From: Pectobacterium versatile
GTDB lineage: Bacteria > Pseudomonadota > Gammaproteobacteria > Enterobacterales > Enterobacteriaceae
Direction: 5' to 3'
NCBI RefSeq assembly: GCF_020166435.1
Contig: NZ_JAINZP010000003.1
Location: forward strand, 248,001 to 312,000
DNA length: 64,000 nucleotides
How positions within the stretch are numbered: the first letter of the stretch is position 1; each line of letters opens with the position of its first letter. Shown here in pieces: positions 1 through 64,000 of this stretch. A model generated the notes under the pieces. The model did not search any database. It saw nothing but the letters and a program-made list of their open reading frames with translations, and had not been told where the DNA came from. A program made the position numbers and the translations under genes.

Positions 1-256
1 TACCGATCAGGAAATCACGGTTACCGTGCACGAAATAGCAGGGAATGCCGCGCTGATGTAAGGCATACAGTTCCGTGGCGACAGTCGCATGCAGCGGCTG
101 AGGATCGTCGTCACCTATCCAGGCGTCGAACAGGTCGCCAAGTATGTACAGCGCATCGGCATGGATCGCGTCATGGCGTAAAAAACGCAGAAAACCGGCG
201 GTAATCGCCGGTTCATGAACACTTAAATGCAGATCGGCAATGAACAGCGTTGCCAT
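1..256 (-). CDS. lpxH: UDP-2,3-diacylglucosamine hydrolase LpxH (N-terminal part)
   Basis: This is the first 85 codons of a minus-strand gene that runs off the left edge. The enzyme hydrolyses UDP-2,3-diacylglucosamine to lipid X and UMP in lipid A synthesis, at the cytoplasmic face of the inner membrane. Visible metallophosphatase signatures are FIADLHLS near the start (metal-binding Asp and His), GDLFDAW around residue 40 and GNRDF around residue 80. The ATG lies 10 bases downstream of the ppiB stop, so the two genes form the ppiB-lpxH operon known from E. coli. The remainder lies outside the window; no defect is visible in this part. Confidence 0.95.
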
Positions 257-266
257 GCAGGTCGGA

Positions 267-761
267 TTATTCGCTGATCGTTACGTGGGTAATCACCACG
301 TCTTCTTTCGGTACGTCCTGATGCATGCCGCTGCGGCCGGTAGCAACGCCTTTGATTTTATCAACAACGTCCATGCCTTCGGTGACTTCAGCGAATACGC
401 AGTAGCCCCAACCATCGGCACGCTCTGAACGGAAGTTCAGGAAATCGTTATCAACGAGGTTGATAAAGAACTGGGCAGTCGCAGAGTGCGGATCGTTGGT
501 ACGTGCCATCGCCAGCGTGCCACGGGTATTTTTCAGGCCGTTGTTGGCTTCATTTTTGATTGTCGCATTGGTTTCTTTCTGATCCATGCCGGGAGCGAAG
601 CCGCCGCCCTGAATCATAAAACCATTAATCACGCGGTGAAAAATCGTGTTGTCATAAAAACCGCTGCGACAGTAGTTCAGGAAATTTTCTACGGTAACCG
701 GCGCTTTGTCTGCAAACGTGTTAATAACGATATCGCCGTGGTTGGTATGAAGCGTAATCAT
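267..761 (-). CDS. ppiB: Cytoplasmic peptidyl-prolyl cis-trans isomerase B
   Basis: The 164-residue protein is a cyclophilin, which catalyses cis-trans isomerisation of Xaa-Pro bonds in the cytoplasm. It shows the cyclophilin core in order: [13 protein letters not shown] near residue 41 (catalytic Arg), then TLAMART, then ATAQFFINL, and [17 protein letters not shown] near the C-terminus. There is no signal peptide, which separates it from periplasmic PpiA. Its length equals E. coli PpiB. It is the first gene of a two-gene unit with lpxH. A 422-base gap separates its start from the divergent DoxX-family gene. Confidence 0.97.
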
Positions 762-1183
762 AATAATGAACCCTAGATAGCCTTAGTGATTAAGAGGGCA
801 GTTCACAAAAGACGGTGAACAAGCAAGAGCGCTGTTATAGCATAACTGGTCGATTGAGTCAGTACTTCGCGTTTACCACACCGCTGTTGGCGGTTGGATA
901 GATGAGAAAATCGTATAAAAAGGTTTACTACTCTGATTTTGGTAGACGTCACATAATATGTGCGCTTAAGAATAGTGCGCAATAAGGTGTTAATCAGGCA
1001 ATAGAGACTTTTAAAAACAAATAAATTGATCAAAATTTCAAATAAAAGTTAATTAATTTGAATGAGATTTTTGTTGCCCCAGATCAATGTTTTGCGTAAT
1101 CAACGTGTTCTTTTTTTGTGGCTCAGATTAATCTGAGAGTAATTCTTATTCTTCATAAATAACTCTAAAGAGATAGGTGAACT
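762..1183. other. Divergent intergenic region ppiB / DoxX-family gene
   Basis: This AT-rich spacer carries the outward promoters of ppiB (left) and the DoxX-family gene (right). I see no convincing open reading frame, RNA gene or repeat in it, and no promoter clear enough to place. An AAAGAG ribosome-binding sequence about 10 bases before the ATG at 1184 is the only distinct signal. Confidence 0.5.
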
Positions 1184-1615
1184 ATGCTGGGTATTCTGGA
1201 TAGTGTTAATCGTTTATTAGACAAACCGGATTTTGGCAAACTGTTTTTGCGCGTATCTTTCAGTGTTTTGATGCTGTTTCATGGCTGGCATAAGGTACAC
1301 GGTGGAATCGGTGCCATTGAAGGCATGCTGACTTCGGCAGGGCTCCCTGCTTTTGTTGGTTACGGTGTCTATGTCGGAGAAGTCATCACTCCGATCCTGA
1401 TGATTCTCGGCATTTTTACACGTCCTTCTGCGCTGGTTTTCTCCTTCACGATGGTGGTGGCGACGTTACTGGTTAACGCTGGTGGTTTCGTTACGCTGGC
1501 CAAAACCGGTGCCTGGGGTGTTGAAGGTACGGCGGTGTTCTTCTTCGCGGGTATCGCGATTGCCCTGCTTGGCAGCGGAAAATATTCTGTGATGTCGAAT
1601 CCGCGTTGGCGCTAA
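1184..1615 (+). CDS. DoxX-family membrane protein
   Basis: This 143-residue integral membrane protein has about four hydrophobic segments and the DoxX-family pattern: an early LRVSFSVLMLFHGWHK segment (residues 22-37), then GYGVYVGEVITPILMILGI, and a third and fourth helix near the C-terminus. DoxX proteins are inner-membrane proteins linked in various bacteria to thiosulfate/quinone chemistry or oxidative stress, and no substrate can be assigned here. The gene stands alone between ppiB and cysS, which are direct neighbours in E. coli, and is followed by its own terminator. Its start is supported by an upstream AAAGAG and by the conserved N-terminus. Confidence 0.88.
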   Translation: MLGILDSVNRLLDKPDFGKLFLRVSFSVLMLFHGWHKVHGGIGAIEGMLTSAGLPAFVGYGVYVGEVITPILMILGIFTRPSALVFSFTMVVATLLVNAGGFVTLAKTGAWGVEGTAVFFFAGIAIALLGSGKYSVMSNPRWR

Positions 1616-1661
1616 TTGTTTTTTGTTAGCTGAACGTTTTTTCGTCAGCAACGTCGATTGT

Positions 1662-1698
1662 ATGAAATGGCCCGGAAATCTGGGCCATTTCATTTTTA
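1662..1698 (+). terminator. Rho-independent terminator after the DoxX-family gene
   Basis: A perfect 12-base-pair stem (ATGAAATGGCCC pairing with GGGCCATTTCAT) with an 8-base loop is followed by TTTTT. It ends the DoxX transcript about 50 bases after the stop codon. Confidence 0.9.
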
Positions 1699-1899
1699 TC
1701 CTTTCTCGCTTATTCCCTCTTCTTAACCTTGCAATACAATAGGGTTCAGGTTTCAATACGCCGTTGGGGTGTAAACCCTGAATGCATTGATGTTACTGAC
1801 GCTACCTGCGGCGGTGATTGACCTATCGTGTGAACGCTATGCTTTGTGAAGCCCATTTTTTTGTGAAAACCATTTTTATAAAAACACTGGAACGCCCTG

Positions 1900-3285
1900 A
1901 TGCTAAAGATTTTTAATACGCTGAGTCGCCAAAAAGAGGAATTTAAACCCATCCACGCCGGTCGGGTGGGAATGTATGTGTGTGGCATCACCGTTTATGA
2001 CCTGTGTCATATCGGTCACGGGCGTACTTTCGTGGCGTTTGATGTAGTGGCGCGGTATTTGCGGTATCTGGGATATTCACTGAAGTATGTGCGTAATGTC
2101 ACCGATATTGACGACAAAATTATTAAACGTGCGATCGAAAATGGGGAAACCAGCGACCAACTGACGACCCGTATGATCGCAGAGATGCACGCCGATTTTG
2201 ATGCGTTGAATATTCTGCGCCCGGATGCCGAACCGCGTGCGACACACCATATTGCCGACATCATCGAAATGGTGGAGGCGCTGATTGCCCGTCGCCACGC
2301 CTATGTCGCGAGTAATGGCGATGTGATGTTCTCCGTTGATACCGCGCCGGGTTACGGCGTGCTGTCCCGTCAGGATCTGGATCAGTTGCAGGCTGGCGCG
2401 CGCGTTGAAATTACCGAAGTGAAGCGTAACCCGATGGATTTCGTGCTGTGGAAAATGTCCAAGCCGGGTGAACCACACTGGTCCTCTCCGTGGGGAGAAG
2501 GGCGCCCTGGCTGGCATATCGAATGTTCTGCCATGAACTGCAAACAGCTGGGCACGCATTTTGATATTCACGGCGGCGGCTCAGATTTGATGTTCCCGCA
2601 CCACGAAAACGAGATCGCGCAGTCCAGCTGTGCACACGACGGCTCGTATGTGAATTACTGGATGCACTCCGGCATGGTGATGGTTGACCGCGAAAAGATG
2701 TCAAAGTCACTCAACAATTTCTTCACCGTACGCGACGTGCTGGCGTATTACGATCCGGAAACCGTGCGTTACTTCTTGATGTCAGGCCACTATCGTAGCC
2801 AGTTGAACTACAGCGAAGACAACCTGAAACAGGCGCGATCGGCGTTGGAACGTTTGTATATCGCGTTGCGTGGAATGGATCTCAGCATTGCAGCACACGG
2901 CGGTGACGAGTTTGAAGCCCGTTTCCGTGAAGCAATGGACGACGATTTCAACACGCCGGAAGCCTACTCGGTGCTGTTTGATATGGCGCGTGAAGTTAAC
3001 CGCCTGAAAACGGAAGATGTACAGGCGGCGAATCAACTGGCATCGGCACTGCGTAAACTGTCCGGCGTGCTTGGCCTGCTGGAACAAGACCCTGAGCAGT
3101 TCCTGCAAAATGGTGCGCAGGTGGATGACGAGGAAGTGAAAGAAATTGAGGCGTTAATCCAGCAGCGTAAAGATGCGCGTGCGGCGAAAGACTGGGCGCT
3201 CGCGGATCAGGCTCGCGATCGCTTGAATGAAATGGGGATCGTGCTGGAAGATGGCCCACAGGGAACGATCTGGCGCCGTAAGTAA
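1900..3285 (+). CDS. cysS: Cysteinyl-tRNA synthetase
   Basis: The 461-residue cytoplasmic class I aminoacyl-tRNA synthetase charges tRNA-Cys. The HIGH signature occurs as HIGH at residues 37-40, just after Cys28 (a zinc ligand), and KMSKS occurs around residue 266. Other zinc ligands fit GWHIECS and HHENE. The C-terminal part carries the DALR-type tRNA-binding helices ([17 protein letters not shown]). Length equals E. coli CysS. The gene is monocistronic, with a strong terminator 35 bases beyond the stop. Confidence 0.98.
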
Positions 3286-3318
3286 CGCTTTCTTTCTGTA
3301 ACACGCTTTCAGTAAATA

Positions 3319-3354
3319 AAAAGCCCGCAAGAATAACATTGCGGGCTTTTTTTT
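3319..3354 (+). terminator. Rho-independent terminator of cysS
   Basis: AAGCCCGCAA and its complement TTGCGGGCTT form a stem around a short AT-rich loop, followed by a run of eight T. It also lies just past the end of the convergent ybcJ. Confidence 0.93.
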
Positions 3355-3377
3355 CGCTGTAATCGATGCCGTAAAGG

Positions 3378-3590
3378 TTACTCGGCGACTTTTACCGTCT
3401 CGCCATTGAACTGAACGGTTTGCCCAGCAACGATTTTGCAGCGCTTGCGTGTTTCCGTCTGGCCGTCAACGGTCACGTCGCCTGCGGCAATAGACAGTTT
3501 GGCTGCTGCGCCACTTTCGCTCCAGCCCAGCAGTTTCAAGAGATCGCACAGTTCAACGTGTGGATGCTTTTCAAGATTAAAGGTTGCCAT
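3378..3590 (-). CDS. ybcJ: S4-domain RNA-binding protein YbcJ
   Basis: This 70-residue protein is an S4-like RNA-binding domain almost identical in layout to E. coli YbcJ: it starts MATFNLEKHPHVELCDLLKL, then SIAAGDVTVDGQTETRKRCK, then ends in VAE. It probably binds structured RNA; a precise role is not established. The ATG at 3590 is chosen because ACAGGAA lies just upstream and the family begins there. The reading frame stays open further upstream only because it runs through an ERIC repeat. It sits directly downstream of folD, as in E. coli. Confidence 0.93.
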   Translation of the reverse strand: MATFNLEKHPHVELCDLLKLLGWSESGAAAKLSIAAGDVTVDGQTETRKRCKIVAGQTVQFNGETVKVAE

Positions 3591-3620
3591 AAATTCCTGT
3601 TTATCGGTGTTTGACCGAAT

Positions 3621-3814
3621 ATATCCTAAATAATTCGAGTTGCGTGACAAAACGTTAGCGTTTTGAACAACGCTTTGCGTTGACCCTTTAGGGCAAGGCC
3701 CATTTATGGCCTTGTAACGCGGCAACCGCACGAATCCCCAGGAGCTTACATAAGTAAGTGACTGGGGTGAGTAAGGGCAGTCAACGCACAAGCAACTTGA
3801 AGTATGACGGGTAT
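3621..3814 (-). repeat. ERIC/IRU element, long form with internal insertion
   Basis: The outer arms (CCTAAATAATTCGAGTTGC and the inverted CAACTTGAAGTATGACGGGT) and the ERIC core palindrome AATCCCCAGGAGCTTACATA / AAGTAAGTGACTGGGG are all present. An extra block of about 70 bases, beginning ACAAAACGTTAGCGTTTTGA, lies between one arm and the core. The same block recurs inverted in the copy near 38.2 kb. The element lies between folD and ybcJ and would be transcribed as part of that unit. Confidence 0.93.
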
Positions 3815-3820
3815 CGCCAA

Positions 3821-4684
3821 TTATTCGGCGTGGTCATGGTACTCTTCGCACGCCTGTAGCGTGTTTTGAATCAGTGTGGCAACGGTCATTGGGCCGACGC
3901 CGCCCGGTACGGGGCTGATGTAAGACGCTCTTTCCTGCGCCGTGTCAAATTCCACATCGCCGACCACTTTGCCGCTTTCCAGACGGTTAATCCCCACGTC
4001 CAGCACAATCGCGCCCGGTTTAATCCATTCGCCGGGGATAAAGCCCGGTTTACCGACCGCGACAACCAGTAGATCGGCGTTTTCAACATGGTGGCGCAGA
4101 TTTTTGGTGAAACGGTGCGTGACGGTAGTCGTACAGCCAGCTAGCAGCAGTTCCAGACTCATCGGACGGCCAACAATATTGGATGCACCGACCACAACGG
4201 CATTCAGCCCGAAGGTGTCGATATTATAACGCTCCAACAGCGTGATAATGCCGCGTGGCGTACAGGCGCGCAGCATTGGCGCACGCTGGCACAGACGACC
4301 CACGTTGTAAGGATGGAAGCCATCCACATCTTTACTTGGCGCGATGCGTTCAATCACCTTGGTATTATCGATGCCTTCCGGCAGCGGAAGCTGAACGAGA
4401 ATACCGTCAATCGTCCGATCGGCGTTGAGCTGGTCGATAAGGGCCAACAGCTCAGATTCCGTTGTGGTGATAGGTAAATCATAAGAGCGGGAAATAAAGC
4501 CGACTTCTTCACACACCTTGCGCTTGCTGGCGACATAAATCTGTGACGCTGGATTCTCGCCGACCAGCACAACAGCTAGGCCCGGTGCGCGTTTTCCTTC
4601 TGCCAAACGCTGCGTGACTCGTGCGGCAACTTCGTCTTTGACCTGCTGCGCAATCGTTTTACCATCAATAATCTTTGCTGCCAT
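3821..4684 (-). CDS. folD: Bifunctional methylenetetrahydrofolate dehydrogenase/cyclohydrolase
   Basis: The 287-residue cytoplasmic enzyme interconverts 5,10-methylene-, 5,10-methenyl- and 10-formyl-tetrahydrofolate using NADP. Catalytic residues fall in [11 protein letters not shown] (Tyr50, Lys54), followed by QLPLPEGI and [14 protein letters not shown], a Rossmann segment [17 protein letters not shown], and the closing [14 protein letters not shown]. Length matches E. coli FolD (288). Its downstream neighbour on the same strand is ybcJ, with an ERIC element in between. A repeat-filled spacer separates it from ugd. Confidence 0.97.
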
Positions 4685-4782
4685 CTGAGAAAAGACCCAT
4701 CAATTTGAAATAGGGGGAGATGGCCGCTATTTTGTCAGAAGCTGCGTGCGCTGTCAGGCATTGCATCAATATTAATTATTTC

Positions 4783-5054
4783 TATACCCCGAATACTTCG
4801 AGTTGTAGGAACTCGGCAAGAGGATAAACTTACATATCCCAGTCACTTAGCTGAGTAAGCTCCTAGAATTAAATGAGAGACATCTTGTCTCTCACCAGAG
4901 GCCACCCGTTGGTTGGTAAAGTTCGCTCCGGATGAGTTTTGTCGCGCGGTTGCCATATTACACCAAGCATAGGTTTTGTCCTGAAGGGGCAACGCTTTGT
5001 GCTGTTCAACACGCTAACGTTTTGTCACGTAACTCGAATTATTTTGGGCATAAC
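4783..5054. repeat. Diverged, insertion-bearing ERIC-type repeat
   Basis: The left arm TATACCCCGAATACTTCGAG and the right arm ending AACTCGAATTATTTTGGGCA are degraded ERIC ends. The core is recognisable as CCAGTCACTTAGCTGAGTAA GCTCC. The right half carries the insert also seen in the 3.6 and 38 kb copies (CAACACGCTAACGTTTTGTC). A different insert includes the perfect hairpin GAGAGACATCTTGTCTCTC. This copy is the most mutated of the long forms. Confidence 0.75.
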
Positions 5055-5177
5055 AGTAAAGGGAAGTGACAAATTATTTTTTTATACATAATTTCGCTAG
5101 TAATTTTTTTTGATGCTAATTATCTGTAAGTGTTACATGGTGTAAAAAATATTTCATTTCCCATTAAATGCGCTATG

Positions 5178-5194
5178 TTTAATTAGCGTTTAAC
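5178..5194 (+). promoter_or_regulatory. Putative PmrA box upstream of ugd
   Basis: TTTAAT-TAGCG-TTTAAC fits the PmrA half-site pattern YTTAAK-N5-YTTAAK with one mismatch in the last position. An AT-rich stretch that could act as a -10 (TAATGA) follows about ten bases later. If right, the ugd leader would be about 200 nt. PmrA control of ugd is established in Salmonella; here it is inferred from sequence only. Confidence 0.5.
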
Positions 5195-5410
5195 TGATGT
5201 TGCTAATGATACTGCACATTATGAATTTTTCGGTTCATTGAAAAATTGAGAGGCAACTGCGTGAATGGTGGAGTCGATAATAGTAGGGGGTAACAATGAA
5301 GGGTCGGCAGGAAATAAATTGTAATGTAACCCTTCTCGTCAGATGAAAAAATAAGAAAGATACTGCGATGAACCGTGTTTTTTAGCATATGCTAGAATAA
5401 AGAGCGCTTG

Positions 5411-6577
5411 ATGAAAATAGCAATAAGTGGAACAGGATACGTCGGATTATCGAATGGTTTATTATTAGCGCAACGGCATCAAGTTGTGGCGTTGGATATT
5501 GTTGCTGAAAAAGTAGTATTGTTAAATCAAAGAAAATCACCGATTAATGACGTTGAGATTGAACGTTTTTTACAACATGAAACGCTTGATTTTTTTGCTA
5601 CATTGGATAAGCATGAAGCTTATATTGATGCGCAATTTGTTATTATCGCGACGCCAACGGATTACGATCCGAAAACCAACTACTTTAATACCTCGTCGGT
5701 CGAGGCGGTCATTCGCGATGTGCTTGCGATTAATCCGCAGGCTATTATGGTGATTAAATCAACGGTGCCGGTTGGCTTTACAGAGAAAATTAGCCAACAG
5801 CTGGATACGGATAACATCATTTTTTCACCCGAGTTTTTGCGTGAAGGAAAGGCGTTACATGACAATCTTTATCCGTCGCGGATTGTAGTGGGTGAACGGT
5901 CGGAAAGGGCAAGGTTTTTCGCTAACTTATTGACGGAATGTGCATTAAAAAAAGACATTCGCGTGTTGTTTACCGATCCAACAGAGGCGGAAGCGATAAA
6001 GTTGTTTGCGAATACCTTTCTTGCGATGCGCGTGGCCTACTTTAATGAATTGGATAGTTACGCAGAATCACTAGGGTTGAACGCTCGACAGATTATTGAA
6101 GGTGTATGTCTCGATCCGCGTATCGGCGATTACTATAACAATCCCTCCTTTGGCTATGGTGGTTACTGTTTGCCAAAGGATACTCGGCAGCTTCTGGCTA
6201 ATTATTGTACTGTTCCAAATAACCTGATCAAGGCTATCGTGGATGCTAACCATACGCGGAAAGACTTCATTGCCGATACGATTATCCGTCGCCACCCCAA
6301 AACTGTTGGTGTCCATCGTCTCATCATGAAAGCAGGATCGGATAATTTTCGCTTTTCTTCCATTCAGGGCATTATGAAAAGGATAAAAGCGAAAGGAATC
6401 AATGTGGTGATTTATGAACCTGGAATTGATAGTGATGATTATTTAGACTTCCCTATCATTCATCAACTCGACAGTTTCAAACAACAGTGTGACATTATTA
6501 TTACCAATCGTTATGCCGATGAATTAAAAGATGTGATGGGGAAAGTCTATACGCGAGACTTATTTGGCGAAGATTGA
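5411..6577 (+). CDS. ugd: UDP-glucose 6-dehydrogenase
   Basis: The 388-residue enzyme oxidises UDP-glucose to UDP-glucuronate with NAD. UDP-glucuronate is the starting compound of the L-Ara4N pathway encoded by the next operon. It shows the NAD-binding GTGYVG at residues 7-12, then [23 protein letters not shown], and the catalytic cysteine Cys253 in [12 protein letters not shown]. The family's [12 protein letters not shown] beginning favours the ATG at 5411 over a TTG one codon earlier. The third base of codons is more AT-rich than in arnA or arnC. A PmrA-like box lies about 220 bases upstream, consistent with shared control with arnB. Confidence 0.97.
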
Positions 6578-6719
6578 TTTCTTGCTGTAAATCAATAAAA
6601 CGACCTCTTGTCATTTGGTTATTCGCGAAAAGTTCATTTTTGCATTGTAATTAATTATGTCTTTTTGCTGTTTTGTCATGTCGTGCCGTTTATCTGTGGT
6701 TTTATGATTGTCGCAATAA

Positions 6720-6736
6720 ATTAAGGTTGGCTTAAG
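6720..6736 (+). promoter_or_regulatory. PmrA box of the arn operon
   Basis: ATTAAG-GTTGG-CTTAAG is a direct repeat with the 5-base spacing of the PmrA recognition site (for example CTTAAG-N5-CTTAAT). A likely -10 hexamer, TATTTA, begins at 6744. The site lies about 60 bases before the arnB start. PmrA activation of arn operons is established in Salmonella and E. coli. Confidence 0.78.
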
Positions 6737-6797
6737 GCTTCATTATTTAGACTGCTGAATGATGATTTCTCGCCATTATTTATTTTGGGAATACGTT

Positions 6798-7946
6798 ATG
6801 ACGGAATTTTTGCCTTTTTCCCGCCCGAACATGGGCGAAGAGGAAATTGCTGCCGTGGCTGAAGTATTACGATCCGGCTGGATAACCACGGGGCCGAAAT
6901 GTCAGCAATTAGAGCAGGCGTTTTGCCAGCGAATAGGGTGCCGACAGGCGATAGCGGTCAGTTCAGCGACGGGCGGTATGCACGTCACGCTGATGGCGCT
7001 CGGTGTTGGCCCCGGCGACGAGGTGATTACACCATCCCAAACCTGGGTTTCAACCGTTAACATCATCACGCTCTTGGGCGCGGAACCAGTGATGGTAGAT
7101 GTGGATCGGAATACGCTGATGGTGCGACCGCAGGATATCGAGGCGGCCATCACACCGAAGACCAAAGCCATTATTCCCGTGCATTATGCCGGTGCGCCTG
7201 CCGATCTGGATGCGCTGCGTGCGCTCAGTGAACGCTACGGCATCCCGCTGGTTGAGGATGCCGCACACGCCGTGGGTACGCAGTATCGCGATGCATGGAT
7301 CGGCGCGAGCGGAACCGCCATTTTCTCGTTTCATGCCATTAAAAACATCACCTGTGCGGAAGGCGGCATGGTGGTGACGGACGACGAGGCTCTCGCCGAA
7401 CGACTACGCAGCCTGAAGTTTCATGGACTGGGCGTGGATGCGTTCGACAGGCAGTTACAAGGGCGCAAACCGCAGGCCGAAGTGGTGGCGCCGGGGTTTA
7501 AATACAATCTGGCGGATATCAATGCAGCCATTGCGCTGGTTCAACTGGATAAACTCCCGGCGATCAACGCCCGCCGTCAGCAGCTTGCCGCTCGCTATCT
7601 CACCCAACTGCGCCCGCTGCCACTCCTACCGCTGGCCGTTCCTGACTATCCCCATCTGCACGCCTGGCATCTGTTTATGGTGCGCGTGGATGAAACGCTG
7701 TGCGGCATATCGCGCGATGATTTGATGGCGGCATTGCAGGCTCACGGCATTGGCACTGGGCTGCATTTCAGAGCGGTGCATACGCAGAAATACTACCGTG
7801 AGCGCTATCCCCATTTGCACCTGCCGGCAACGGAATGGAATTCGGCATCGCTGATGACGCTGCCGCTGTTCCCCGATATGCAGGACAGCGATGTCGATCG
7901 CGTCGTCGCGGCGCTAACCTCGATTTTGGAGTCTGTTTGTGATTGA
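6798..7946 (+). CDS. arnB: UDP-L-Ara4O C-4'' transaminase ArnB
   Basis: The 382-residue PLP enzyme of the DegT/DnrJ/EryC1 family transfers an amino group from glutamate to UDP-4-keto-arabinose in the cytoplasm. Lys182 in [12 protein letters not shown] is the expected PLP lysine, and [10 protein letters not shown] carries the cofactor-binding Asp. The start at 6798 gives [13 protein letters not shown], the family N-terminus; an in-frame ATG 39 bases earlier would add a non-conserved tail. It is the first gene of arnBCADTEF and overlaps arnC by 8 bases. Confidence 0.96.
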
Positions 7947-8922
7947 TGACATCAAAAATGTTTCTATTGTGATTCCCGTTTATAACGAAGAAGAGAGCCT
8001 GCCGGTACTGCTCGAACGCACGCTGGCAGCCTGTCGGCAGATCGGTAAACCTTGGGAAATCATTCTGGTTGATGACGGCAGCAGCGATCGTTCGGCGGAA
8101 CTGCTGACCGAAGCGGCGAGTGACCCAGAGAAGCACATTATTGCCGTGTTGTTGAACCGAAATTATGGTCAGCACTCGGCCATCATGGCTGGGTTCCAGC
8201 AGGCGGTGGGCGATGTGATTATCACGCTGGATGCCGATTTACAGAACCCGCCGGAGGAAATCCCACGGCTGGTGGAGTACGCTGCGCAAGGGTATGACGT
8301 GGTCGGCACCGTGCGGGCAAACCGGAAGGATTCGCTGTTTCGCAAACTGGCCTCGAAAACCATCAACATGATGATCCGGCGTTCAACTGGGAAATCCATG
8401 GTCGATTATGGCTGCATGCTGCGCGCGTATCGTCGCCACATTGTCAGCGCGATGCTGCGCTGCCACGAACGCAGCACCTTTATTCCTATCCTTGCCAATA
8501 CCTTCGCGCGGAAAACCATCGAGATCGACGTGATGCATGCCGAGCGCGAGTTTGGCACGTCCAAATACAGCTTTCTGAAGCTGATTAACCTGATGTACGA
8601 CCTGCTGACCTGCCTGACAACAACACCGCTGCGCATACTCAGCCTGATCGGCAGCGTCGTCGCGCTGTCGGGTTTCCTGCTGGCGCTGCTGTTGGTCGGC
8701 CTACGACTGTTCTTCGGTGCAGAGTGGGCGGCAGAAGGCGTGTTCACGCTGTTTGCTGTGCTGTTTATGTTTATCGGTGCGCAGTTCGTCGGGATGGGGC
8801 TATTAGGGGAATACATCGGTCGTATCTATACCGATGTTCGCGCACGACCACGCTATTTTGTGCAAAAGACAGTGAGTGCGGCAACGCCACTGACCACCAG
8901 CTTACGGGATGAAGAAGAATGA
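7939..8922 (+). CDS. arnC: Undecaprenyl-phosphate Ara4FN transferase ArnC
   Basis: This 327-residue GT2-family membrane enzyme moves 4-formamido-L-arabinose from UDP to undecaprenyl phosphate. The catalytic domain (about 1-230) contains [11 protein letters not shown] and [17 protein letters not shown]. Two membrane helices follow at about 235-260 and 270-295, and the basic ending [15 protein letters not shown] is typical. The start is GTG at 7939, overlapping the last codons of arnB; an internal ATG is not suitably placed. It overlaps arnA by ATGA, indicating translational coupling. Confidence 0.96.
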
Positions 8923-10919
8923 AAGCGATCGTATTTGCCTACCATGATATTGGCTGCGTCGGTCTTGAGGCGTTAAAGCTCGCGGGCTATGAGATTCAAG
9001 CCGTGTTCACACACAGCGATGCGCCGGGCGAGAACCACTTCTATGCGTCGGTGGCGAAAGCGGCCGCCGAGATGGACGTGCCGGTGTTTGCACCGGAAGA
9101 CATTAACCATCCGCTCTGGGTGAACCGCATTCGGGAGCTGGCACCGGATGTTATTTTTTCCTTCTATTACCGCACGTTATTAAGCGATGACATTCTCCAG
9201 TTGCCAGCGTTTGGCGCATTCAATCTGCACGGCTCACTGTTGCCGCGCTACCGGGGACGTGCGCCGGTGAATTGGGTACTGGTGAACGGTGAAACGCAGA
9301 CGGGCGTGACGCTGCACAAGATGGTTTCTCGCGCTGATGCGGGTGATATCGTTGCCCAGTCCGTGGTGGCGATTGACGATGACGATACTGCGTTGACGCT
9401 GCATGGAAAGTGCCGTACCGCCGCCGCCGCTTTGCTGGCGCAGCAATTACCGCTGATCCGCTCGCGTGAGATTACGCTGACGCCGCAGGATGAAAGCCGA
9501 GCCAGCTATTTCGGACGTCGCACGGCGGCAGATGGGCTGATCGACTGGCACAAAAGCGCCCGTGAGATTAACAACCTGATCCGCGCGGTGACGGAGCCGT
9601 ATCCGGGCGCGTTTACGTTTCTCGGTGAGCGCAACGTGACGATTTGGCGCGCTCGTGTTGTAAAGGACAAGATCGGTGGTGAGCCGGGCGCGATTCTCTC
9701 GACGTCGCCGCTGGTGGTGTCCTGCGGTGAGGATGCGCTTGAGATCGTCAGCGGGCAGAGTGAGACCGGGCTGTATATGTCTGGCAGCCGACTGGCGGCG
9801 GAAATGGGTATGGTGCCACAGGCACGACTGGGTAACCTCGCCAGCCGTGTGCAGCGACGCCGCACGCGCGTCCTGATCCTTGGCGTGAACGGTTTTATTG
9901 GTAACCACCTGACTGAACGCCTGCTGCGCGACGATCGCTATGAGATCTACGGGCTGGATATCAGCTCGGATGCCATCGCCCGTTTTCTTGGCGATCCGCG
10001 TTTCCATTTTGTGGAAGGCGATATCAGCATCCATAACGAATGGATCGAATATCACATTAAGAAATGCGATGTCATTCTGCCGCTGGTGGCGATTGCCACG
10101 CCGATTGAATACACCCGTAACCCGCTGCGCGTGTTTGAACTGGATTTTGAAGAGAACCTGAAAATCGTGCGCGACTGCGTGCGCTACAACAAACGCATCG
10201 TTTTCCCGTCCACCTCAGAAGTGTACGGTATGTGTGATGACAAAGAGTTTGATGAAGACACTTCGCGCCTGATTGTCGGGCCGATCAACAAGCAGCGCTG
10301 GATTTATTCCGTATCCAAGCAGTTGCTGGACCGGGTGATCTGGGCGTACGGCGCGAAAAACGGCCTGCGTTTCACGCTGTTCCGTCCGTTTAACTGGATG
10401 GGGCCGCGTCTGGATACGCTGGATGCGGCACGTATCGGTAGCTCCCGTGCCATTACTCAATTGATCCTTAATTTGGTGGAAGGATCGCCAATCAAGCTGG
10501 TGGATGGCGGGGCGCAGAAACGCTGCTTTACCGATATTCACGACGGTATTGAGGCGCTGTTCCGTATTATTGAAAACCGTAACGGCCAGTGTGACGGGCA
10601 GATCATCAATATCGGTAATCCGCACAATGAAGCCAGTATCCGCGAACTGGGTGAAATGCTGCTGACCAGCTTTAATGCGCACCCGCTGCGCGATCGCTTC
10701 CCGCCGTTCGCCGGATTTATTGACGTGGAAAGCAGCAGCTATTACGGGAAAGGCTATCAGGATGTGGCGCACCGCACGCCAAGCATTCGCAACGCCAAAC
10801 GCCTGCTGGCATGGGAACCAACGGTGAAGATGGAGCAAACCGTCGCGGAAACGCTGGACTATTTCCTGCGTACCGTTGACCCCTTGCAATCAGACAACGC
10901 CACGGATGCGCAGGGATGA
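8919..10919 (+). CDS. arnA: Bifunctional UDP-Ara4N formyltransferase/UDP-GlcA decarboxylase ArnA
   Basis: The 666-residue fusion enzyme performs the first and third steps of UDP-L-Ara4FN synthesis. The N-terminal formyltransferase (about 1-305) has [15 protein letters not shown] with the catalytic Asn and His. The C-terminal dehydrogenase/decarboxylase (about 315-660) has the Rossmann motif [10 protein letters not shown], the SDR-type STSEVYG segment, and [10 protein letters not shown] with the catalytic Tyr-Lys. Length is close to E. coli ArnA (660). It overlaps both neighbours by 4 bases. Confidence 0.97.
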
Positions 10920-11809
10920 CGCGTGTTGGCCTGCGGATAGATGTCGATACCTGGCGCGGTACGCGAGACGGCGTGCCTGCGCTGCTGGATGTGCTGGCGG
11001 AGTTCGATATTCAGGCGAGTGTCTTTTTTAGTGTCGGGCCGGACAACATGGGGCGTCACCTGTGGCGTCTGCTGCGTCCACGCTTTTTATGGAAGATGCT
11101 GCGTTCCAACGCAGCCTCGCTCTACGGTTGGGATATCTTGCTGGCCGGTACGGCGTGGCCGGGGCGTCATATCGGTGCACGGTTTGGCTCGTTAATCCGC
11201 CAGACGCACGACGCAGGCCATGAAGTCGGGTTACATGCTTGGGATCATCACGGCTGGCAGGTGAATGTCGCCCGCTGGTCGGATGCGCAACTAGCCGCGC
11301 AGTTCCGTGAAGGAATGGACGCGCTGACATCAATTCTGCCATCGCTGGTGCGCTGTTCCGCTGTGGCGGGCTGGCGAGCCGATTCGCGTGTTGTAGAGAT
11401 GAAGCAGCGCTGGAATCTGGACTATAACAGCGACTGCCGCGGTATCCGGCCTTTTCGGCCGCGCCTGAAAAATGGTGAGCTAGGCACCGTGCAGATTCCG
11501 GTCACATTGCCGACCTACGACGAAGTCATCGGCGAGCGCGTGAGTGACGGCGAATTTAACGACTTTATTCTTGAGGCGATCCAGCAGGATCGCGGCGTGC
11601 CGGTCTACACCATCCATGCGGAGGTTGAAGGTGGCGCGAAGCTGGCGCTGTTCCGCCAATTGCTGCTTCGCGCCCGCCAGCAGCACATCGAATTTTGTCC
11701 GCTTTCCGCATTACTGCCTGATGACCCAACCGCGCTGCCCATCGGGCAGATTGACCGCGCGCCGTTTCCCGGACGGGAAGGGTGGCTTGGTGTGCAAACG
11801 GAAGAATAA
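10916..11809 (+). CDS. arnD: 4-deoxy-4-formamido-L-arabinose-phosphoundecaprenol deformylase ArnD
   Basis: The 297-residue NodB-type polysaccharide deacetylase removes the formyl group from undecaprenyl-phosphate Ara4FN, releasing the amine that will cap lipid A. RIDVDT near the start supplies the metal-binding acidic residues, [15 protein letters not shown] the two metal histidines, and [12 protein letters not shown] the conserved arginine region. [12 protein letters not shown] near residue 220-235 carries a late conserved His. The start overlaps arnA by ATGA. A short gap containing AGGAG separates it from arnT. Confidence 0.96.
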
Positions 11810-11826
11810 ATAAAGCAGGAGATAGC

Positions 11827-13497
11827 ATGGAAAAAGGCATGATAAGACTGAAAAGCACCATGATATTGGTGTTATTTGCTTTGCTCTACCTGTTGCCGCT
11901 TAACGGCCGCTGGCTGTGGTCACCGGACGAAACGCGCTATGCCGAAATCAGCCGCGAGATGCTTCAGCGTGGCGATTGGATCGTGCCACACTTGCTGGGT
12001 ATTCGCTACTTTGAGAAACCCGTTGCGGGCTACTGGCTGAATAACATCAGTCAATGGTTATTAGGTCATACCAATTTTTCCGTGCGTTTTGCCTCGGTAT
12101 TTTCTACCGGGTTGAGCGCACTGCTGGTGTTCTGGCTGGCGATGCTGCTGTGGAAAAACCAGCGTACCGCGCTGTTGGCGGCGACGATCTATCTGACATC
12201 GCTGCTCGTGTATGGTATCGGCACGTACAGCGTGCTCGATCCGATGGTGACGCTCTGGATGACGACGGCGCTGTTCAGCCACGTGCTGATTCAGCGTGCC
12301 ACGCTGACGCGTGAGCGGCTCGCGGCTTGGGGGCTGATGGGGCTGGCCTGCGGCATGGGATTTATGACCAAAGGCTTTCTGGCGCTGGCCTTGCCGGTCA
12401 TCAGCGTGCTACCGGTGGCGCTGGCGCAAAAGCGGATTAAGGAACTGCTGCTGTTTGGGCCGCTGGCGGTTGTCGTCGCGGTATTGCTGAGTGCGCCGTG
12501 GGCGCTGGCGGTGCATGCGCGAGAAGCCGATTACTGGCATTACTTCTTTTGGATTGAACATATCCAGCGTTTTGCCGAAGACGATGCGCAGCATAAAGCG
12601 CCGTTCTGGTATTACCTACCCGTTTTGATTCTCGGGATGTTCCCCTGGCTGGCGCTGCTGCCGGGCGCGTTGCGTAGCGGCTGGACGGAACGGAAGGCGT
12701 ACCCAGAGCGGTTCCTCCTGCTGTGCTGGATGGTGATGCCTCTGCTGTTTTTCAGCATCGCTAAAGGTAAGCTGCTGACCTACATTCTACCGTGCTTTGC
12801 GCCGCTAGCGCTGCTGATGGCGGCGTGGTTGTCCGGTTTGGCACCTGCGGTACGCGAACGTGTATTGCGCATCAATAGTTGGCTCAATATTGCCTTCGGC
12901 AGCGTGCTGGCGCTCGCTGTTGCGGCGCTTGGCCTCGGCATCATCATGCCGCATCTCTACCAACCGGGAGAAGGGCTGACCATCGTCTCGGGGATTGTCT
13001 GCTTCATCGGCTGGGTGGCTTTTGCCGCTGTCAGCCTGAAAAAGCAACGGGCGTGGGGCTATCTGGTCGCGGGCTGTCCGTTATTTCTGGCGCTGCTCGT
13101 TGGCGGGAGTATTCCGGCGAGCGTGGTGGATTCAAAGAACCCCCAAACCTTTATTCGTAGCCATCAGCCGTTGCTGCAAGACAGCCGCTATGTGCTTAGC
13201 GACGAGGTGGGGCTGGCTGCCGGACTGGCGTGGGAGTTGAAGCGCAGTGATATCACCTTATTTAAGGCGCGGGGCGAGCTGAACTATGGGCTGAACTATG
13301 CCGATTCCGCTGACCGCTTTGTGGATGAGGGGGCTTTTCCAACCTGGCTTGCCGAGAAACGGCGTAGCGGAAATGTCGCGCTGATGCTGAAGATCGACCG
13401 GGACAGCGATGACGAGTATCGCAATCTGCCTGCGCCCAATCAGTTGAGAAAATCGCACCGTTACGTACTGCTGTTTTATAAGCAGGTAGCGCCATGA
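11827..13497 (+). CDS. arnT: Undecaprenyl phosphate-alpha-L-Ara4N transferase ArnT
   Basis: The 556-residue polytopic GT83 enzyme transfers L-Ara4N from undecaprenyl phosphate to lipid A phosphates on the periplasmic side. The first periplasmic loop carries [16 protein letters not shown], whose Asp and Glu match the catalytic metal site of ArnT/PMT enzymes. A dozen hydrophobic segments follow, ending in a soluble C-terminal domain from about residue 440. The ATG at 11827 is preceded by AGGAG and fits family length; an in-frame ATG within the end of arnD would add 15 unlikely residues. It overlaps arnE by ATGA. Confidence 0.96.
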
Positions 13498-13835
13498 GTT
13501 ATCTATTGGTTGCCATCGTCTGCCTGCTGACCAGTTTAGGGCAACTGTGTCAGAAACAGGCGGCGGAGTGCTGGCGGCGTTTGCCGACGCATCGACGCCA
13601 GCGCGTGACGCTGGGATGGCTGATGTCGGCGGCCTTGCTGCTCGGTATCGGGCTGCTGCTGTGGCTTGTGGTGTTGCAGCATCTCCCGCTCGGTGTGGCG
13701 TATCCGCTGCTGAGTATCAATTTTGTACTGGTCACGCTGCTGGCGCACTACGGGTTTGGCGAGCGTGTGGACAGGCACCACTGGTGGGGTATTGCGCTGA
13801 TTGTCACCGGTATCTATCTGATGCAGGGGGGATGA
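13494..13835 (+). CDS. arnE: L-Ara4N-phosphoundecaprenol flippase subunit ArnE
   Basis: The 113-residue small multidrug resistance-like protein has four predicted helices. With ArnF it flips undecaprenyl-phosphate-L-Ara4N across the inner membrane. The segment [18 protein letters not shown] is the conserved third helix, and [15 protein letters not shown] closes the protein. It overlaps arnT (ATGA) and arnF by four bases, so the whole distal operon is translationally coupled. Confidence 0.94.
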
Positions 13836-14236
13836 TGGCGAAAAGAGGCTATATCTGGGCGATTATCAGCACTGTGCTAGCCAGCACCGCGCAGGTGTTA
13901 ATGAAAAGCGGCATGCTGGCGCTGCCGAGCATTTCCTTCGCGCACTGGCCGTCGCTCAGTTCGTTGGTAACGGGCTGGCCTGCGGTTGCGGTGCTGGTCG
14001 GCGTGATCTGCTACGGGCTGTCGATGGTGTGCTGGTTCATGGTGCTGCGCTATTTACCATTAAGCCGCGCTTATCCGCTGATTAGCTTAAGCTATGCGAT
14101 GGTTTATCTGGCGGCGGTTTTCCTGCCGTGGCTGAACGAACCGATGAGCCTGCGTAAAACCCTCGGCGTCCTGATTATTCTGCTGGGTGTCTGGCTGATT
14201 AACCGTAAGACGGGAAAAAAAGCCACACATAGATAA
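13832..14236 (+). CDS. arnF: L-Ara4N-phosphoundecaprenol flippase subunit ArnF
   Basis: The 134-residue partner of ArnE also has four helices; [19 protein letters not shown] corresponds to the conserved helix and [15 protein letters not shown] to the last. Two consecutive ATGs (13832 and 13835) are possible; the GGGGGGA run in the end of arnE is the ribosome-binding site. The reading frame is open for another 95 codons upstream inside arnE, but that extension has no membrane-protein character. It is the last gene of the operon, followed by an AT-rich hairpin. Confidence 0.94.
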
Positions 14237-14256
14237 TAACGATAGTTATTATTTTG
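14233..14256 (+). terminator. Possible terminator of the arn operon
   Basis: ATAATAAC pairs perfectly with GTTATTAT across a 4-base loop, followed by TTTTG. It overlaps the arnF stop codon. The stem is AT-only apart from one pair, so it may be weak. Confidence 0.45.
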
Positions 14257-14420
14257 TTCTTAAGATTAAGTGAATGCTCCGATGAGTAGAGGTACCACAA
14301 ATGTGCCGTATTTCTTCGGTGTCATGTACTGAATCCGGTGCAATTGATTCAGCTAGGATTTATTGGCTATCAGAGTAAGGGAAAAGCCATTCAGCCTGCA
14401 CGCTGAGTGGACCTGTACCG

Positions 14421-14888
14421 CTATTCTTTTTTGTCGCTACTTCCATTTCCGTACTGCTCGTCGCTGACTTTTTCCAACCAGTCGACTGGGCTGCCGTTCA
14501 GCGATTCGGCAATGGCAATGTGTGTCATTGCGTTTTGTGCCGTTGCGCCGTGCCAGTGTTTTACGCCTTCGGGTATCCAGACGATATCGCCCTGATTGAT
14601 CTCCTGAATGTCATCACCCCATTCCTGAAGCCAACCTCGTCCTTGTGTAACAATCAGCGTCTGGCCGATTGGATGAGTATGCCATGCCGTACGGGCACCG
14701 GGTTCAAAGGTGACCGTCGCGCCGCCAACCTGCGCGGGAGCGGTGGCTTGGAAGGGGGCGTCGATACGTACGTTGCCGGAAAAATAGCTTTCTGGGCTGG
14801 GCTGAGACGGGTGTGAACCGCTGCGGGTAATTTTCAATTTTTCCTCCGTTTCGGCAATCGCTACCGAGGCTAACATGGATAACATCAC
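14421..14888 (-). CDS. Cupin-domain protein with probably damaged signal peptide
   Basis: The frame encodes 155 residues with a single small cupin barrel: GARTAWHTHPIGQTLIVTQG gives the His-x-His and Glu-like positions of cupin motif 1, and GDIVWIPEGVKHWHGA motif 2. Similar proteins are annotated as secreted cupins. The only starts in frame are GTG at 14888 or ATG just after it, giving a hydrophobic leader ending SVAIAE without the usual positive N-terminus. A better leader beginning MTFRL lies immediately upstream but one frame off, joined by a CT repeat (see findings). It is divergent from a LysR regulator that probably controls it. Confidence 0.72.
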   Translation of the reverse strand: MMLSMLASVAIAETEEKLKITRSGSHPSQPSPESYFSGNVRIDAPFQATAPAQVGGATVTFEPGARTAWHTHPIGQTLIVTQGRGWLQEWGDDIQEINQGDIVWIPEGVKHWHGATAQNAMTHIAIAESLNGSPVDWLEKVSDEQYGNGSSDKKE

Positions 14889-14918
14889 GGCAGAGGCGGA
14901 AAGTCATTTCACTTTTTA

Positions 14919-14963
14919 TGACGGACATCCTTGTCCGTCACCCTGGGGTCGTCGCAAGCGACG
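14919..14963. repeat. Tandem hairpins upstream of the cupin gene
   Basis: TGACGGACA-TCCT-TGTCCGTCA is a perfect 9-base-pair hairpin at 14919-14940, followed at 14950 by CGTCGC-AA-GCGACG. They look like small palindromic repeat units rather than a terminator, since no T run follows on either strand. They lie in the divergent spacer between the cupin and LysR genes. Confidence 0.6.
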
Positions 14964-15162
14964 TTGAAAAACGTTACCGCGGTTTTCGGGCAAGAACCAG
15001 AGGGAAAAAGCCGCAAGAGGCTATGAATTATATTCATTAATTGCGTGGCGGCATGTGGGGAGGGGATTCAGCAGTTAGCGGTTTTCAGCGTGAATTAGTC
15101 CGTTGTTAACAGTTTCACATGGACATCATTCATGAGTTTGTATAATAGATACCTATTCATAA

Positions 15163-16077
<915 letters not shown>

Positions 16078-16090
16078 CGGCTAGGATGCT

Positions 16091-16143
16091 GTACTGCCAG
16101 TAAGGCGGGGTGCCTTGACTCCGCCTACGTGGCAGTGATTTTA
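16091..16143 (+). terminator. Terminator of the LysR gene
   Basis: ACTGCCA pairs with TGGCAGT as an outer stem and AGGCGG with CCGCCT as an inner stem, followed by GATTTTAA. It starts 13 bases after the LysR stop codon. Confidence 0.75.
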
Positions 16144-16262
16144 ATGGCATTTCCCCTCCGGTTAAAAAATATGGTTATTATATTCTTGAATATGATGTAC
16201 TTCATGTTGTAGTGTTATCTTATGAATAACGACAGCGTATAGACTAGAATGGAGTGATGATC

Positions 16263-16736
16263 ATGGAACCTATCACGAACGAATCCCAGTGCATTGAAAA
16301 TATTGAAAAATTCAACGACGAACTTGTGTCGTCAACCGACCATAAACTCTATGATTACCTGCCTTATTTTCGGGCCTGGTACGCCTATAAATCACAGGAT
16401 GGCTGGCTTCTTGCACCGAGCAAATATGTCGGCTATGCAGGGATGGATAGAGACAAATACATTCAACATCTGGACAGCCTTGATGGGCGAACGTCCGAAA
16501 GTAATCTATCGCGTTTCTCCGTTGCCGCAGAAGGAAAAGAAAAAGAGCTTCTGATGGGGAAGGTTGCTGAGCTGTTGTCTTCATTTGGTAAATTGCCGAA
16601 TAAGTTGCTGAGAGTCTCAGTGATGAGAAACAGCAGCGTGGCTGATGAAGAAAATAGCACCATTGATGCCATTGTGACGATGATAAATTCACTACCGCCT
16701 TATATGAGTCAGGCGATTAAAAAGCGGTTGAGATAA
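16263..16736 (+). CDS. Uncharacterised protein
   Basis: I do not recognise this 157-residue protein. The N-terminal half is rich in aromatic residues (DYLPYFRAWYAYKSQDGWLL, then KYVGYAG) and suggests a compact folded domain; the C-terminal half is helical. It has no signal peptide or membrane segment. The ATG at 16263 is chosen because GGAG lies 8 bases upstream; a GTG nine bases earlier overlaps that sequence. It lies 40 bases before another unrecognised gene on the same strand, so the two are probably co-transcribed. Base composition is lower in GC than the neighbouring arn operon. Confidence 0.7.
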   Translation: MEPITNESQCIENIEKFNDELVSSTDHKLYDYLPYFRAWYAYKSQDGWLLAPSKYVGYAGMDRDKYIQHLDSLDGRTSESNLSRFSVAAEGKEKELLMGKVAELLSSFGKLPNKLLRVSVMRNSSVADEENSTIDAIVTMINSLPPYMSQAIKKRLR

Positions 16737-16776
16737 TCAGCTCTGCTACCACATCTTGAATATTCAAGGAAATGAA

Positions 16777-17166
16777 ATGTGCTCTGATAATAATGAAGCG
16801 CCTTTAGATATTTTTTCTGGTGAGTTTAGCATGAGCGACGATACCTGGACGCTTGATGCCGTGCGGTGGGTTTTTGTTGAGAAGAAAAAAATTATTGCCA
16901 GCCTGAAAGGGAAAATGAGTAGCGGCCCATTTAATGCAGAAATAACTTTATTTTGGCGAGAAGATGTCGGGTGTTATTCTGATAAAGGAGGGAAGATAGT
17001 CTATCGTAATTTCTGTTCTAATTATAAATATAATGATTTTTCATTGGAAATTAGACAGTTAGATATTTATATAGAAGAAGATATTTGTGTCATAAAAAAA
17101 GCAACGTGGGGTGAAAATGGGCGTCCGTATTCATTCTATGGTGAGTTGGAGCGGATGGGGGCGTGA
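16777..17166 (+). CDS. Uncharacterised protein
   Basis: I do not recognise this 129-residue acidic protein. Alternating hydrophobic strands (WTLDAVRWVFVEKKKIIASL, then AEITLFWRED, then YNDFSLEIRQLDIYI) suggest a beta-rich fold. The ATG at 16777 has AAGGA at the right distance; an ATG seven codons earlier lacks one. It is strikingly AT-rich at third codon positions, suggesting horizontal acquisition. Its pairing with the preceding small gene could be a two-gene unit, but nothing in sequence shows function. Confidence 0.68.
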   Translation: MCSDNNEAPLDIFSGEFSMSDDTWTLDAVRWVFVEKKKIIASLKGKMSSGPFNAEITLFWREDVGCYSDKGGKIVYRNFCSNYKYNDFSLEIRQLDIYIEEDICVIKKATWGENGRPYSFYGELERMGA

Positions 17167-17644
17167 TGGAAATAGCGATAACCACGCACGATGGAAAGGG
17201 AATATGCAAATAGCATCACTCGCGGCCCACTAGCGTGTAGTTTTGGTCTACATTGCTCTAAATCGAATCCGCTGTACAAGAGGGGAGGTTGCGCCCTGAT
17301 CGTTATTTATAGTGGCAAGCGCTCCTGACCCCCCATCATCCCAACACTCACTTTAAAACTGGGAATCGGCGGTGCCCAGAGGCCCAAACTACGGATTTTT
17401 CCCCCTCATATTCAGATCACGTAAGCGAAAATGGATAGCGGGGAATCCTTCTCCTGTCTCGATCGCGTGGGGCTAACCAACCTTATTATGTGACGGACAT
17501 AAACACTGTACATACCGTTACACAGCAACGCTCATCATCGAAGATAACCCTGGTATATAATCCAAAAACACAGGGACCGATTTACCGTGAAGATAAAAAT
17601 TCACAAATTTCAAATAATAAATATCACACAGCCTTACCTTTATA
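17167..17644. other. Gene-free spacer before the dlt operon, with a possible coding remnant
   Basis: No intact gene is visible. On the minus strand from about 17470 down to 17390 a short stretch reads HAIETGEGFPAIHFRLRDLN in one frame, then stops; it looks like conserved coding or repeat sequence rather than random DNA (see findings). A TATAAT hexamer at 17556-17561 is a possible -10 for dltD, about 84 bases before its ATG, with no good -35. Confidence 0.4.
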
Positions 17645-18781
17645 ATGAAAATAAAAAATACTCTCTGCCTACATATCCTGATGGTTACTCTTGCCATCTT
17701 GTTTCTTAGTGTTCCCCCGCTGGTGACAAGTGTTGATCCGGCGCTGACATTCCAGCCACTGATTAACACAATGGAAGGGACGACAAAGGAACAAAAGGAA
17801 AAGATCGCCACCATTTCCCATGCCTTACAGGGCAATGCGATTTTCTTTCTCGGGGCTTCCGAGGTTTCGACATCTGAAGACGAACATTACGCGGTATATA
17901 ATTACTTTAATAACCAGCTACATCGTCCGGTTGTGGCCTATGGCGATAGCTATGTCGATAGCGTCACACATTTTTTACTGCTCTCGCGCTTTAAAAACGA
18001 GCTTAATGCTAACAGTAAGGTTGTTTTGCTGCTGGCACCCGATAGCTTTTATTCAGATGGTATTCCTCCGGCTATTTTCGCCAACAATTTCCCTGCGTCT
18101 ATTTTTGATCCTCTGATGAAAGATGACCAGACGCGTCCCTTTTTAGTCAATTATCTACAACATATCGATAAAGAAGAGATAAGCCATTTAACCTTTGGAC
18201 AAATGAAGGTCTATGGCTGGGATCCGCAAATTATCTGGCAGGAAGTGAGTTATCAATTTGCTAATTTTTGCGAGCTGATAAAAAACGACTGGCTGGCGAT
18301 GCTACATATTGTCCCTCAGCCTACACAACGGTGGCCTCAGCAGCCAACCTCCAATATGACTCCCGACTGGAATCGCGAGTTGGCGCAGGCTCATGTACTG
18401 AACCAGTCTCGTCAGCAAAGTGCAGAGACATTGTGGATGGATAAAGCTGTGTTTGCAGACGATCAAACGCCGGAAGAGTGGGATAACGCGCCAATTGTGC
18501 CTGCACAGATGGAAGCATTACGGGCGACGATCCAACTGCTGAAAGCGCGTAATGCCCAGTTTGTGGTCATTGTCGATCCGATTAATCCGTGGGCGATTAA
18601 TAACTCCCAGAAATTCCAGCCAGTCGACAGCCAGATCAGGTCGATGCTGGAAGAAAATCAGGTTCGTTATTTTGATATGTATGCGCAGCCTTATCAGAAC
18701 GGCTGGAATTGGGATCGCCTGCATCCCACTGAATCGGCATGGGTCGCGATGGATCAATTTATTGCAGAGAGTTTTAAATGA
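17645..18781 (+). CDS. dltD: DltD-like SGNH acyltransferase
   Basis: The 378-residue protein has one N-terminal membrane helix (about 6-27) and a periplasmic SGNH-type domain. The nucleophile is Ser72 in FFLGASEVS, and the Asp-x-x-His pair is Asp357/His360 in WDRLHPTESAW. In Gram-positive bacteria DltD accepts D-alanine from DltX and passes it to teichoic acid; the acceptor in a Gram-negative envelope is unknown. It is the first of five same-strand genes, and its TGA overlaps the dltX start. No strong ribosome-binding site precedes its ATG. Third-position composition is more mixed than in arn. Confidence 0.9.
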   Translation: MKIKNTLCLHILMVTLAILFLSVPPLVTSVDPALTFQPLINTMEGTTKEQKEKIATISHALQGNAIFFLGASEVSTSEDEHYAVYNYFNNQLHRPVVAYGDSYVDSVTHFLLLSRFKNELNANSKVVLLLAPDSFYSDGIPPAIFANNFPASIFDPLMKDDQTRPFLVNYLQHIDKEEISHLTFGQMKVYGWDPQIIWQEVSYQFANFCELIKNDWLAMLHIVPQPTQRWPQQPTSNMTPDWNRELAQAHVLNQSRQQSAETLWMDKAVFADDQTPEEWDNAPIVPAQMEALRATIQLLKARNAQFVVIVDPINPWAINNSQKFQPVDSQIRSMLEENQVRYFDMYAQPYQNGWNWDRLHPTESAWVAMDQFIAESFK

Positions 18782-18900
18782 TGAAAACCGCCATTCGCCT
18801 TTTTTTCCTTTATCTCTTTCTGGCAGTCACCATTGCCGCGTGGACCTCTGTTGATGAAAGCATGAGTTTAAAAGTGCATTTTGAATATCAAAAATTCTGA
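18778..18900 (+). CDS. dltX: DltX-like membrane microprotein with acyl-shuttle motif
   Basis: This 40-residue gene (39 if the second ATG is used) is too short for routine gene finding. One membrane helix, RLFFLYLFLAVTIAAW at about residues 7-22, is followed by a short extracytoplasmic tail ending exactly in FEYQKF. That matches FxYxxF, the C-terminal hexapeptide whose tyrosine carries the acyl group between DltB and DltD in Gram-positive Dlt systems. The ATG overlaps the dltD stop (AAATGATG), and the stop lies seven bases before dltB, with AAGGA between. Position, size, topology and motif all fit DltX. Confidence 0.9.
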   Translation: MMKTAIRLFFLYLFLAVTIAAWTSVDESMSLKVHFEYQKF

Positions 18901-18907
18901 AGGATGA

Positions 18908-20029
18908 ATGATGTACAGCTCCGGAATGTTTTTTTTCCTTCTGTTTTCATCAGCATTATTGTTTGCGCTGGTTAATCGCGTATTCAGTTATCGGCTGACG
19001 TATTTATCCGCCTTCTCCGTATTGGCGGTGTTCGGCTGGGGGTATATTTTCCAGGGGGATTACGTTGTTCCCGTGGCCGTGTTCCTGAGCTTTTATGTTC
19101 TCGTCACCTTAAAAGAGAAAGGTTGGTTAAAAATCTGGCAAGCGGTCAGCCTGACGCTGCTGCCGCTGTTTTTGGTGAAATTACACCTCAACAACCACTG
19201 GGGCATGATCGGCCTGTCCTTTATGACCTTCCGCGCCATTGATGTGCTGCTTTATCGCAGCAAAAAAGATGGTCATAACGTCCTGCATTACTTCTGCTAC
19301 CTTTTTATGCCTTTTATTATTCTGGCTGGCCCGATGTATCGCTGGCGGACATGGGTGAATGACATTAATAAACCGGTCTTCATCATTACCCGTGAGCAGT
19401 TTTTAGTGGCGATGGAGCAAATTTTTACCGGTATTATCCAGAAGTTCCTATTCGCCATGCTGATCAATAATCTGGTTATTGAGTCGTGGAGCCATCGCCC
19501 GTTTACATTAAGCGTGGGTGTCGTGATGTCACTGGCCTACAGCGCCTACCTTTATTTTGATTTTGCCGGTTACAGCAATATGGCTATTGGGGCAGGGCGC
19601 TTATTTGGCCTAAATATCCCAGCAAACTTCAATATGCCTATTCTGGCTAAAAACCCGCAGGACTTCTGGCGACGCTTCCACATCAGCCTGTCTGAATGGC
19701 TGAGGGATGTGGTCTTTATGCCGATTTATATGAATCTGATGAAGCTCGACTTTTTCCGACGGAACAAAACACTGGCGCAGAATATTGGCATCTTCTGCAC
19801 CCTGTTTTGTATGGGGGCATGGAACGGGCTCGAACGACACTATGTCATTAGCGGCGCGCTGTTTGGCGCCATTTCCGTTGCTCACAACATGCTGCAGTGG
19901 TCAGCCAAACGCAGTCCAGCGCTGAGCAGTTGTCTACATCATCCAGTTATTGTGTTCATCGGTCGCATTCTTACGCTGGCAAGCGCTGCGGCCTCCCTCT
20001 ACATCTTTAGCGGAATGTCTCCCCTATGA
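18908..20029 (+). CDS. dltB: DltB-like membrane-bound O-acyltransferase
   Basis: The 373-residue MBOAT protein has about ten membrane helices. It should move an aminoacyl group from DltC in the cytoplasm to the tyrosine of DltX outside. Family features are the re-entrant region AGYSNMAIGAGRLFGL, NPQDFWRRFHISLSEWLRDV (typical MBOAT W-H-x-S-L-S-x-W-x-R), and a late segment around His311. The usual WHG box reads WNG here (see findings). Two adjacent ATGs (18908, 18911) are possible with AAGGA upstream. It overlaps dltA by ATGA. Confidence 0.93.
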   Translation: MMYSSGMFFFLLFSSALLFALVNRVFSYRLTYLSAFSVLAVFGWGYIFQGDYVVPVAVFLSFYVLVTLKEKGWLKIWQAVSLTLLPLFLVKLHLNNHWGMIGLSFMTFRAIDVLLYRSKKDGHNVLHYFCYLFMPFIILAGPMYRWRTWVNDINKPVFIITREQFLVAMEQIFTGIIQKFLFAMLINNLVIESWSHRPFTLSVGVVMSLAYSAYLYFDFAGYSNMAIGAGRLFGLNIPANFNMPILAKNPQDFWRRFHISLSEWLRDVVFMPIYMNLMKLDFFRRNKTLAQNIGIFCTLFCMGAWNGLERHYVISGALFGAISVAHNMLQWSAKRSPALSSCLHHPVIVFIGRILTLASAAASLYIFSGMSPL

Positions 20030-21459
20030 ACCTTCACTTAGAGCTTCAGGAACTGCAAGATTTCCTCCGGGCGGCATTACTCGACCCCGCGAACCCAGAT
20101 CAGTTGGCGATTAGCGGAAGCGATGACGCGATGACCTGGCAACAACTCTCTATCGCCGTTACCGACTGGTCGGATCGCTATCAGCATTGTCGGCAGCCTG
20201 CTGGCTCGCCGGTTGTGTTGTACGGACATCAGCAGGCCGAGTTTGCTGTGGCAATCTATAGCTGCCTACTGCACAACATTCCGTATATCCCGGTGGATTG
20301 CATCTATCCGGAGGAGCGGCTCAACGAGATTTGCCATCTGGCGAGTGCGCCTTATTATTACGATGTGGCGACCAGACAGTTCATTGCTACCAGTGAGGCG
20401 GGGCAGGCGCTGGTCGAGCAAGATCTCGCCTATATCATGTTCACCTCCGGCAGCACTGGAAAACCCAAAGGGGTGCAGATCGGGCGTGAAAGCCTGTGGC
20501 ATTTCATGAAGTGGGTGCGCGAGGACTTTGCGCTGCCTGATATGCCCGTGCTGATGAACCATGCGGTGTTCAGCTTCGATCTCTCTCTGATCCCGCTGCT
20601 GGCGAATCTGGCAACTGGAGGGCACATCGTTCTGAATGCGAAAGAGGATATCGCGACAGAAAACTGGCTCGACCGCCTGAAAGACAACGGCGTTTCCGTC
20701 TGGGTTTCAACGCCCTCTTTCGCCTACCAGAGGCTGCTGTCTCCCCAGTTCAACAGTGAATATTTACCTGAACTCAACGTCTTCGTGTTCATTGGCGAAG
20801 TGCTCAACAAAGCGCTGGTAAAACAGTTACGCCGTCGCTTCCCGCATGCCAAAATTCTCAACTCCTATGGCCCAACGGAAGCAACTATCGCGACCACCGT
20901 CATAGAAATCACCGATGAAATCCTGCACAGTGAAAATGACCTGCTGCCGGTCGGCGCGATGATGCCAGACTCCAGAATGGAAATTACGTCTGAGGGGGAG
21001 CTGATCATTTGGGGAAAAAATGTGATGCGTGGCTACCTTGGGCTCGCGAAAGAGAATGCGGAAAAACTGCTGCATCGGGAGAGCGAAGCCTTCCGCGGCT
21101 ACAGAACCGGTGACTTGGGTTACGAAGACGGGCTACTGTACTGTCAGGGGCGCAATGACAGCCAGATCAAACTCAATGGCTACCGTATTGAAATCAACGA
21201 AATTGAAAATCGCCTGCTGGCGATATCCGACATCAGCGAAGCGGTTGTTCTGCCGCTGATGAAATCGGGTGGTGGCGTTTTACGTATTGCCGCGTTCTGC
21301 GTGACGAATTTAGCGCCAGAAGCGATTAAAACGTCGCTCTCGAAGGTGATTCCACCCTATATGGTGCCTTCCCAAATTATTATCAAAGATGCGTTGCCGC
21401 TTAATCCTAACGGCAAAATCGACCGTAAGCTGCTGGATACCCATGCCCGCACGATCTAA
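20026..21459 (+). CDS. dltA: DltA-like D-alanine--carrier protein ligase
   Basis: The 477-residue adenylate-forming enzyme activates an amino acid and loads it on DltC. Core motifs in order: FTSGSTGKPKGV (139-150), NSYGPTEAT (279-287), YRTGDLG, GRNDSQIKLNGYRIE, and NGKIDRK with the catalytic lysine near the end. Family assignment is firm, but the pocket motif that reads FCGEVL in Bacillus DltA, with the D-Ala-gating cysteine, is FIGEVL here (Ile256), so the substrate should not be taken as proven. It overlaps dltB by four bases and is followed 16 bases later by dltC. Confidence 0.92.
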   Translation: MNLHLELQELQDFLRAALLDPANPDQLAISGSDDAMTWQQLSIAVTDWSDRYQHCRQPAGSPVVLYGHQQAEFAVAIYSCLLHNIPYIPVDCIYPEERLNEICHLASAPYYYDVATRQFIATSEAGQALVEQDLAYIMFTSGSTGKPKGVQIGRESLWHFMKWVREDFALPDMPVLMNHAVFSFDLSLIPLLANLATGGHIVLNAKEDIATENWLDRLKDNGVSVWVSTPSFAYQRLLSPQFNSEYLPELNVFVFIGEVLNKALVKQLRRRFPHAKILNSYGPTEATIATTVIEITDEILHSENDLLPVGAMMPDSRMEITSEGELIIWGKNVMRGYLGLAKENAEKLLHRESEAFRGYRTGDLGYEDGLLYCQGRNDSQIKLNGYRIEINEIENRLLAISDISEAVVLPLMKSGGGVLRIAAFCVTNLAPEAIKTSLSKVIPPYMVPSQIIIKDALPLNPNGKIDRKLLDTHARTI

Positions 21460-21475
21460 TTACTCAGGAAAAATG

Positions 21476-21697
21476 ATGGAACAAGAAATACTCGCGCTGT
21501 TTGAAAAGATCTTATCCCGTAACGTGGGTTTTAACGATGAGCTGATTGAGTCCGATATTCTCGACTCTATTCTGGCCGTCGATCTGGTGCTGGAAGTGCA
21601 AGACGTTTACGGCTGTGTGATTCCACCAACCGAAGTCGCCACCGTTCTGAAGACCCCGGCGGATCTGGCCCACTACATTGAAGAAAACCGCGGCTAA
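21476..21697 (+). CDS. dltC: DltC-like aminoacyl carrier protein
   Basis: The 73-residue acyl-carrier-type protein carries the phosphopantetheine serine in ESDILDSILAVDLVLEV (Ser about residue 33). DltA charges it and DltB unloads it. The second of two adjacent ATGs (21476) is chosen because AGGA lies 6 bases before it. It is the last gene of dltDXBAC and is followed by a terminator, so the operon is complete without other genes. Confidence 0.92.
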   Translation: MEQEILALFEKILSRNVGFNDELIESDILDSILAVDLVLEVQDVYGCVIPPTEVATVLKTPADLAHYIEENRG

Positions 21698-21730
21698 GTT
21701 TGAAGCAGTGATGGTTCTTACTCGCTATTT

Positions 21731-21768
21731 GAAGCCCCAGGATAGGTTTATTTGAGGGCTTTTTTTAG
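21731..21768 (+). terminator. Terminator of the dlt operon
   Basis: AAGCCC pairs with GGGCTT across an AT-rich loop, followed by TTTTTT, about 35 bases after dltC. Confidence 0.75.
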
Positions 21769-21905
21769 GGCTCGAATACGGGGTTGTTTACATGACCAAC
21801 TGAATTGGGCTGCAATGTGTCTAACAGCCCGAAGGTATTTAGATTACACGCGGCGATGTAGTCTGATAATAAGCAGAGAGGTCAATCTGACCAGATTTTC
21901 TAATC

Positions 21906-22050
21906 TATACCGTCATACTTCAAATTGCATGTGCATTGGCTGCGCTACTCGGTACACGCGCGAGTGCCTCGCTCCGTTGAGGTCGCTGCAAGCCGCGTTC
22001 AAACCTGCCAAAGGCAGGTTTGTCACTCACTCGAATTATTTAGGGTAAAT
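21906..22050. repeat. ERIC-type repeat lacking the core palindrome
   Basis: The left arm ATACCGTCATACTTCAAATTGC and right arm CACTCGAATTATTTAGGGTA are intact. The central CCCCAGTCACTTAC core is missing and is replaced by small hairpins, including AAACCTGCC-AAA-GGCAGGTTT. The middle resembles one half of the long copy near 38 kb. It lies beyond the dlt terminator. Confidence 0.85.
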
Positions 22051-22183
22051 ACTCGGCTATGAAGAGAATTGAAGCGCATTCCTGATGTAAATTAGTTGCT
22101 GCTTAATTTGACTGCCAGCGATGAACGAAAGTGGACGTAACCACACACAATTTGTGTTCATTTTCAAAATGCGCCAACAGGAA

Positions 22184-22429
22184 TTACTCATTGCCCCATT
22201 GATTCAGGAACGTAGCGATCTCATCAATACGGCGCTCATTGATACCCGCTTCACTGGCCATCTCTTTCTGCGCATTCTCACTGATTTCTTCGTTATTCAT
22301 TAAGCGGGTGATCAGTAGTTGGAAATAGCGCGCCAGAGATTCACGTTCGGACTCGCTCACTCGTTCTGCGGATTCCGTTGAATACTCATCTACGATGTCA
22401 TAATATTTCAGCGGTACTTCATTGTTCAT
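22184..22429 (-). CDS. Small conserved-looking protein of unknown function
   Basis: An 81-residue acidic, helical protein ([20 protein letters not shown] at the start, then alternating helices ending in FLNQWGNE). I do not recognise the family. It has no signal peptide or membrane helix. The start is supported by GGAGA eight bases upstream. Codon use is like the neighbouring housekeeping genes. It is a single gene whose promoter must lie in the roughly 200-base spacer towards yaiL. Confidence 0.72.
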
Positions 22430-22572
22430 CAGTCGTCTCCAGCGTTTATGCCTGCGTCAGTTGCTGTCTGTATCGTGTGGATTCGATAATATCACTTTTA
22501 TCCCGTTTGCTGTCATCCCTGTAGTGATTATTACCTTCCGTCTAATGATGAAGGGGCCACACATGAAATCTG

Positions 22573-22606
22573 CATGAAAAGCCCTGAAGCTGAGGGACTT
22601 TTCATT
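22573..22606 (-). terminator. Terminator following yaiL
   Basis: Read on the minus strand, GAAAAGTCCCT pairs with AGGGCTTTTC around a short CAGCTTC loop, with the stem ending in TTTTC. It lies about 25 bases past the yaiL stop codon. Confidence 0.65.
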
Positions 22607-22628
22607 CGCCATCGACTAATACAGTTAA

Positions 22629-23168
22629 TTACCACATCAAATCATCGGGCACTTTAAAATCGGCATACGGATCTTCTTCATCTTGCTCTTCCTGACTAAG
22701 CGCGCTATTTAATACAATACTGTTTGCATCTCGCTGGGCAATTTTATCGGCTACGCTTGCAGGGATAATCGCATATTCATTCTCGCCACTGTTATCTGCA
22801 ACCAAACGAGCAATAGCGAGACGGCCGTTAATTAGTTGAGATTGAGTCATTTTATCCACAATTATTTTTTTAATTAAATTGTTGTCTGTGAAGTTAAAAC
22901 CAATATCGCCTTTTGAAATGTTGATTCTGTTCATTTCAATAAGTTGCTTCACCTGAGCTTTATATTCTTTAGATAAAGCGGCCTGCTTTTGTTGTTCGCT
23001 AAGCTGTTTATCACGCTCAAGCTGTGTTTTTTTATTTTCTTCCACAGCTTCTCTTGCCTCACGCGCCTGAACGCGTGATTTTTTAGCCGTCCTTTGGACT
23101 TTGGCCATTTTTTTGCTGGTCACTAACCCAGCTTTTAGCATCTGCTCTTGTAAGGTGAGTTTTGTCAT
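22629..23168 (-). CDS. yaiL: DUF2058 family protein YaiL
   Basis: The 179-residue protein matches E. coli YaiL over its length. A highly charged N-terminal half (LTLQEQMLKAGLVTSKKMAK, then repeated Lys/Arg/Glu) is probably a coiled coil that binds nucleic acid. The C-terminal half has GDIGFNFTDNNLIKKI and ends DPYADFKVPDDLMW, the family signature. It has been described as a nucleoprotein or polynucleotide-associated protein; no biochemical role is firmly established. It is monocistronic with its own terminator. Confidence 0.93.
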   Translation of the reverse strand: MTKLTLQEQMLKAGLVTSKKMAKVQRTAKKSRVQAREAREAVEENKKTQLERDKQLSEQQKQAALSKEYKAQVKQLIEMNRINISKGDIGFNFTDNNLIKKIIVDKMTQSQLINGRLAIARLVADNSGENEYAIIPASVADKIAQRDANSIVLNSALSQEEQDEEDPYADFKVPDDLMW

Positions 23169-23412
23169 CTTCGTTTCTAAACCCGTTGAATAATTTGTGG
23201 GATTATACCTGTAATTCTTGAGGCTGTACCAGATTGCAGGACTCGATGGCTATGTGGCTTGAGTTTGGGGAAAGTATTAACTGGGCTCTACATAATGTGG
23301 TCTGGCGTTTGTGAAAGACCCCTATACCATGGCGCACTGAGGTGAGTAAGCGATGCCGAAATTCTGCTTATGAATGGCGCAGGATCTCGGCACAGGGTCA
23401 GTCCGAATTATT

Positions 23413-23895
23413 TCAGACTTTGAGCAGTTTCACCGTGGCATCCACATCTATCTCATCTTCCGTGAAGATTAACGTCGTTCCTTGGAAGGTGGTGATCGCC
23501 AGTTTTTTCAGCGAGCGCATTTCATCAGGCTTAGCCGCCGATTTTGGCCTGATACTCCCCATCAGTACTCCCACAGACAGCACCACATTTTCTTTATCAA
23601 TGCGAGGATCGGCAGAGACTTCTTCGCTGTAAACCAGATAAGACTTGATCGATGTGAGCTTAAGGCGTTCGCCCGCGATATAGATGTATTTGCTTTCCGG
23701 TACGATTTTCACAGCATAAGCTGACAAACCCTTGTTATTCGTGGTGGGTTCGAACGTGACTGCCGCATCTTTCTTAATCAGATCAGGGTTGGCGACCTTA
23801 ATCACATGAAAATAACGGTTATCACCGTTTTCATCTTTGATAAATCCAAAACCTTTATCTTTAAACCAGGTTGTGATCGTTCCGTTCATCGCCAT
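23413..23895 (-). CDS. Cold-shock-domain protein with extra C-terminal domain
   Basis: The 160-residue protein begins with a cold-shock domain (about 1-65) bearing the RNA-binding motifs KGFGFI and NRYFHV. The remaining 95 residues form a separate unrecognised domain (SYLVYSEEVSADPRIDKENV onward), unlike the 70-residue Csp proteins. It probably binds single-stranded nucleic acid. AGGCG precedes the ATG at 23895; a second ATG two codons later is possible. It is an isolated gene. Confidence 0.85.
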   Translation of the reverse strand: MAMNGTITTWFKDKGFGFIKDENGDNRYFHVIKVANPDLIKKDAAVTFEPTTNNKGLSAYAVKIVPESKYIYIAGERLKLTSIKSYLVYSEEVSADPRIDKENVVLSVGVLMGSIRPKSAAKPDEMRSLKKLAITTFQGTTLIFTEDEIDVDATVKLLKV

Positions 23896-24099
23896 TATCG
23901 CCTACTTAATCGTTTATCTGCTCAGTTTTTGCAGCGCGCAGTGTAAAACACAATGCCTGCGCAGACTACGACTTTGGTTTAAGTCTTGATGATAAATTTG
24001 GTTCATCGCAAGTTAGCGTGAACCAATAGAAAACGGCAATCAGAACGTTGAGGTTTGTATTCGCCAAAACTCCCCTGAACCTTCAAAACTGCCGTCGCT

Positions 24100-24268
24100 A
24101 TGAATGCTAACCTGACTTCTCAACCGCTATGTTGCCGTGGCTGCAACCGGAATATTCATCCTATTCACGATGCTTCTCAGCGACGCGTCAGGGAGCGTAA
24201 ATTGCTCCACTGGAAAGTCTGGCTGGGTGTACCTGTTCGCCGCTTGCGCTGTCCGTCCTGCGGCAATA
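24100..24268 (+). mobile_element. Remnant of an ISL3-like transposase gene (5' end only)
   Basis: The plus-strand frame reads a zinc-ribbon-like start with paired Cys-x-x-Cys (CRGC near residue 12 and CPSC near residue 52) and the basic RRVRERKLLHWKVWLGVPVR between them, resembling the N-terminal zinc finger of ISL3-family transposases. After CPSCGN the frame leaves transposase-like sequence and becomes antisense to the racemase gene, so everything downstream is missing. The left boundary is uncertain; a hairpin GGTTCA...TGAACC at about 24000-24025 may belong to it. Confidence 0.6.
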
Positions 24269-24972
24269 TTATTTTTCTGGCTGTGGGAGAAATACCATTC
24301 GACCGTTTTCTTAATTAACTCTTCCGTGGCATCGATATAGTATTGTGCTGACGTTCTGACTTCCTGCTCCAGAATCAGAGGAAGCTCGGTGCAACCCAGA
24401 ATAATTTTCTCGACGCCAACCTGCAGCAGGCGATCTTTTACCGGTGACAACAGCCTATAGGCTCCTGCGATATCACCAGATTTATAAGCGTAGATGCTTT
24501 CCATTACCTGGTGTTGGTCTGCATCATCCGGCGTGTAGCAATTAATATTATCGGTAACCAAGTTGTCCTGATAAATTCTCGCTTTGACCGTCGCTGTCGT
24601 CGCCAATAGGCCGACGCGTGTGATGTTGGCATTCTTAATTGCCTGACAGGTCACATCAATAATGCTGATCATTTCCGCACGGCACTGCTGTTTTAAGTCA
24701 TTAAACCAATAGTGCGCGGTATTGCACGGGATAATGATGCATTCAGCGCCCGCATTTTCGAGAATTTTCATATATTGCAGCATTTTATCCAGCGGCGACG
24801 CGCTGTGCTGGAGAATGCACTGTGTTCTGTCAGGGATATCAGGAATAGAAACTGCAATCATCGGAATATGGTCTTGGTCCCGATAGGCTGGCGTGTTTTT
24901 GATCAGTTTTTGCATCGCATCGACGGTTGCACCCGGCCCCATACCGCCAAGAATTCCCACGAGACTGTTCAT
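24127..24972 (-). CDS. Aspartate/glutamate racemase family protein with replaced C-terminus
   Basis: The first 234 residues are a typical Asp/Glu racemase: VGILGGMGPGATVD at the start, the first catalytic cysteine in IIIPCNTAHYWF and the second in KIILGCTELPLI. Family members usually end near residue 230-240. The last 47 residues (from about NIAAGRTAQAANR) are read antisense through the adjacent transposase remnant, so an insertion event removed the original stop codon. Activity may persist because both cysteines are intact. AGGG precedes the ATG. It is divergent from a HypT-like regulator. Confidence 0.85.
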   Translation of the reverse strand: MNSLVGILGGMGPGATVDAMQKLIKNTPAYRDQDHIPMIAVSIPDIPDRTQCILQHSASPLDKMLQYMKILENAGAECIIIPCNTAHYWFNDLKQQCRAEMISIIDVTCQAIKNANITRVGLLATTATVKARIYQDNLVTDNINCYTPDDADQHQVMESIYAYKSGDIAGAYRLLSPVKDRLLQVGVEKIILGCTELPLILEQEVRTSAQYYIDATEELIKKTVEWYFSHSQKNNIAAGRTAQAANRYTQPDFPVEQFTLPDASLRSIVNRMNIPVAATAT

Positions 24973-25194
24973 GCTGTTAACCCTGTAGCATTATGAAATT
25001 AAAAGGATAATCGCACACTGCCGGGCAATGTGAATTGCTAAATTCCCATCTGCTATGTATGATTTGCATAACTATTGGCATCTCTATGCTTTTACTGGGT
25101 TTAACGACGTGCTGTGGGAAGCATCTTTGTTGGCGATGCAGAACGTTGGCATAGGGAGCGAAAACATGGCGCTGAGCGTTTTGAGTGAGGGACG

Positions 25195-26094
25195 ATGCTG
25201 AATAATATCGAAACCAAGTGGCTGTATGATTTTATTGTGCTGGAAGAACACCGGAGTTTTACGCTGGCAGCCGAGAAGCGGAATATCTCTCAATCCTCAT
25301 TCAGTCGGCGAATTCAGGCGCTGGAAGCCGCGGTTGGGTTTGATATTTTCGACCGCAGTGCGTTGCCGCTACAGTTAACCGAGCAGGGGCGCGTGTTCCA
25401 CGCCTATATCCGCAATACGCTGGATGATTTGGAGTATCAGCTCAATAAGCTGCACGGCGGGGACAATTACAAGAATAAGATCACCATCGCCGCGGCGCAT
25501 TCGCTGTCGATATTCATCATGCCGGAGCTGTTAAAAGACGTGCCAGACCCGCAGGAAAAAATCTTTTATGTCGAATCGATCGATGTCGATGAGGCGGTAC
25601 TGAATCTCAAAGAAGGGCGCAGTGACTTTATTTTCTCATTCTACAATGAGGATCTGATGGGGGAGCCTTTCATGCACGAGAAGATACTGGAGTCCCGGCT
25701 TTATCCGGTCTGCGCGTGTGATAGTGCAGGGAAGCCACTGTTTGATGTCAGTGCCTCATCGGTGCCGCTACTCAACTATACCGAGACGAGCTACATGGGG
25801 CGTCAGGTCAGCCGCTACTTATCCAGCGTCGACAGCGATAAATTTACGGTCAATTTTGTTTCTTCCATGAGCGACTTGCTCAAACGTATGACGAAGAAAG
25901 GTTATGGTATTGCCTGGCTACCGGACTATTCCATTCAGGAAGAGCTGAAAAACAAAGAGCTGACGATCCTGAGTATGGAAAATGCCGTGATCCGCATGGG
26001 GGTTTATCTGTATCGCCTCGATGCGCGGTTGAATGTGGCTTCTGAGAAATTCTGGCGCTACATGAAAGGGCTGTCATCGACGTCTGGGCTATAA
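25195..26094 (+). CDS. HypT-like LysR-family regulator
   Basis: The 299-residue regulator strongly resembles E. coli HypT/YjiE: NNIETKWLYDF at the start, the helix-turn-helix AAEKRNISQSSFSRRIQALE, then IAAAHSLSIFIMPELL and VSSMSDLLKRM in the effector domain. HypT is a hypochlorite-responsive activator that works through methionine oxidation; whether this paralogue senses oxidants is not shown. It is divergent from the racemase gene, which is its probable target. GAGGGAC precedes the ATG at 25195. Confidence 0.88.
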   Translation: MLNNIETKWLYDFIVLEEHRSFTLAAEKRNISQSSFSRRIQALEAAVGFDIFDRSALPLQLTEQGRVFHAYIRNTLDDLEYQLNKLHGGDNYKNKITIAAAHSLSIFIMPELLKDVPDPQEKIFYVESIDVDEAVLNLKEGRSDFIFSFYNEDLMGEPFMHEKILESRLYPVCACDSAGKPLFDVSASSVPLLNYTETSYMGRQVSRYLSSVDSDKFTVNFVSSMSDLLKRMTKKGYGIAWLPDYSIQEELKNKELTILSMENAVIRMGVYLYRLDARLNVASEKFWRYMKGLSSTSGL

Positions 26095-26125
26095 ACGCCC
26101 TGACAATGTAGACAGGCAACGAGAG

Positions 26126-26157
26126 ATAAAAAAATAGCGGCCTGAAGGCCGCTATAG
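26126..26157 (-). terminator. Terminator of the symporter gene
   Basis: The palindrome ATAGCGGCCT-GA-AGGCCGCTAT is flanked on the plus strand by AAAAAAA, which reads TTTTTTT after the hairpin on the minus strand. It therefore ends the minus-strand symporter transcript and may also serve the convergent LysR gene. Confidence 0.9.
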
Positions 26158-26180
26158 ATGAAGTATTTACTCACTAAGCA

Positions 26181-27488
26181 TTAGCTATTTTGCGTGGCCT
26201 GCTGAGGTTCCTTATAGGCAACGACTTCGTCGGCAACCTCTTCCTCATCATCATCGTGGACGTCTTTTTCCAGACTGGCCACAACGGCGGTAGAGATACT
26301 GTTACCGATGACGTTAGTTGCAGTACGGCCCATATCCAGGAACTGGTCGATACCGATAATCAGCAGGATACCGGCTTCCGGCAGGCTGAACATCGGCAGC
26401 GTTGCGGCAACCACCACGATGGAAGCACGCGCTACACCCGCCATTCCTTTACTGGTGATCATCAGCGTCAGCAGAATCAGAATTTGTTCAGTAACGCTCA
26501 GGTCGATGTTGTAAGCCTGTGCGATAAACAGAATCGCAAAGGACTGGTACATCATAGAACCGTCGAGGTTGAACGAGTAACCGAGCGGCAGCACAAAGCT
26601 GGTGACTTTTTTCGGCACGCCGAATTTGGTCAGCGCTTCCATGGTTTTCGGATAAGCAGATTCACTGCTCGCCGTGGCGAAAGCCAACATGGTCGGTTCA
26701 CGAATCAGTTTCGCCAGTCTAACTATGCCTTTGCCCAGGAACAGGTAGCCAACGAAGAACAGAACGCCCCACAGTACGGCCAGGCCGAGATAGAACTCAC
26801 CGATCAGTTTACCGAAGTCGTAAAGCAGGCCCAGACCTTGCGTGGTAATCGCGGAAGCGATTGCGGCAAAGACAGCAATAGGGGCCAGCGCCATCACGTA
26901 GTCGGTCACGCGGAACATCACTTTGGTCAGTTCTTCGATCATGGAAATGATCGTGGTCGCGTGCTTGTTATTGCCTTTTACATAGGCAAGCGCGGAGCCG
27001 AAGAACAGAGAGAACACCAGAATTTGCAGGATCTCATTGTTCGCCATCGCTTCTACGATACTTTTCGGGAAGATATGGCTGATGAAGCTCTTAAGTGTAA
27101 AGCTGTCTGTGTTCAGGCCTGTCGCAACATGCTGTACGGGGATTTCGAGATTCATGCCTGCGCCGGGTTGGAACAGGTTGGCGAAGACCATACCGATAAG
27201 CAGGGAAATGAACGAGGCGCTGACAAACCAGATCATCGCTTTCATACCGATACGGCCAACGGCAGAAGAGTTTCCTCCCATGCTTGCAAGGCCGGAAACC
27301 AGCGTAGCGAAGACCAGTGGCGCGATGATCATTTTAATCAGGCGCAGGAAGATATCGGTAACCATGTTGAAATAAGATGCAATTTCTTTTGCTCGACTGC
27401 TGTCAAGATATTGATGGCAAGCCCAGCCGATTAATATTCCCAGGACGATAGCCAAGACTATCTGTACAAGTAACTTCTGCCTTTGCAT
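26181..27488 (-). CDS. Dicarboxylate/amino acid:cation symporter (DAACS family)
   Basis: The 435-residue inner-membrane protein is a GltP/DctA-type symporter. It contains the serine-rich re-entrant loop AFATASSESAYPKTMEAL and the helix 7 motif SFNLDGSMMYQS, then the TSKGMAGV segment of the second hairpin and NVIGNSISTAVVA near the end. The acidic tail (DVHDDDEEEVADE) is unusual. Substrate is probably aspartate/glutamate or a C4-dicarboxylate. The ATG at 27488 has GAGG upstream; the frame is open for 30 more codons without family similarity. It is a paralogue of gltP at 48 kb. Confidence 0.92.
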   Translation of the reverse strand: MQRQKLLVQIVLAIVLGILIGWACHQYLDSSRAKEIASYFNMVTDIFLRLIKMIIAPLVFATLVSGLASMGGNSSAVGRIGMKAMIWFVSASFISLLIGMVFANLFQPGAGMNLEIPVQHVATGLNTDSFTLKSFISHIFPKSIVEAMANNEILQILVFSLFFGSALAYVKGNNKHATTIISMIEELTKVMFRVTDYVMALAPIAVFAAIASAITTQGLGLLYDFGKLIGEFYLGLAVLWGVLFFVGYLFLGKGIVRLAKLIREPTMLAFATASSESAYPKTMEALTKFGVPKKVTSFVLPLGYSFNLDGSMMYQSFAILFIAQAYNIDLSVTEQILILLTLMITSKGMAGVARASIVVVAATLPMFSLPEAGILLIIGIDQFLDMGRTATNVIGNSISTAVVASLEKDVHDDDEEEVADEVVAYKEPQQATQNS

Positions 27489-28149
27489 ATAAACCTCATG
27501 TTGATGAATTGATTCAGACAACACAATATTATTGCCGCGTGATGGTTGGTGCTTTCCCTGAATACACCAATCCCTCACCCGAACCTGTTATTGGGGTGTT
27601 GTGTCTGCCCGCCGATATTACAACGATTCTTGCTTTTTACATTTTTTTTCTGCGGATTGTTATGTAATTGTGATCTTTGTCATGCGAAAAATGCATGTCT
27701 ATGTCACTTGTAATGATAAATAGGGATGTGATACGTAGATCGCATATAACGTGATTTTTTTATTAACTCATTATTAAACAGTGGTTTATTTTTATTTTTT
27801 TACCGAAAAAGCGGGTGGGGTAAGGTGTTGAAGTCGTGTTGCTAATGATATGTGGCTATACATCAATAAAACAGATGGTGAATTACTTAAAGATTAAGTA
27901 AAAATAAAAGAACAATTAACGAAAAGTTTATATACATGGTATTTTATAAGAAAATTAATTTTTTAATTATTTAAATCGTGACTTTATTTTTGTAGTTAAG
28001 AGTTGATTTTTGTGTTGTTGATTTAACGTTTAATTATTGCTCTATGTGTTTCTGTTTGTAACTACCTGAGCGTTTAGAGTGTTTAAAATGGTGTTTTTTA
28101 TTTTTTAAACATATGTTACTGATGATTTGAGACCTCGCTGTTGGTTATT
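27489..28149. other. AT-rich spacer upstream of the symporter gene
   Basis: About 660 bases, strongly AT-rich, lie between the start of the symporter gene and the end of the GntR gene. I find no ORF, RNA or repeat. It must contain the symporter promoter. The composition suggests a curved, H-NS-type region, which is inference only. Confidence 0.5.
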
Positions 28150-29043
28150 TCACAGAAAAAGATCGATGCTCACTTTATCGTGGCATGCTTTTTCCAGATG
28201 CTTTTTCATCCATTCTGCCGCTGTTTCGATCTCTCCCTGTTGCAGGAAATCCAGAATCGCCAGATGCTCCGCAATCTGTTCCAATCGCTTGGGGTTGAAG
28301 GCTGGACTCCCTTGGCGATATTCCACCAGACGCCGTAATTGATTGATTCGTTGCAAACTATGGTGGGCGAAGCGGTTGCCGCTACAGGCAAGCAGCGTTT
28401 CATGAAAGTGCGTATTGGCATCGAACATTTCATGCGGCGTGAGCGTCAGGTAACCCCCATTGAGAATGTCTTCCTGCTGCTTACGGCAGGCGCTGAGCGT
28501 GTGCTGATCGATACGAAACTGCGGCGACAGCAGACTGACCGGCTCGACCAGCAGGCGGAAAGTAAAACTTTCCTCATAGGCCGTGACGGAATCGATAATC
28601 GGCGTGGTTCGCCAGCCTTGACCTGTGCGGAACTCCAGCCAACCTTCCTGTTGAATACGCGTCAGAACGTTACGCAATACGGAGCGGGACACCTGACATT
28701 CTCGCATCAGATCCACTTCTGAAAACTGTTCCGGCAACCGGCGGGAAAGGCGCATATCAACAATCTTCCGGTAGAGCGGCTCTTCACTGCTGGCGGCTAA
28801 CTCGGTGACCAGATGCCCTAATTCATCGGCATGGCAGTCAAGATAAAACCCCCGATTGCGGTGGTAATGCAGCATGCCTTTTTCCGTCAGATACAGCAGC
28901 GCGACCTTGACCGGCGTGCGTGAGGCGTTCAGTACCTGCGCCAGCGACGATTCGACCAGGTGAGCGCCGGGCGGCAGCTGTTCGCGGCGAATGTAGGCGA
29001 CAATCTGTCTGACAATCCTTGTCTGTAGGGGAGTTAAAGCCAT
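28150..29043 (-). CDS. GntR-family regulator with two helix-turn-helix segments
   Basis: The 297-residue protein starts with a winged helix (ESSLAQVLNASRTPVKVALL, about 27-46), then has a second helix-turn-helix-like segment (SEVDLMRECQVSRSVLRNVL, about 107-126), then an FCD-type ligand domain with the metal-binding pattern around FDANTHFHETLLACSGNRF. One winged helix is normal for the family, so the tandem arrangement is notable. It lies immediately upstream of the CitMHS transporter end on the same strand, 108 bases downstream of it, and probably regulates it. The start is supported by conserved N-terminal spacing. Confidence 0.85.
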   Translation of the reverse strand: MALTPLQTRIVRQIVAYIRREQLPPGAHLVESSLAQVLNASRTPVKVALLYLTEKGMLHYHRNRGFYLDCHADELGHLVTELAASSEEPLYRKIVDMRLSRRLPEQFSEVDLMRECQVSRSVLRNVLTRIQQEGWLEFRTGQGWRTTPIIDSVTAYEESFTFRLLVEPVSLLSPQFRIDQHTLSACRKQQEDILNGGYLTLTPHEMFDANTHFHETLLACSGNRFAHHSLQRINQLRRLVEYRQGSPAFNPKRLEQIAEHLAILDFLQQGEIETAAEWMKKHLEKACHDKVSIDLFL

Positions 29044-29151
29044 GGCTATCCTGCTATGTCGGTTAGGGTGTTACGAGGAATCTTTATATTCTTGTCAGTA
29101 CGGCTCGCCTGCCAGCAGAGTCTGCTCCGGTCAGGCCGGAGCAATCCTGTT

Positions 29152-30465
29152 TTACTGGTGATAGAACGGAAATGCGCCGAAGACAATACCACCGACCAGC
29201 AGCGACAGGCTGACAAAAATCGCCCATTTGATTGCAAAGCGTTGGTGATCGCCGATGTCCACTTTTGCCAGACTGACCAGCAGGTAGAGCGACGGCACCA
29301 GCGGGCTAAGCAGGTGGAACGGCTGGCCGACAATCGACGCACGGGCGATCTCTTCTGGGGTAATACCATAATTGACCGCCGTCTGGGCGATAACCGGTAA
29401 GATTCCGAAATAGAACGCGTCGTTGGACATCAAAAAAGTAAACGGCAGGCTAATGAGCGCGGTGAACACCGCAAGATATGGGCCGAAACTTTCTGGTATC
29501 ACCTGCAACAGGCTCTTCGCCATGGCATCTACCATGCCTGTACCGGATAAAATGCCAGTGAAAATCCCAGCGGCGAAAATAAGTGATGTCACTGCTAGCA
29601 CGTTAGCGGCGTGTGAGCCGATCCGCGCTTTTTGCTCCTCCAGCTTGGGATAGTTGAGCATGACGGCGATAGCGAAGCCGACCATAAACAGCACCTGAAT
29701 GGGCAGAAGGCCAATCACCAGAAACACCAGAAGCAGGGTGGTCAGAATAAAGTTAGGCCAGAACATGTTAGGACGGCGGTTGGCGTCGCTTTCTTCGTCG
29801 CTGCCGTTGCCTAGATTGATCGAGGCATTCTGGAAGCTGCTGACATCAATGATGCCTAGCCGTTTGCGTTCCTGTAGACCCAGAAAAACGGCCACGCCGA
29901 CCAGCGTCAGGCTGGCTAAAATAATCGCCGGGAGCATGGGGAGGAAAACGTCCAGTGCATCAACGCGCAATGCGGCGGCGGCGCGCGCCGTCGGGCCGCC
30001 CCACGGAGAAAGGTTCATCACGCCGCTGGCGATGTTCACCAGACAGGTCAATCCGAGCACGTTCATCCCCAACCGCTGATAGAGCGGCAGGAATGCGGCA
30101 ATCGCGATCATATAGGTCGTTGTACTGTCACCGTCCAGCGCGACCATTAAGGTTAACACGGCGGTGCCGACCAACACTTTCAACGGATCGCCTTTCACCA
30201 GACGGAGAATGAAGCGAACCAGCGGATCGAACAGGCCTGCATCGATCATGATGCCGAAGTAGAGAATAGAAAACGTCAGCATAACGCCCGTTGGAGCCAG
30301 CGTTTTGATGCCGTCCAGCATCATCGCGCCCAGTCCCTGATAGAAACCTGCCGCCAGTGCAAACAGTGTAGGGACAAGAATCAGCGCGATAAGCGCAGAC
30401 ATTCGCTTGGTCATGATCAGGTACATAAAGCAGATGACCATAGAGAAACCGAGAATAGTGAGCAC
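29152..30465 (-). CDS. CitMHS-family citrate:cation symporter
   Basis: The 437-residue protein has about twelve hydrophobic segments and the CitMHS layout: GVMLTFSILYFGIMIDAGLF, ALDGDSTTTYMI, LSPWGGPTARAAAAL, and FLMSNDAFYFGILPVIAQ. Homologues import citrate with Mg2+ or related divalent cations. The start is a GTG at 30465 with AGGAG seven bases upstream. It is transcribed ahead of the GntR regulator; together they look like a citrate-response unit. A long AT-rich spacer precedes it. Confidence 0.92.
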   Translation of the reverse strand: MLTILGFSMVICFMYLIMTKRMSALIALILVPTLFALAAGFYQGLGAMMLDGIKTLAPTGVMLTFSILYFGIMIDAGLFDPLVRFILRLVKGDPLKVLVGTAVLTLMVALDGDSTTTYMIAIAAFLPLYQRLGMNVLGLTCLVNIASGVMNLSPWGGPTARAAAALRVDALDVFLPMLPAIILASLTLVGVAVFLGLQERKRLGIIDVSSFQNASINLGNGSDEESDANRRPNMFWPNFILTTLLLVFLVIGLLPIQVLFMVGFAIAVMLNYPKLEEQKARIGSHAANVLAVTSLIFAAGIFTGILSGTGMVDAMAKSLLQVIPESFGPYLAVFTALISLPFTFLMSNDAFYFGILPVIAQTAVNYGITPEEIARASIVGQPFHLLSPLVPSLYLLVSLAKVDIGDHQRFAIKWAIFVSLSLLVGGIVFGAFPFYHQ

Positions 30466-31095
30466 AGTGAATCTCCTGTTTTTTATTATATTCTGAATAA
30501 CTTACTGCCTTTCTTCCGGCGAATTTGGGGTGCTAAAAGCCGTGCAGTTTTTTATAACCGCATATCGAAAGGGATGAAATCAGGTTATTTCCCGACATCA
30601 GCGACGTTCAGGGGAATACGAATGAAAGACGGGAGTTAGCTTCCGGGGTCGATGCGAATAATAAATGACAGATAATGAGGAAGCGATAAGGCAACAGTAA
30701 TCGGTAACATAAAAGACCTCTGTACGAGCAATAATAATATTCCTTTTATCCCCACTGGTTTTCATCTAACCGATTGTTTATAAATTACTTTAATCGAATT
30801 GATAACTACCGCTATAGGGGGCTCTTTTTGTTAAAAACAAATTAAAGCATTGTAAAATGAAACGCAAATTGCGCTAAATTGGAATAAAAAACAATTGGGC
30901 GGAGGGAAGGGCGGTGATAGCCAACATAATTTTAAAAGATAAACAGAGGTGTGAAAATTTAATTTCTGCGTAGAAAGTTATTATCGATTAGCGGAAATCC
31001 ATCCGTTTTCATTAATAAATCTTTACAAGATGAGGTGGGGAATAAAGGCATTATCGGCGAGGACGGTTAAACGGTGTCTAAACCATCTGTATTTC
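30466..31095. other. Spacer upstream of the citrate transporter
   Basis: About 630 bases with no convincing gene. The section at 30780-31030 is very AT-rich. It should hold the CitMHS promoter. I see no repeat or RNA structure that I can name. Confidence 0.45.
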
Positions 31096-31145
31096 CTAAG
31101 CCGCCACGGCTTTTACCTGACGGCTTAGGTTCGTGGCGGCTTAGG
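31096..31145 (-). terminator. Long-stem inverted repeat after fdhF
   Basis: CTAAGCCGCCACG and CGTGGCGGCTTAG are perfect 13-base complements separated by 23 bases, which include a second copy of CGGCTTAGG. It starts ten bases past the fdhF stop. There is no clear T run, so it may be a processing or stabilising structure rather than a classical terminator. Confidence 0.6.
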
Positions 31146-31154
31146 TAAGGGAGA

Positions 31155-33305
31155 TTAACTGACGTTTTCTGCGGTGCTGCGCAGCCGATCTTTCAACTGG
31201 CTGTATTCCTGCTGTACATAGTTCTCTGCTGCCTGCTGATCGTCGATGGCTTCCAGCTTCACGGCGCAGTGTTTGTATTCCGGCGTTTTGGATACCGGAT
31301 CGAGATGATCCAGAGTCAGTTCATTGCAGGCACCGATCCACCATTGGTAGGTCATATAGACGGCACCTTTATTGATGCGTTCGCTGACGGCAACGCGAGA
31401 GATCACCTTGCCACGCCGTGACGAGATCCAGGCTAGCTGCTGGTCGTGGATGTCTAAACGCTCGGCGTCATAGGGGCTCACCTGCACGTAGCCCGGTTCA
31501 TCCGCCAGCGTTTGCAGCGCGGTGCAGTTGCCCGTCATCGAACGGCAGGAGTAATGGCCAACTTCGCGTACGGTGCACAAGACCAGCGGATAATCTTCAT
31601 CCACCAATTCCATCGGTGGTCGCCATTCTGCTGTGAGCAGCAGGCCTTTCCCACCGGGACGATCGAAGTGGTTGCCTGCGTACAGCCACGGCGTACCGGG
31701 GCTGTCTTCAGTCGGGCACGGCCACGGCACATAGCCTAGTCCGGCCATTTTCTCGTAGGTCGCGCCGTAATACAGCGGGCAGAGCTGCCGTAGCTCGTCC
31801 CAGATCTCCTGCGTGTTGTTATAGTGCATCGGGTAGCCGAGCGCTGTTGCCATCAGGCTGATGATTTCCCAGTCGGGTTTGACATCGCCCTGTGGTTCCA
31901 CGGCTTTATAAAAGCGCTGGAATCCCCGATCAGCAGCGGTATAGACCCCTTCGTGCTCGCCCCAGGAGGTTGCAGGTAAAATCACATCGGCAATCGCTGC
32001 GGTCTTGGTCATGAAGATGTCCTGCACGATCAGCAAGTCCAGCTCGTTGAATGCATCACGCAGCATCGACAGATCCGGCTCGGTTTGTAGCGGATCTTCG
32101 CCCATCACGTAATTAGCTCGAATTTTCCCTGCTTTAATTTTGTGCGGGAGGTCGGTTAGCGAGTAGCCAATTTTGTCGGAGAGTTCAGGCACACCCCAGG
32201 CATCGGCAAATTTCGCCAGCACCGCTTTATCCGTGACATTTTGATAACCGGGGAACATATTGGGCAGCGCACCCATATCGCAGGCGCCCTGAACATTGTT
32301 CTGCCCGCGCACTGGCCCGACGCCCACGTTCGGACGTCCCAAATTCCCGGTCAGCAGTGCCAAACCGGACAGCCCCTTGACCACATCAACGCCTTGGCCC
32401 CACTGCGTCACGCCCATTCCCCAGAGAATGGTGGCGGACGGCGCGGCGGCATAGATCCGCATCGCGTCGCGAATCAATTTCGGCGACAGGCCAGTGATGT
32501 CGGCGACATACTCCGGCGTGTATTTCGCGACGGTCTTGCTGAATTCCTCGAAGCCTTCGGTATGGCGGGCGACGTACGCTTTATCGTAGTGGCCTTCGTT
32601 GATCAGCACGTTAGCGAACGCGTTGACCAGCGCCATGTTGGAGCCATTTTTCAACGGCAGCCACAGATCGGCGATGCGGGCGGTTTCAATATGGCGCGGA
32701 TCGCACACGATGATTTTTGCCCCGCGCGCTTTAGCTTTCAGGATTCGACGTGCCACGATGGGGTGTGAGTCTGCGGCGTTGTAGCCAAAAATCAGGATGC
32801 AGTCGGTTTTTTCGATTTCGCAGATAGAGTTACTCATTGCGCCGTTGCCCAGCGTAACCTGTAGCCCGGCTACCGAAGGGCCGTGGCAGAGTCGAGCGCA
32901 GCAGTCAACGTTATTATTCCCAGTGACCGCGCGGGCAAATTTTTGCATCACATAATTGGTTTCATTACCGGGGCCGCGTGACGAGCCGGTGTGCATAATC
33001 GACTCGGCACCGTACTTTTCTTTAATCGCCTTCAGTCGGGAACTGGCGAAATCGATAGCGTCATCCCAGGATACGGCCTCAAAGGGCGTGCCTTTCTGAC
33101 GTCGAATCAGCGGCTGCTTTAAACGCGGCGTCAGAATTTTCGTGTCGTTGAGAAAATCCCAGCCATAATAACCTTTCAGGCACAGCTCACCTTCGTTGGT
33201 GACGCCATTTGCTCCTTCCGCACCCACTACTTTGCCGTTCTCTACCAGCAGGTTAATTTTGCAGCCTGACCCGCAATACGGGCAGACGGTAAGCACTTTC
33301 TGCAT
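31155..33305 (-). CDS. fdhF: Formate dehydrogenase H, cysteine form
   Basis: The 716-residue molybdopterin enzyme oxidises formate to CO2, usually feeding electrons to a hydrogenase in formate hydrogenlyase. Cys8, Cys11, Cys15 and Cys42 are the [4Fe-4S] ligands. The active-site residue is Cys140 in CCARLCHGPSVAG, encoded by TGC, where E. coli FdhF has selenocysteine; His141 is kept. The rest follows E. coli FdhF to the end. GGAG precedes the ATG. No hyc, hyp or fdhD genes are nearby, so its partner is encoded elsewhere or it works with another acceptor. Confidence 0.95.
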   Translation of the reverse strand: MQKVLTVCPYCGSGCKINLLVENGKVVGAEGANGVTNEGELCLKGYYGWDFLNDTKILTPRLKQPLIRRQKGTPFEAVSWDDAIDFASSRLKAIKEKYGAESIMHTGSSRGPGNETNYVMQKFARAVTGNNNVDCCARLCHGPSVAGLQVTLGNGAMSNSICEIEKTDCILIFGYNAADSHPIVARRILKAKARGAKIIVCDPRHIETARIADLWLPLKNGSNMALVNAFANVLINEGHYDKAYVARHTEGFEEFSKTVAKYTPEYVADITGLSPKLIRDAMRIYAAAPSATILWGMGVTQWGQGVDVVKGLSGLALLTGNLGRPNVGVGPVRGQNNVQGACDMGALPNMFPGYQNVTDKAVLAKFADAWGVPELSDKIGYSLTDLPHKIKAGKIRANYVMGEDPLQTEPDLSMLRDAFNELDLLIVQDIFMTKTAAIADVILPATSWGEHEGVYTAADRGFQRFYKAVEPQGDVKPDWEIISLMATALGYPMHYNNTQEIWDELRQLCPLYYGATYEKMAGLGYVPWPCPTEDSPGTPWLYAGNHFDRPGGKGLLLTAEWRPPMELVDEDYPLVLCTVREVGHYSCRSMTGNCTALQTLADEPGYVQVSPYDAERLDIHDQQLAWISSRRGKVISRVAVSERINKGAVYMTYQWWIGACNELTLDHLDPVSKTPEYKHCAVKLEAIDDQQAAENYVQQEYSQLKDRLRSTAENVS

Positions 33306-33838
33306 GATTATTCTCCAAAGTCGAGTCTTGGATCGTTAAGAACTGCATTCCTATGGCAGGGGGCAGCTATTTAATCTTCGATAATCGCCGATAAAGAAAA
33401 TCGATTTACTGATCGTGGTCATGCTCAGTGTGTGGCAAATTTTCCTGCGATATTGGCTACCGCTGCTTTTTTCCATAGGGCATTTGTCTGACAAATAACG
33501 TTGTCGCGTATTCATCCTCTTTATCCGTTAATGCCTATACTGTTTTTGACGATACTCACTCTATCATCCACCGATTGGGATTTGATATTGATTTCGATCG
33601 ACTGTTTAAAATAACGGAAATTGGCATTTCAGGGAAGATAACGCATTCTATTCGTTAATTTTTTTGAGCACAATTTCCCATCTAATGGGTAATGAATCAG
33701 GGAATTCCAGAACGTCTGTCAGATCGCGCGGGATAAAGGGTGTGATACGACGGACGGCACCGTCATGAGCAAAAAAGTAAATACTTTTCCGGCAGAGCGT
33801 GTGGGCAGGAAATATTTGTTAACGTCGCGGAGTGCATT
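33306..33838. other. Divergent spacer fdhF / chemoreceptor gene
   Basis: The 533 bases contain the outward promoters of both genes and no ORF I would call. A TAAAGGG at 33734 followed 15 bases later by GACGGCAC is at best a weak sigma-28-like match (4 of 8 in the -10). No sigma-54 site with correct spacing was found. Confidence 0.4.
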
Positions 33839-35518
33839 ATGGAATTTCTAAGAAATATTAGCATAAAAATAATGGTGCTGCTCATAGTGGCTTCCCTGCT
33901 ACTGGCGTGGGGAATTGCATCAGGATTCAGTCTTTACTCACTTTATCAGGTCACCAATTTACTTGATAAAAGTGAGACTCAGCGAAAAACGTATTCCCAT
34001 CTGGTCTATGGAGCCGATCAATATTTTCGAGCCATAACCCGTATGGAAAGAACGATGGATTATTTGCAGCGTAACGAGCCAGAAAACGCTAAGAATACGT
34101 TAGAAATGGCGCAGGTTGCGCTAAAAAATACCAAAGATTCGCTGGAGAAATTCCAGGCAGCGGAGCACGTTGGTGTCGAACCTGCGACGGTTGAGGCGGT
34201 AAATAAAACGTGGAGTACTCTGATTGCGACCGCGATTGATCCGATGAATGCCGCGCTGCAACGTAATGATTACGAAGGGTTTCGACAAATATTTCGTTCC
34301 ATTTACCCACCTATTAGCCTGACGTTTGGTGAAGACATCAAGCGCTATTCGGACAATATTACCGCTTCTTCGTTGATTCCAAGCGTGAATGAGCACAATA
34401 CCCAAAATCGTAATTCGCTTATTGCCGTGATGATTATTGGCCTCATCGTGTTGATTTTCACAGAATACTATCTGAGGAATTATCTGGTTATCCCGATTTC
34501 AGTGCTTAAATCCCATTTGGCGCAGCTAACGGCAGGTCGTTTAGGCTGTGAGCTGGTGGAATTTGGCAAAAACTGTGCGGGACGGTTGATTCCCGATATC
34601 AAGAAGTTGCAGAAAAGTTTGCGTGATACGGTGACCGTCATCCGGCAAAGCACGACGGAAATCAACAACGGGACATCCAGCATTAAGGATGGTAACGATA
34701 ATCTCTCCAGCCGCACGGAACAGCAGGCGGCGGCACTGCAGGAGACCGCTGCCAGTATGGAAGAGATTAGCTCCACGGTACGGCAGACTACCGATCACGT
34801 ACATCAGGTACGCCAACTGGCGAAGGATACGGCTGAGATGGCGCAAAAAGGTGGGAATATCAGCGCTAACGTGATGGCAACAATGGAGGGTATCAGTGCC
34901 AGCTCGCGGCAAATTTCCGATATCACCTCGGTGATTAACAGTATCGCGTTTCAGACCAATATTCTGGCGCTGAATGCGGCCGTTGAGGCAGCGCGTGCGG
35001 GGGAGCAAGGGCGAGGATTTGCCGTGGTGGCAGGAGAGGTTCGTACGTTGGCGCAGCGTAGTGCGCAGGCGGCGAAAGAGATTGAGGCACTGATTGCGGA
35101 ATCGGTTTCGCGCGTTGAAACTGGTGCAGGGCAGGTGCGGCAATCCGGCGAGGCGATGACGGCCATTATCGCTTCTATCGCGGATGTGAACGATCTGATT
35201 GGTGAAATTGCGGCGGCAACGGATGAGCAAACGCGCGGTATTACACAGATTAGCCAAGCGGTACACGAAATGGACAGCGTCACACAGCAGAACGCGTCAT
35301 TGGTGATGCAATCGGCAGAAGCGGCGGCTCGTCTGGATGAACAGACCAGCGAACTGTCTGCCGTAGTGGACGTATTTAATCTGGATTCGGATAGCGATCC
35401 ACAACCTTATTTCTCTCGTCCGGCAATGGCTGTCCCTGTTCATCGGGCTGTCAGGCAGGGTACCTCATCGCTGTTGTCGGTGCATGGTCGTAATGGTGAG
35501 GGATGGGAAAAATTCTGA
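33839..35518 (+). CDS. Methyl-accepting chemotaxis protein
   Basis: The 559-residue inner-membrane receptor has a first helix (about 11-33), a four-helix periplasmic ligand domain, a second helix (about 192-212), a HAMP region, and the highly conserved signalling hairpin [20 protein letters not shown] with [17 protein letters not shown]. It ends in GWEKF, which resembles the NWETF-type pentapeptide that tethers CheR and CheB to high-abundance receptors. The ligand cannot be read from sequence; the sensor domain is Tar/Tsr-like. GGAG precedes the ATG at 33839. Confidence 0.94.
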
Positions 35519-36021
35519 TCTGCGGTGGGTTGAATGCGCGACAAATGCTGAAAGCACGCAGGAGTTGGGCACGAGATAGCCAATGAGGCTGGTGACAAAC
35601 AGGGCAGAAAGGACTCTGCTGAGTTCCTTTGACATTGGGTTGCGGTGTGAAGGCTATTGAGCCATCGCCCAAAAAATGCCAGTGAAAAGCGTGAGTGTCA
35701 ATGTGCGTAATGCCTTGGATTACAGAGGGAAAGTGGTGTTTTTTATGTAAATTTGATTATGAGAGTGTAAAGTAATGCCAATTTACGACGAGTGCATTTA
35801 GTATTAAAATGGCGAAATCTAATTAATGGTATGATTATTGCTTTGTTTTAAAAAATGGTTTTCGCCGTTTTTGCGATCAAAAAGCCGTATTTTTACAAGA
35901 ATATGTAAAAGCAATGGATTATGGGGTGTTAAATAGATAATTGAAATTATTTGTTACATAATAAAATCTTTATTGCTTATGTTTTCGTGACGTAAATCAA
36001 GACAGATGGCGGTTTCAAAGT
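35519..36021. other. Spacer before the iron-uptake operon
   Basis: About 500 bases. The first part, around 35608-35630, can form an imperfect hairpin (AAAGGACT with AGTTCCTTT) that may end the chemoreceptor transcript. The rest is AT-rich and gene-free, leading into the Fur-like site. Confidence 0.4.
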
Positions 36022-36040
36022 GATAATAAGAATAAATATC
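36022..36040 (+). promoter_or_regulatory. Putative Fur box upstream of fetM
   Basis: GATAATAAGAATAAATATC matches the 19-base Fur consensus GATAATGATAATCATTATC at 15 positions. It ends 22 bases before the chosen fetM ATG. Iron-dependent repression would fit the role of the operon. Confidence 0.7.
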
Positions 36041-36062
36041 ATTTGTGCTTCATTACTCGCTT

Positions 36063-37967
36063 ATGTCTATCTGGCAAAAAACGCTTCTCATGTTGTGTTG
36101 GCTGTTTAGCTCTTCAGTGGCCGTTGCCGCGACCGATTACGCCTCATTTATTCAAGATATCGAAACCCGGCTGGATAAAACGGCTCAGCTCTATGAGCAG
36201 CAAAAGCCGGATGAGGCCCGCACCGAAGTTCAGATGGCCTATTTCGAGGTGTTTGAAAACCTTGAAGGCCCTATCCGCATCAACATTTCCGCGCAAAAAA
36301 GCTATCAGTTAGAGGCTACGTTCGGTGAAATTCGCCGCATGATTGGCGAAGGAAAGCCGCAGGCCGAGGTACAGGCAAAAATATCCTGGCTGAAGGGCGA
36401 ACTGGATGCCGTTCTGCCCGTGCTGTCGGAAGGGCACAAGCTGGTCGCACAGGAGCAGCACGGTGCCTATGACAACACTGACATTGCGCCGTACTGGCAG
36501 CAGAGTTTCAAAATCATCGATGACCAGCTCGCGCTAGCCGTGACGGAATATCAGGCCGGCGATTACAAAAAGGCCAGCCAGAGCGTGCAGCAGGCGCACT
36601 ATCAGGGCTTTAAAAACTCTGAAATGGAGATGTCAGTCAGGCAGAATCGCTCGGCGCAGCAGGCAGCTTCCATTAATCAACAATTCTCCGCGTTGATTAC
36701 GTTAGCCAGCCAATCCGATCAACTGACGGATGTCGCCTATCGGGTCACTACGCTGTTGCAGGATATCGAAGATGCCTTGCCGGGGTTGCCAACAACGCGT
36801 GACAGCCAGCAGGTGACGGCGACATCTGCCGCGAACGCGGATACCGGTGCGGTGCCGGATGCGAACTGGGCGAAAGTCGCCGACGATATCAATCAGGCTA
36901 TTGCCGCTGCGATCGCGCAATACCGTCAAGGCCAGGTCAAACCCGCCATCATGGCGGTGCAAGACACCTATTTCGATCTGTTTGAAGCCACCGGCATGGA
37001 GAACAAAATTGGTTCTCGCGATGCGGCGTTCAAATCGACGCTGGAAGGCTATTTCACCCGTCTGGTGAGCCTGATGAACGCCAAACAGCCTGCGGAGCAG
37101 CTGCAAGGGCAGGCCGACGCGTTGCAGCAGGAACTGGCGAAGGCCGTGGCCATGCTGGGCGACGGCGGCGAAACCCACTGGAGCCTGTTGATCTACAGCC
37201 TGCTGATTATTGTGCGCGAAGGTCTGGAAGCCTTGCTGATTGTGGCGGCGATCGTGGCCTATCTGGTGAAAAACAATCAGCAGGACAAGCTGCCGCTGAT
37301 CCGCCAGTCGGTTTACGTCGCGCTGCTGTGTAGCGTGATTACCGCCGTCATTTTCCAGCTCGTGTTCACCCATTCCGGTGCCAGCCGTGAGCTGCTGGAA
37401 GGCATTACGATGCTGATCGCTGTGGTGATGCTGTTCTTCATGAGCTACTGGCTGTTGTCCAAAGTGGAAGCGCGGCACTGGAAGGCCTATCTGGAAGGTA
37501 AGCTGTCCCATTCGCTAAGCAGCGGCTCCATGATCGGCCTGTGGCTTACCAGCTTTCTGGCCGTGTATCGCGAAGGCGCGGAGACGGTGTTGTTCTATTA
37601 CGCGCTGGTCGGTGATGCCAGCAACATGGCGGGGCACCTCTCCATTCTGGCTGGGTTTGCTATCGGCTGTGTGATCCTGCTGATCGCCTACTTCGTGATG
37701 CGCTACACCATTGTCAAACTGCCACTGAAGCCGTTCTTCATGTTTACCGGCTGCTTTATGTACCTGATGGCGTTTGTGTTCGCGGGCAAAGGCGTGTTGG
37801 AACTGATCGAAGGCAAACTGTTTGAACCAACGTTGCTGACCGGCGTGCCGGAAATCACCTGGTTGGGGATTTATCCTTATGTGGAGACGCTGATTCCACA
37901 GGGTGTGCTGGTGGTTGCGGCGCTAATCGCCCTGTGGGTGATGCGGCGCAGGGCGTCTGCCATCTGA
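36063..37967 (+). CDS. fetM: FTR1-family iron permease FetM
   Basis: The 634-residue protein combines a signal peptide (to about SVAVAATDY), a large periplasmic helical domain of roughly 350 residues, and a C-terminal seven-helix FTR1 permease. The two permease iron motifs are REGLEALLIVAAIVAYL and YREGAETVLFYYAL (RExxE type). With FetP it forms the FetMP iron system described in uropathogenic E. coli. The ATG at 36063 gives a proper signal peptide; a GTG six codons earlier is possible. A Fur box lies just upstream, and an ERIC element separates it from fetP. Confidence 0.93.
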   Translation: MSIWQKTLLMLCWLFSSSVAVAATDYASFIQDIETRLDKTAQLYEQQKPDEARTEVQMAYFEVFENLEGPIRINISAQKSYQLEATFGEIRRMIGEGKPQAEVQAKISWLKGELDAVLPVLSEGHKLVAQEQHGAYDNTDIAPYWQQSFKIIDDQLALAVTEYQAGDYKKASQSVQQAHYQGFKNSEMEMSVRQNRSAQQAASINQQFSALITLASQSDQLTDVAYRVTTLLQDIEDALPGLPTTRDSQQVTATSAANADTGAVPDANWAKVADDINQAIAAAIAQYRQGQVKPAIMAVQDTYFDLFEATGMENKIGSRDAAFKSTLEGYFTRLVSLMNAKQPAEQLQGQADALQQELAKAVAMLGDGGETHWSLLIYSLLIIVREGLEALLIVAAIVAYLVKNNQQDKLPLIRQSVYVALLCSVITAVIFQLVFTHSGASRELLEGITMLIAVVMLFFMSYWLLSKVEARHWKAYLEGKLSHSLSSGSMIGLWLTSFLAVYREGAETVLFYYALVGDASNMAGHLSILAGFAIGCVILLIAYFVMRYTIVKLPLKPFFMFTGCFMYLMAFVFAGKGVLELIEGKLFEPTLLTGVPEITWLGIYPYVETLIPQGVLVVAALIALWVMRRRASAI

Positions 37968-38006
37968 TAAAGAAGGCATCCGACGTTAATGTAATACTGG
38001 AAGCAA

Positions 38007-38275
38007 TATACCCGTCATACTTCAAGCTGCTTGTGCGTTGGCAATACTCGGCTCATCTCTGAGCCTCGCCCTAAGGGGCCGCCGCAAGCGGCGTTCAAAT
38101 TGGCTAAGCCAATTTGTCCTTGCTTACCCCAGTCACTTACTTGAGTAAGTTCCTGGGGATTCGCGCAGTTGCCGCGTTACAAGGCCATAAATGGGCCTTG
38201 CCCTAAAGGGTCAACGCAAAGCGTTGTTCAAAACGCTAACGTTTTGTCACGCAACTCGAATTATTTAGGGTATAA
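38007..38275 (+). repeat. Long ERIC/IRU element inside the fet operon
   Basis: Arms TATACCCGTCATACTTCAAG and CTCGAATTATTTAGGGTATA enclose the core CCCCAGTCACTTACTTGAGT. Both halves contain insertions: small hairpins on the left (AAATTGGCT/AGCCAATTT) and on the right a block matching the 3.6 kb copy (AAAACGCTAACGTTTTGTCA). At about 269 bases it is among the two longest copies here and lies within the probable fetM-fetP transcript. Confidence 0.93.
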
Positions 38276-38353
38276 GAGCAGCAAATAACCATAACAACCC
38301 CAATCGCTTAGCGAATTAAGCGAAGAGGGACGACTGAGATGAGGATGGGTTTG

Positions 38354-38881
38354 ATGAATATGCAAAAAAGTCTGATTGCGGGTGCCGTTATTGCCGGTAT
38401 TTTCACTGCACCTGCCGCGCTGGCGTTTAAAGAATATCCAGCGGGTGAGCCGGTTTCCATGAACGAAATGGAAATTGCCGCTGTTTATCTGCAACCTATC
38501 GACATGGAACCGCGTGGGATGGGCCTGCCTGCTGCGAAAGCGGACATCCATTTGGAAGCCGATATCCACGCTGCTGAAGGTAACAAGAATGGCTTCGGTG
38601 CCGGTGAGTGGATGCCGTTCCTGACCATCGCTTACACCCTGACCAACACCGATACCGGTGCGAAGCAGGAAGGTACCTTCATGCCGATGGTTGCCAGCGA
38701 TGGCCCGCACTACGGCGCGAACATCAAAATGATGGGCGTGGGCAACTACAAAGTGACTTACCACATCGATCCGCCATCAAAAGCCGGTATGCACCGCCAC
38801 ACCGATGGTGAGACGGGCGTAGGCCGCTGGTGGAAACCGTTTGATGTCAGCTTTGACTTCAAATACGTCGGCTTAGAATAA
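38354..38881 (+). CDS. fetP: Periplasmic P19-type iron-binding protein FetP
   Basis: The 175-residue protein has a signal peptide ending near APAALAFKEY and the P19/FetP/Tp34 fold. Copper/iron ligands fall in MNEMEIAAVYLQP, EPRGMGLPAAKADIHLEADI (Met and His), and near SKAGMHRHTDGETGVGRWW. It delivers iron to FetM. Several in-frame ATGs exist; the one at 38354 has GAGGAT upstream and gives a normal signal peptide. It sits 387 bases after fetM because of the ERIC insertion. Downstream genes of the same system follow. Confidence 0.92.
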   Translation: MNMQKSLIAGAVIAGIFTAPAALAFKEYPAGEPVSMNEMEIAAVYLQPIDMEPRGMGLPAAKADIHLEADIHAAEGNKNGFGAGEWMPFLTIAYTLTNTDTGAKQEGTFMPMVASDGPHYGANIKMMGVGNYKVTYHIDPPSKAGMHRHTDGETGVGRWWKPFDVSFDFKYVGLE

Positions 38882-39038
38882 GGTCTTCTGTCCGCGATGT
38901 TCTGTCGCGGCCATGTTCACGCTTCTGCGGGCACACTTTTGTTGCCCGTAGAATCGGTGATTTTCCGGCCAGCGTGCTGATGCCACCCGGCATCGCGCTC
39001 AACCGACGCACCTGCAACTTGAAAGGTGACGGGTATAT

Positions 39039-40433
39039 ATGAATTTTTTTATCACGACCCTCCAATCCTTCCTGCCGATAGCGCTATTGCTGGGGCTGAA
39101 CTGGAGCCATCGTTCCACGCCGACAGTCAGATCGCTAGGTTGGATCACGCTGCTGGCGCTGTTTGCCGGGACGTTTATTGGCGTACATTTTCCTAACGGG
39201 CAAGCGTTTCTGCTGGGGTTTACGGCGCTTCAAGCGCTTACCTTGATCCTGTTTCTGGTCTGTCAGTGTTTTTCCCACCCGCGCCTTGGCTATCTGTGGC
39301 AGGCGTTGTTGGTGGCGGGAGCGGCGGTGCAGTGGGGCAACGATCCCAATCTGACCGCGCTGACAACCACCCATGTAGTTAATACCGATCTGCTGCTGAA
39401 TTTCAGCGCCGTGCTGCTGGCGTTTGGCTGGCTGGTGTTCTGTGCCGCGCTGTGCGGCATGATTGCGCGCCGCATTCGTTTACTGCGTTGGCCGCTTCTG
39501 GCGCTGTTGGTTGCGCTTCTGCTGTTGCCGATAAGCGGTAATCTGCTGCTGCTGTTGATGAAGTTACAGGCGCTGGGGCTCACCAAGCCGCGCCTGAGCT
39601 ATGTGGCGCACGTCACCAATAGCGCGTATTTATTAAATTACCTCAGCGCATTGTTCATGGCAGCGTTGGCTGCCGGGCTGGTTTGGCCGCTGCGGCATGC
39701 GCGTCGCCAGATGCTGGTCACGCATGAGGCGATTGAAAAGCGTAAAGCGACAGCAGGCTATCGCACGCTGCGCCGCACGCTGCTGTCGACGGTCACCGCG
39801 CTGGTGGTGGTGGCGTTGGCCCAGCTTTATTGGGACAAGGTCGCGTCGCAGCCGCCTCGCCTGTCGGAAGCTCAGCCGGTGACGCTGGCGGCCGATGGCA
39901 AAGTACATATTCCGATTGAGCAGGTGCGCGATGGCAAACTGCATCGCTTTGTGTGGATTGCCGATGACGGCAAGGCCGTGCGCTTTTTCATCATTAACCG
40001 CTATCCCGATCGCCTGCGTCTTGGCGTGGTGTTTGACGCCTGCCTGCTGTGTGGCGATCAGGGTTACGTGATGGAAGGCAATCAGGTGATTTGTGTCGCC
40101 TGCGGTGTGCATATTTTCATTCCTTCTATCGGGAAGGCGGGCGGCTGTAATCCGGTGCCGATTGAAGGCTGGAGCAATGACGATAATGAGCTGGTGATTG
40201 GACGAGCGTCACTGGCGGCAGGCACGAATTACTTCTCGACGGTGGTGTCGATGGACGTTATCGATCCGGTTGATGGCTCCAAACTCACCAACGTGAACGC
40301 GGAACATAAATATCGCTACGGCGGTAAAACGTACTTCTTCTCGTCGGAGGCCAACTACAACCGCTTCCGCGAAAGTCCCGCGAAATTTGCCACTGCCAAA
40401 GCGGCGGCTGGCGAGCAGGCTGAGGAGGAATAA
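39039..40433 (+). CDS. DUF2318-type membrane protein with degenerate YHS-like tail
   Basis: The 464-residue protein has about eight membrane helices in the first 270 residues, then a soluble part with FDACLLCGDQGY, CVACGVHIFIP and GGCNP, whose cysteines suggest an iron-sulfur or metal site. The last 60 residues read like a YHS domain (DPVDGSKL, then YRYGGKTYFFSSEANYNRF) but lack the usual cysteines. Homologues accompany P19/FTR1 systems in Campylobacter, Yersinia and E. coli, and the role is unproven. It is two bases before the first permease gene, so the operon is tight from here on. Confidence 0.88.
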   Translation: MNFFITTLQSFLPIALLLGLNWSHRSTPTVRSLGWITLLALFAGTFIGVHFPNGQAFLLGFTALQALTLILFLVCQCFSHPRLGYLWQALLVAGAAVQWGNDPNLTALTTTHVVNTDLLLNFSAVLLAFGWLVFCAALCGMIARRIRLLRWPLLALLVALLLLPISGNLLLLLMKLQALGLTKPRLSYVAHVTNSAYLLNYLSALFMAALAAGLVWPLRHARRQMLVTHEAIEKRKATAGYRTLRRTLLSTVTALVVVALAQLYWDKVASQPPRLSEAQPVTLAADGKVHIPIEQVRDGKLHRFVWIADDGKAVRFFIINRYPDRLRLGVVFDACLLCGDQGYVMEGNQVICVACGVHIFIPSIGKAGGCNPVPIEGWSNDDNELVIGRASLAAGTNYFSTVVSMDVIDPVDGSKLTNVNAEHKYRYGGKTYFFSSEANYNRFRESPAKFATAKAAAGEQAEEE

Positions 40434-40435
40434 TC

Positions 40436-41725
40436 ATGCTGTGGCGACTGTTACGTCAGTCCTGGCGCAGAAATATTCGGCGTAAATCGCTGGCGGTGCT
40501 GACCGTGTTTTTGGCGGCGGGGTTGATCTCTGCGCTGCTGGCGGTGTCTATCGACATCGGCGACAAAATGGCGCGTGAGCTGAAGTCCTACGGCGCGAAT
40601 ATTTTGATTGAGCCAGCAGGGCAAGCGGCGCTACCCGCGCTGTTTGGCGAACGCAGTAATCCGCTGGAAGGGCAGGATTTCCTCGATGAGGCTGAGCTGC
40701 CGAACATCAAAGATATCTTCTGGCGCAATAACATTGTCGGCTTTGCGCCGCTGCTGAGCGGCGATGTCGAGATCAAGGGTCAGTCGGTTGCCGTGCTGGG
40801 CACCTTCTTTTCTCAGCCTGTTGCGGTGCCGGATGAAGAAGACTATCGCTCGGGACAAATGACCGTTAGCCCCTACTGGCAGGTGGCGGGACAGTGGCCG
40901 CAGGAACCGGTGACGACGGAAAATGTGGCGCAGACGCTGGTAGGAAAACAGCTGGCGGCGCAAACGGGCTGGAAAGTCGGGGATAAACTCGCCTTGCACG
41001 GCGCAAAAGGAGACGCAACGGTAGAGGTCAGCGGCATTCTGAGCAGCGGCGGTGATGAAGAAAGCCGTCTGGTGATGCCGCTGGCAACGGTGCAATCGCT
41101 GCTGGGGCTTGCTGGTAAAATTCAGGCCATCCGCGTGTCGGCGCTGACCGTGCCGGAAAATGAACTGTCGCGGCGGGCGCGGGAAAATCTGGAAGCGCTG
41201 AATGCCGAAGAGTATGACCTCTGGTACTGCACCGCGTATGTCTCTTCGATTGCGCACCAGTTGGAAGAAGCGATTTCTGGCTCGGTGGTACGTCCTATCT
41301 GGCAGGTCGCCGCGTCGGAAGGCGTGGTGATCGACAAGATCCAACTGCTTCTGGCAGTGGTGACCTTCGCCGCGCTGGTGGCGGCAGCGATGGGGATTGC
41401 CTCGCTGATGACGAGCACCATTATGGAACGAGCAAAAGAGATCGGGCTGATGAAAGCGCTAGGCGCGCGCCAGTGGCAGATCATGCTGCTGTTTTATCTC
41501 GAAGCCGCGCTGAGCGGTCTGGCTGGTGGTATCGCGGGCTGTGTTGCAGGCTGGGGGCTGGCGAAAGCCATTGGCCTGATGCTGTTCGGCGTACCGCTGA
41601 GTTTTGCGTGGATCGTTATCCCCTGTGTGTTGGTGATCTCGATGCAGATTGCCATCATCGGAACGTGGTTCCCGGCGCGCCGGATCGCCAAACTGTATCC
41701 GGTGGAGGTGCTGTATGGGCGCTAA
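40436..41725 (+). CDS. FtsX-like ABC permease of the fet system
   Basis: The 429-residue protein has one N-terminal helix, a large periplasmic MacB-type domain and three C-terminal helices (MERAKEIGLMKALGARQWQI lies at the cytoplasmic entrance). This is the MacB/LolC/FtsX type III layout. In P19 systems these ABC genes are thought to support iron handling, with no proven substrate. It overlaps the next permease gene by 11 bases. Confidence 0.9.
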   Translation: MLWRLLRQSWRRNIRRKSLAVLTVFLAAGLISALLAVSIDIGDKMARELKSYGANILIEPAGQAALPALFGERSNPLEGQDFLDEAELPNIKDIFWRNNIVGFAPLLSGDVEIKGQSVAVLGTFFSQPVAVPDEEDYRSGQMTVSPYWQVAGQWPQEPVTTENVAQTLVGKQLAAQTGWKVGDKLALHGAKGDATVEVSGILSSGGDEESRLVMPLATVQSLLGLAGKIQAIRVSALTVPENELSRRARENLEALNAEEYDLWYCTAYVSSIAHQLEEAISGSVVRPIWQVAASEGVVIDKIQLLLAVVTFAALVAAAMGIASLMTSTIMERAKEIGLMKALGARQWQIMLLFYLEAALSGLAGGIAGCVAGWGLAKAIGLMLFGVPLSFAWIVIPCVLVISMQIAIIGTWFPARRIAKLYPVEVLYGR

Positions 41726-42854
41726 TGGCTGGATGAACAGCATGTTCTGGCGGCTGGTGTTTCGCGCACTGCGACTGCGTATGCAGCGCGTCAGCGTAGT
41801 GTTCGCCGCGCTGACAGTGGGAGCGGCGATTGTGACGGCGATGTCCGCCGTCTATTTCGATATCAACGCCAAGATGAGTCAGGAACTGCGCACCTTCGGT
41901 GCGAATTTTTACATCGGGCCAGCGCGGGGCAATACGATTCCACAAAGCACGTTTCAGCCGATTATCGACAACGCACCTGCTGGGTTGATCAATGCGTCCA
42001 GTCCTTATCTGTACGGTATGGCGCGTACGGAGCTGGAAAAAGTGGTGCTGATGGGCGTGTGGTTCGAATCGCTGCGGCAGCTGGCACCGTACTGGCAGGT
42101 CACGGGTAACTGGATTGGCGTCAGCTTCGATGACCGTAATGCCATGATCGGGGTGAAGCTGGCGGAGCGGTTGAACGTCAAAGTCGGCGACAGCATCACG
42201 TTGGTGGGCGACGGCGGGAAGCAACGGTTGCAGATCAAAGGCATCGTAGAATCCGGCGATGCGACAGACAACATGCTGATTGTAAATCTGGGTCTGGCGC
42301 AAAAGTGGTTGGATAAAGAGGGCGCGATCAGTAATGCGCTGCTGAGCGTCAGCAACGATCTGGGGCAGGTCGATCGCTTCGCTGCCCAACTTCAGCAGCA
42401 GTATCCGCAGTTGGAGATCCGCCCGATCCTGAAGGTGTCGGCGTCGGAAGGTCAGGTGCTGAATAAAATCAAAGGGCTGATGGGGCTGGTATCGGCGGTG
42501 ATCCTCGTACTGTCTTCCCTGTGTGTAAACACGACGCTGATGGCGATTGTCGGTGAACGTGCCCGCGAATTTGCGCTACAGAAGGCGCTGGGCGCGAGCG
42601 GACGAGACATCATCCGGCAGATGCTGGCTGAAACCGGCATCATCGCACTGGCGGCCGTGGTGTGCGGTTCGCTGCTGGGGTATCTGCTGGCTCAGGTGCT
42701 GGGGATGGCCGTATTCAACGCGACGATCTCGCTGCGGTTACCGGTGTTCCCGCTCACGCTGGTGCTATCGTTATTGGTTGCTGCCGTTGCGGCGGTGGTT
42801 CCCACTCGGCGGGCGATCTACGTCGAACCAGCCAAAGTCTTGAAAGGAGAGTAG
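41715..42854 (+). CDS. Second FtsX-like ABC permease of the fet system
   Basis: The 379-residue paralogue has the same layout: an initial helix (VVFAALTVGAAIVTAMSAVY), a periplasmic domain, and three late helices with REFALQKALGASGRDIIRQM between the first two. The ATG at 41715 has GGAG upstream and overlaps the previous gene. An in-frame ATG inside the upstream gene would add 22 residues with no membrane character. It probably forms a heterodimer with the preceding permease. Confidence 0.9.
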   Translation: MGANGWMNSMFWRLVFRALRLRMQRVSVVFAALTVGAAIVTAMSAVYFDINAKMSQELRTFGANFYIGPARGNTIPQSTFQPIIDNAPAGLINASSPYLYGMARTELEKVVLMGVWFESLRQLAPYWQVTGNWIGVSFDDRNAMIGVKLAERLNVKVGDSITLVGDGGKQRLQIKGIVESGDATDNMLIVNLGLAQKWLDKEGAISNALLSVSNDLGQVDRFAAQLQQQYPQLEIRPILKVSASEGQVLNKIKGLMGLVSAVILVLSSLCVNTTLMAIVGERAREFALQKALGASGRDIIRQMLAETGIIALAAVVCGSLLGYLLAQVLGMAVFNATISLRLPVFPLTLVLSLLVAAVAAVVPTRRAIYVEPAKVLKGE

Positions 42855-42858
42855 CTCG

Positions 42859-43575
42859 ATGTCTGTAGAGGTGAACGCGCAGGAAGGGGCGCAGGCCGCG
42901 GAGGCGGTGATTGAAACTCGCCAGCTCTATAAACGCTTTGGTCAGGTGACCGCGCTGGAGAACATCAATATTCGTATCGCGCGCGGCGAGTTTGTCGCCA
43001 TCATGGGCGCGTCCGGTTCGGGTAAAACCACGCTGATGAATATTCTCACCTGTCTGGATACGGTGAGTGAAGGACAGGTATTGCTGGACGGCGTCGATGC
43101 CGCTGGGCTGGATGAAGAAGGGCGGCGCCAGTTCCGTGCCGATAAGATTGGGCTGGTATTCCAGCAGTTCCACCTGATTCCATTTTTGACCGCGCTAGAA
43201 AACGTAATGTTGGCGCAGCACTACCATAGCGTGGTGGATGAAGCGGCGGCGCAGCGCGTGCTGGAACAGGTTGGGCTGGCGCATCGCGTCGATCACTTAC
43301 CGAGCCAGCTTTCCGGTGGTGAGCAACAGCGCGTGTGTATCGCTCGTGCGCTGGTGAATGAGCCTCCGGTGATTTTCGCCGATGAACCGACGGGGAATCT
43401 GGATGAAGAGAATGAACAGCGGGTGCTGGATCTGCTGAAAGATCTGCATCGGCAGGGGCGCACCATTGTGATGGTGACGCACAATCCTGAGTTAGGTCGG
43501 TTTGCTGACCGCATTATCCGCCTGCAACACGGCAAGTATTTTGGTGAAGAGGTGAATCATCATGAAATGGCGTAA
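42859..43575 (+). CDS. ABC ATPase of the fet system (LolD/MacB type)
   Basis: The 238-residue ATPase has Walker [11 protein letters not shown]-loop FQQFHLIPF, signature [15 protein letters not shown] and Walker [11 protein letters not shown], which is the MacB/LolD spelling. It powers the two permeases encoded immediately upstream. It overlaps the TlpA-like gene by 14 bases. Confidence 0.95.
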
Positions 43576-44059
43576 CGTGATTACCGCGCTGTGTCTGCTG
43601 GGCGCAGCGGCACTGAGCGGCTGTAAGGAAGAACAGGTTAGCGTCGGCGCGCAAGCACCGGCGCTGGCGGCCTACGATCTGTCAGGGCAGCAGGTGGATC
43701 TATCACGCTGGCAGGGGAAAAGCGTGTACCTGAATTTCTGGTCGTCGGGCTGTGGTGGCTGCATGATCGAAATGGGCGCGCTGGAGAAACTGAGTCAGGA
43801 ATATGGCGATAAAGTGGTGGTGGTGGCGGTTAACACCGATCCTGACGGCGTGGATGTCACCTCAATGCTGGCGCATCATAAGGTGACCTATCCGGTGGTG
43901 CGCGATCAGTTAGGCATTACCAAAGAGCGCTATCAGGTCAGCGGTACGCCGACTTCATTTATTATTGATGCGAACGGCAAAGTGATCGATCAGCATCAGG
44001 GCGCGAGGGATGAAGCGCAACTGACCGAACTGTTTCAGAAGCTGGCAAGCCGGACATAA
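43562..44059 (+). CDS. TlpA-like thioredoxin-fold lipoprotein
   Basis: The 165-residue protein starts with a lipoprotein signal and lipobox LSGC, so it is probably anchored facing the periplasm. A thioredoxin fold follows with the redox pair in SSGCGGCMIEMG (CGGC) and the cis-proline GTPTSF. It likely provides reducing power or maintains the metal-binding cysteines of the neighbouring membrane protein, an inference from operon membership. It is the last gene of the fet operon. Confidence 0.9.
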   Translation: MKWRNVITALCLLGAAALSGCKEEQVSVGAQAPALAAYDLSGQQVDLSRWQGKSVYLNFWSSGCGGCMIEMGALEKLSQEYGDKVVVVAVNTDPDGVDVTSMLAHHKVTYPVVRDQLGITKERYQVSGTPTSFIIDANGKVIDQHQGARDEAQLTELFQKLASRT

Positions 44060-44095
44060 AGACCGGCTTATTTCCACAGCATGTCAAGCGTGCGT

Positions 44096-45073
44096 TTACT
44101 CTGTTCGTGAAATCGGCACCTGAACTTCCACAATCACTGGTTCCGGTTTCACCCGCATGGCGTAGATCACTCCGATAATCAGGCAGGTGATGCCACAGAG
44201 CGTCAACAGCGGCGGCCAGGATTGCCGGATGATGAAGGCATAGGCAAGCCCCGCCAGCGTTTCAAACACAATTAACGGCCCCACCAGCACCGTCGGCAGA
44301 CGCTGGCTGGCTTCATTCCAGAACAGCGTACCGATCCACGAACAAAACAGCCCAATCGCCAGCATCAGTGGGATGAAGACCTCAGGCCGTGGGCCGAACG
44401 GCTGCGTAAAGGTGCTATCCGTTAGCGCCAGATGGCCACAGACCACGATATACCCCAACAGCGCCAGCGGTAGCGTAACCAGCCCTTGCGCCGTGGCCCA
44501 GGTGGTCGGCGTATTGCCTTTGTGGTCGCGCAACCAGCGGGCGTTGCGTAGTGGATACCAGGTCCAGCAGACTACGGCGAGAAAGGCCATCGCAATGCCG
44601 CTGGCATAACGCCATAAATCGAATGTGGCCGTACTTGCCTTCAGCTCTGCAATATTGACGCAGACCAACCCCGCCGCAATCAGCAGCAGCGACGGCAGCA
44701 GCCGACGCCAGGCTACGCGGCCATCGTGCTTGCTATACAACACATTCGCGGTGACAGAAATCACCACGGGCAGGGTGCCGATAATCATCGTCGAGATCGG
44801 TGCGCCCGTGCGCTGAATCGCACTGGCGAGCAGAAAGTAGTACAGCAGATTACCGATAATCGTGAGCTTCGTGGCCTCCAGCCAGTCGCTACGGGTTAGC
44901 TGGCGCAGACGACGGCGATCGAGCCACGCCAGCGGTAAGGCAATCAATCCAAAAGCCAGATAGCGTCCAGTGGACTGCAAGGCGGCAGAGTAGTCCGGTA
45001 CGAGCACTGGCCCAACGAAAATCAGCCCCCACATCAGTCCGGCGGCAAGCGCAAATAAAACACCAATCAGCAT
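44096..45073 (-). CDS. EamA-family (DMT) transporter
   Basis: The 325-residue inner-membrane protein shows ten helices in two homologous halves, starting LFALAAGLMWGLIFVGPVLV. DMT transporters of this type export small metabolites, often amino acids or toxic analogues. The substrate is unknown. The gene ends 37 bases from the convergent fet operon. Its neighbour upstream on the same strand is an AraC-type regulator separated by an ERIC element, and the pair is a common exporter-regulator arrangement. Confidence 0.9.
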   Translation of the reverse strand: MLIGVLFALAAGLMWGLIFVGPVLVPDYSAALQSTGRYLAFGLIALPLAWLDRRRLRQLTRSDWLEATKLTIIGNLLYYFLLASAIQRTGAPISTMIIGTLPVVISVTANVLYSKHDGRVAWRRLLPSLLLIAAGLVCVNIAELKASTATFDLWRYASGIAMAFLAVVCWTWYPLRNARWLRDHKGNTPTTWATAQGLVTLPLALLGYIVVCGHLALTDSTFTQPFGPRPEVFIPLMLAIGLFCSWIGTLFWNEASQRLPTVLVGPLIVFETLAGLAYAFIIRQSWPPLLTLCGITCLIIGVIYAMRVKPEPVIVEVQVPISRTE

Positions 45074-45152
45074 AATAAACCCGTTTTTTCACAATAGTGC
45101 ATCGCGCCAGTCTAGGGAGAGTCAGCGGCAAATTATTGTAGGATATTGCTGT

Positions 45153-45280
45153 TTATTCCCGTCATACTTCAAGCTGCTTGTGCGTTGGCTGCCCTTACTC
45201 ACCCCAGTCACTTACTTGTGTAAGCTCCTGGGGATTCGCTCGGTTGCCGCCTTCACGCAACTCGAATTATTTAGGGTATA
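45153..45280 (+). repeat. Canonical ERIC element
   Basis: At about 127 bases it is the standard length, with arms CCCGTCATACTTCAAGC and CTCGAATTATTTAGGGTATA and the core CCCCAGTCACTTACTTGTGT AAGCTCC. It lies between the AraC gene and the EamA gene. Confidence 0.95.
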
Positions 45281-45321
45281 TCATCTGTGGGGAAGCGGTG
45301 AAAGCATGCGTGCTGAAAGCG

Positions 45322-46155
45322 TTAGCGGCGAACTGGATACACCTGCTTTTGGTAGCGAATGGGCGTGACGCCATAGCGCTGGGCAAAGGTGCGAGTCAGA
45401 TGCGCCTGATCGGTTAACCCGACGGCGACGGCGACATGGGCGGCCGCCATACCGTGCGTCAGCAACTGCTTGGCCTCATACAGTCGAATCGCCATCAGCA
45501 TCTGGTGCGGCGTGACATGAAACTGGGCTTTGAACTGGCGCAGGAAATGATATGGACTCAGGGAAACCAGCGCCGCCAGCTCTTTTAAGGTAATCGTGTG
45601 GGCGAAGTTTTCCCGTAAGTAAGCCTTCACCACATCAAAGCGATGGAACGGTTCAATAATCTGACGTTGTGCAATACGCGCGTGAGGCCGGAAAAGCGCA
45701 ATCAGCGACAGCAGCAGGCTTTCACTCGCCAAGGGATCGGTCGTCTGCCACATGGCGGCCAGCGTCATCGCCAGTTGACGCGCAGTAGCGGGATCGTGGC
45801 GTACGACGTCGGTAAACCACCAACCTTTCTCGCCGGAGACGTTCTCCAGCACATCGGGCGGGATATAGATCATGCGATAGCGCCAGCCATCTTCCGTCGC
45901 GGATTCCCCCGTGTGCAGCTCATCAGGGTTCATCAACACTAACGAATCGACAGGCGCAATGTGCTTGGCTCCACGATAGCGGAACCGCTCCGCACCGTCG
46001 TCAATAGTGCCGATGCCAAACGCCTCATGCGTGTGTGGCTCAAAGGCATAACGGCAGATGTGCGCGTGATAAAGCTCGATGCCGGGCAGCGCTGGCAAGT
46101 GCCGGAATTGGGCATAGTCTCTCTCATCGGTAAAGTGTTCCGGTACGCCCTGCAT
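45322..46155 (-). CDS. AraC-family transcriptional regulator
   Basis: The 277-residue regulator has an AraC-type cupin sensor (YAFEPHTHEAFGIGTIDDG at about 40-60) and the C-terminal double helix-turn-helix (TLKELAALVSLSPYHFLRQF and later MAAAHVAVAVGLTDQAHLTR). The start at 46155 is supported by GGTGG upstream and by the family MQG start; upstream codons read as low-complexity noise. It probably controls the EamA transporter gene downstream. Confidence 0.9.
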   Translation of the reverse strand: MQGVPEHFTDERDYAQFRHLPALPGIELYHAHICRYAFEPHTHEAFGIGTIDDGAERFRYRGAKHIAPVDSLVLMNPDELHTGESATEDGWRYRMIYIPPDVLENVSGEKGWWFTDVVRHDPATARQLAMTLAAMWQTTDPLASESLLLSLIALFRPHARIAQRQIIEPFHRFDVVKAYLRENFAHTITLKELAALVSLSPYHFLRQFKAQFHVTPHQMLMAIRLYEAKQLLTHGMAAAHVAVAVGLTDQAHLTRTFAQRYGVTPIRYQKQVYPVRR

Positions 46156-46516
46156 GCTGCCACCTTTTCTCTGATTCTGACCGTCATCATAGCAGTGATA
46201 GCACATCAGCTTGAAGTCGTGTGTCCTATTTAGCTTGAGAAGAAATACGCGAAAAAGGGAATAAAAGCGCGGAGATAAATAGACCAGAAAGGAATAAATC
46301 ATAGCGAAATGGTTGATTGACGGTGCGCATGTGACAAAAATGATTCCATATAACTGTTTGATTTTAATGTTTATGTCTATTCCTTGTTAGGTAAGGCTGC
46401 GCGGCAGACATACCGTTAGTATAAAAAAATATAATCAACTCCATTTGCTTATTTGTTCTGACTCTCATTACTTGCATCAATATTGCTATCTGTAATAAAG
46501 AACAAGGGAGTGAAAG
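46156..46516. other. Divergent spacer AraC gene / cbl
   Basis: The 361 bases contain both outward promoters. No gene or repeat is visible. The right end has a purine-rich AAGGGAG ribosome-binding site before cbl. Confidence 0.5.
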
Positions 46517-47470
46517 GTGAACTTTCAGCAACTGAAGATTATTCGTGAATCAGCACGGTGCAATTACAACCTGACCGAGGTGGCGAATACGCTGTTTACC
46601 TCTCAATCCGGCGTGAGTCGCCACATCCGCGAGCTGGAAGAAGAGCTGGGAATTGAAATCTTCATCCGTCGCGGCAAGCGCCTGTTAGGTATGACCGAGC
46701 CAGGGAAAGAACTGCTGGTGGTGGCTGAGCGCATCCTGAATGACGCCAGCAATATCCGGCGGCTGGCGAATGTTTTCACCAATAACGACACTGGTCAACT
46801 GGTGATCGCGACGACGCATACACAGGCACGTTACAGCCTACCGCCAGTGATTAAAGCCTTCCGCTCGCTGTATCCGCAGGTGCGTCTGGTACTGAATCAG
46901 GGCACGCCGGATGAAATTGTGGCGATGCTCCATTCCGGTGAAGCCGATATCGGTATTGCCAGTGAGCAGTTGATTAACGATCCCTCGCTAGCGGCGTTTT
47001 CCTACTATCGTTGGCACCATTCGGTGATTGTGCCGGAGTACCATCCGCTGGCGCAGGAACCCGTTATTACGCTGGAGATGCTGAATGCGGAGCCGTTGAT
47101 TACCTATCGCCAGGGGATTACGGGGCGTTCACGTTTGGATCGTGCGTTTCAGGCGGTAGGTATGTCGCCGGATATTACGTTGAGTGCGCAGGATTCGGAT
47201 GTGATTAAAACCTATGTTGAGCTGGGGCTTGGGGTGGGGATTGTGGCCGATATGTCATTCGATCCGGTGCGTGACAAAGGGCTGGTACGGTTGAATGCTG
47301 AGCACCTGTTTGAAGCTAACACGGTCTGGCTGGGGTTAAAAAAGGGACAGTTACAGCGTAACTATGCCTGGAAATTTATTCAGCTATGTAATACAGAACT
47401 GTCGCTGGATGACATTAAAGATAAGGTGTTCTCGGATAACGATGAAGCGGTGATTGATTACCAAATCTGA
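46517..47470 (+). CDS. cbl: LysR-type regulator Cbl
   Basis: The 317-residue regulator matches E. coli Cbl: MNFQQLKIIRESARCNYNLT, then TSQSGVSRHIRELEEELGIE, TTHTQARYSLPPVIKAFRSL and QDSDVIKTYVELGLG. Cbl is a CysB relative that activates genes for taurine and alkanesulfonate use under sulfate limitation. That is relevant here because a sulfonate-type ABC transporter lies 3 kb away. AGGGAG precedes the ATG. It is followed by gltP on the same strand, separated by an ERIC fragment. Confidence 0.94.
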   Translation: MNFQQLKIIRESARCNYNLTEVANTLFTSQSGVSRHIRELEEELGIEIFIRRGKRLLGMTEPGKELLVVAERILNDASNIRRLANVFTNNDTGQLVIATTHTQARYSLPPVIKAFRSLYPQVRLVLNQGTPDEIVAMLHSGEADIGIASEQLINDPSLAAFSYYRWHHSVIVPEYHPLAQEPVITLEMLNAEPLITYRQGITGRSRLDRAFQAVGMSPDITLSAQDSDVIKTYVELGLGVGIVADMSFDPVRDKGLVRLNAEHLFEANTVWLGLKKGQLQRNYAWKFIQLCNTELSLDDIKDKVFSDNDEAVIDYQI

Positions 47471-47764
47471 ATGACATAACCGTTTCCTAACCCGATGCCC
47501 AGCCAGCATTTTTTCTGACTGGGCAGGTCTTTTCCTTTCGATTTCGTCGCGATTTTTTGTGCCGCGATGCCCGCCGTTTACTGTACTTGATTCAGCATAA
47601 ATATGGTTTATCGTGCCGATAATCTGCTTGATCTGATCGTGCTGCAATAGTAGCATTCCTGCTATAACAATAACTTATGTCTGTATTTTTGTTAAGTGAT
47701 ACAAATACTTGTGCATTTTTATTGAATAATTATGTTAACGGTTTTGGCATCACAATAAAAAATT

Positions 47765-47842
47765 CACCCTAAATAATTCGAGTTGCAGGACAAAACGTGT
47801 GCGTTTTGAACAACACATATGCAGCTTGAAGTATGGCGGGTT
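47765..47842 (-). repeat. Truncated ERIC element
   Basis: Both outer arms (CCCTAAATAATTCGAGTTGC and GCAGCTTGAAGTATGGCGGG) remain, joined by GTGTGCGTTTTGAACAACAC. The core palindrome is deleted, leaving about 78 bases. Confidence 0.85.
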
Positions 47843-47965
47843 AATCCATCAGACATCCTTCTCACTAGTCAGTCACCTCCACGTTGATTTTTTCGGTTCG
47901 CATTGCGCCGGAGTCGCGCTAGCGCCATGTTTATGATGGCGGGGAGTTTAAAACGGAAAATGACG

Positions 47966-49282
47966 ATGAAAACACAAAAAATCAGCCTTGCCTGGCAAAT
48001 CCTTATCGCATTGGTTCTGGGTATTGCACTCGGGGCCGTGCTGCATGAACAGCAAGAAAGCCGCCAGTGGCTCATCAGTAATATTCTTAGCCCCGCGGGC
48101 GACATCTTTATCCGCTTGATCAAAATGATTGTTGTCCCGATCGTGATCGCCACGCTGATTGTCGGGATTGCGGGCGTAGGGGATGCCAAAAAGCTCGGAC
48201 GCATCGGTTTCAAAACCATCCTCTATTTTGAAATCATCACGACAGTGGCGATTATTCTTGGCATCACGCTGGCTAATGTCTTCCAGCCGGGTCACGGCAT
48301 CGATATGTCGACGCTGACCGCCGTTGATATCTCGCAGTATCAAAAGACCACCGAGCAGGTGCAGAGCAGTTCGCACAGTCTGGTGGGGACGGTGCTGTCG
48401 CTGATTCCGCCGAATATCTTTGCGGCAATGGCACACGGCGAAATGCTGCCGATCATCTTCTTCTCGGTGCTGTTTGGTTTGGGGCTATCTTCGTTGCCGA
48501 AAGATCACCGCGAACCGCTGCTGAACGTCTTCCGCGGCGTGTCGGAAACCATGTTCAAGGTGACGCACATGATCATGCGTTATGCGCCAGTTGGGGTGTT
48601 TGCGCTGATTTCTGTCACGGTTGCCAACTTCGGTTTTGCGTCGCTGTGGCCGTTAGCCAAGCTGGTTATGCTTGTTTATGCCGCGATTTTCTTCTTTGGG
48701 CTGGTGGTGCTCGGTATCGTTGCACGTCTGTGTAAGCTGCGTATTACCCTGTTAATCCGTATCCTGAAAGATGAGCTGATCCTCGCATACTCCACCGCCA
48801 GTTCCGAAACCGTGCTGCCGCGTATCATCGAAAAAATGGAAGCCTATGGCGCCCCGAAGTCGATTACCAGCTTCGTGGTGCCGACCGGTTACTCCTTTAA
48901 CCTCGATGGCTCTACGCTGTACCAAAGTATTGCGGCGATCTTCATCGCACAGCTCTACGGCATCGAGCTGTCGATTGGGCAGGAAATCGTGCTGGTGTTA
49001 ACGCTGATGCTGACGTCCAAAGGCATTGCTGGCGTGCCGGGCGTGTCGTTTGTCGTGCTGCTGGCGACGCTGGGCAGCGTCGGTATTCCGCTGGAAGGTC
49101 TGGCGTTCATTGCGGGCGTTGACCGTATCCTCGACATGGCACGTACGGCACTGAACGTGGTGGGAAATGCGCTGGCGGTGCTGGTCATTGCCAAGTGGGA
49201 AAACCAGTTTGATGAACAGAAAGCACTGGCCTATGAGCGTGAGCTTAAAGGGATAAGCACGGAACCAGCCCAACAGGGATAA
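47966..49282 (+). CDS. gltP: Glutamate/aspartate:proton symporter GltP
   Basis: The 438-residue protein matches E. coli GltP along its length: MKTQKISLAWQILIALVLG, AYSTASSETVLPRIIEKMEA, GYSFNLDGSTLYQSIAAIFI and TSKGIAGVPGVSFVVLLATL. It imports L-glutamate and L-aspartate with protons. The ATG at 47966 is chosen by family start and spacing from GGAAA; an ATG two codons earlier is possible. A terminator follows. Confidence 0.95.
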   Translation: MKTQKISLAWQILIALVLGIALGAVLHEQQESRQWLISNILSPAGDIFIRLIKMIVVPIVIATLIVGIAGVGDAKKLGRIGFKTILYFEIITTVAIILGITLANVFQPGHGIDMSTLTAVDISQYQKTTEQVQSSSHSLVGTVLSLIPPNIFAAMAHGEMLPIIFFSVLFGLGLSSLPKDHREPLLNVFRGVSETMFKVTHMIMRYAPVGVFALISVTVANFGFASLWPLAKLVMLVYAAIFFFGLVVLGIVARLCKLRITLLIRILKDELILAYSTASSETVLPRIIEKMEAYGAPKSITSFVVPTGYSFNLDGSTLYQSIAAIFIAQLYGIELSIGQEIVLVLTLMLTSKGIAGVPGVSFVVLLATLGSVGIPLEGLAFIAGVDRILDMARTALNVVGNALAVLVIAKWENQFDEQKALAYERELKGISTEPAQQG

Positions 49283-49307
49283 TCCCGATATAGTTTGAAT
49301 AGCTTAT

Positions 49308-49347
49308 GAACGGGCGCGTCGAGTGATCGAGGTGCCCGTTTATTTTA
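49308..49347 (+). terminator. Terminator of gltP
   Basis: AACGGGC pairs with GCCCGTT, with an inner TCGA/TCGA stem, then TTATTTTATT. It may serve both strands, because the convergent dehydrogenase gene ends just beyond. Confidence 0.75.
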
Positions 49348-49358
49348 TTGATCGACCG

Positions 49359-50462
49359 TCATGCTGCGTGGCTATCTATCACGCTGGTTTCTAAGGTTTG
49401 TGTGCGCCATAGCGCCTGTTCAATACGTTCGGCATCCGTTGCAAAAGGCAGAAGAGCGGCAATTTTCGGCGTGATTTTGACGTTCTGTGCGATACTTTCA
49501 ACCCGCTGTGGACGTTCGTTCAGGCCGAGGGCTCTTAGCGTGATCGGGCTACCGTAGCGGCGCAGTTGAGCGAACAGCTCTTCGCGGTCGGCATCGTTAT
49601 CGTGTTCCAGAAACGCCTGTGCAGCTAGCCCAAAGCCCACTTTCTCGCCGTGCAGCCAGTCATGCAGTTCCGGCAGGCGCGTCATGCTGTTGTGAATCGC
49701 ATGGGCGACACCAATGCGTGGCACCTCATCTTTCATGCTGTTTGCCAGACCCGCCAATGCGATGACGGCGTCGATCACGCTGCGCAGGGCTGGCGTGACC
49801 AGACCTTGCTCATTATCCGCGATGGCCTGCTCGCCATACGTATTAAATGTCTCTACGGCCAGCCGTGCGGCCTGCGCTTTTAGCGCCAATGCCAATCCGC
49901 TATCGCCGTGACGCAAATAGGGTTGAAATTCGTACCATTTCGCCAGTGCATCCACGATACCAGCTTTGAGGTAGCGTGAAGGGCTGCGGGCGATGATCTC
50001 GCTGTCTACCAGCACCCACACGGGTAAGCGCGTTAGCGGAAATGCCCCGTTGTGTGCGCCGCTGTCACTGTATATCACGCTGATAGGTGACCAGGCGGCG
50101 CAGGTCGCGGCAATGGTGGGGACAGCGATGACGGGAATTTGCCCCAGAATATCGCCGACAGCTTTGGCGACATCCAGCACGCGCCCGCCACCGATGCCTA
50201 AAATCAGTTCTGCGCTGAATGTTCGTGCCTGTGCGGTCAGCGCTTCTATCGCTGGCTTGGTGCAATCGCCCGGCAAAAATTCGACCTGATACCGTAAGCC
50301 GTAATCACTGAGGCTGCGTTCGACGGCATCCGACGTCGTTTTCCATGCCTGTGGGCTGGTAATAATCAATACTGTGCTGGCGTAGGGCGCTGCATATTCG
50401 CCGACAGAACGAATGACGCCATCACGATTCAGATAGGTTTGTGGCGCTTGTATTGCAATCAT
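49359..50462 (-). CDS. Iron-containing alcohol dehydrogenase-family protein
   Basis: The 367-residue enzyme resembles glycerol dehydrogenase and E. coli HcxA/YbdH: the NAD motif LGIGGGRVLDVAKAV, then VPTIAATCAAWSPISVIYSD, and metal ligands around AGIVDALAKWYE, VAHAIHNSM and HDWLHGEKVGFG. HcxA reduces 2-oxo acids; the substrate here is not known. It lies 128 bases downstream of the ABC permease gene on the same strand and may be the last gene of that operon, acting on an organosulfur intermediate. Confidence 0.85.
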   Translation of the reverse strand: MIAIQAPQTYLNRDGVIRSVGEYAAPYASTVLIITSPQAWKTTSDAVERSLSDYGLRYQVEFLPGDCTKPAIEALTAQARTFSAELILGIGGGRVLDVAKAVGDILGQIPVIAVPTIAATCAAWSPISVIYSDSGAHNGAFPLTRLPVWVLVDSEIIARSPSRYLKAGIVDALAKWYEFQPYLRHGDSGLALALKAQAARLAVETFNTYGEQAIADNEQGLVTPALRSVIDAVIALAGLANSMKDEVPRIGVAHAIHNSMTRLPELHDWLHGEKVGFGLAAQAFLEHDNDADREELFAQLRRYGSPITLRALGLNERPQRVESIAQNVKITPKIAALLPFATDAERIEQALWRTQTLETSVIDSHAA

Positions 50463-50590
50463 GTGCGCGATCTCTCATCTCTGTGGGGAAAGATAAATCA
50501 GTTGTAGCAGCGATGCAGAACGCCGCAAAAGAACAATTCTGGCTATGAATGGACAGATTTCGCATAACCAGAATGGGTGTAACGCGCAAG

Positions 50591-51457
50591 CTAGCGCTGC
50601 ATTCCCCAGCGTTTTACCGTGACCTTTTCGATGGTGGAAAATACCAGCCCTTCGACCAGCAGCCCGATGATGATGACGGAAGCCAGCCCGGCAAAAACGC
50701 GGTCGGTGTAAAGCTCGTTACGGTTCTGGAAGATGTACCAGCCCAACCCGCCGTTGCCGCTGGATGCGCCGAAAACCAGTTCAGCGGCAATCAGGGTGCG
50801 CCAGGCAAACGCCCAGCCGATCTTCAGGCCGGAGATAATCGACGGCAGCGCGGCAGGTATTAGGATCGCGCTAATGTAGCGAAATCCGGTCAGGCCGTAG
50901 TTGCGGCCTGCCATGCGCAGCGTTTCCGAAACGCCGAGAAAGCCGGAGTAGGTATTCAGCGCCATCGGCCACATCACGGAATGAACGAGCACGAATACCA
51001 GACTCTTTTCTCCCAGCCCAAACCACAGCAGCGCCAACGGCAGTAATGCAATCGCAGGCAGCGGATTGAACATGGAGGTTAATGTGCCTAAGAGATCACG
51101 TCCGAAACGGGTGGAAACCGCCAACGCGCTGAGGGCGAGTGCCAGCAGGCTGCCAATGACATAGCCTTTCAGCAGCGTGCCGAGTGAAACCACCATCTTC
51201 TGCGGCAGTTCACCGCTAGCGAGATCGTCGTGGAAAGCCTGAAAGGTTTGCAGGAAGCTCGGCAGCATCAGGTCATTGTTTTGCCAGCGCGCGGCGAACT
51301 CCCATAGGATGAGCAGCCCAGCCAGCAGTACCAGCTTGCGCAGCCAGGTCTGATTCCACAGGCGCGTCGTCAGCGGCAGAGGCTGGGTGAGGGTAAAATC
51401 TTTCAGCGGTGTGAGTTCACGCTGATACTCGGGCCGCACGGGGGGCTGAATGCTCAT
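50591..51457 (-). CDS. ABC transporter permease, sulfonate/nitrate/taurine type
   Basis: The 288-residue permease has six helices and the inner loop with the EAA-type motif (NYGLTGFRYISAILIPAALP). It belongs to the SsuC/TauC group. The ATG at 51457 lies inside the 3' end of the ATPase gene (41-base overlap), which fits family length; an upstream ATG would overlap more. It forms a complete importer with the next two genes. Confidence 0.9.
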   Translation of the reverse strand: MSIQPPVRPEYQRELTPLKDFTLTQPLPLTTRLWNQTWLRKLVLLAGLLILWEFAARWQNNDLMLPSFLQTFQAFHDDLASGELPQKMVVSLGTLLKGYVIGSLLALALSALAVSTRFGRDLLGTLTSMFNPLPAIALLPLALLWFGLGEKSLVFVLVHSVMWPMALNTYSGFLGVSETLRMAGRNYGLTGFRYISAILIPAALPSIISGLKIGWAFAWRTLIAAELVFGASSGNGGLGWYIFQNRNELYTDRVFAGLASVIIIGLLVEGLVFSTIEKVTVKRWGMQR

Positions 51458-52283
51458 AGGGTTTACCTTGCGTGGATGTGACGGGTGAAGGTGCGTCAAC
51501 ATCGGTCGGAAAAAGAAGATGGTGAATGCGTTGCGCGGTGCTCTGAAAGGCTTCGCTGCCCTGATCGTTTAGCACAAACTGATGGCAGTTGATTTCCGCC
51601 CGCACGCGGCCCGGATGCGGTGAGAGCAGCAAAACCCGGCTGCCGACGATCAGTGCTTCCTCAATCGAGTGGGTGACAAACAGCAGCGTGAAGCGCACCT
51701 CTTCCCACAGCGCCAGCAATTCTTCCTGCATTTTGCGGCGAGTCAGTGCATCCAGCGCGGCGAACGGCTCATCCATCAGCAGCACTTTCGGCTGCATGGT
51801 CAGCGCCCGCGCGATGGCGACGCGTTGCTTCATCCCACCGGATAACGTATGCGGATAAGCATCGGCAAATTTCGCCAGCCCGACCTTATCGAGAAAATAG
51901 CGGGCGCGTTCTTCTGCGTCGACTCGCGTCGCCTGACGGCTGGCAACCAGCGGAAACAGCGTATTCTCCAGCACGGTTTTCCACGGTGGCAACTGGTCAA
52001 ATTCCTGAAATACCATGATGCGATCTGGCCCCGGTTTTGTGACGCGCTCGCCGTCGAGGCGGATTTCACCGTCTACTGGCGACAGAAAGCCGCCGATAGA
52101 TTTGAGCAAGCTGGATTTACCACAGCCGGAAGGCCCTAATAGCACAAAGCGCTCGGCGGGAAAGACGTCAAAACTCACATCATGGGTGGCGCGTACCAGA
52201 CTGCGCCGCGTTCGGTATTCCAATCCGACGCCGTCAACCTGCAACAGCGGCTGGTCAATCGTGTCGTGAGTGTGGTGTGTCAT
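51417..52283 (-). CDS. ABC transporter ATPase, sulfonate/nitrate/taurine type
   Basis: The 288-residue ATPase has Walker A GPSGCGKSS, Q-loop FQEFDQLPPW, signature LSGGMKQRVAIARAL and Walker B LLMDEPFAALD, the SsuB/TauB spelling. The C-terminal 40 residues beyond the usual end are low-complexity and overlap the permease gene. It is preceded by the binding-protein gene with a 56-base gap. Confidence 0.93.
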   Translation of the reverse strand: MTHHTHDTIDQPLLQVDGVGLEYRTRRSLVRATHDVSFDVFPAERFVLLGPSGCGKSSLLKSIGGFLSPVDGEIRLDGERVTKPGPDRIMVFQEFDQLPPWKTVLENTLFPLVASRQATRVDAEERARYFLDKVGLAKFADAYPHTLSGGMKQRVAIARALTMQPKVLLMDEPFAALDALTRRKMQEELLALWEEVRFTLLFVTHSIEEALIVGSRVLLLSPHPGRVRAEINCHQFVLNDQGSEAFQSTAQRIHHLLFPTDVDAPSPVTSTQGKPYEHSAPRAARVSA

Positions 52284-52339
52284 GCGTGTTCTCCTGCGTA
52301 GCGACGAGGTTCTCGTCGAATGAGCGCGACTCTGAGCAT

Positions 52340-53362
52340 TCAGCTGCCCGGCTGTTCGTGAATTTCTGCAAAGAAATAGTCTTTCCAGGAGGCGGCTTTG
52401 TTTTTCAGTACGCCAAGCTGGTGCAGCTTTTCGGCATAAACGTAGGTGCGTTCAGGGGTGATCGTGAAATCGATCTCGGGATCGGCGACGATGCGTTTCA
52501 CCAGTTCAGGATCCAGTTTCGATTTCTCTACCCGAATGTAGGTGTCGGCCGCTGCTGCTTTATCTGCTTTGACGATCTGCGAGGCTTCCTTCAGTGCGTC
52601 GTAGAAGGCACGGTAGGTTTTTGGGTTCTCATCATGAAATTTCTGCGTGGTATAAAGCACGTTGAACGTTGCCTGACCGCCCAGCACGTCATAAGAACTC
52701 AAAATTTTGTGCACATTGGCATGTTCTAACGCCTGATATTGGAAAGGCGGGCTGGAGAAGTGGGCGTTGATCTCGGAACCGCCAGCGATAAGGGCCGCGC
52801 TGGCATCGGGATGCGGCAGGCTGACGGAAATCTTGTCGAAGCGTTTGAAATCCTCCGCGCCGTAGAGCTTCGCAGTTTCAATTTGCAGCGTGCGTGACTG
52901 GAAGCCAACGCCAGCAGCAGGCACGGCGATACGATCTTTATCGATCAGATCACGGACGGATTTCACCGCCGGGTTATTGCTGAGCAAATAGTTGGGCATG
53001 GAGCCGAGTGAGGCAATGGCTTTCACATTTTGGCGGCCCTGCGTGCGGTCCCACACGGTTAGCATCGGCGGAACACCGGCGGAGGCCACATCCAGCGCAC
53101 CGGACAGCAGGGCTTCGTTGATTGCTGTCGCGCCAGAAAGCGTGCGCCAATCTACCTTGATATCCAGCCCTTGCTGTTTACCGTGTTTCTCTATCAGGTT
53201 TTGGTCGCGCACCACATCCAGAATCAGGTAACCAATGCCAAACTGCTGCGCGATGCTGATGGTGCCTTCAGCATGCGCGCCAAATGCCGTTAACGTCAGG
53301 CCAATCATGGCGGCAAGGCGTGTGAAACGCGTCGATTTTTTCGCGGGTAGTGAGGGATTCAT
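52340..53362 (-). CDS. ABC transporter substrate-binding protein, sulfonate/nitrate type
   Basis: The 340-residue periplasmic protein has a signal peptide ending near AFGAHAEGTI and the NMT1/SsuA-like fold (SGATAINEALLSGALDVASA, then AVPAAGVGFQSRTLQ). It captures the substrate for the permease and ATPase encoded behind it. The start at 53362 gives a normal signal peptide; a longer in-frame start is possible. It is the first gene of a minus-strand operon, divergent from the dehydrogenase gene by 289 bases. Confidence 0.92.
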   Translation of the reverse strand: MNPSLPAKKSTRFTRLAAMIGLTLTAFGAHAEGTISIAQQFGIGYLILDVVRDQNLIEKHGKQQGLDIKVDWRTLSGATAINEALLSGALDVASAGVPPMLTVWDRTQGRQNVKAIASLGSMPNYLLSNNPAVKSVRDLIDKDRIAVPAAGVGFQSRTLQIETAKLYGAEDFKRFDKISVSLPHPDASAALIAGGSEINAHFSSPPFQYQALEHANVHKILSSYDVLGGQATFNVLYTTQKFHDENPKTYRAFYDALKEASQIVKADKAAAADTYIRVEKSKLDPELVKRIVADPEIDFTITPERTYVYAEKLHQLGVLKNKAASWKDYFFAEIHEQPGS

Positions 53363-53651
53363 TATCGTTGTCTCATTATTAATAATAGGGTCGAAAATAA
53401 AATAGAGAATAATCACAAGATATTATTTCAATAAATTATTCGTCGTAAATAATATATTAAAGAAGGCATCCTATTTTCTTAGCGCGTTGCAGCTAAAGTG
53501 TTTTTTGGAATAAGTTAGAATAAATGAGATTTTAAATATCCTTGCGTGTGATAAAACAAATAAATAACCTATTTAGCTAAATATTTGCTATAGATAGTCT
53601 TATTTGTCACTTATGGATAAAAATCTGCGCGTTATAGTGGGCAATATATAA
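53363..53651. promoter_or_regulatory. Shared divergent promoter region of the organosulfur cluster
   Basis: The 289-base AT-rich spacer separates the binding-protein gene (left) from the dehydrogenase gene (right). TATAGT at 53633-53638 is a likely -10 for the right-hand transcript, with only a poor -35 (TTATGG), which would fit an activator-dependent promoter. Control by Cbl or CysB is a guess from context. Confidence 0.5.
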
Positions 53652-54701
53652 ATGTCTATTGTGGTATACAGAAAAAATATGCCTGTTTTTACTCATCATT
53701 ATTTACGCGATTATTTACGCGATCGGTTGACAGAGAATGACGTGGACGCGTCAATTGCAGAGATTGTGGCGGATAACCTCGTCGAATCCAGCCTGAAAGG
53801 GCATGACTCGCACGGTGTGAGCATGCTGCTGCGCTATATCGATGCGATTCGGGAAGGTGGACTTTCACCCCACGCACAGGCGGAAAAAACGCTGGATTTT
53901 GGCCCGCTGATTTCGTTCGACGGCCAGCAGGGCTTTGGTCAGGTGGTGGCAAAACAGGCCGTGGCAGAAGGCATTGCGCGTGCACAAAAGCATGGTCTGG
54001 CGGTGGTGAGTTTAGCTAATGCTCACCATCTGGGACGCATCGGCGCGTGGGCAGAACAGGCCGCGGAGGTCGGGCTGGTGTCGCTGCATTTTGCCAACGT
54101 GTATACCAAACCGGTGGTGCTGCCGTGGCAGGGCCAGCAGGCGCGTTTCGGAACGAATCCATTCTGCGCCGGGATTCCAGTTGAGCATGACGATCCGGTG
54201 ATTCTGGATTTTGCTACTAGCGTGATTGCCGGTAACAAAGCCCGTATTGCGTGGAATGAGGGTAAACAGGTTGCACCCGGCTGTATCGTTGATAACGAAG
54301 GCAATCCGACGGTGGCTCCCCGCTGGCTGATGGAACAACCTCTGGGGGCGCTACTGCCGTTTGGCGAACATAAGGGATCGGGGCTTTCGCTGGTTTGTTC
54401 GCTGCTTGGCGCAGCGCTGACCGGTGGGAAAACCGAACGCACGGCGAAAGGCGAGGGTAAGCAGATTATTAATAGCATGCTGTCGATTTTAATCGATCCG
54501 CAGAAATTAGGCGGTGCGGCAACCTATCAGCAGGAAATTCCGGCCTTATTAGAATGGGTGCGCCAATCCCGTGATGACGACGCGTTATTGCTGCCCGGCG
54601 ATAAAGAAAAGCAAACTTATCATCAGCGGCTGGAGAACGGTATTTTTGTCGATGATGTCAGTTGGGGGCAGTTATCTTATTTAAATAACAAAGTGGCTTG
54701 A
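53652..54701 (+). CDS. Ldh2/malate-lactate dehydrogenase-family oxidoreductase
   Basis: The 349-residue protein belongs to the family that includes AllD, DpkA and the sulfolactate dehydrogenase ComC. Typical segments are KGHDSHGVSMLLRYIDAIRE near residue 50, VSLANAHHLGRIGAWAEQAA, RFGTNPFCAGIP, DFATSVIAGNKARIA and LPFGEHKGSGLSLVCSLLGA. It uses NAD(P) to interconvert a 2-oxo and a 2-hydroxy or imino acid. An alternative ATG at 53679 would shorten the N-terminus by nine residues. The neighbours point to sulfolactate/sulfopyruvate or a related compound, as inference. Confidence 0.85.
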   Translation: MSIVVYRKNMPVFTHHYLRDYLRDRLTENDVDASIAEIVADNLVESSLKGHDSHGVSMLLRYIDAIREGGLSPHAQAEKTLDFGPLISFDGQQGFGQVVAKQAVAEGIARAQKHGLAVVSLANAHHLGRIGAWAEQAAEVGLVSLHFANVYTKPVVLPWQGQQARFGTNPFCAGIPVEHDDPVILDFATSVIAGNKARIAWNEGKQVAPGCIVDNEGNPTVAPRWLMEQPLGALLPFGEHKGSGLSLVCSLLGAALTGGKTERTAKGEGKQIINSMLSILIDPQKLGGAATYQQEIPALLEWVRQSRDDDALLLPGDKEKQTYHQRLENGIFVDDVSWGQLSYLNNKVA

Positions 54702-54901
54702 GGAATTAATTAATAATTTATTAACTTATTTAACTGGTTTTAATTTATCTCAATACAGAAAAAGAGATCCGACGTAGTGCCATGAAATCGCGCCATAAGG
54801 TCATGCCATAAATACGCGCGTTGACGCTACATATTTTGTATCGCGTTCGTGAAGGCATCTATCGTCACCTCAATCTGTAATCCGTATTTCAGGAGAATAT
54901 T

Positions 54902-55915
54902 ATGCACCTTGCTCGATTCCCCCGTTTATCACTGGGCCATTTTCCCACGCCGCTGGAGGCGTTACCGAACCTGTCTGCCTATCTGGGCGGTCCGACGATT
55001 TACATCAAACGTGACGACGCCACAGGGCTGGCGACCGGCGGCAATAAAACCCGCAAGCTGGAGTTCCTGCTTGCCGATGCGCAGCAGCAGGGCGCGGATG
55101 TCATCATCACGCAGGGCGCGACGCAGTCTAACCATGTGCGACAAACTATTGCGGCGGCGGCAAAGCTGGGCTTGAAAACTAAGGTGCTGCTGGAAAAACG
55201 CGTGGAGGACTACGGTGAAGACTACCAGCGCTCCGGTAACGTGCTGCTGGATAACCTGCTCGGCGGTGAAATTATCGATCATCTGCCCGCCGGCACAGAT
55301 ATGCAGCAGGCGATGGAAACGTTAGCGGAATCACTGCGCAAAGAAGGATTGAAACCTTATGTCATCCCCGGCGGCGGTTCCAGCCCAGTAGGCGCGTTGG
55401 GCTATGTTGCCTGTGCGGAAGAGCTGTTATTTCAGTCCAGCCAGCAGCGTCTGCGTATCGATCATATTGTCCATGCAACGGGCAGCACCGGCACGCAGGC
55501 AGGATTGGTGACCGGGCTGGTGGCGACGAACAGCCAGATTCCACTATTAGGCATCAGCGTTAGAGCGCCGAAAGCGAAGCAGGAAGAGAATGTTTACGCG
55601 TTAGCACAGCGTACCTGGCAGCTGCTGGGGATTCCGGGCGAACTGCCGCGTAGCGCGGTGCAGGTGAATAGCGACTATGTCGGTAAAGGGTACGGCATTC
55701 CAACCGAAGGAACGCTGGAAGCGCTCAGGCTATTGGCACAGTTGGAAGGAATTTTGCTCGATCCGGTCTATTCCGGCAAAGGAATGGCGGGGCTGATCGA
55801 TCTGATTCGCCAAGGGCATTTTCGCGCCGATGAAAACATTGTTTTCATCCATACCGGCGGTTCGGCGGGGTTGTTTGGCTACCGTCAACTGTTCGAACAA
55901 ACGGCCGCGCAATGA
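54902..55915 (+). CDS. PLP-dependent sulfo-lyase/desulfhydrase (CuyA/DcyD family)
   Basis: The 337-residue enzyme has the ACC deaminase/D-cysteine desulfhydrase fold: FIKRDD-like [20 protein letters not shown] (PLP lysine about residue 51), [12 protein letters not shown], and [11 protein letters not shown] recall L-cysteate sulfo-lyase (CuyA) as closer than E. coli DcyD, because of the [19 protein letters not shown] start and [20 protein letters not shown]; this needs a search. CuyA turns L-cysteate into pyruvate, sulfite and ammonia; DcyD turns D-cysteine into pyruvate, sulfide and ammonia. AGGAG precedes the ATG. It overlaps the racemase gene by ATGA. Confidence 0.82.
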
Positions 55916-56628
55916 GTACGCCACTGATTGGCGTGCTGGGCGGGATGGGGCCGCTGGCGACGGTCGATCTGTTGCATAAAATTGTTGAAGAAACGCCCGC
56001 CAGTCGCGATCAGGATCATGTGCCGGTGGTGGTCTGGAACGTACCGCAGATTCCCGATCGCCAACAGGCGCTGGCAGGCACCGGTGAATCGCCACTGCCG
56101 ACGCTGTTGCACGCTATCCGGCAGCTTAATCGCCTGTCGGTCAGCCATATTGTGGTGCCGTGCAATACGGCGCACCACTGGTTTGACGCGTTGACGGAGG
56201 CCAGTGATGCACTGCTGCTGCATATTGCCGATGCCACGCTGCACGCGCTGACACAGGCCGATGAGGCAAAGGCATCACCGCGTAAAATCGGGCTGATTGC
56301 GACTCACGGGACGCTCAATGCAGGATGGTATCAGCAGCGTTTTGCCGCGCAGTTAGGTGCGGAAACCGTGGTGCCGAATGAACAGGAAATGACAACGCTC
56401 TTCGTGCCGGGGTGCTATGCGGTAAAGCGTGGCGAGCTACAACATGGTGGGCGGTTGCTGGATCAGTTAGCGGCACAGCTGGTGGAACGGGGAGCAGAAC
56501 GTCTGGTGCTAGCCTGCACGGAAGTCCCGCCTGCGCTGGAGGCGGTGTCGTCACGCTGGCGGGACATCAGTATCGATCCGACACGTGCGCTGGCGCAGGC
56601 CTGCGTTCGCCTCTGGCAACAAAAATAA
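55912..56628 (+). CDS. Aspartate/glutamate racemase-family protein
   Basis: The 238-residue protein has both catalytic cysteines ([11 protein letters not shown] and [11 protein letters not shown]) and the [14 protein letters not shown] start. Its ATG overlaps the lyase stop codon, so the two are translationally coupled. It probably supplies the lyase with the right enantiomer of its amino acid. It is a paralogue of the racemase at 24.1 kb but has a normal C-terminus. Confidence 0.9.
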
Positions 56629-56656
56629 AAGCCGCCCATTATTGGACGGCTTTTAG
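56626..56656. terminator. Bidirectional terminator between the racemase gene and dcuB
   Basis: AAAAGCCGCCC pairs with GGACGGCTTTT around ATTATT with one mismatch. A- and T-runs on each side make it usable from both convergent genes. Confidence 0.85.
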
Positions 56657-56671
56657 GTAGAGAGAACCGAA

Positions 56672-58012
56672 TTACAGGAAGCCGTACATTGCAGCGAACA
56701 CCCAGCCAAAGACGCAGGATGTGCTCACGCCGATCAGACCCGGCAGAATGAAGCTGTGGTTGATAACGAAACGGCCGATTTTGGTGGTACCGGAACGGTC
56801 AAACTGGATAGCCGCCAGATCGCTTGGGTAGGTCGGCAGAATGTAGTAACCATAACAGGCTGGCGCAGACGCCACGATATACGCAGGATCCACCCCGATG
56901 GCTAGCGCAACGGGGACAATCGCCGCCAGCGCCGCTGCCTGCGAGTTAACGAACTTGGACACAATCAGCAGGATAATGGCGTAAGCCCACGGGTAGACCT
57001 TCACCATTGAGCCGAGTGTGCCTTTGATCTCTTCCAGATGTGCGCCGAACATGGTTTCCGCCATCCAGGCGATACCGTATACCGCGACGATGGCAATCAT
57101 CCCCGAACGGAACACTTCATTCTTCGAAATCGAAGACGGATTGGTTTTGGTCGCGATAATGATGATGGCGCCGGAAAGCAGCATAAACATCTGAATGACC
57201 AGCACCATCGACAGCGGCTTACCGGCAAAGACCGGACGCAGCTCTTCAACGGCACCCAGAATCGCTACCGCAGCGATGGTTGCCAGAAAGATCCACATGG
57301 CAACCCAGTTACTGCGCGGCAGTTTTCTGTCCAGCAGAGTGGCTGTATCGCCATACACATACTGTTTGTTTTCTGGATCGGCGATGAATTTCTGAAAGTC
57401 TTCATCCTTGTCCAGATCCTTGCCACGGAACCAGCTGAAAATCCCAATCGCCAGAATACCCAGCAGGGTAGAGGGAATGGTAATAGATAGCAGATCGAGG
57501 AATCCCAGATGTTTGCCCTGGAACGTGAAATTAGCCAACATGGCAACCAGCGATACCACCGCAACAGAGACCGGACTGGCGATAATCCCCATCTGAGCGC
57601 CGATCGAGCTGGCGGCCATCGGTCTTTCAGGACGGATATTATTCTTGATGGCGACATCATAAATAATCGGCAGAATGGTATACACCACGTGGCCTGTACC
57701 GCACAGGATAGTCAGAATACAGGTAACAAACGGCGCGATAATCGAAACGTATTTCGGGTTACGCCGCAGCATACGTTCCGCGATTTGTAGCATGACATCC
57801 AGCCCGCCCGATGCCTGAAGCGTTGCCGATGCAGCTACCACGGCAATGATGACCAGCATGACGTCAACGGGCGGTTTACCCGGTTGTAGTTTAAAAATAA
57901 AGACCAGAATAACAAGTCCAATCCCGCCTAATAAACCCAGCGCGATCCCGCCTTTTCTTGCCCCGTAAAAAAGGCAGATCAGGACAATGACTAATTGAAT
58001 GATGAAATCCAT
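56672..58012 (-). CDS. dcuB: Anaerobic C4-dicarboxylate transporter DcuB
   Basis: The 446-residue inner-membrane antiporter matches E. coli DcuB residue for residue over long stretches ([20 protein letters not shown], then [20 protein letters not shown], ending [12 protein letters not shown]). It exchanges fumarate, aspartate or malate for succinate during anaerobic fumarate respiration. The ATG at 58012 has GGGG upstream and matches family length. An ERIC element lies immediately upstream, between the gene and a probable FNR site. Confidence 0.96.
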
Positions 58013-58034
58013 AGTAGCCCCATTACATTGCTCA

Positions 58035-58162
<128 letters not shown>

Positions 58163-58240
58163 TAATGAACTGATTAGTTAGAATTAAAATTAGTGAGTTT
58201 TTACTGCGGCTACTATATGGACGGGTTGTTATTTATTTTC

Positions 58241-58254
58241 TTGATCTAAATCTA
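58241..58254. promoter_or_regulatory. Putative FNR box upstream of dcuB
   Basis: TTGAT-CTAA-ATCTA matches the FNR consensus TTGAT-N4-ATCAA at nine of ten positions. It lies about 230 bases before the dcuB start, with the ERIC element in between. FNR activation of dcuB is established in E. coli. The remaining AT-rich stretch to 58680 contains no gene I can see. Confidence 0.6.
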
Positions 58255-58680
58255 TTAATTTTTATCTTTGCGCTATTTCCTGAAAATAAAAGATCTCGCT
58301 CGCAATAATTGCGTCTTTTTGGTTTCTTTAGTTTTTTAAGTGTAAGTTTAATTTATTAATGATTCAAGTGAGTGTCTATCGATGTGGTTGTTAATGAATG
58401 ACAGGTGGTTTTCAAAAGTGATTAAATTCTTGTTCTTATTTTGTTGTACTTTGTGTTCTTTTACTTTTTATTCTCGTTAACGTTAACCGCAAAAAACCAT
58501 ACCCTAACACCTCTTTTTCTACCTCCAACGAGGTATTTTTGCATATTGTATTGTTTTTAAATGATTAGTTTAAAAAATAATAAAATGAATCCCTTTTTGG
58601 TAATGAAGTCAACGTCAGACCGCCGAGTCATGGCCGAAAAATAAAAATAGTCGCCATGTTGTCGTTATTCACGTCAGAAA

Positions 58681-58809
<129 letters not shown>

Positions 58810-58984
58810 GCTGACGGGTTTCCTGCTGTTTTTACATTGGATGCGAAGAGGGAGGCACTTTATAGTTTTATTGGTTATTAATATATTTATTTTATAAATA
58901 TTTTAGAATATATGGATGCGGCTTATTTTCCTTCCTAAATAGGATATAGCCGCACATCAGCGTTTGTGTTCTGAATTCACGTTC

Positions 58985-60340
58985 TTAGAGGTGCACGAAA
59001 TAGGTCGCTAACTGACGCAGCGTCTGTTCATCGAGCGTACCGGCGTAGTACCGCAACTGTAACCAGGCCGTCAGCCAGGTATAACGCGCTTCGGTCAGAT
59101 CGCGCCGTGCGCCGTAGAGCTGCTGTTCGGCATTTAGCACGTCAAGATTCACGCGCTCCCCGCCCTGAACGCTCTTCTGTGTGGCGGTGACCAGCGCCAG
59201 CGCCGACTTTTCCGTCAGCTCATAGGCGCGAATTTTCGCCTGACTGCTGGTGACCAGATTAAACTGGCGACGCAGTTCCGTCTGGATTGTCGCCGTCTGT
59301 TCGTCCTTTTCCCGCGCGGTTTGCTGATAGCGCTCCTTTGCCTGACGCGTCGCGGCAGAGACACCGCCGCCAGCAAAAATCGGTACGCTGACGCGGATAC
59401 CAATCGACCGCGTATCGTATTTCTGGTTGTAGCTGTTTTCGGTATCCGACTGCGTATTGCGCGTGCTGGCAACCAGCGTGACCTGCGGCAGGTGACCCGC
59501 CCGGTTACGTTCAATGCCGTATTTCGCCACGGCCAGCGATTGGTTTAGCGCCAATAGCTGCGCGTTGTGGCGGAGCGCCAGCGATTGCCAGTGCTGATAG
59601 CCAGCAGGCTGAAGCGCCTGCGGCGTAAAGCGTAGCGTTAACGCCGCAAGCTGATCCACGCCAACGGGCATCCCCAGTAGCGTTTCCAGTTCACGCAGGC
59701 TGATATCCAAATTGTCCTGTGCTTCGATAAGCTGCGCTTCCGTCAGATTAACGCGCGCTTCGGTTTCCAGCATATCGGTGCGAGTGCCTTCTCCCTGCTG
59801 GAAGAGACGTTGATTCAGTTGATATTGCTCGCGATATGCGCGCTGCTGTGCCTGAACCAAGGCGATCTGCTCGCGGCTAAACAGCACGTTGGTGTAGGCC
59901 TGAAACAGGCGCACCAATAGCTGCTGGCTGGCATCGCGCAGCTGTTCATCTGCCAGCACGGCGCTGGCTTCACCCTGTTGATAGCGCGACCACGCCGCGT
60001 AGTCGATCAACGGCTGTTGCAGGGAAAAGCTGGAAGCGCGGCTGGTGTAATCACGCTCCGACTGCTGACCACCCGCCGTCACCGTGGAATCGTTACGGGA
60101 CTGGCTGTAGTCATAGGTGACTTTTGGCAGCAGCCCGGCGCGCCCGATGTTCTTCTCTTCGCTGTCGGCATTACGCGCATGCACGGCGGCCTGAAAAGCC
60201 GGATCGTGCGTCAGCGCCTGCTGCCAGGCTTCCATTAATCCCAGTGCCTGACTCGGTGCGCTGTAGATCAGCGTGAGAAAAAGCGGGACGGCATAACTGG
60301 AGCGGATCGCCGCGCGATAAACGGATGAAAAGCGCAGCAT
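58985..60340 (-). CDS. TolC-family outer membrane factor of type I secretion (PrtF/HasF-like)
   Basis: The 451-residue protein has a signal peptide ending near APSQALG and the internal duplication of TolC proteins (FSLQQPLIDYAAWSRYQQGE and, in the second half, VSVPIFAGGGVSAATRQAKE, the two strand-helix signatures). It forms the outer-membrane channel of the exporter. Its ATG lies two bases after the adaptor gene stop, so it is in the same transcript. Having its own outer-membrane factor distinguishes this locus from Hly systems that borrow TolC. Confidence 0.92.
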   Translation of the reverse strand: MLRFSSVYRAAIRSSYAVPLFLTLIYSAPSQALGLMEAWQQALTHDPAFQAAVHARNADSEEKNIGRAGLLPKVTYDYSQSRNDSTVTAGGQQSERDYTSRASSFSLQQPLIDYAAWSRYQQGEASAVLADEQLRDASQQLLVRLFQAYTNVLFSREQIALVQAQQRAYREQYQLNQRLFQQGEGTRTDMLETEARVNLTEAQLIEAQDNLDISLRELETLLGMPVGVDQLAALTLRFTPQALQPAGYQHWQSLALRHNAQLLALNQSLAVAKYGIERNRAGHLPQVTLVASTRNTQSDTENSYNQKYDTRSIGIRVSVPIFAGGGVSAATRQAKERYQQTAREKDEQTATIQTELRRQFNLVTSSQAKIRAYELTEKSALALVTATQKSVQGGERVNLDVLNAEQQLYGARRDLTEARYTWLTAWLQLRYYAGTLDEQTLRQLATYFVHL

Positions 60341-60342
60341 GA

Positions 60343-61701
60343 TTACTCCTCGGTCAGCGCCAGATGCAGGCGGTCAGAAAGCGGTTTGAACAGGTAGTTG
60401 AGCAGGGAGCGTTCACCAGTACGAATGAAGGCTTCCACTGGCATGCCGGGACGAACGTCCAGCCCGGCGAGTTGCTGCTTACCCTGTTCATCGACGTGAA
60501 TGCGTAAGGTGTAATAAGGTTTTCCTGTCTGCTGTTCGACTAACTGATCGGCGCCGATCAGCGCGACAACGCCGGAAATACGCGGCGTGGTGCTTTGGTT
60601 GAACGCAGAAAACAGCAGCTCGACGGGTAGCCCGTTGCTGACTCTGTCTACCAGTTCGATAGGCAGCTGTGCGTCAATCAATAGCGGTTGCCCATCAGGA
60701 ACAATCTCCATCAGCATCTGCCCGCTATTCACCACGGCGCCTTCGGTGTGCAGCGCCAGCCCGACTACCGTGCCGCTGGCAGGGGCGCGAATGTGCGTGT
60801 GCTGAAGTTCATACTCCGCCGTTTTCAGCCGCTGGGTGAGATCCTGAATGGAACGCTGGGTATCGGCGAGCTGGGCGCGCACCTCTTTCTGATATTCGTT
60901 CTGGCGCTGCTGGATCTTTTGCTCCAGCTCGACGACCTGCTGCTGGAGCTGTATCTGATTATTCCGTTCCTGCGCCATCGCGCCCGCTAACTGGGCGGCC
61001 TGCCGTTCGACGTCCAGCAGGCGATTACGGGCGATATAGCCTTCTTGCGCCAGCGGATGCAACCCGCGTAGCTGTTCGCTGATAATCTGGAATTGCGTCT
61101 GGCTGCTGGCCAACAGCGCTTGTGATCCCTGCGACTGCGCTTTTGCCCCGATGATGGCGGCCTGCATCGCCGCGCGTTCCTGTTGTAGCGCAGCGCGACG
61201 GCTGATGAAGAGCTGCTGCTGGGCGATCTGAATTTGTTGCGTGACGGTGCTGTGTTGCTCTGTGGGAGCAGGGAAGGCGATCGTACTGAGATCGTCGCGT
61301 TCCGCCAGCAGACGTGCTTCGCCCGCGTGCGCTTCCTGAAGCTGCGTGACGAGATTATCGCGTTGCGCCTGAGCGGGCGTTTGGTCCAGCGTGGCAAGGA
61401 TTTGCCCTGCCTGCACGTGGTCACCATCCCGTACGGTGAGCGAGGCAATGCGTCCGCTACTGACGGGCTGCACGGTTTTGCGGTTATCCGCGACGACGAC
61501 CCGGCCGGATACGGCGACTCCTTTATCCAGCGGTGCCATGCCGGCCCAGAGGAGCAGGCCACCAAAGCCTGCCAGAACCAGCCAGAGGCCGTACTTCAAA
61601 TAGCGTCCGGCGTCGGTGTGTAACGGCATCGCCGCGACGTTATCCGCCACCTGAGGGAGGGGCGTTGTCGGCTGTGATGTGACTTCGCGTAACGCGGACA
61701 T
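60343..61701 (-). CDS. Type I secretion membrane fusion protein (PrtE/HasE-like)
   Basis: The 452-residue HlyD-family adaptor has one membrane helix (about 34-55, LWLVLAGFGGLLLWAGMAPL), a lipoyl-like domain (VQPVSSGRIASLTVRDGDHV), a long coiled coil rich in Gln/Glu/Arg, and a beta-barrel region ending TGERSLLNYLFKPLSDRL. It links the ABC exporter to the outer-membrane factor. The gap to the ABC gene is 64 bases. Confidence 0.93.
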   Translation of the reverse strand: MSALREVTSQPTTPLPQVADNVAAMPLHTDAGRYLKYGLWLVLAGFGGLLLWAGMAPLDKGVAVSGRVVVADNRKTVQPVSSGRIASLTVRDGDHVQAGQILATLDQTPAQAQRDNLVTQLQEAHAGEARLLAERDDLSTIAFPAPTEQHSTVTQQIQIAQQQLFISRRAALQQERAAMQAAIIGAKAQSQGSQALLASSQTQFQIISEQLRGLHPLAQEGYIARNRLLDVERQAAQLAGAMAQERNNQIQLQQQVVELEQKIQQRQNEYQKEVRAQLADTQRSIQDLTQRLKTAEYELQHTHIRAPASGTVVGLALHTEGAVVNSGQMLMEIVPDGQPLLIDAQLPIELVDRVSNGLPVELLFSAFNQSTTPRISGVVALIGADQLVEQQTGKPYYTLRIHVDEQGKQQLAGLDVRPGMPVEAFIRTGERSLLNYLFKPLSDRLHLALTEE

Positions 61702-61765
61702 GGTTATCCTCTTCTTTCCGTGATGCTGTTCTGACGACAGACGTTTGCTATCAGTGGGCTGAATT

Positions 61766-63613
61766 TCATTTATCCGGTACGGCGCGGCGAGACGCCGGTG
61801 CGCTGTACACCATACTTAGCCCGGCTGAACTCGGTTCCTTTGGGATAAAGGCATTTGCGGCGTCGGCTGTCTTAACTGGCGCAGGTTTCACGCTGGGTGA
61901 TGTGGCGATAGGAGCCTTGGCGGGTTTGGCGCGCTGTAGTTCTTTCAGCACCTGCTCTGTTGCACCGAAATACTGGATTTGTCCGGCGCGTAGGACTAAC
62001 AGCTTGTTGGCGCAGGAAAGTAGTGCGGGTTTGTGCGTGATCAGCACCTGTGTGCTTTTGGCTTCCTGTTGGGCGGCAATCGCGGCCAATAAGGCTTTCT
62101 CGCCGTCGTCATCCAGGCTGGCATTCGGTTCGTCCATCACAATCAGGCGCGGCTGGTTGTAAATAGTTCTGGCCAGGGCGACACGTTGCTTCTGACCACC
62201 GGACAGCCCGGCACCGCCTTCACCCAGCAGCGTATCGTAGCCCTGCGGCAGCCGCAGAATCATCTCGTGAACGCCCGCTGTGACGGCGGCGGAAACGATC
62301 TTTTCTGGATCTGGCTGAGTGAAGCGGGCGATGTTTTCGACAATCGTCCCGCTGAAAAGTTGAACATCCTGCGGCAGATAGCCGACGAAGCGGCCCAAAT
62401 CGGCTTTGTCCCACTGGTGCATGTCTGCGCCGTCCAGCCTGACTTTGCCACCGAGGGCGGGCATGGCGGCAACCAGCAGACGGGCGAGGGTGGATTTACC
62501 TGAACCGGAAGGCCCTAATACGCCGAGCACATCGCCAGGAGCCAGTTCAAACGTGATATTAGCGAGTATGGGCGTACGCGTGTTGGGGGCGTTGGCGCTG
62601 AGCTGTTCCACCTGAAGCTTGCCTTCTGGTGCGGGCAGCGCCATGCCAGCGGGACGTGCCGGGTGATTATCGAGTAAGAGATTGACACGCTGCCAGGCGA
62701 GACGCGCCTGCATCCACTGTTTCCAGACGCCAATGATCTGATCGATCGGGCTGAGTACGCGACCCACCAGAATGGAGCCCGCAATCATCATGCCGGGCGT
62801 GATATCGCCCTTGACGGCCAGCAGTGCGCCCAGACCCAGCATCAGCGACTGAAGCGCCAATCGGGTGCTTTTCGTCAGTGAAGTAATGTTGGCGCTCTTT
62901 TCGCTGGCAACATTCTGATAATAGAGAAAAGATTTGTGCTGCGTTAGCCAGCGTTCGCGCATGGCGGGCAGCATTCCCATCGCTTCGATGGCATCGGCAT
63001 TGCGCAGGTTAGCGTTGGCCTGCTGCGTTGCCTGAACGGTGTTTTGTGCGGCTAAGGCCAAGGGTTCGCGCGTGAGTTTTTGATTCAGCCAGGCCAGCAC
63101 AATCAGGATGATCGCCCCTGCCAGCGCCATCACGCCCAGCCAGGGATGAAGTAAGAAGATCACCAGAAGGTAGATCGGAAACCACGGCGCATCAAAGAAG
63201 GCGAACAGTGCGTTTCCGGTGGCGAACTGGCGCAGGGCGGTAAGATCGTTTAAGGCTTGTCCGGCTCCCGCCGTCCCGTTCTTGAGATTGCTTTCAAACG
63301 CCGCATTGTAGATGCGCTGATTTAGGCGCATGTCCATCTGCGTACCGAGGCGGATCACCACGGTGCTGCGTATCCATTCCAGTAATCCCATCAGTAAAAA
63401 CAGGCCCAGCATAATGATCGTCAGCATCGCCAGTGTCATCGTGCTGCTGGACGGCAGTACGCGGTCATAAACTTGGAGCATATAAATCGCCGGTGCCAAC
63501 ATCAGCAGGTTGATGACGGCGCTGAACAGGCCAATTCCCCAGAATCCCTGACGGTAGGCGGCCAGCGCGTCAATAATCTCCCGGCCTGATGAAGCCGGAT
63601 GGGATGCGGGCAT
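61766..63613 (-). CDS. Type I secretion ABC exporter (PrtD/HasD-like)
   Basis: The 615-residue fused permease-ATPase has six helices in the first half (starting GIGLFSAVINLLMLAPAIYM) and an ATPase with Walker A GPSGSGKST, signature LSGGQKQRVALART and Walker B LIVMDEPNASLD. The PrtD/HasD group has this YMLQVYDRVLPSSS segment. The C-terminal extension (from about residue 560) is low-complexity. The ATG at 63613 has AAGGAA upstream; a longer in-frame start is unlikely. It energises export of the substrate encoded just upstream. Confidence 0.94.
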   Translation of the reverse strand: MPASHPASSGREIIDALAAYRQGFWGIGLFSAVINLLMLAPAIYMLQVYDRVLPSSSTMTLAMLTIIMLGLFLLMGLLEWIRSTVVIRLGTQMDMRLNQRIYNAAFESNLKNGTAGAGQALNDLTALRQFATGNALFAFFDAPWFPIYLLVIFLLHPWLGVMALAGAIILIVLAWLNQKLTREPLALAAQNTVQATQQANANLRNADAIEAMGMLPAMRERWLTQHKSFLYYQNVASEKSANITSLTKSTRLALQSLMLGLGALLAVKGDITPGMMIAGSILVGRVLSPIDQIIGVWKQWMQARLAWQRVNLLLDNHPARPAGMALPAPEGKLQVEQLSANAPNTRTPILANITFELAPGDVLGVLGPSGSGKSTLARLLVAAMPALGGKVRLDGADMHQWDKADLGRFVGYLPQDVQLFSGTIVENIARFTQPDPEKIVSAAVTAGVHEMILRLPQGYDTLLGEGGAGLSGGQKQRVALARTIYNQPRLIVMDEPNASLDDDGEKALLAAIAAQQEAKSTQVLITHKPALLSCANKLLVLRAGQIQYFGATEQVLKELQRAKPAKAPIATSPSVKPAPVKTADAANAFIPKEPSSAGLSMVYSAPASRRAVPDK

Positions 63614-63736
63614 GGGATGTTCCTTTTTCAATAAAGTGCCATCGTTCTCACCGTGGTTTACCCACAAGGTGGAAGAGGGAGGCGGTTAGACGTACCGCTA
63701 TTGACGCGGTTTGCCAACGGTTATTACACTCACTAG

Positions 63737-63826
63737 ACCGTCGCGGTGCCGTGCCCGCCATACTTCACGCTGCATCCGTGCAACGCGAAATATTGAGGGT
63801 ATATACTCTCTCCGTACCGCGACGGT
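63737..63826. repeat. ERIC remnant framed by an 11-base inverted repeat
   Basis: ACCGTCGCGGT (63737-63747) and its exact complement ACCGCGACGGT (63816-63826) enclose about 68 bases. Inside are remains of both ERIC arms, CCCGCCATACTTCACGCTGC and AAATATTGAGGGTATAT. It lies between the substrate gene terminator and the exporter gene. Confidence 0.6.
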
Positions 63827-63834
63827 GTTCACTC

Positions 63835-63866
63835 AAACGGCTAAAAGCGTCATCTTTTAGCCGTTT
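63835..63866 (-). terminator. Hairpin directly after the secreted-substrate gene
   Basis: AAACGGCTAAAAG and CTTTTAGCCGTTT form a perfect 13-base-pair stem with a 6-base loop, three bases past the stop codon of the substrate gene on the minus strand. It lies where a partial terminator would let the substrate be made in excess over the exporter. Confidence 0.85.
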
Positions 63867-63868
63867 TC

Positions 63869-64000
63869 TTATGCCGCCAGCAGATCGGCGGTCTCTGCGA
63901 CGCCCACAACGTCAACCACTGTATCGGCAGAAAGTGCGGCATCGGCGGTCGCCGTGGCGAAGCTCAGGCTATCCAGGCTCGCGTTAATATCGATACCCGC
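63869..64000 (-). CDS. C-terminus of a type I-secreted protein (HasA-like)
   Basis: Only the last 43 residues are in the window. They include NASLDSLSFATATADAAL and end VGVAETADLLAA. The LLAA terminus resembles the C-terminal secretion signal of the Serratia HasA hemophore (ELLAA) and not the DFIV ending of Prt metalloproteases. The gene lies directly upstream of the exporter genes, the place of the substrate gene in has and prt operons. Haem binding cannot be judged because that part lies outside. Confidence 0.6.
   Translation of the reverse strand, partial: AGIDINASLDSLSFATATADAALSADTVVDVVGVAETADLLAA

What the first reader, a model, noticed from the sequence alone, without database searches (positions are those of the whole stretch)
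18778..18900. A hidden dltX microprotein with the FxYxxF acyl-shuttle motif in a Gram-negative dlt operon
Between dltD and dltB lies a 40-codon gene whose product is a single helix with a short tail ending exactly in FEYQKF. In Gram-positive Dlt systems the C-terminal FxYxxF hexapeptide of DltX carries the acyl group on its tyrosine from DltB to DltD. As I recall that work, Gram-negative relatives usually have the motif fused to the MBOAT protein, so a free-standing DltX here would be a distinct, easily overlooked arrangement. The overlap with dltD and the 7-base gap to dltB indicate that it is translated with the operon.
Basis: partly seen in the sequence, partly recalled or inferred. Interest (0 to 1): 0.85.

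Follow-up and report, generated by a model that had tools for sequence, protein, structure and literature searches.

The report
Overlooked DltX-like acyl-shuttle gene in Gram-negatives
A 40-codon gene hidden between two genes of a bacterial envelope-modifying operon is real and conserved, probably carries an amino-acid group between two enzymes on its tail tyrosine, and is partnered by an acyltransferase that lacks the histidine thought to be universal in its enzyme family.

Summary
Window 18778-18900 (+) encodes a 40-aa single-helix peptide ending FEYQKF, overlapping dltD by 4 nt, 7 nt before dltB. The gene is real: all 38 DltB-bearing genomes among 392 searched in its family carry the frame (36 with an ATG at the expected place). 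It is under purifying selection in this frame only (pN/pS 0.20 against 1.06 and 2.77). Diverged versions occur in another genus (YEYQQF) and an unnamed Burkholderiales genome (FQYQQF). It is most likely an unrecognised DltX, the acyl shuttle between DltB and DltD. Pfam's DltX model detects 4 of 4 Gram-positive DltX but 0 of 31 of these. A free-standing peptide is the rule in this Gram-negative Dlt clade; fused motifs belong to other MBOATs. The second active-site His (258 = His289) is kept. I propose a swapped His/Asn pair. No biochemistry was possible, and the AlphaFold model of DltB was too poor to use.

The parts
18778..18900 (+). dltX-like microgene, 40 codons plus stop; second in-frame ATG at 18781 (39 aa) is the more conserved start
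18880..18897 (+). acyl-shuttle motif FEYQKF; proposed acyl-carrying Tyr codon (Tyr37 of 40) at 18886-18888
   Evidence: motif function in relatives from PMC12148441
17645..18781 (+). dltD-like SGNH acyltransferase; Ser72, Asp357 and His360 align with residues conserved in two Gram-positive DltD
   Evidence: PF04914 4e-25; alignment; numbering
18908..20029 (+). dltB-like MBOAT, 373 aa, no fused C-terminal motif
   Evidence: TIGR04091 193.8 bits, below its cut-off of 375; 6BUG match 1.4e-33
19679..19681 (+). DltB His258, aligned with His289 of S. thermophilus DltB, kept
19823..19825 (+). DltB Asn306, aligned with the invariant MBOAT histidine (His336 of S. thermophilus DltB)
20026..21459 (+). 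dltA-like amino-acid adenylating enzyme; Ile256 aligns with Cys269 of B. cereus DltA
21473..21697 (+). dltC-like carrier protein, 74 aa
   Evidence: PF00550 8.3e-9, PRK05087 1.5e-5 (below its cut-off)

Best explanation
The ORF encodes a free-standing DltX-like acyl shuttle. A single helix anchors it with a short basic N-terminus inside and the tail in the periplasm. DltA activates an amino acid (D-Ala or a relative) and loads it on DltC; DltB moves the acyl group from DltC to the Tyr of the FEYQKF tail; that Tyr ester hands it to Ser72 of DltD, which puts it on an envelope acceptor, reducing negative charge and polymyxin binding. Shown here: the gene, its conservation and selection, its fixed place between dltD and dltB, a DltB without a fused motif, an intact DltD triad. 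Inferred: topology, complex, acyl-Tyr chemistry, acceptor, cargo. As DltB has Asn306 in place of the usual histidine, I further infer that His258 on the facing loop acts as the base and Asn306 as its helper, the reverse of the usual MBOAT pair; this added step is much less certain than the shuttle role.
For: Conserved microgene: 38 of 38 DltB-bearing genomes of 392 searched, 49 of 49 named loci plus 2 of 2 plasmids. Also present where DltB identity is only 45-48% and, in one genus, where the operon is reordered (dltC-D-X-B-A). pN/pS 0.20 in frame only. Motif [FY]xYQ[KQ]F in every copy seen. DltB groups with Gram-positive DltB (100/100; 93/90), apart from motif-fused MBOATs. None of 90 Gram-negative DltB rows ends in the motif while 36 of 38 non-Dlt MBOAT rows do. 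The motif's Tyr is the acyl carrier in DltX, and in PatA, where Tyr to Phe abolishes labelling (PMC12148441, passages). A dltB insertion mutant of Dickeya dadantii is polymyxin-sensitive (PMC3544676, passages). His289 and His336 flank a bound inhibitor in the active site of S. thermophilus DltB (PMC11035591, passages).
Against: No sequence homology to Gram-positive DltX was shown: PF12459 matches 0 of 31, hhalign probability 3%. No expression data. DltB's missing histidine could mean that it does not acylate DltX in the usual way. The dltB insertion may be polar on dltAC. The first motif residue is Tyr, not Phe, in one genus. The grouping of the two DltB clades weakens to 93/90, with a warning that long branches meet, when two more MBOATs are added. 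In two genomes, which appear in both samples, the expected ATG is missing and the frame shifted (L017 = L094 and L114 = L074).
Confidence: 0.87

Rival explanations
1. The peptide is an accessory membrane subunit that stabilises the DltB-DltD complex, and its tyrosine is not acylated; the acyl group passes straight from DltB to DltD.
For: Small single-helix subunits commonly stabilise complexes (general knowledge); no homology to DltX could be shown; the DltB active site is altered.
Against: The tail motif is the most constrained stretch: 4 of its 6 columns are invariant in 30 sequences, against 3 in the rest of the peptide, and the same hexapeptide pattern occupies the end of fused MBOATs, where in PatA the Tyr is acylated.
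Confidence: 0.08
2. The ORF is a chance or vestigial open frame between dltD and dltB, kept only by the constraint of overlapping start and stop signals.
For: Only 40 codons; no family model matches; two loci in the named set are frameshifted.
Against: pN/pS 0.20 in this frame only, near-synonymous variation in the motif codons, presence across lineages with 45-48% DltB identity.
Confidence: 0.02
3. Gram-negative DltB is not a catalytic acyltransferase at all: having lost the MBOAT histidine it is only a channel or scaffold, and DltX is loaded by another enzyme. (This can be true together with the shuttle role of the peptide.)
For: Asn replaces the histidine in 38 of 38 genomes of the family sample and in all 90 rows (64 distinct sequences) scoring at least 200 bits against the window DltB; the histidine is needed for activity in PatA and DltB (PMC12148441, passages).
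Against: DltB stays conserved, with loop His258 and neighbouring residues invariant; no other candidate acyltransferase was seen in the operon; a dltB mutant has a phenotype, though perhaps polar.
Confidence: 0.12

Closest known systems
DltX of Gram-positive bacteria (PF12459, DUF3687)
   Same: Small protein with one hydrophobic helix encoded beside the dlt genes, C-terminal FxYxxF, DltB without a fused motif.
   Different: No sequence match to PF12459 (0 of 31), different motif residues (FEYQKF against FIYNEF or YIYNDF), lies between dltD and dltB and not before dltA, Gram-negative hosts without teichoic acid.
PatA/AlgI-type MBOATs of Gram-negative bacteria
   Same: Same hexapeptide pattern; acyl-Tyr shuttle to an SGNH partner shown for PatA (PMC12148441, passages).
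   Different: Motif fused to the MBOAT and, for PatA, an acyl-CoA donor; here the motif is on a separate peptide and the donor would be a carrier protein. They keep the histidine that Gram-negative DltB lacks.
dlt genes of Dickeya and Pectobacterium, dra locus of Bordetella pertussis
   Same: Known Gram-negative systems giving resistance to antimicrobial peptides (PMC3544676, PMC9410548, passages).
   Different: In the passages read the Dickeya system is described as dltD and dltBAC, and no DltX is named in the passages of either paper.

Membership tests
DltX (PF12459) | Match to the family profile | tested here: not met
   0 of 31 Gram-negative sequences at E up to 10, against 4 of 4 Gram-positive controls; hhalign probability 3%
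DltX (PF12459) | Short protein with one hydrophobic helix and a C-terminal F/YxYxxF | tested here: met
   39-41 aa in Enterobacterales, about 68 aa in the Burkholderiales genome; best 19-residue hydropathy 1.7-2.1 in three examples; motif at the C-terminus
DltX (PF12459) | Encoded in an operon with dltA, dltB, dltC and dltD | tested here: met
DltX (PF12459) | Partner DltB lacks the fused motif | tested here: met
   0 of 90 Gram-negative DltB rows end in the motif
DltX (PF12459) | Tail tyrosine carries the acyl group | not testable with these tools
   needs labelling or mass spectrometry
DltB (TIGR04091) within MBOAT | Common descent with Gram-positive DltB | tested here: met
   9 Gram-negative and 5 Gram-positive DltB together, 100/100, against 17 fused MBOATs; 93/90 with a long-branch warning when two more MBOATs are added; 193.8 bits is below the NCBIfam cut-off of 375
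DltB (TIGR04091) within MBOAT | Invariant MBOAT histidine on core helix 6 (His336) | tested here: not met
   Asn in 38 of 38 genomes of the family sample and in 90 of 90 rows scoring 200 bits or more against the window DltB; His in the 44 readable rows scoring less, two rows unread
DltB (TIGR04091) within MBOAT | Second active-site residue on the re-entrant loop (His, Asn or Asp) | tested here: met
   His258 in 62 of 62 distinct full-length Gram-negative sequences
DltD (PF04914) | Ser-Asp-His triad | tested here: met
   S72, D357, H360 align with the conserved Ser, Asp and His of two Gram-positive DltD; that these are the triad residues is from general knowledge of the family
DltA | Cys that selects D- over L-alanine (Cys269 of B. 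cereus) | tested here: not met
   Ile in 82 of 88 rows that matched the search expression, all from the main enterobacterial clade, Cys in the other 6; role of Cys269 from PMC4176424 and PMC8972799 passages

The most novel reading that the evidence does not exclude
Gram-negative DltB is an active MBOAT that has abandoned the histidine regarded as universal in the family: the catalytic pair is turned round (loop His258, helix-6 Asn306) and hands its acyl group to an unrecognised family of DltX peptides. In the main enterobacterial branch the cargo may not be D-alanine, since DltA has also lost its enantiomer-selecting Cys.
Probability: 0.4. Interest if true: 0.85.

Novelty: new variant of a known kind. 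Interest (0 to 1): 0.68.

Why it matters
It supplies the likely missing fifth component of Gram-negative Dlt systems, which affect polymyxin survival in Dickeya and here are also found on plasmids, one of them typed as conjugative and carrying the whole operon. The DltX profile does not match these peptides, so they go unnamed. The consistent Asn at the 'invariant' histidine in Dlt-type MBOATs of Gram-negatives gives a natural experiment on a central question: which residue really is the base in MBOAT acyl transfer. The altered DltA pocket makes the chemical identity of the modification an open question that can be tested directly.

Tried and rejected
AlphaFold2 of DltB from 46 enterobacterial sequences gave mean pLDDT 51 and pTM 0.27; the geometry of His258 and Asn306 could not be measured and the model was not searched further. 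Profile-profile comparison of Gram-negative with Gram-positive DltX found only a 12-column helix match at 3% probability; both alignments are shallow (Neff 1.8 and 2.4). No solved chain resembles the window peptide at E up to 10, and DltD found no solved chain by sequence at 0.001. The residue just before the motif of the peptide (His in most) as a substitute base was rejected, since it is Gln or Lys in some relatives. DltB His311 was rejected because it is Asn in some relatives. DltB His326, invariant in 62 of 62 distinct full-length Gram-negative sequences and present in 6 of 33 fused MBOATs and 0 of 5 Gram-positive DltB, remains a possible substitute base; I ranked it below His258 because it could not be placed. 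No near match to the operon in E. coli genomes. A crude scan for a PhoP-like box upstream of dltD found nothing convincing. Named Bordetella genomes could not be reached; a Burkholderiales centre was found instead, where 1 of 200 genomes had a DltB well above the general MBOATs (E 1.6e-94).

Biases: the query DltB itself has Asn306, so distant DltB with His could have been missed. One of the two patterns (FCMGAWN) contains the Asn, so those 49 loci are weak evidence on that residue; searches used the whole protein. In some searches and 117 rows are loci, several of one genome; frames not matching the search expression (for example L158, L166, L168, L171) were not counted, and two rows (L017, L094, one degraded genome) had no readable residue in the same frame. 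In one search the classes were sorted by the Asn and by the motif themselves, nine short frames were dropped and two MBOATs (L036, L037: His, no motif) set aside; so its 62 of 62 is not an independent count of the Asn. I therefore sorted again by similarity alone and placed L036 and L037 in a tree: L036 falls among the fused MBOATs, L037 on a long branch on that side. One search counted only DltA frames that matched its expression; several Gram-positive loci did not. The class sample (369 genomes) gave no further DltB.

Full report
The observation. Window 18778-18900 (+) is an open frame of 40 codons that ends FEYQKF, overlaps the dltD stop as ATGA and leaves 7 bases to dltB. It is the only one of 614 window ORFs of at least 30 aa that ends F.Y..F. 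The surrounding genes are dltD (PF04914, 4e-25), dltB (TIGR04091, 193.8 bits, below the cut-off of 375), dltA (best solved relatives are DltA, 5.5e-81) and a dltC-like carrier. The window lies in a 4.8 Mb genome, and the closest named DltB in the genome collection is from Pectobacterium carotovorum (99%). The arnBCADTEF operon lies 3.4 kb upstream (6759-14236).

It is a gene. With the whole DltB as query, 38 of 392 genomes of the family have a DltB at E up to 1e-40; all 38 have the microgene frame just before dltB, 36 of them with an ATG at the expected place. The other two (L114, L017) come from assemblies of 87% and 49% completeness. In 49 named loci (among them Pectobacterium, Dickeya, Kosakonia, Enterobacter, Buttiauxella, Cedecea, Phytobacter) and two plasmids the frame is present in all 51, frameshifted in two, which are the same two genomes. 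Over 43 distinct coding sequences, the two frameshifted loci left out, pN/pS is 0.20, and 1.06 and 2.77 in the two other frames; the six motif codons vary almost only synonymously, the one amino-acid change being Lys/Gln at the fifth position.

It reaches further than the close relatives. Two genomes of another genus in the same family (DltB 48% identical) have the peptide, 41 aa, ending YEYQQF; in the one read in full the order is dltC-D-X-B-A, and the frames of the other agree with it. An unnamed Burkholderiales genome (DltB 45%, 1 of 200 in that order) has a peptide of about 68 aa ending FQYQQF in the same place. Its 16S is at best 91.4% identical to anything in the plasmid collection, so it is not named here. 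In the phylum sample of 398 genomes, PF04914 (5 genomes) and DltB scoring above the general MBOATs (5 genomes) occurred only in the family of the window, so the system is rare and patchy.

What it is. In Gram-positive bacteria DltX binds DltB and DltD and carries D-Ala on the Tyr of its C-terminal FxYxxF; in PatA the same motif is fused to the MBOAT and its Tyr is acetylated (PMC12148441, passages). Here DltB has no fused motif, as in Gram-positive DltB, while 36 of 38 non-Dlt MBOAT rows do. In a tree of 31 MBOATs the Gram-negative and Gram-positive DltB are together (100/100) and the motif-fused MBOATs apart; with two further MBOATs in a tree of 24 the grouping stands at 93/90, with a warning that long branches meet. 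The simplest reading is that the peptide is the DltX of this clade. Its sequence has drifted so far that PF12459, which finds 4 of 4 Gram-positive DltX, finds 0 of 31 of these, and hhalign gives no support. I therefore say that it works like DltX and do not file it in PF12459. RefSeq calls it 'hypothetical protein' in the two plasmid records where it is listed; annotation of other records was not examined.

An altered acyltransferase. Aligned with 6BUG, the residue at His336 is Asn306 in the window DltB and His289 is His258. Asn is present in 38 of 38 DltB genomes of the family sample. Sorting all MBOAT frames in hand by similarity to the window DltB, the 90 rows (64 distinct sequences) of 200 bits or more all have Asn, and the 44 readable rows below that, Gram-positive DltB among them, all have His. 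His258 is present in the 62 distinct full-length Gram-negative sequences and in the 5 Gram-positive and 33 fused ones. Both Asn codons are used (AAC 29, AAT 23 of 52 loci), so it is hardly a sequencing artefact. Papers read in passages call this histidine invariant (PMC12979248, PMC11035591) and required in PatA and DltB (PMC12148441). Usual MBOAT pairs are helix-6 His with loop Asn, Asp or His; here it is helix-6 Asn with loop His. Gram-positive DltB has His at both places, so loss of one is a plausible step towards a swapped pair. The His of the YGxxHG stretch is replaced by Phe319, and His326-Asn327 are invariant in the clade; His326 is the alternative candidate. The AlphaFold model was too poor to test geometry.

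Cargo. DltA residue Ile256 aligns with B. cereus Cys269, which contributes to choosing D- over L-alanine (PMC4176424, PMC8972799, passages). Of 88 rows that matched the search expression it is Ile in 82 and Cys in 6: two Gram-positive DltA, two of the YEYQQF genus and two rows of the one Burkholderiales genome. The amino acid moved by the main enterobacterial systems should therefore be measured and not assumed. The DltD triad is intact.

Function in cells. A dltB insertion in D. dadantii cut survival in polymyxin and the acceptor is unknown (PMC3544676, passages); polarity on dltAC is possible. The named Dickeya loci (D. oryzae, D. undicola) carry the microgene; D. dadantii itself was not examined. 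PMC5541007 (passages) cites Pandin et al. 2016 for LPS as the probable acceptor; my attempt to open that paper by a DOI from memory failed.

Novelty. Searches for DltX with Gram-negative (28 papers, 20 listed, five opened in passages), FxYxxF (1), DltX with Bordetella (1, where DLTx means lung transplant) and DltX with Proteobacteria (2, not opened) showed me no description of a Gram-negative DltX. A search on the MBOAT catalytic histidine with asparagine and DltB (11 papers listed, two opened in passages) showed me no report of a DltB without it. Most subscription papers, among them the DltX mechanism paper cited as reference 25 in PMC12148441, were not read.

Noticed in passing
19823-19825 (DltB Asn306); L117, L118, L152: The MBOAT histidine thought invariant is Asn in the Gram-negative DltB examined; nearby the YGxxHG His is Phe319, and His326-Asn327 are invariant in the clade.
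   Followed up: partly
20791-20793 (DltA Ile256): Position of the D-Ala-selecting Cys of DltA is Ile in the main enterobacterial clade but Cys in the divergent genus, the Burkholderiales genome and two Gram-positive DltA.
   Followed up: partly
L096 (NZ_CP041250.1), L097 (NZ_CP071862.1), L098 (NZ_CP063883.1): dlt operons with IS elements beside them on plasmids of Klebsiella electrica, Enterobacter cloacae (typed conjugative) and K. pneumoniae (typed conjugative; dltA and dltC seen with pmrD nearby; the record starts inside dltB, so the rest was not seen).
   Followed up: no
6759-14236: Complete arnBCADTEF operon 3.4 kb upstream of the dlt operon: two polymyxin-related envelope systems near each other.
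   Followed up: partly
L074 (= L114), L094 (= L017): The microgene frame lacks its ATG and is shifted in two genomes of low completeness or with broken dlt genes; pseudogene or sequence error.
   Followed up: no
L081: A contig titled Chryseobacterium carries an enterobacterial-type dlt operon; probably a mislabelled or contaminated record.
   Followed up: no
L099 3513-4921: A Ligilactobacillus plasmid has a lone dltB next to a bactofencin A-like bacteriocin gene, without other listed dlt genes in the stretch shown.
   Followed up: no
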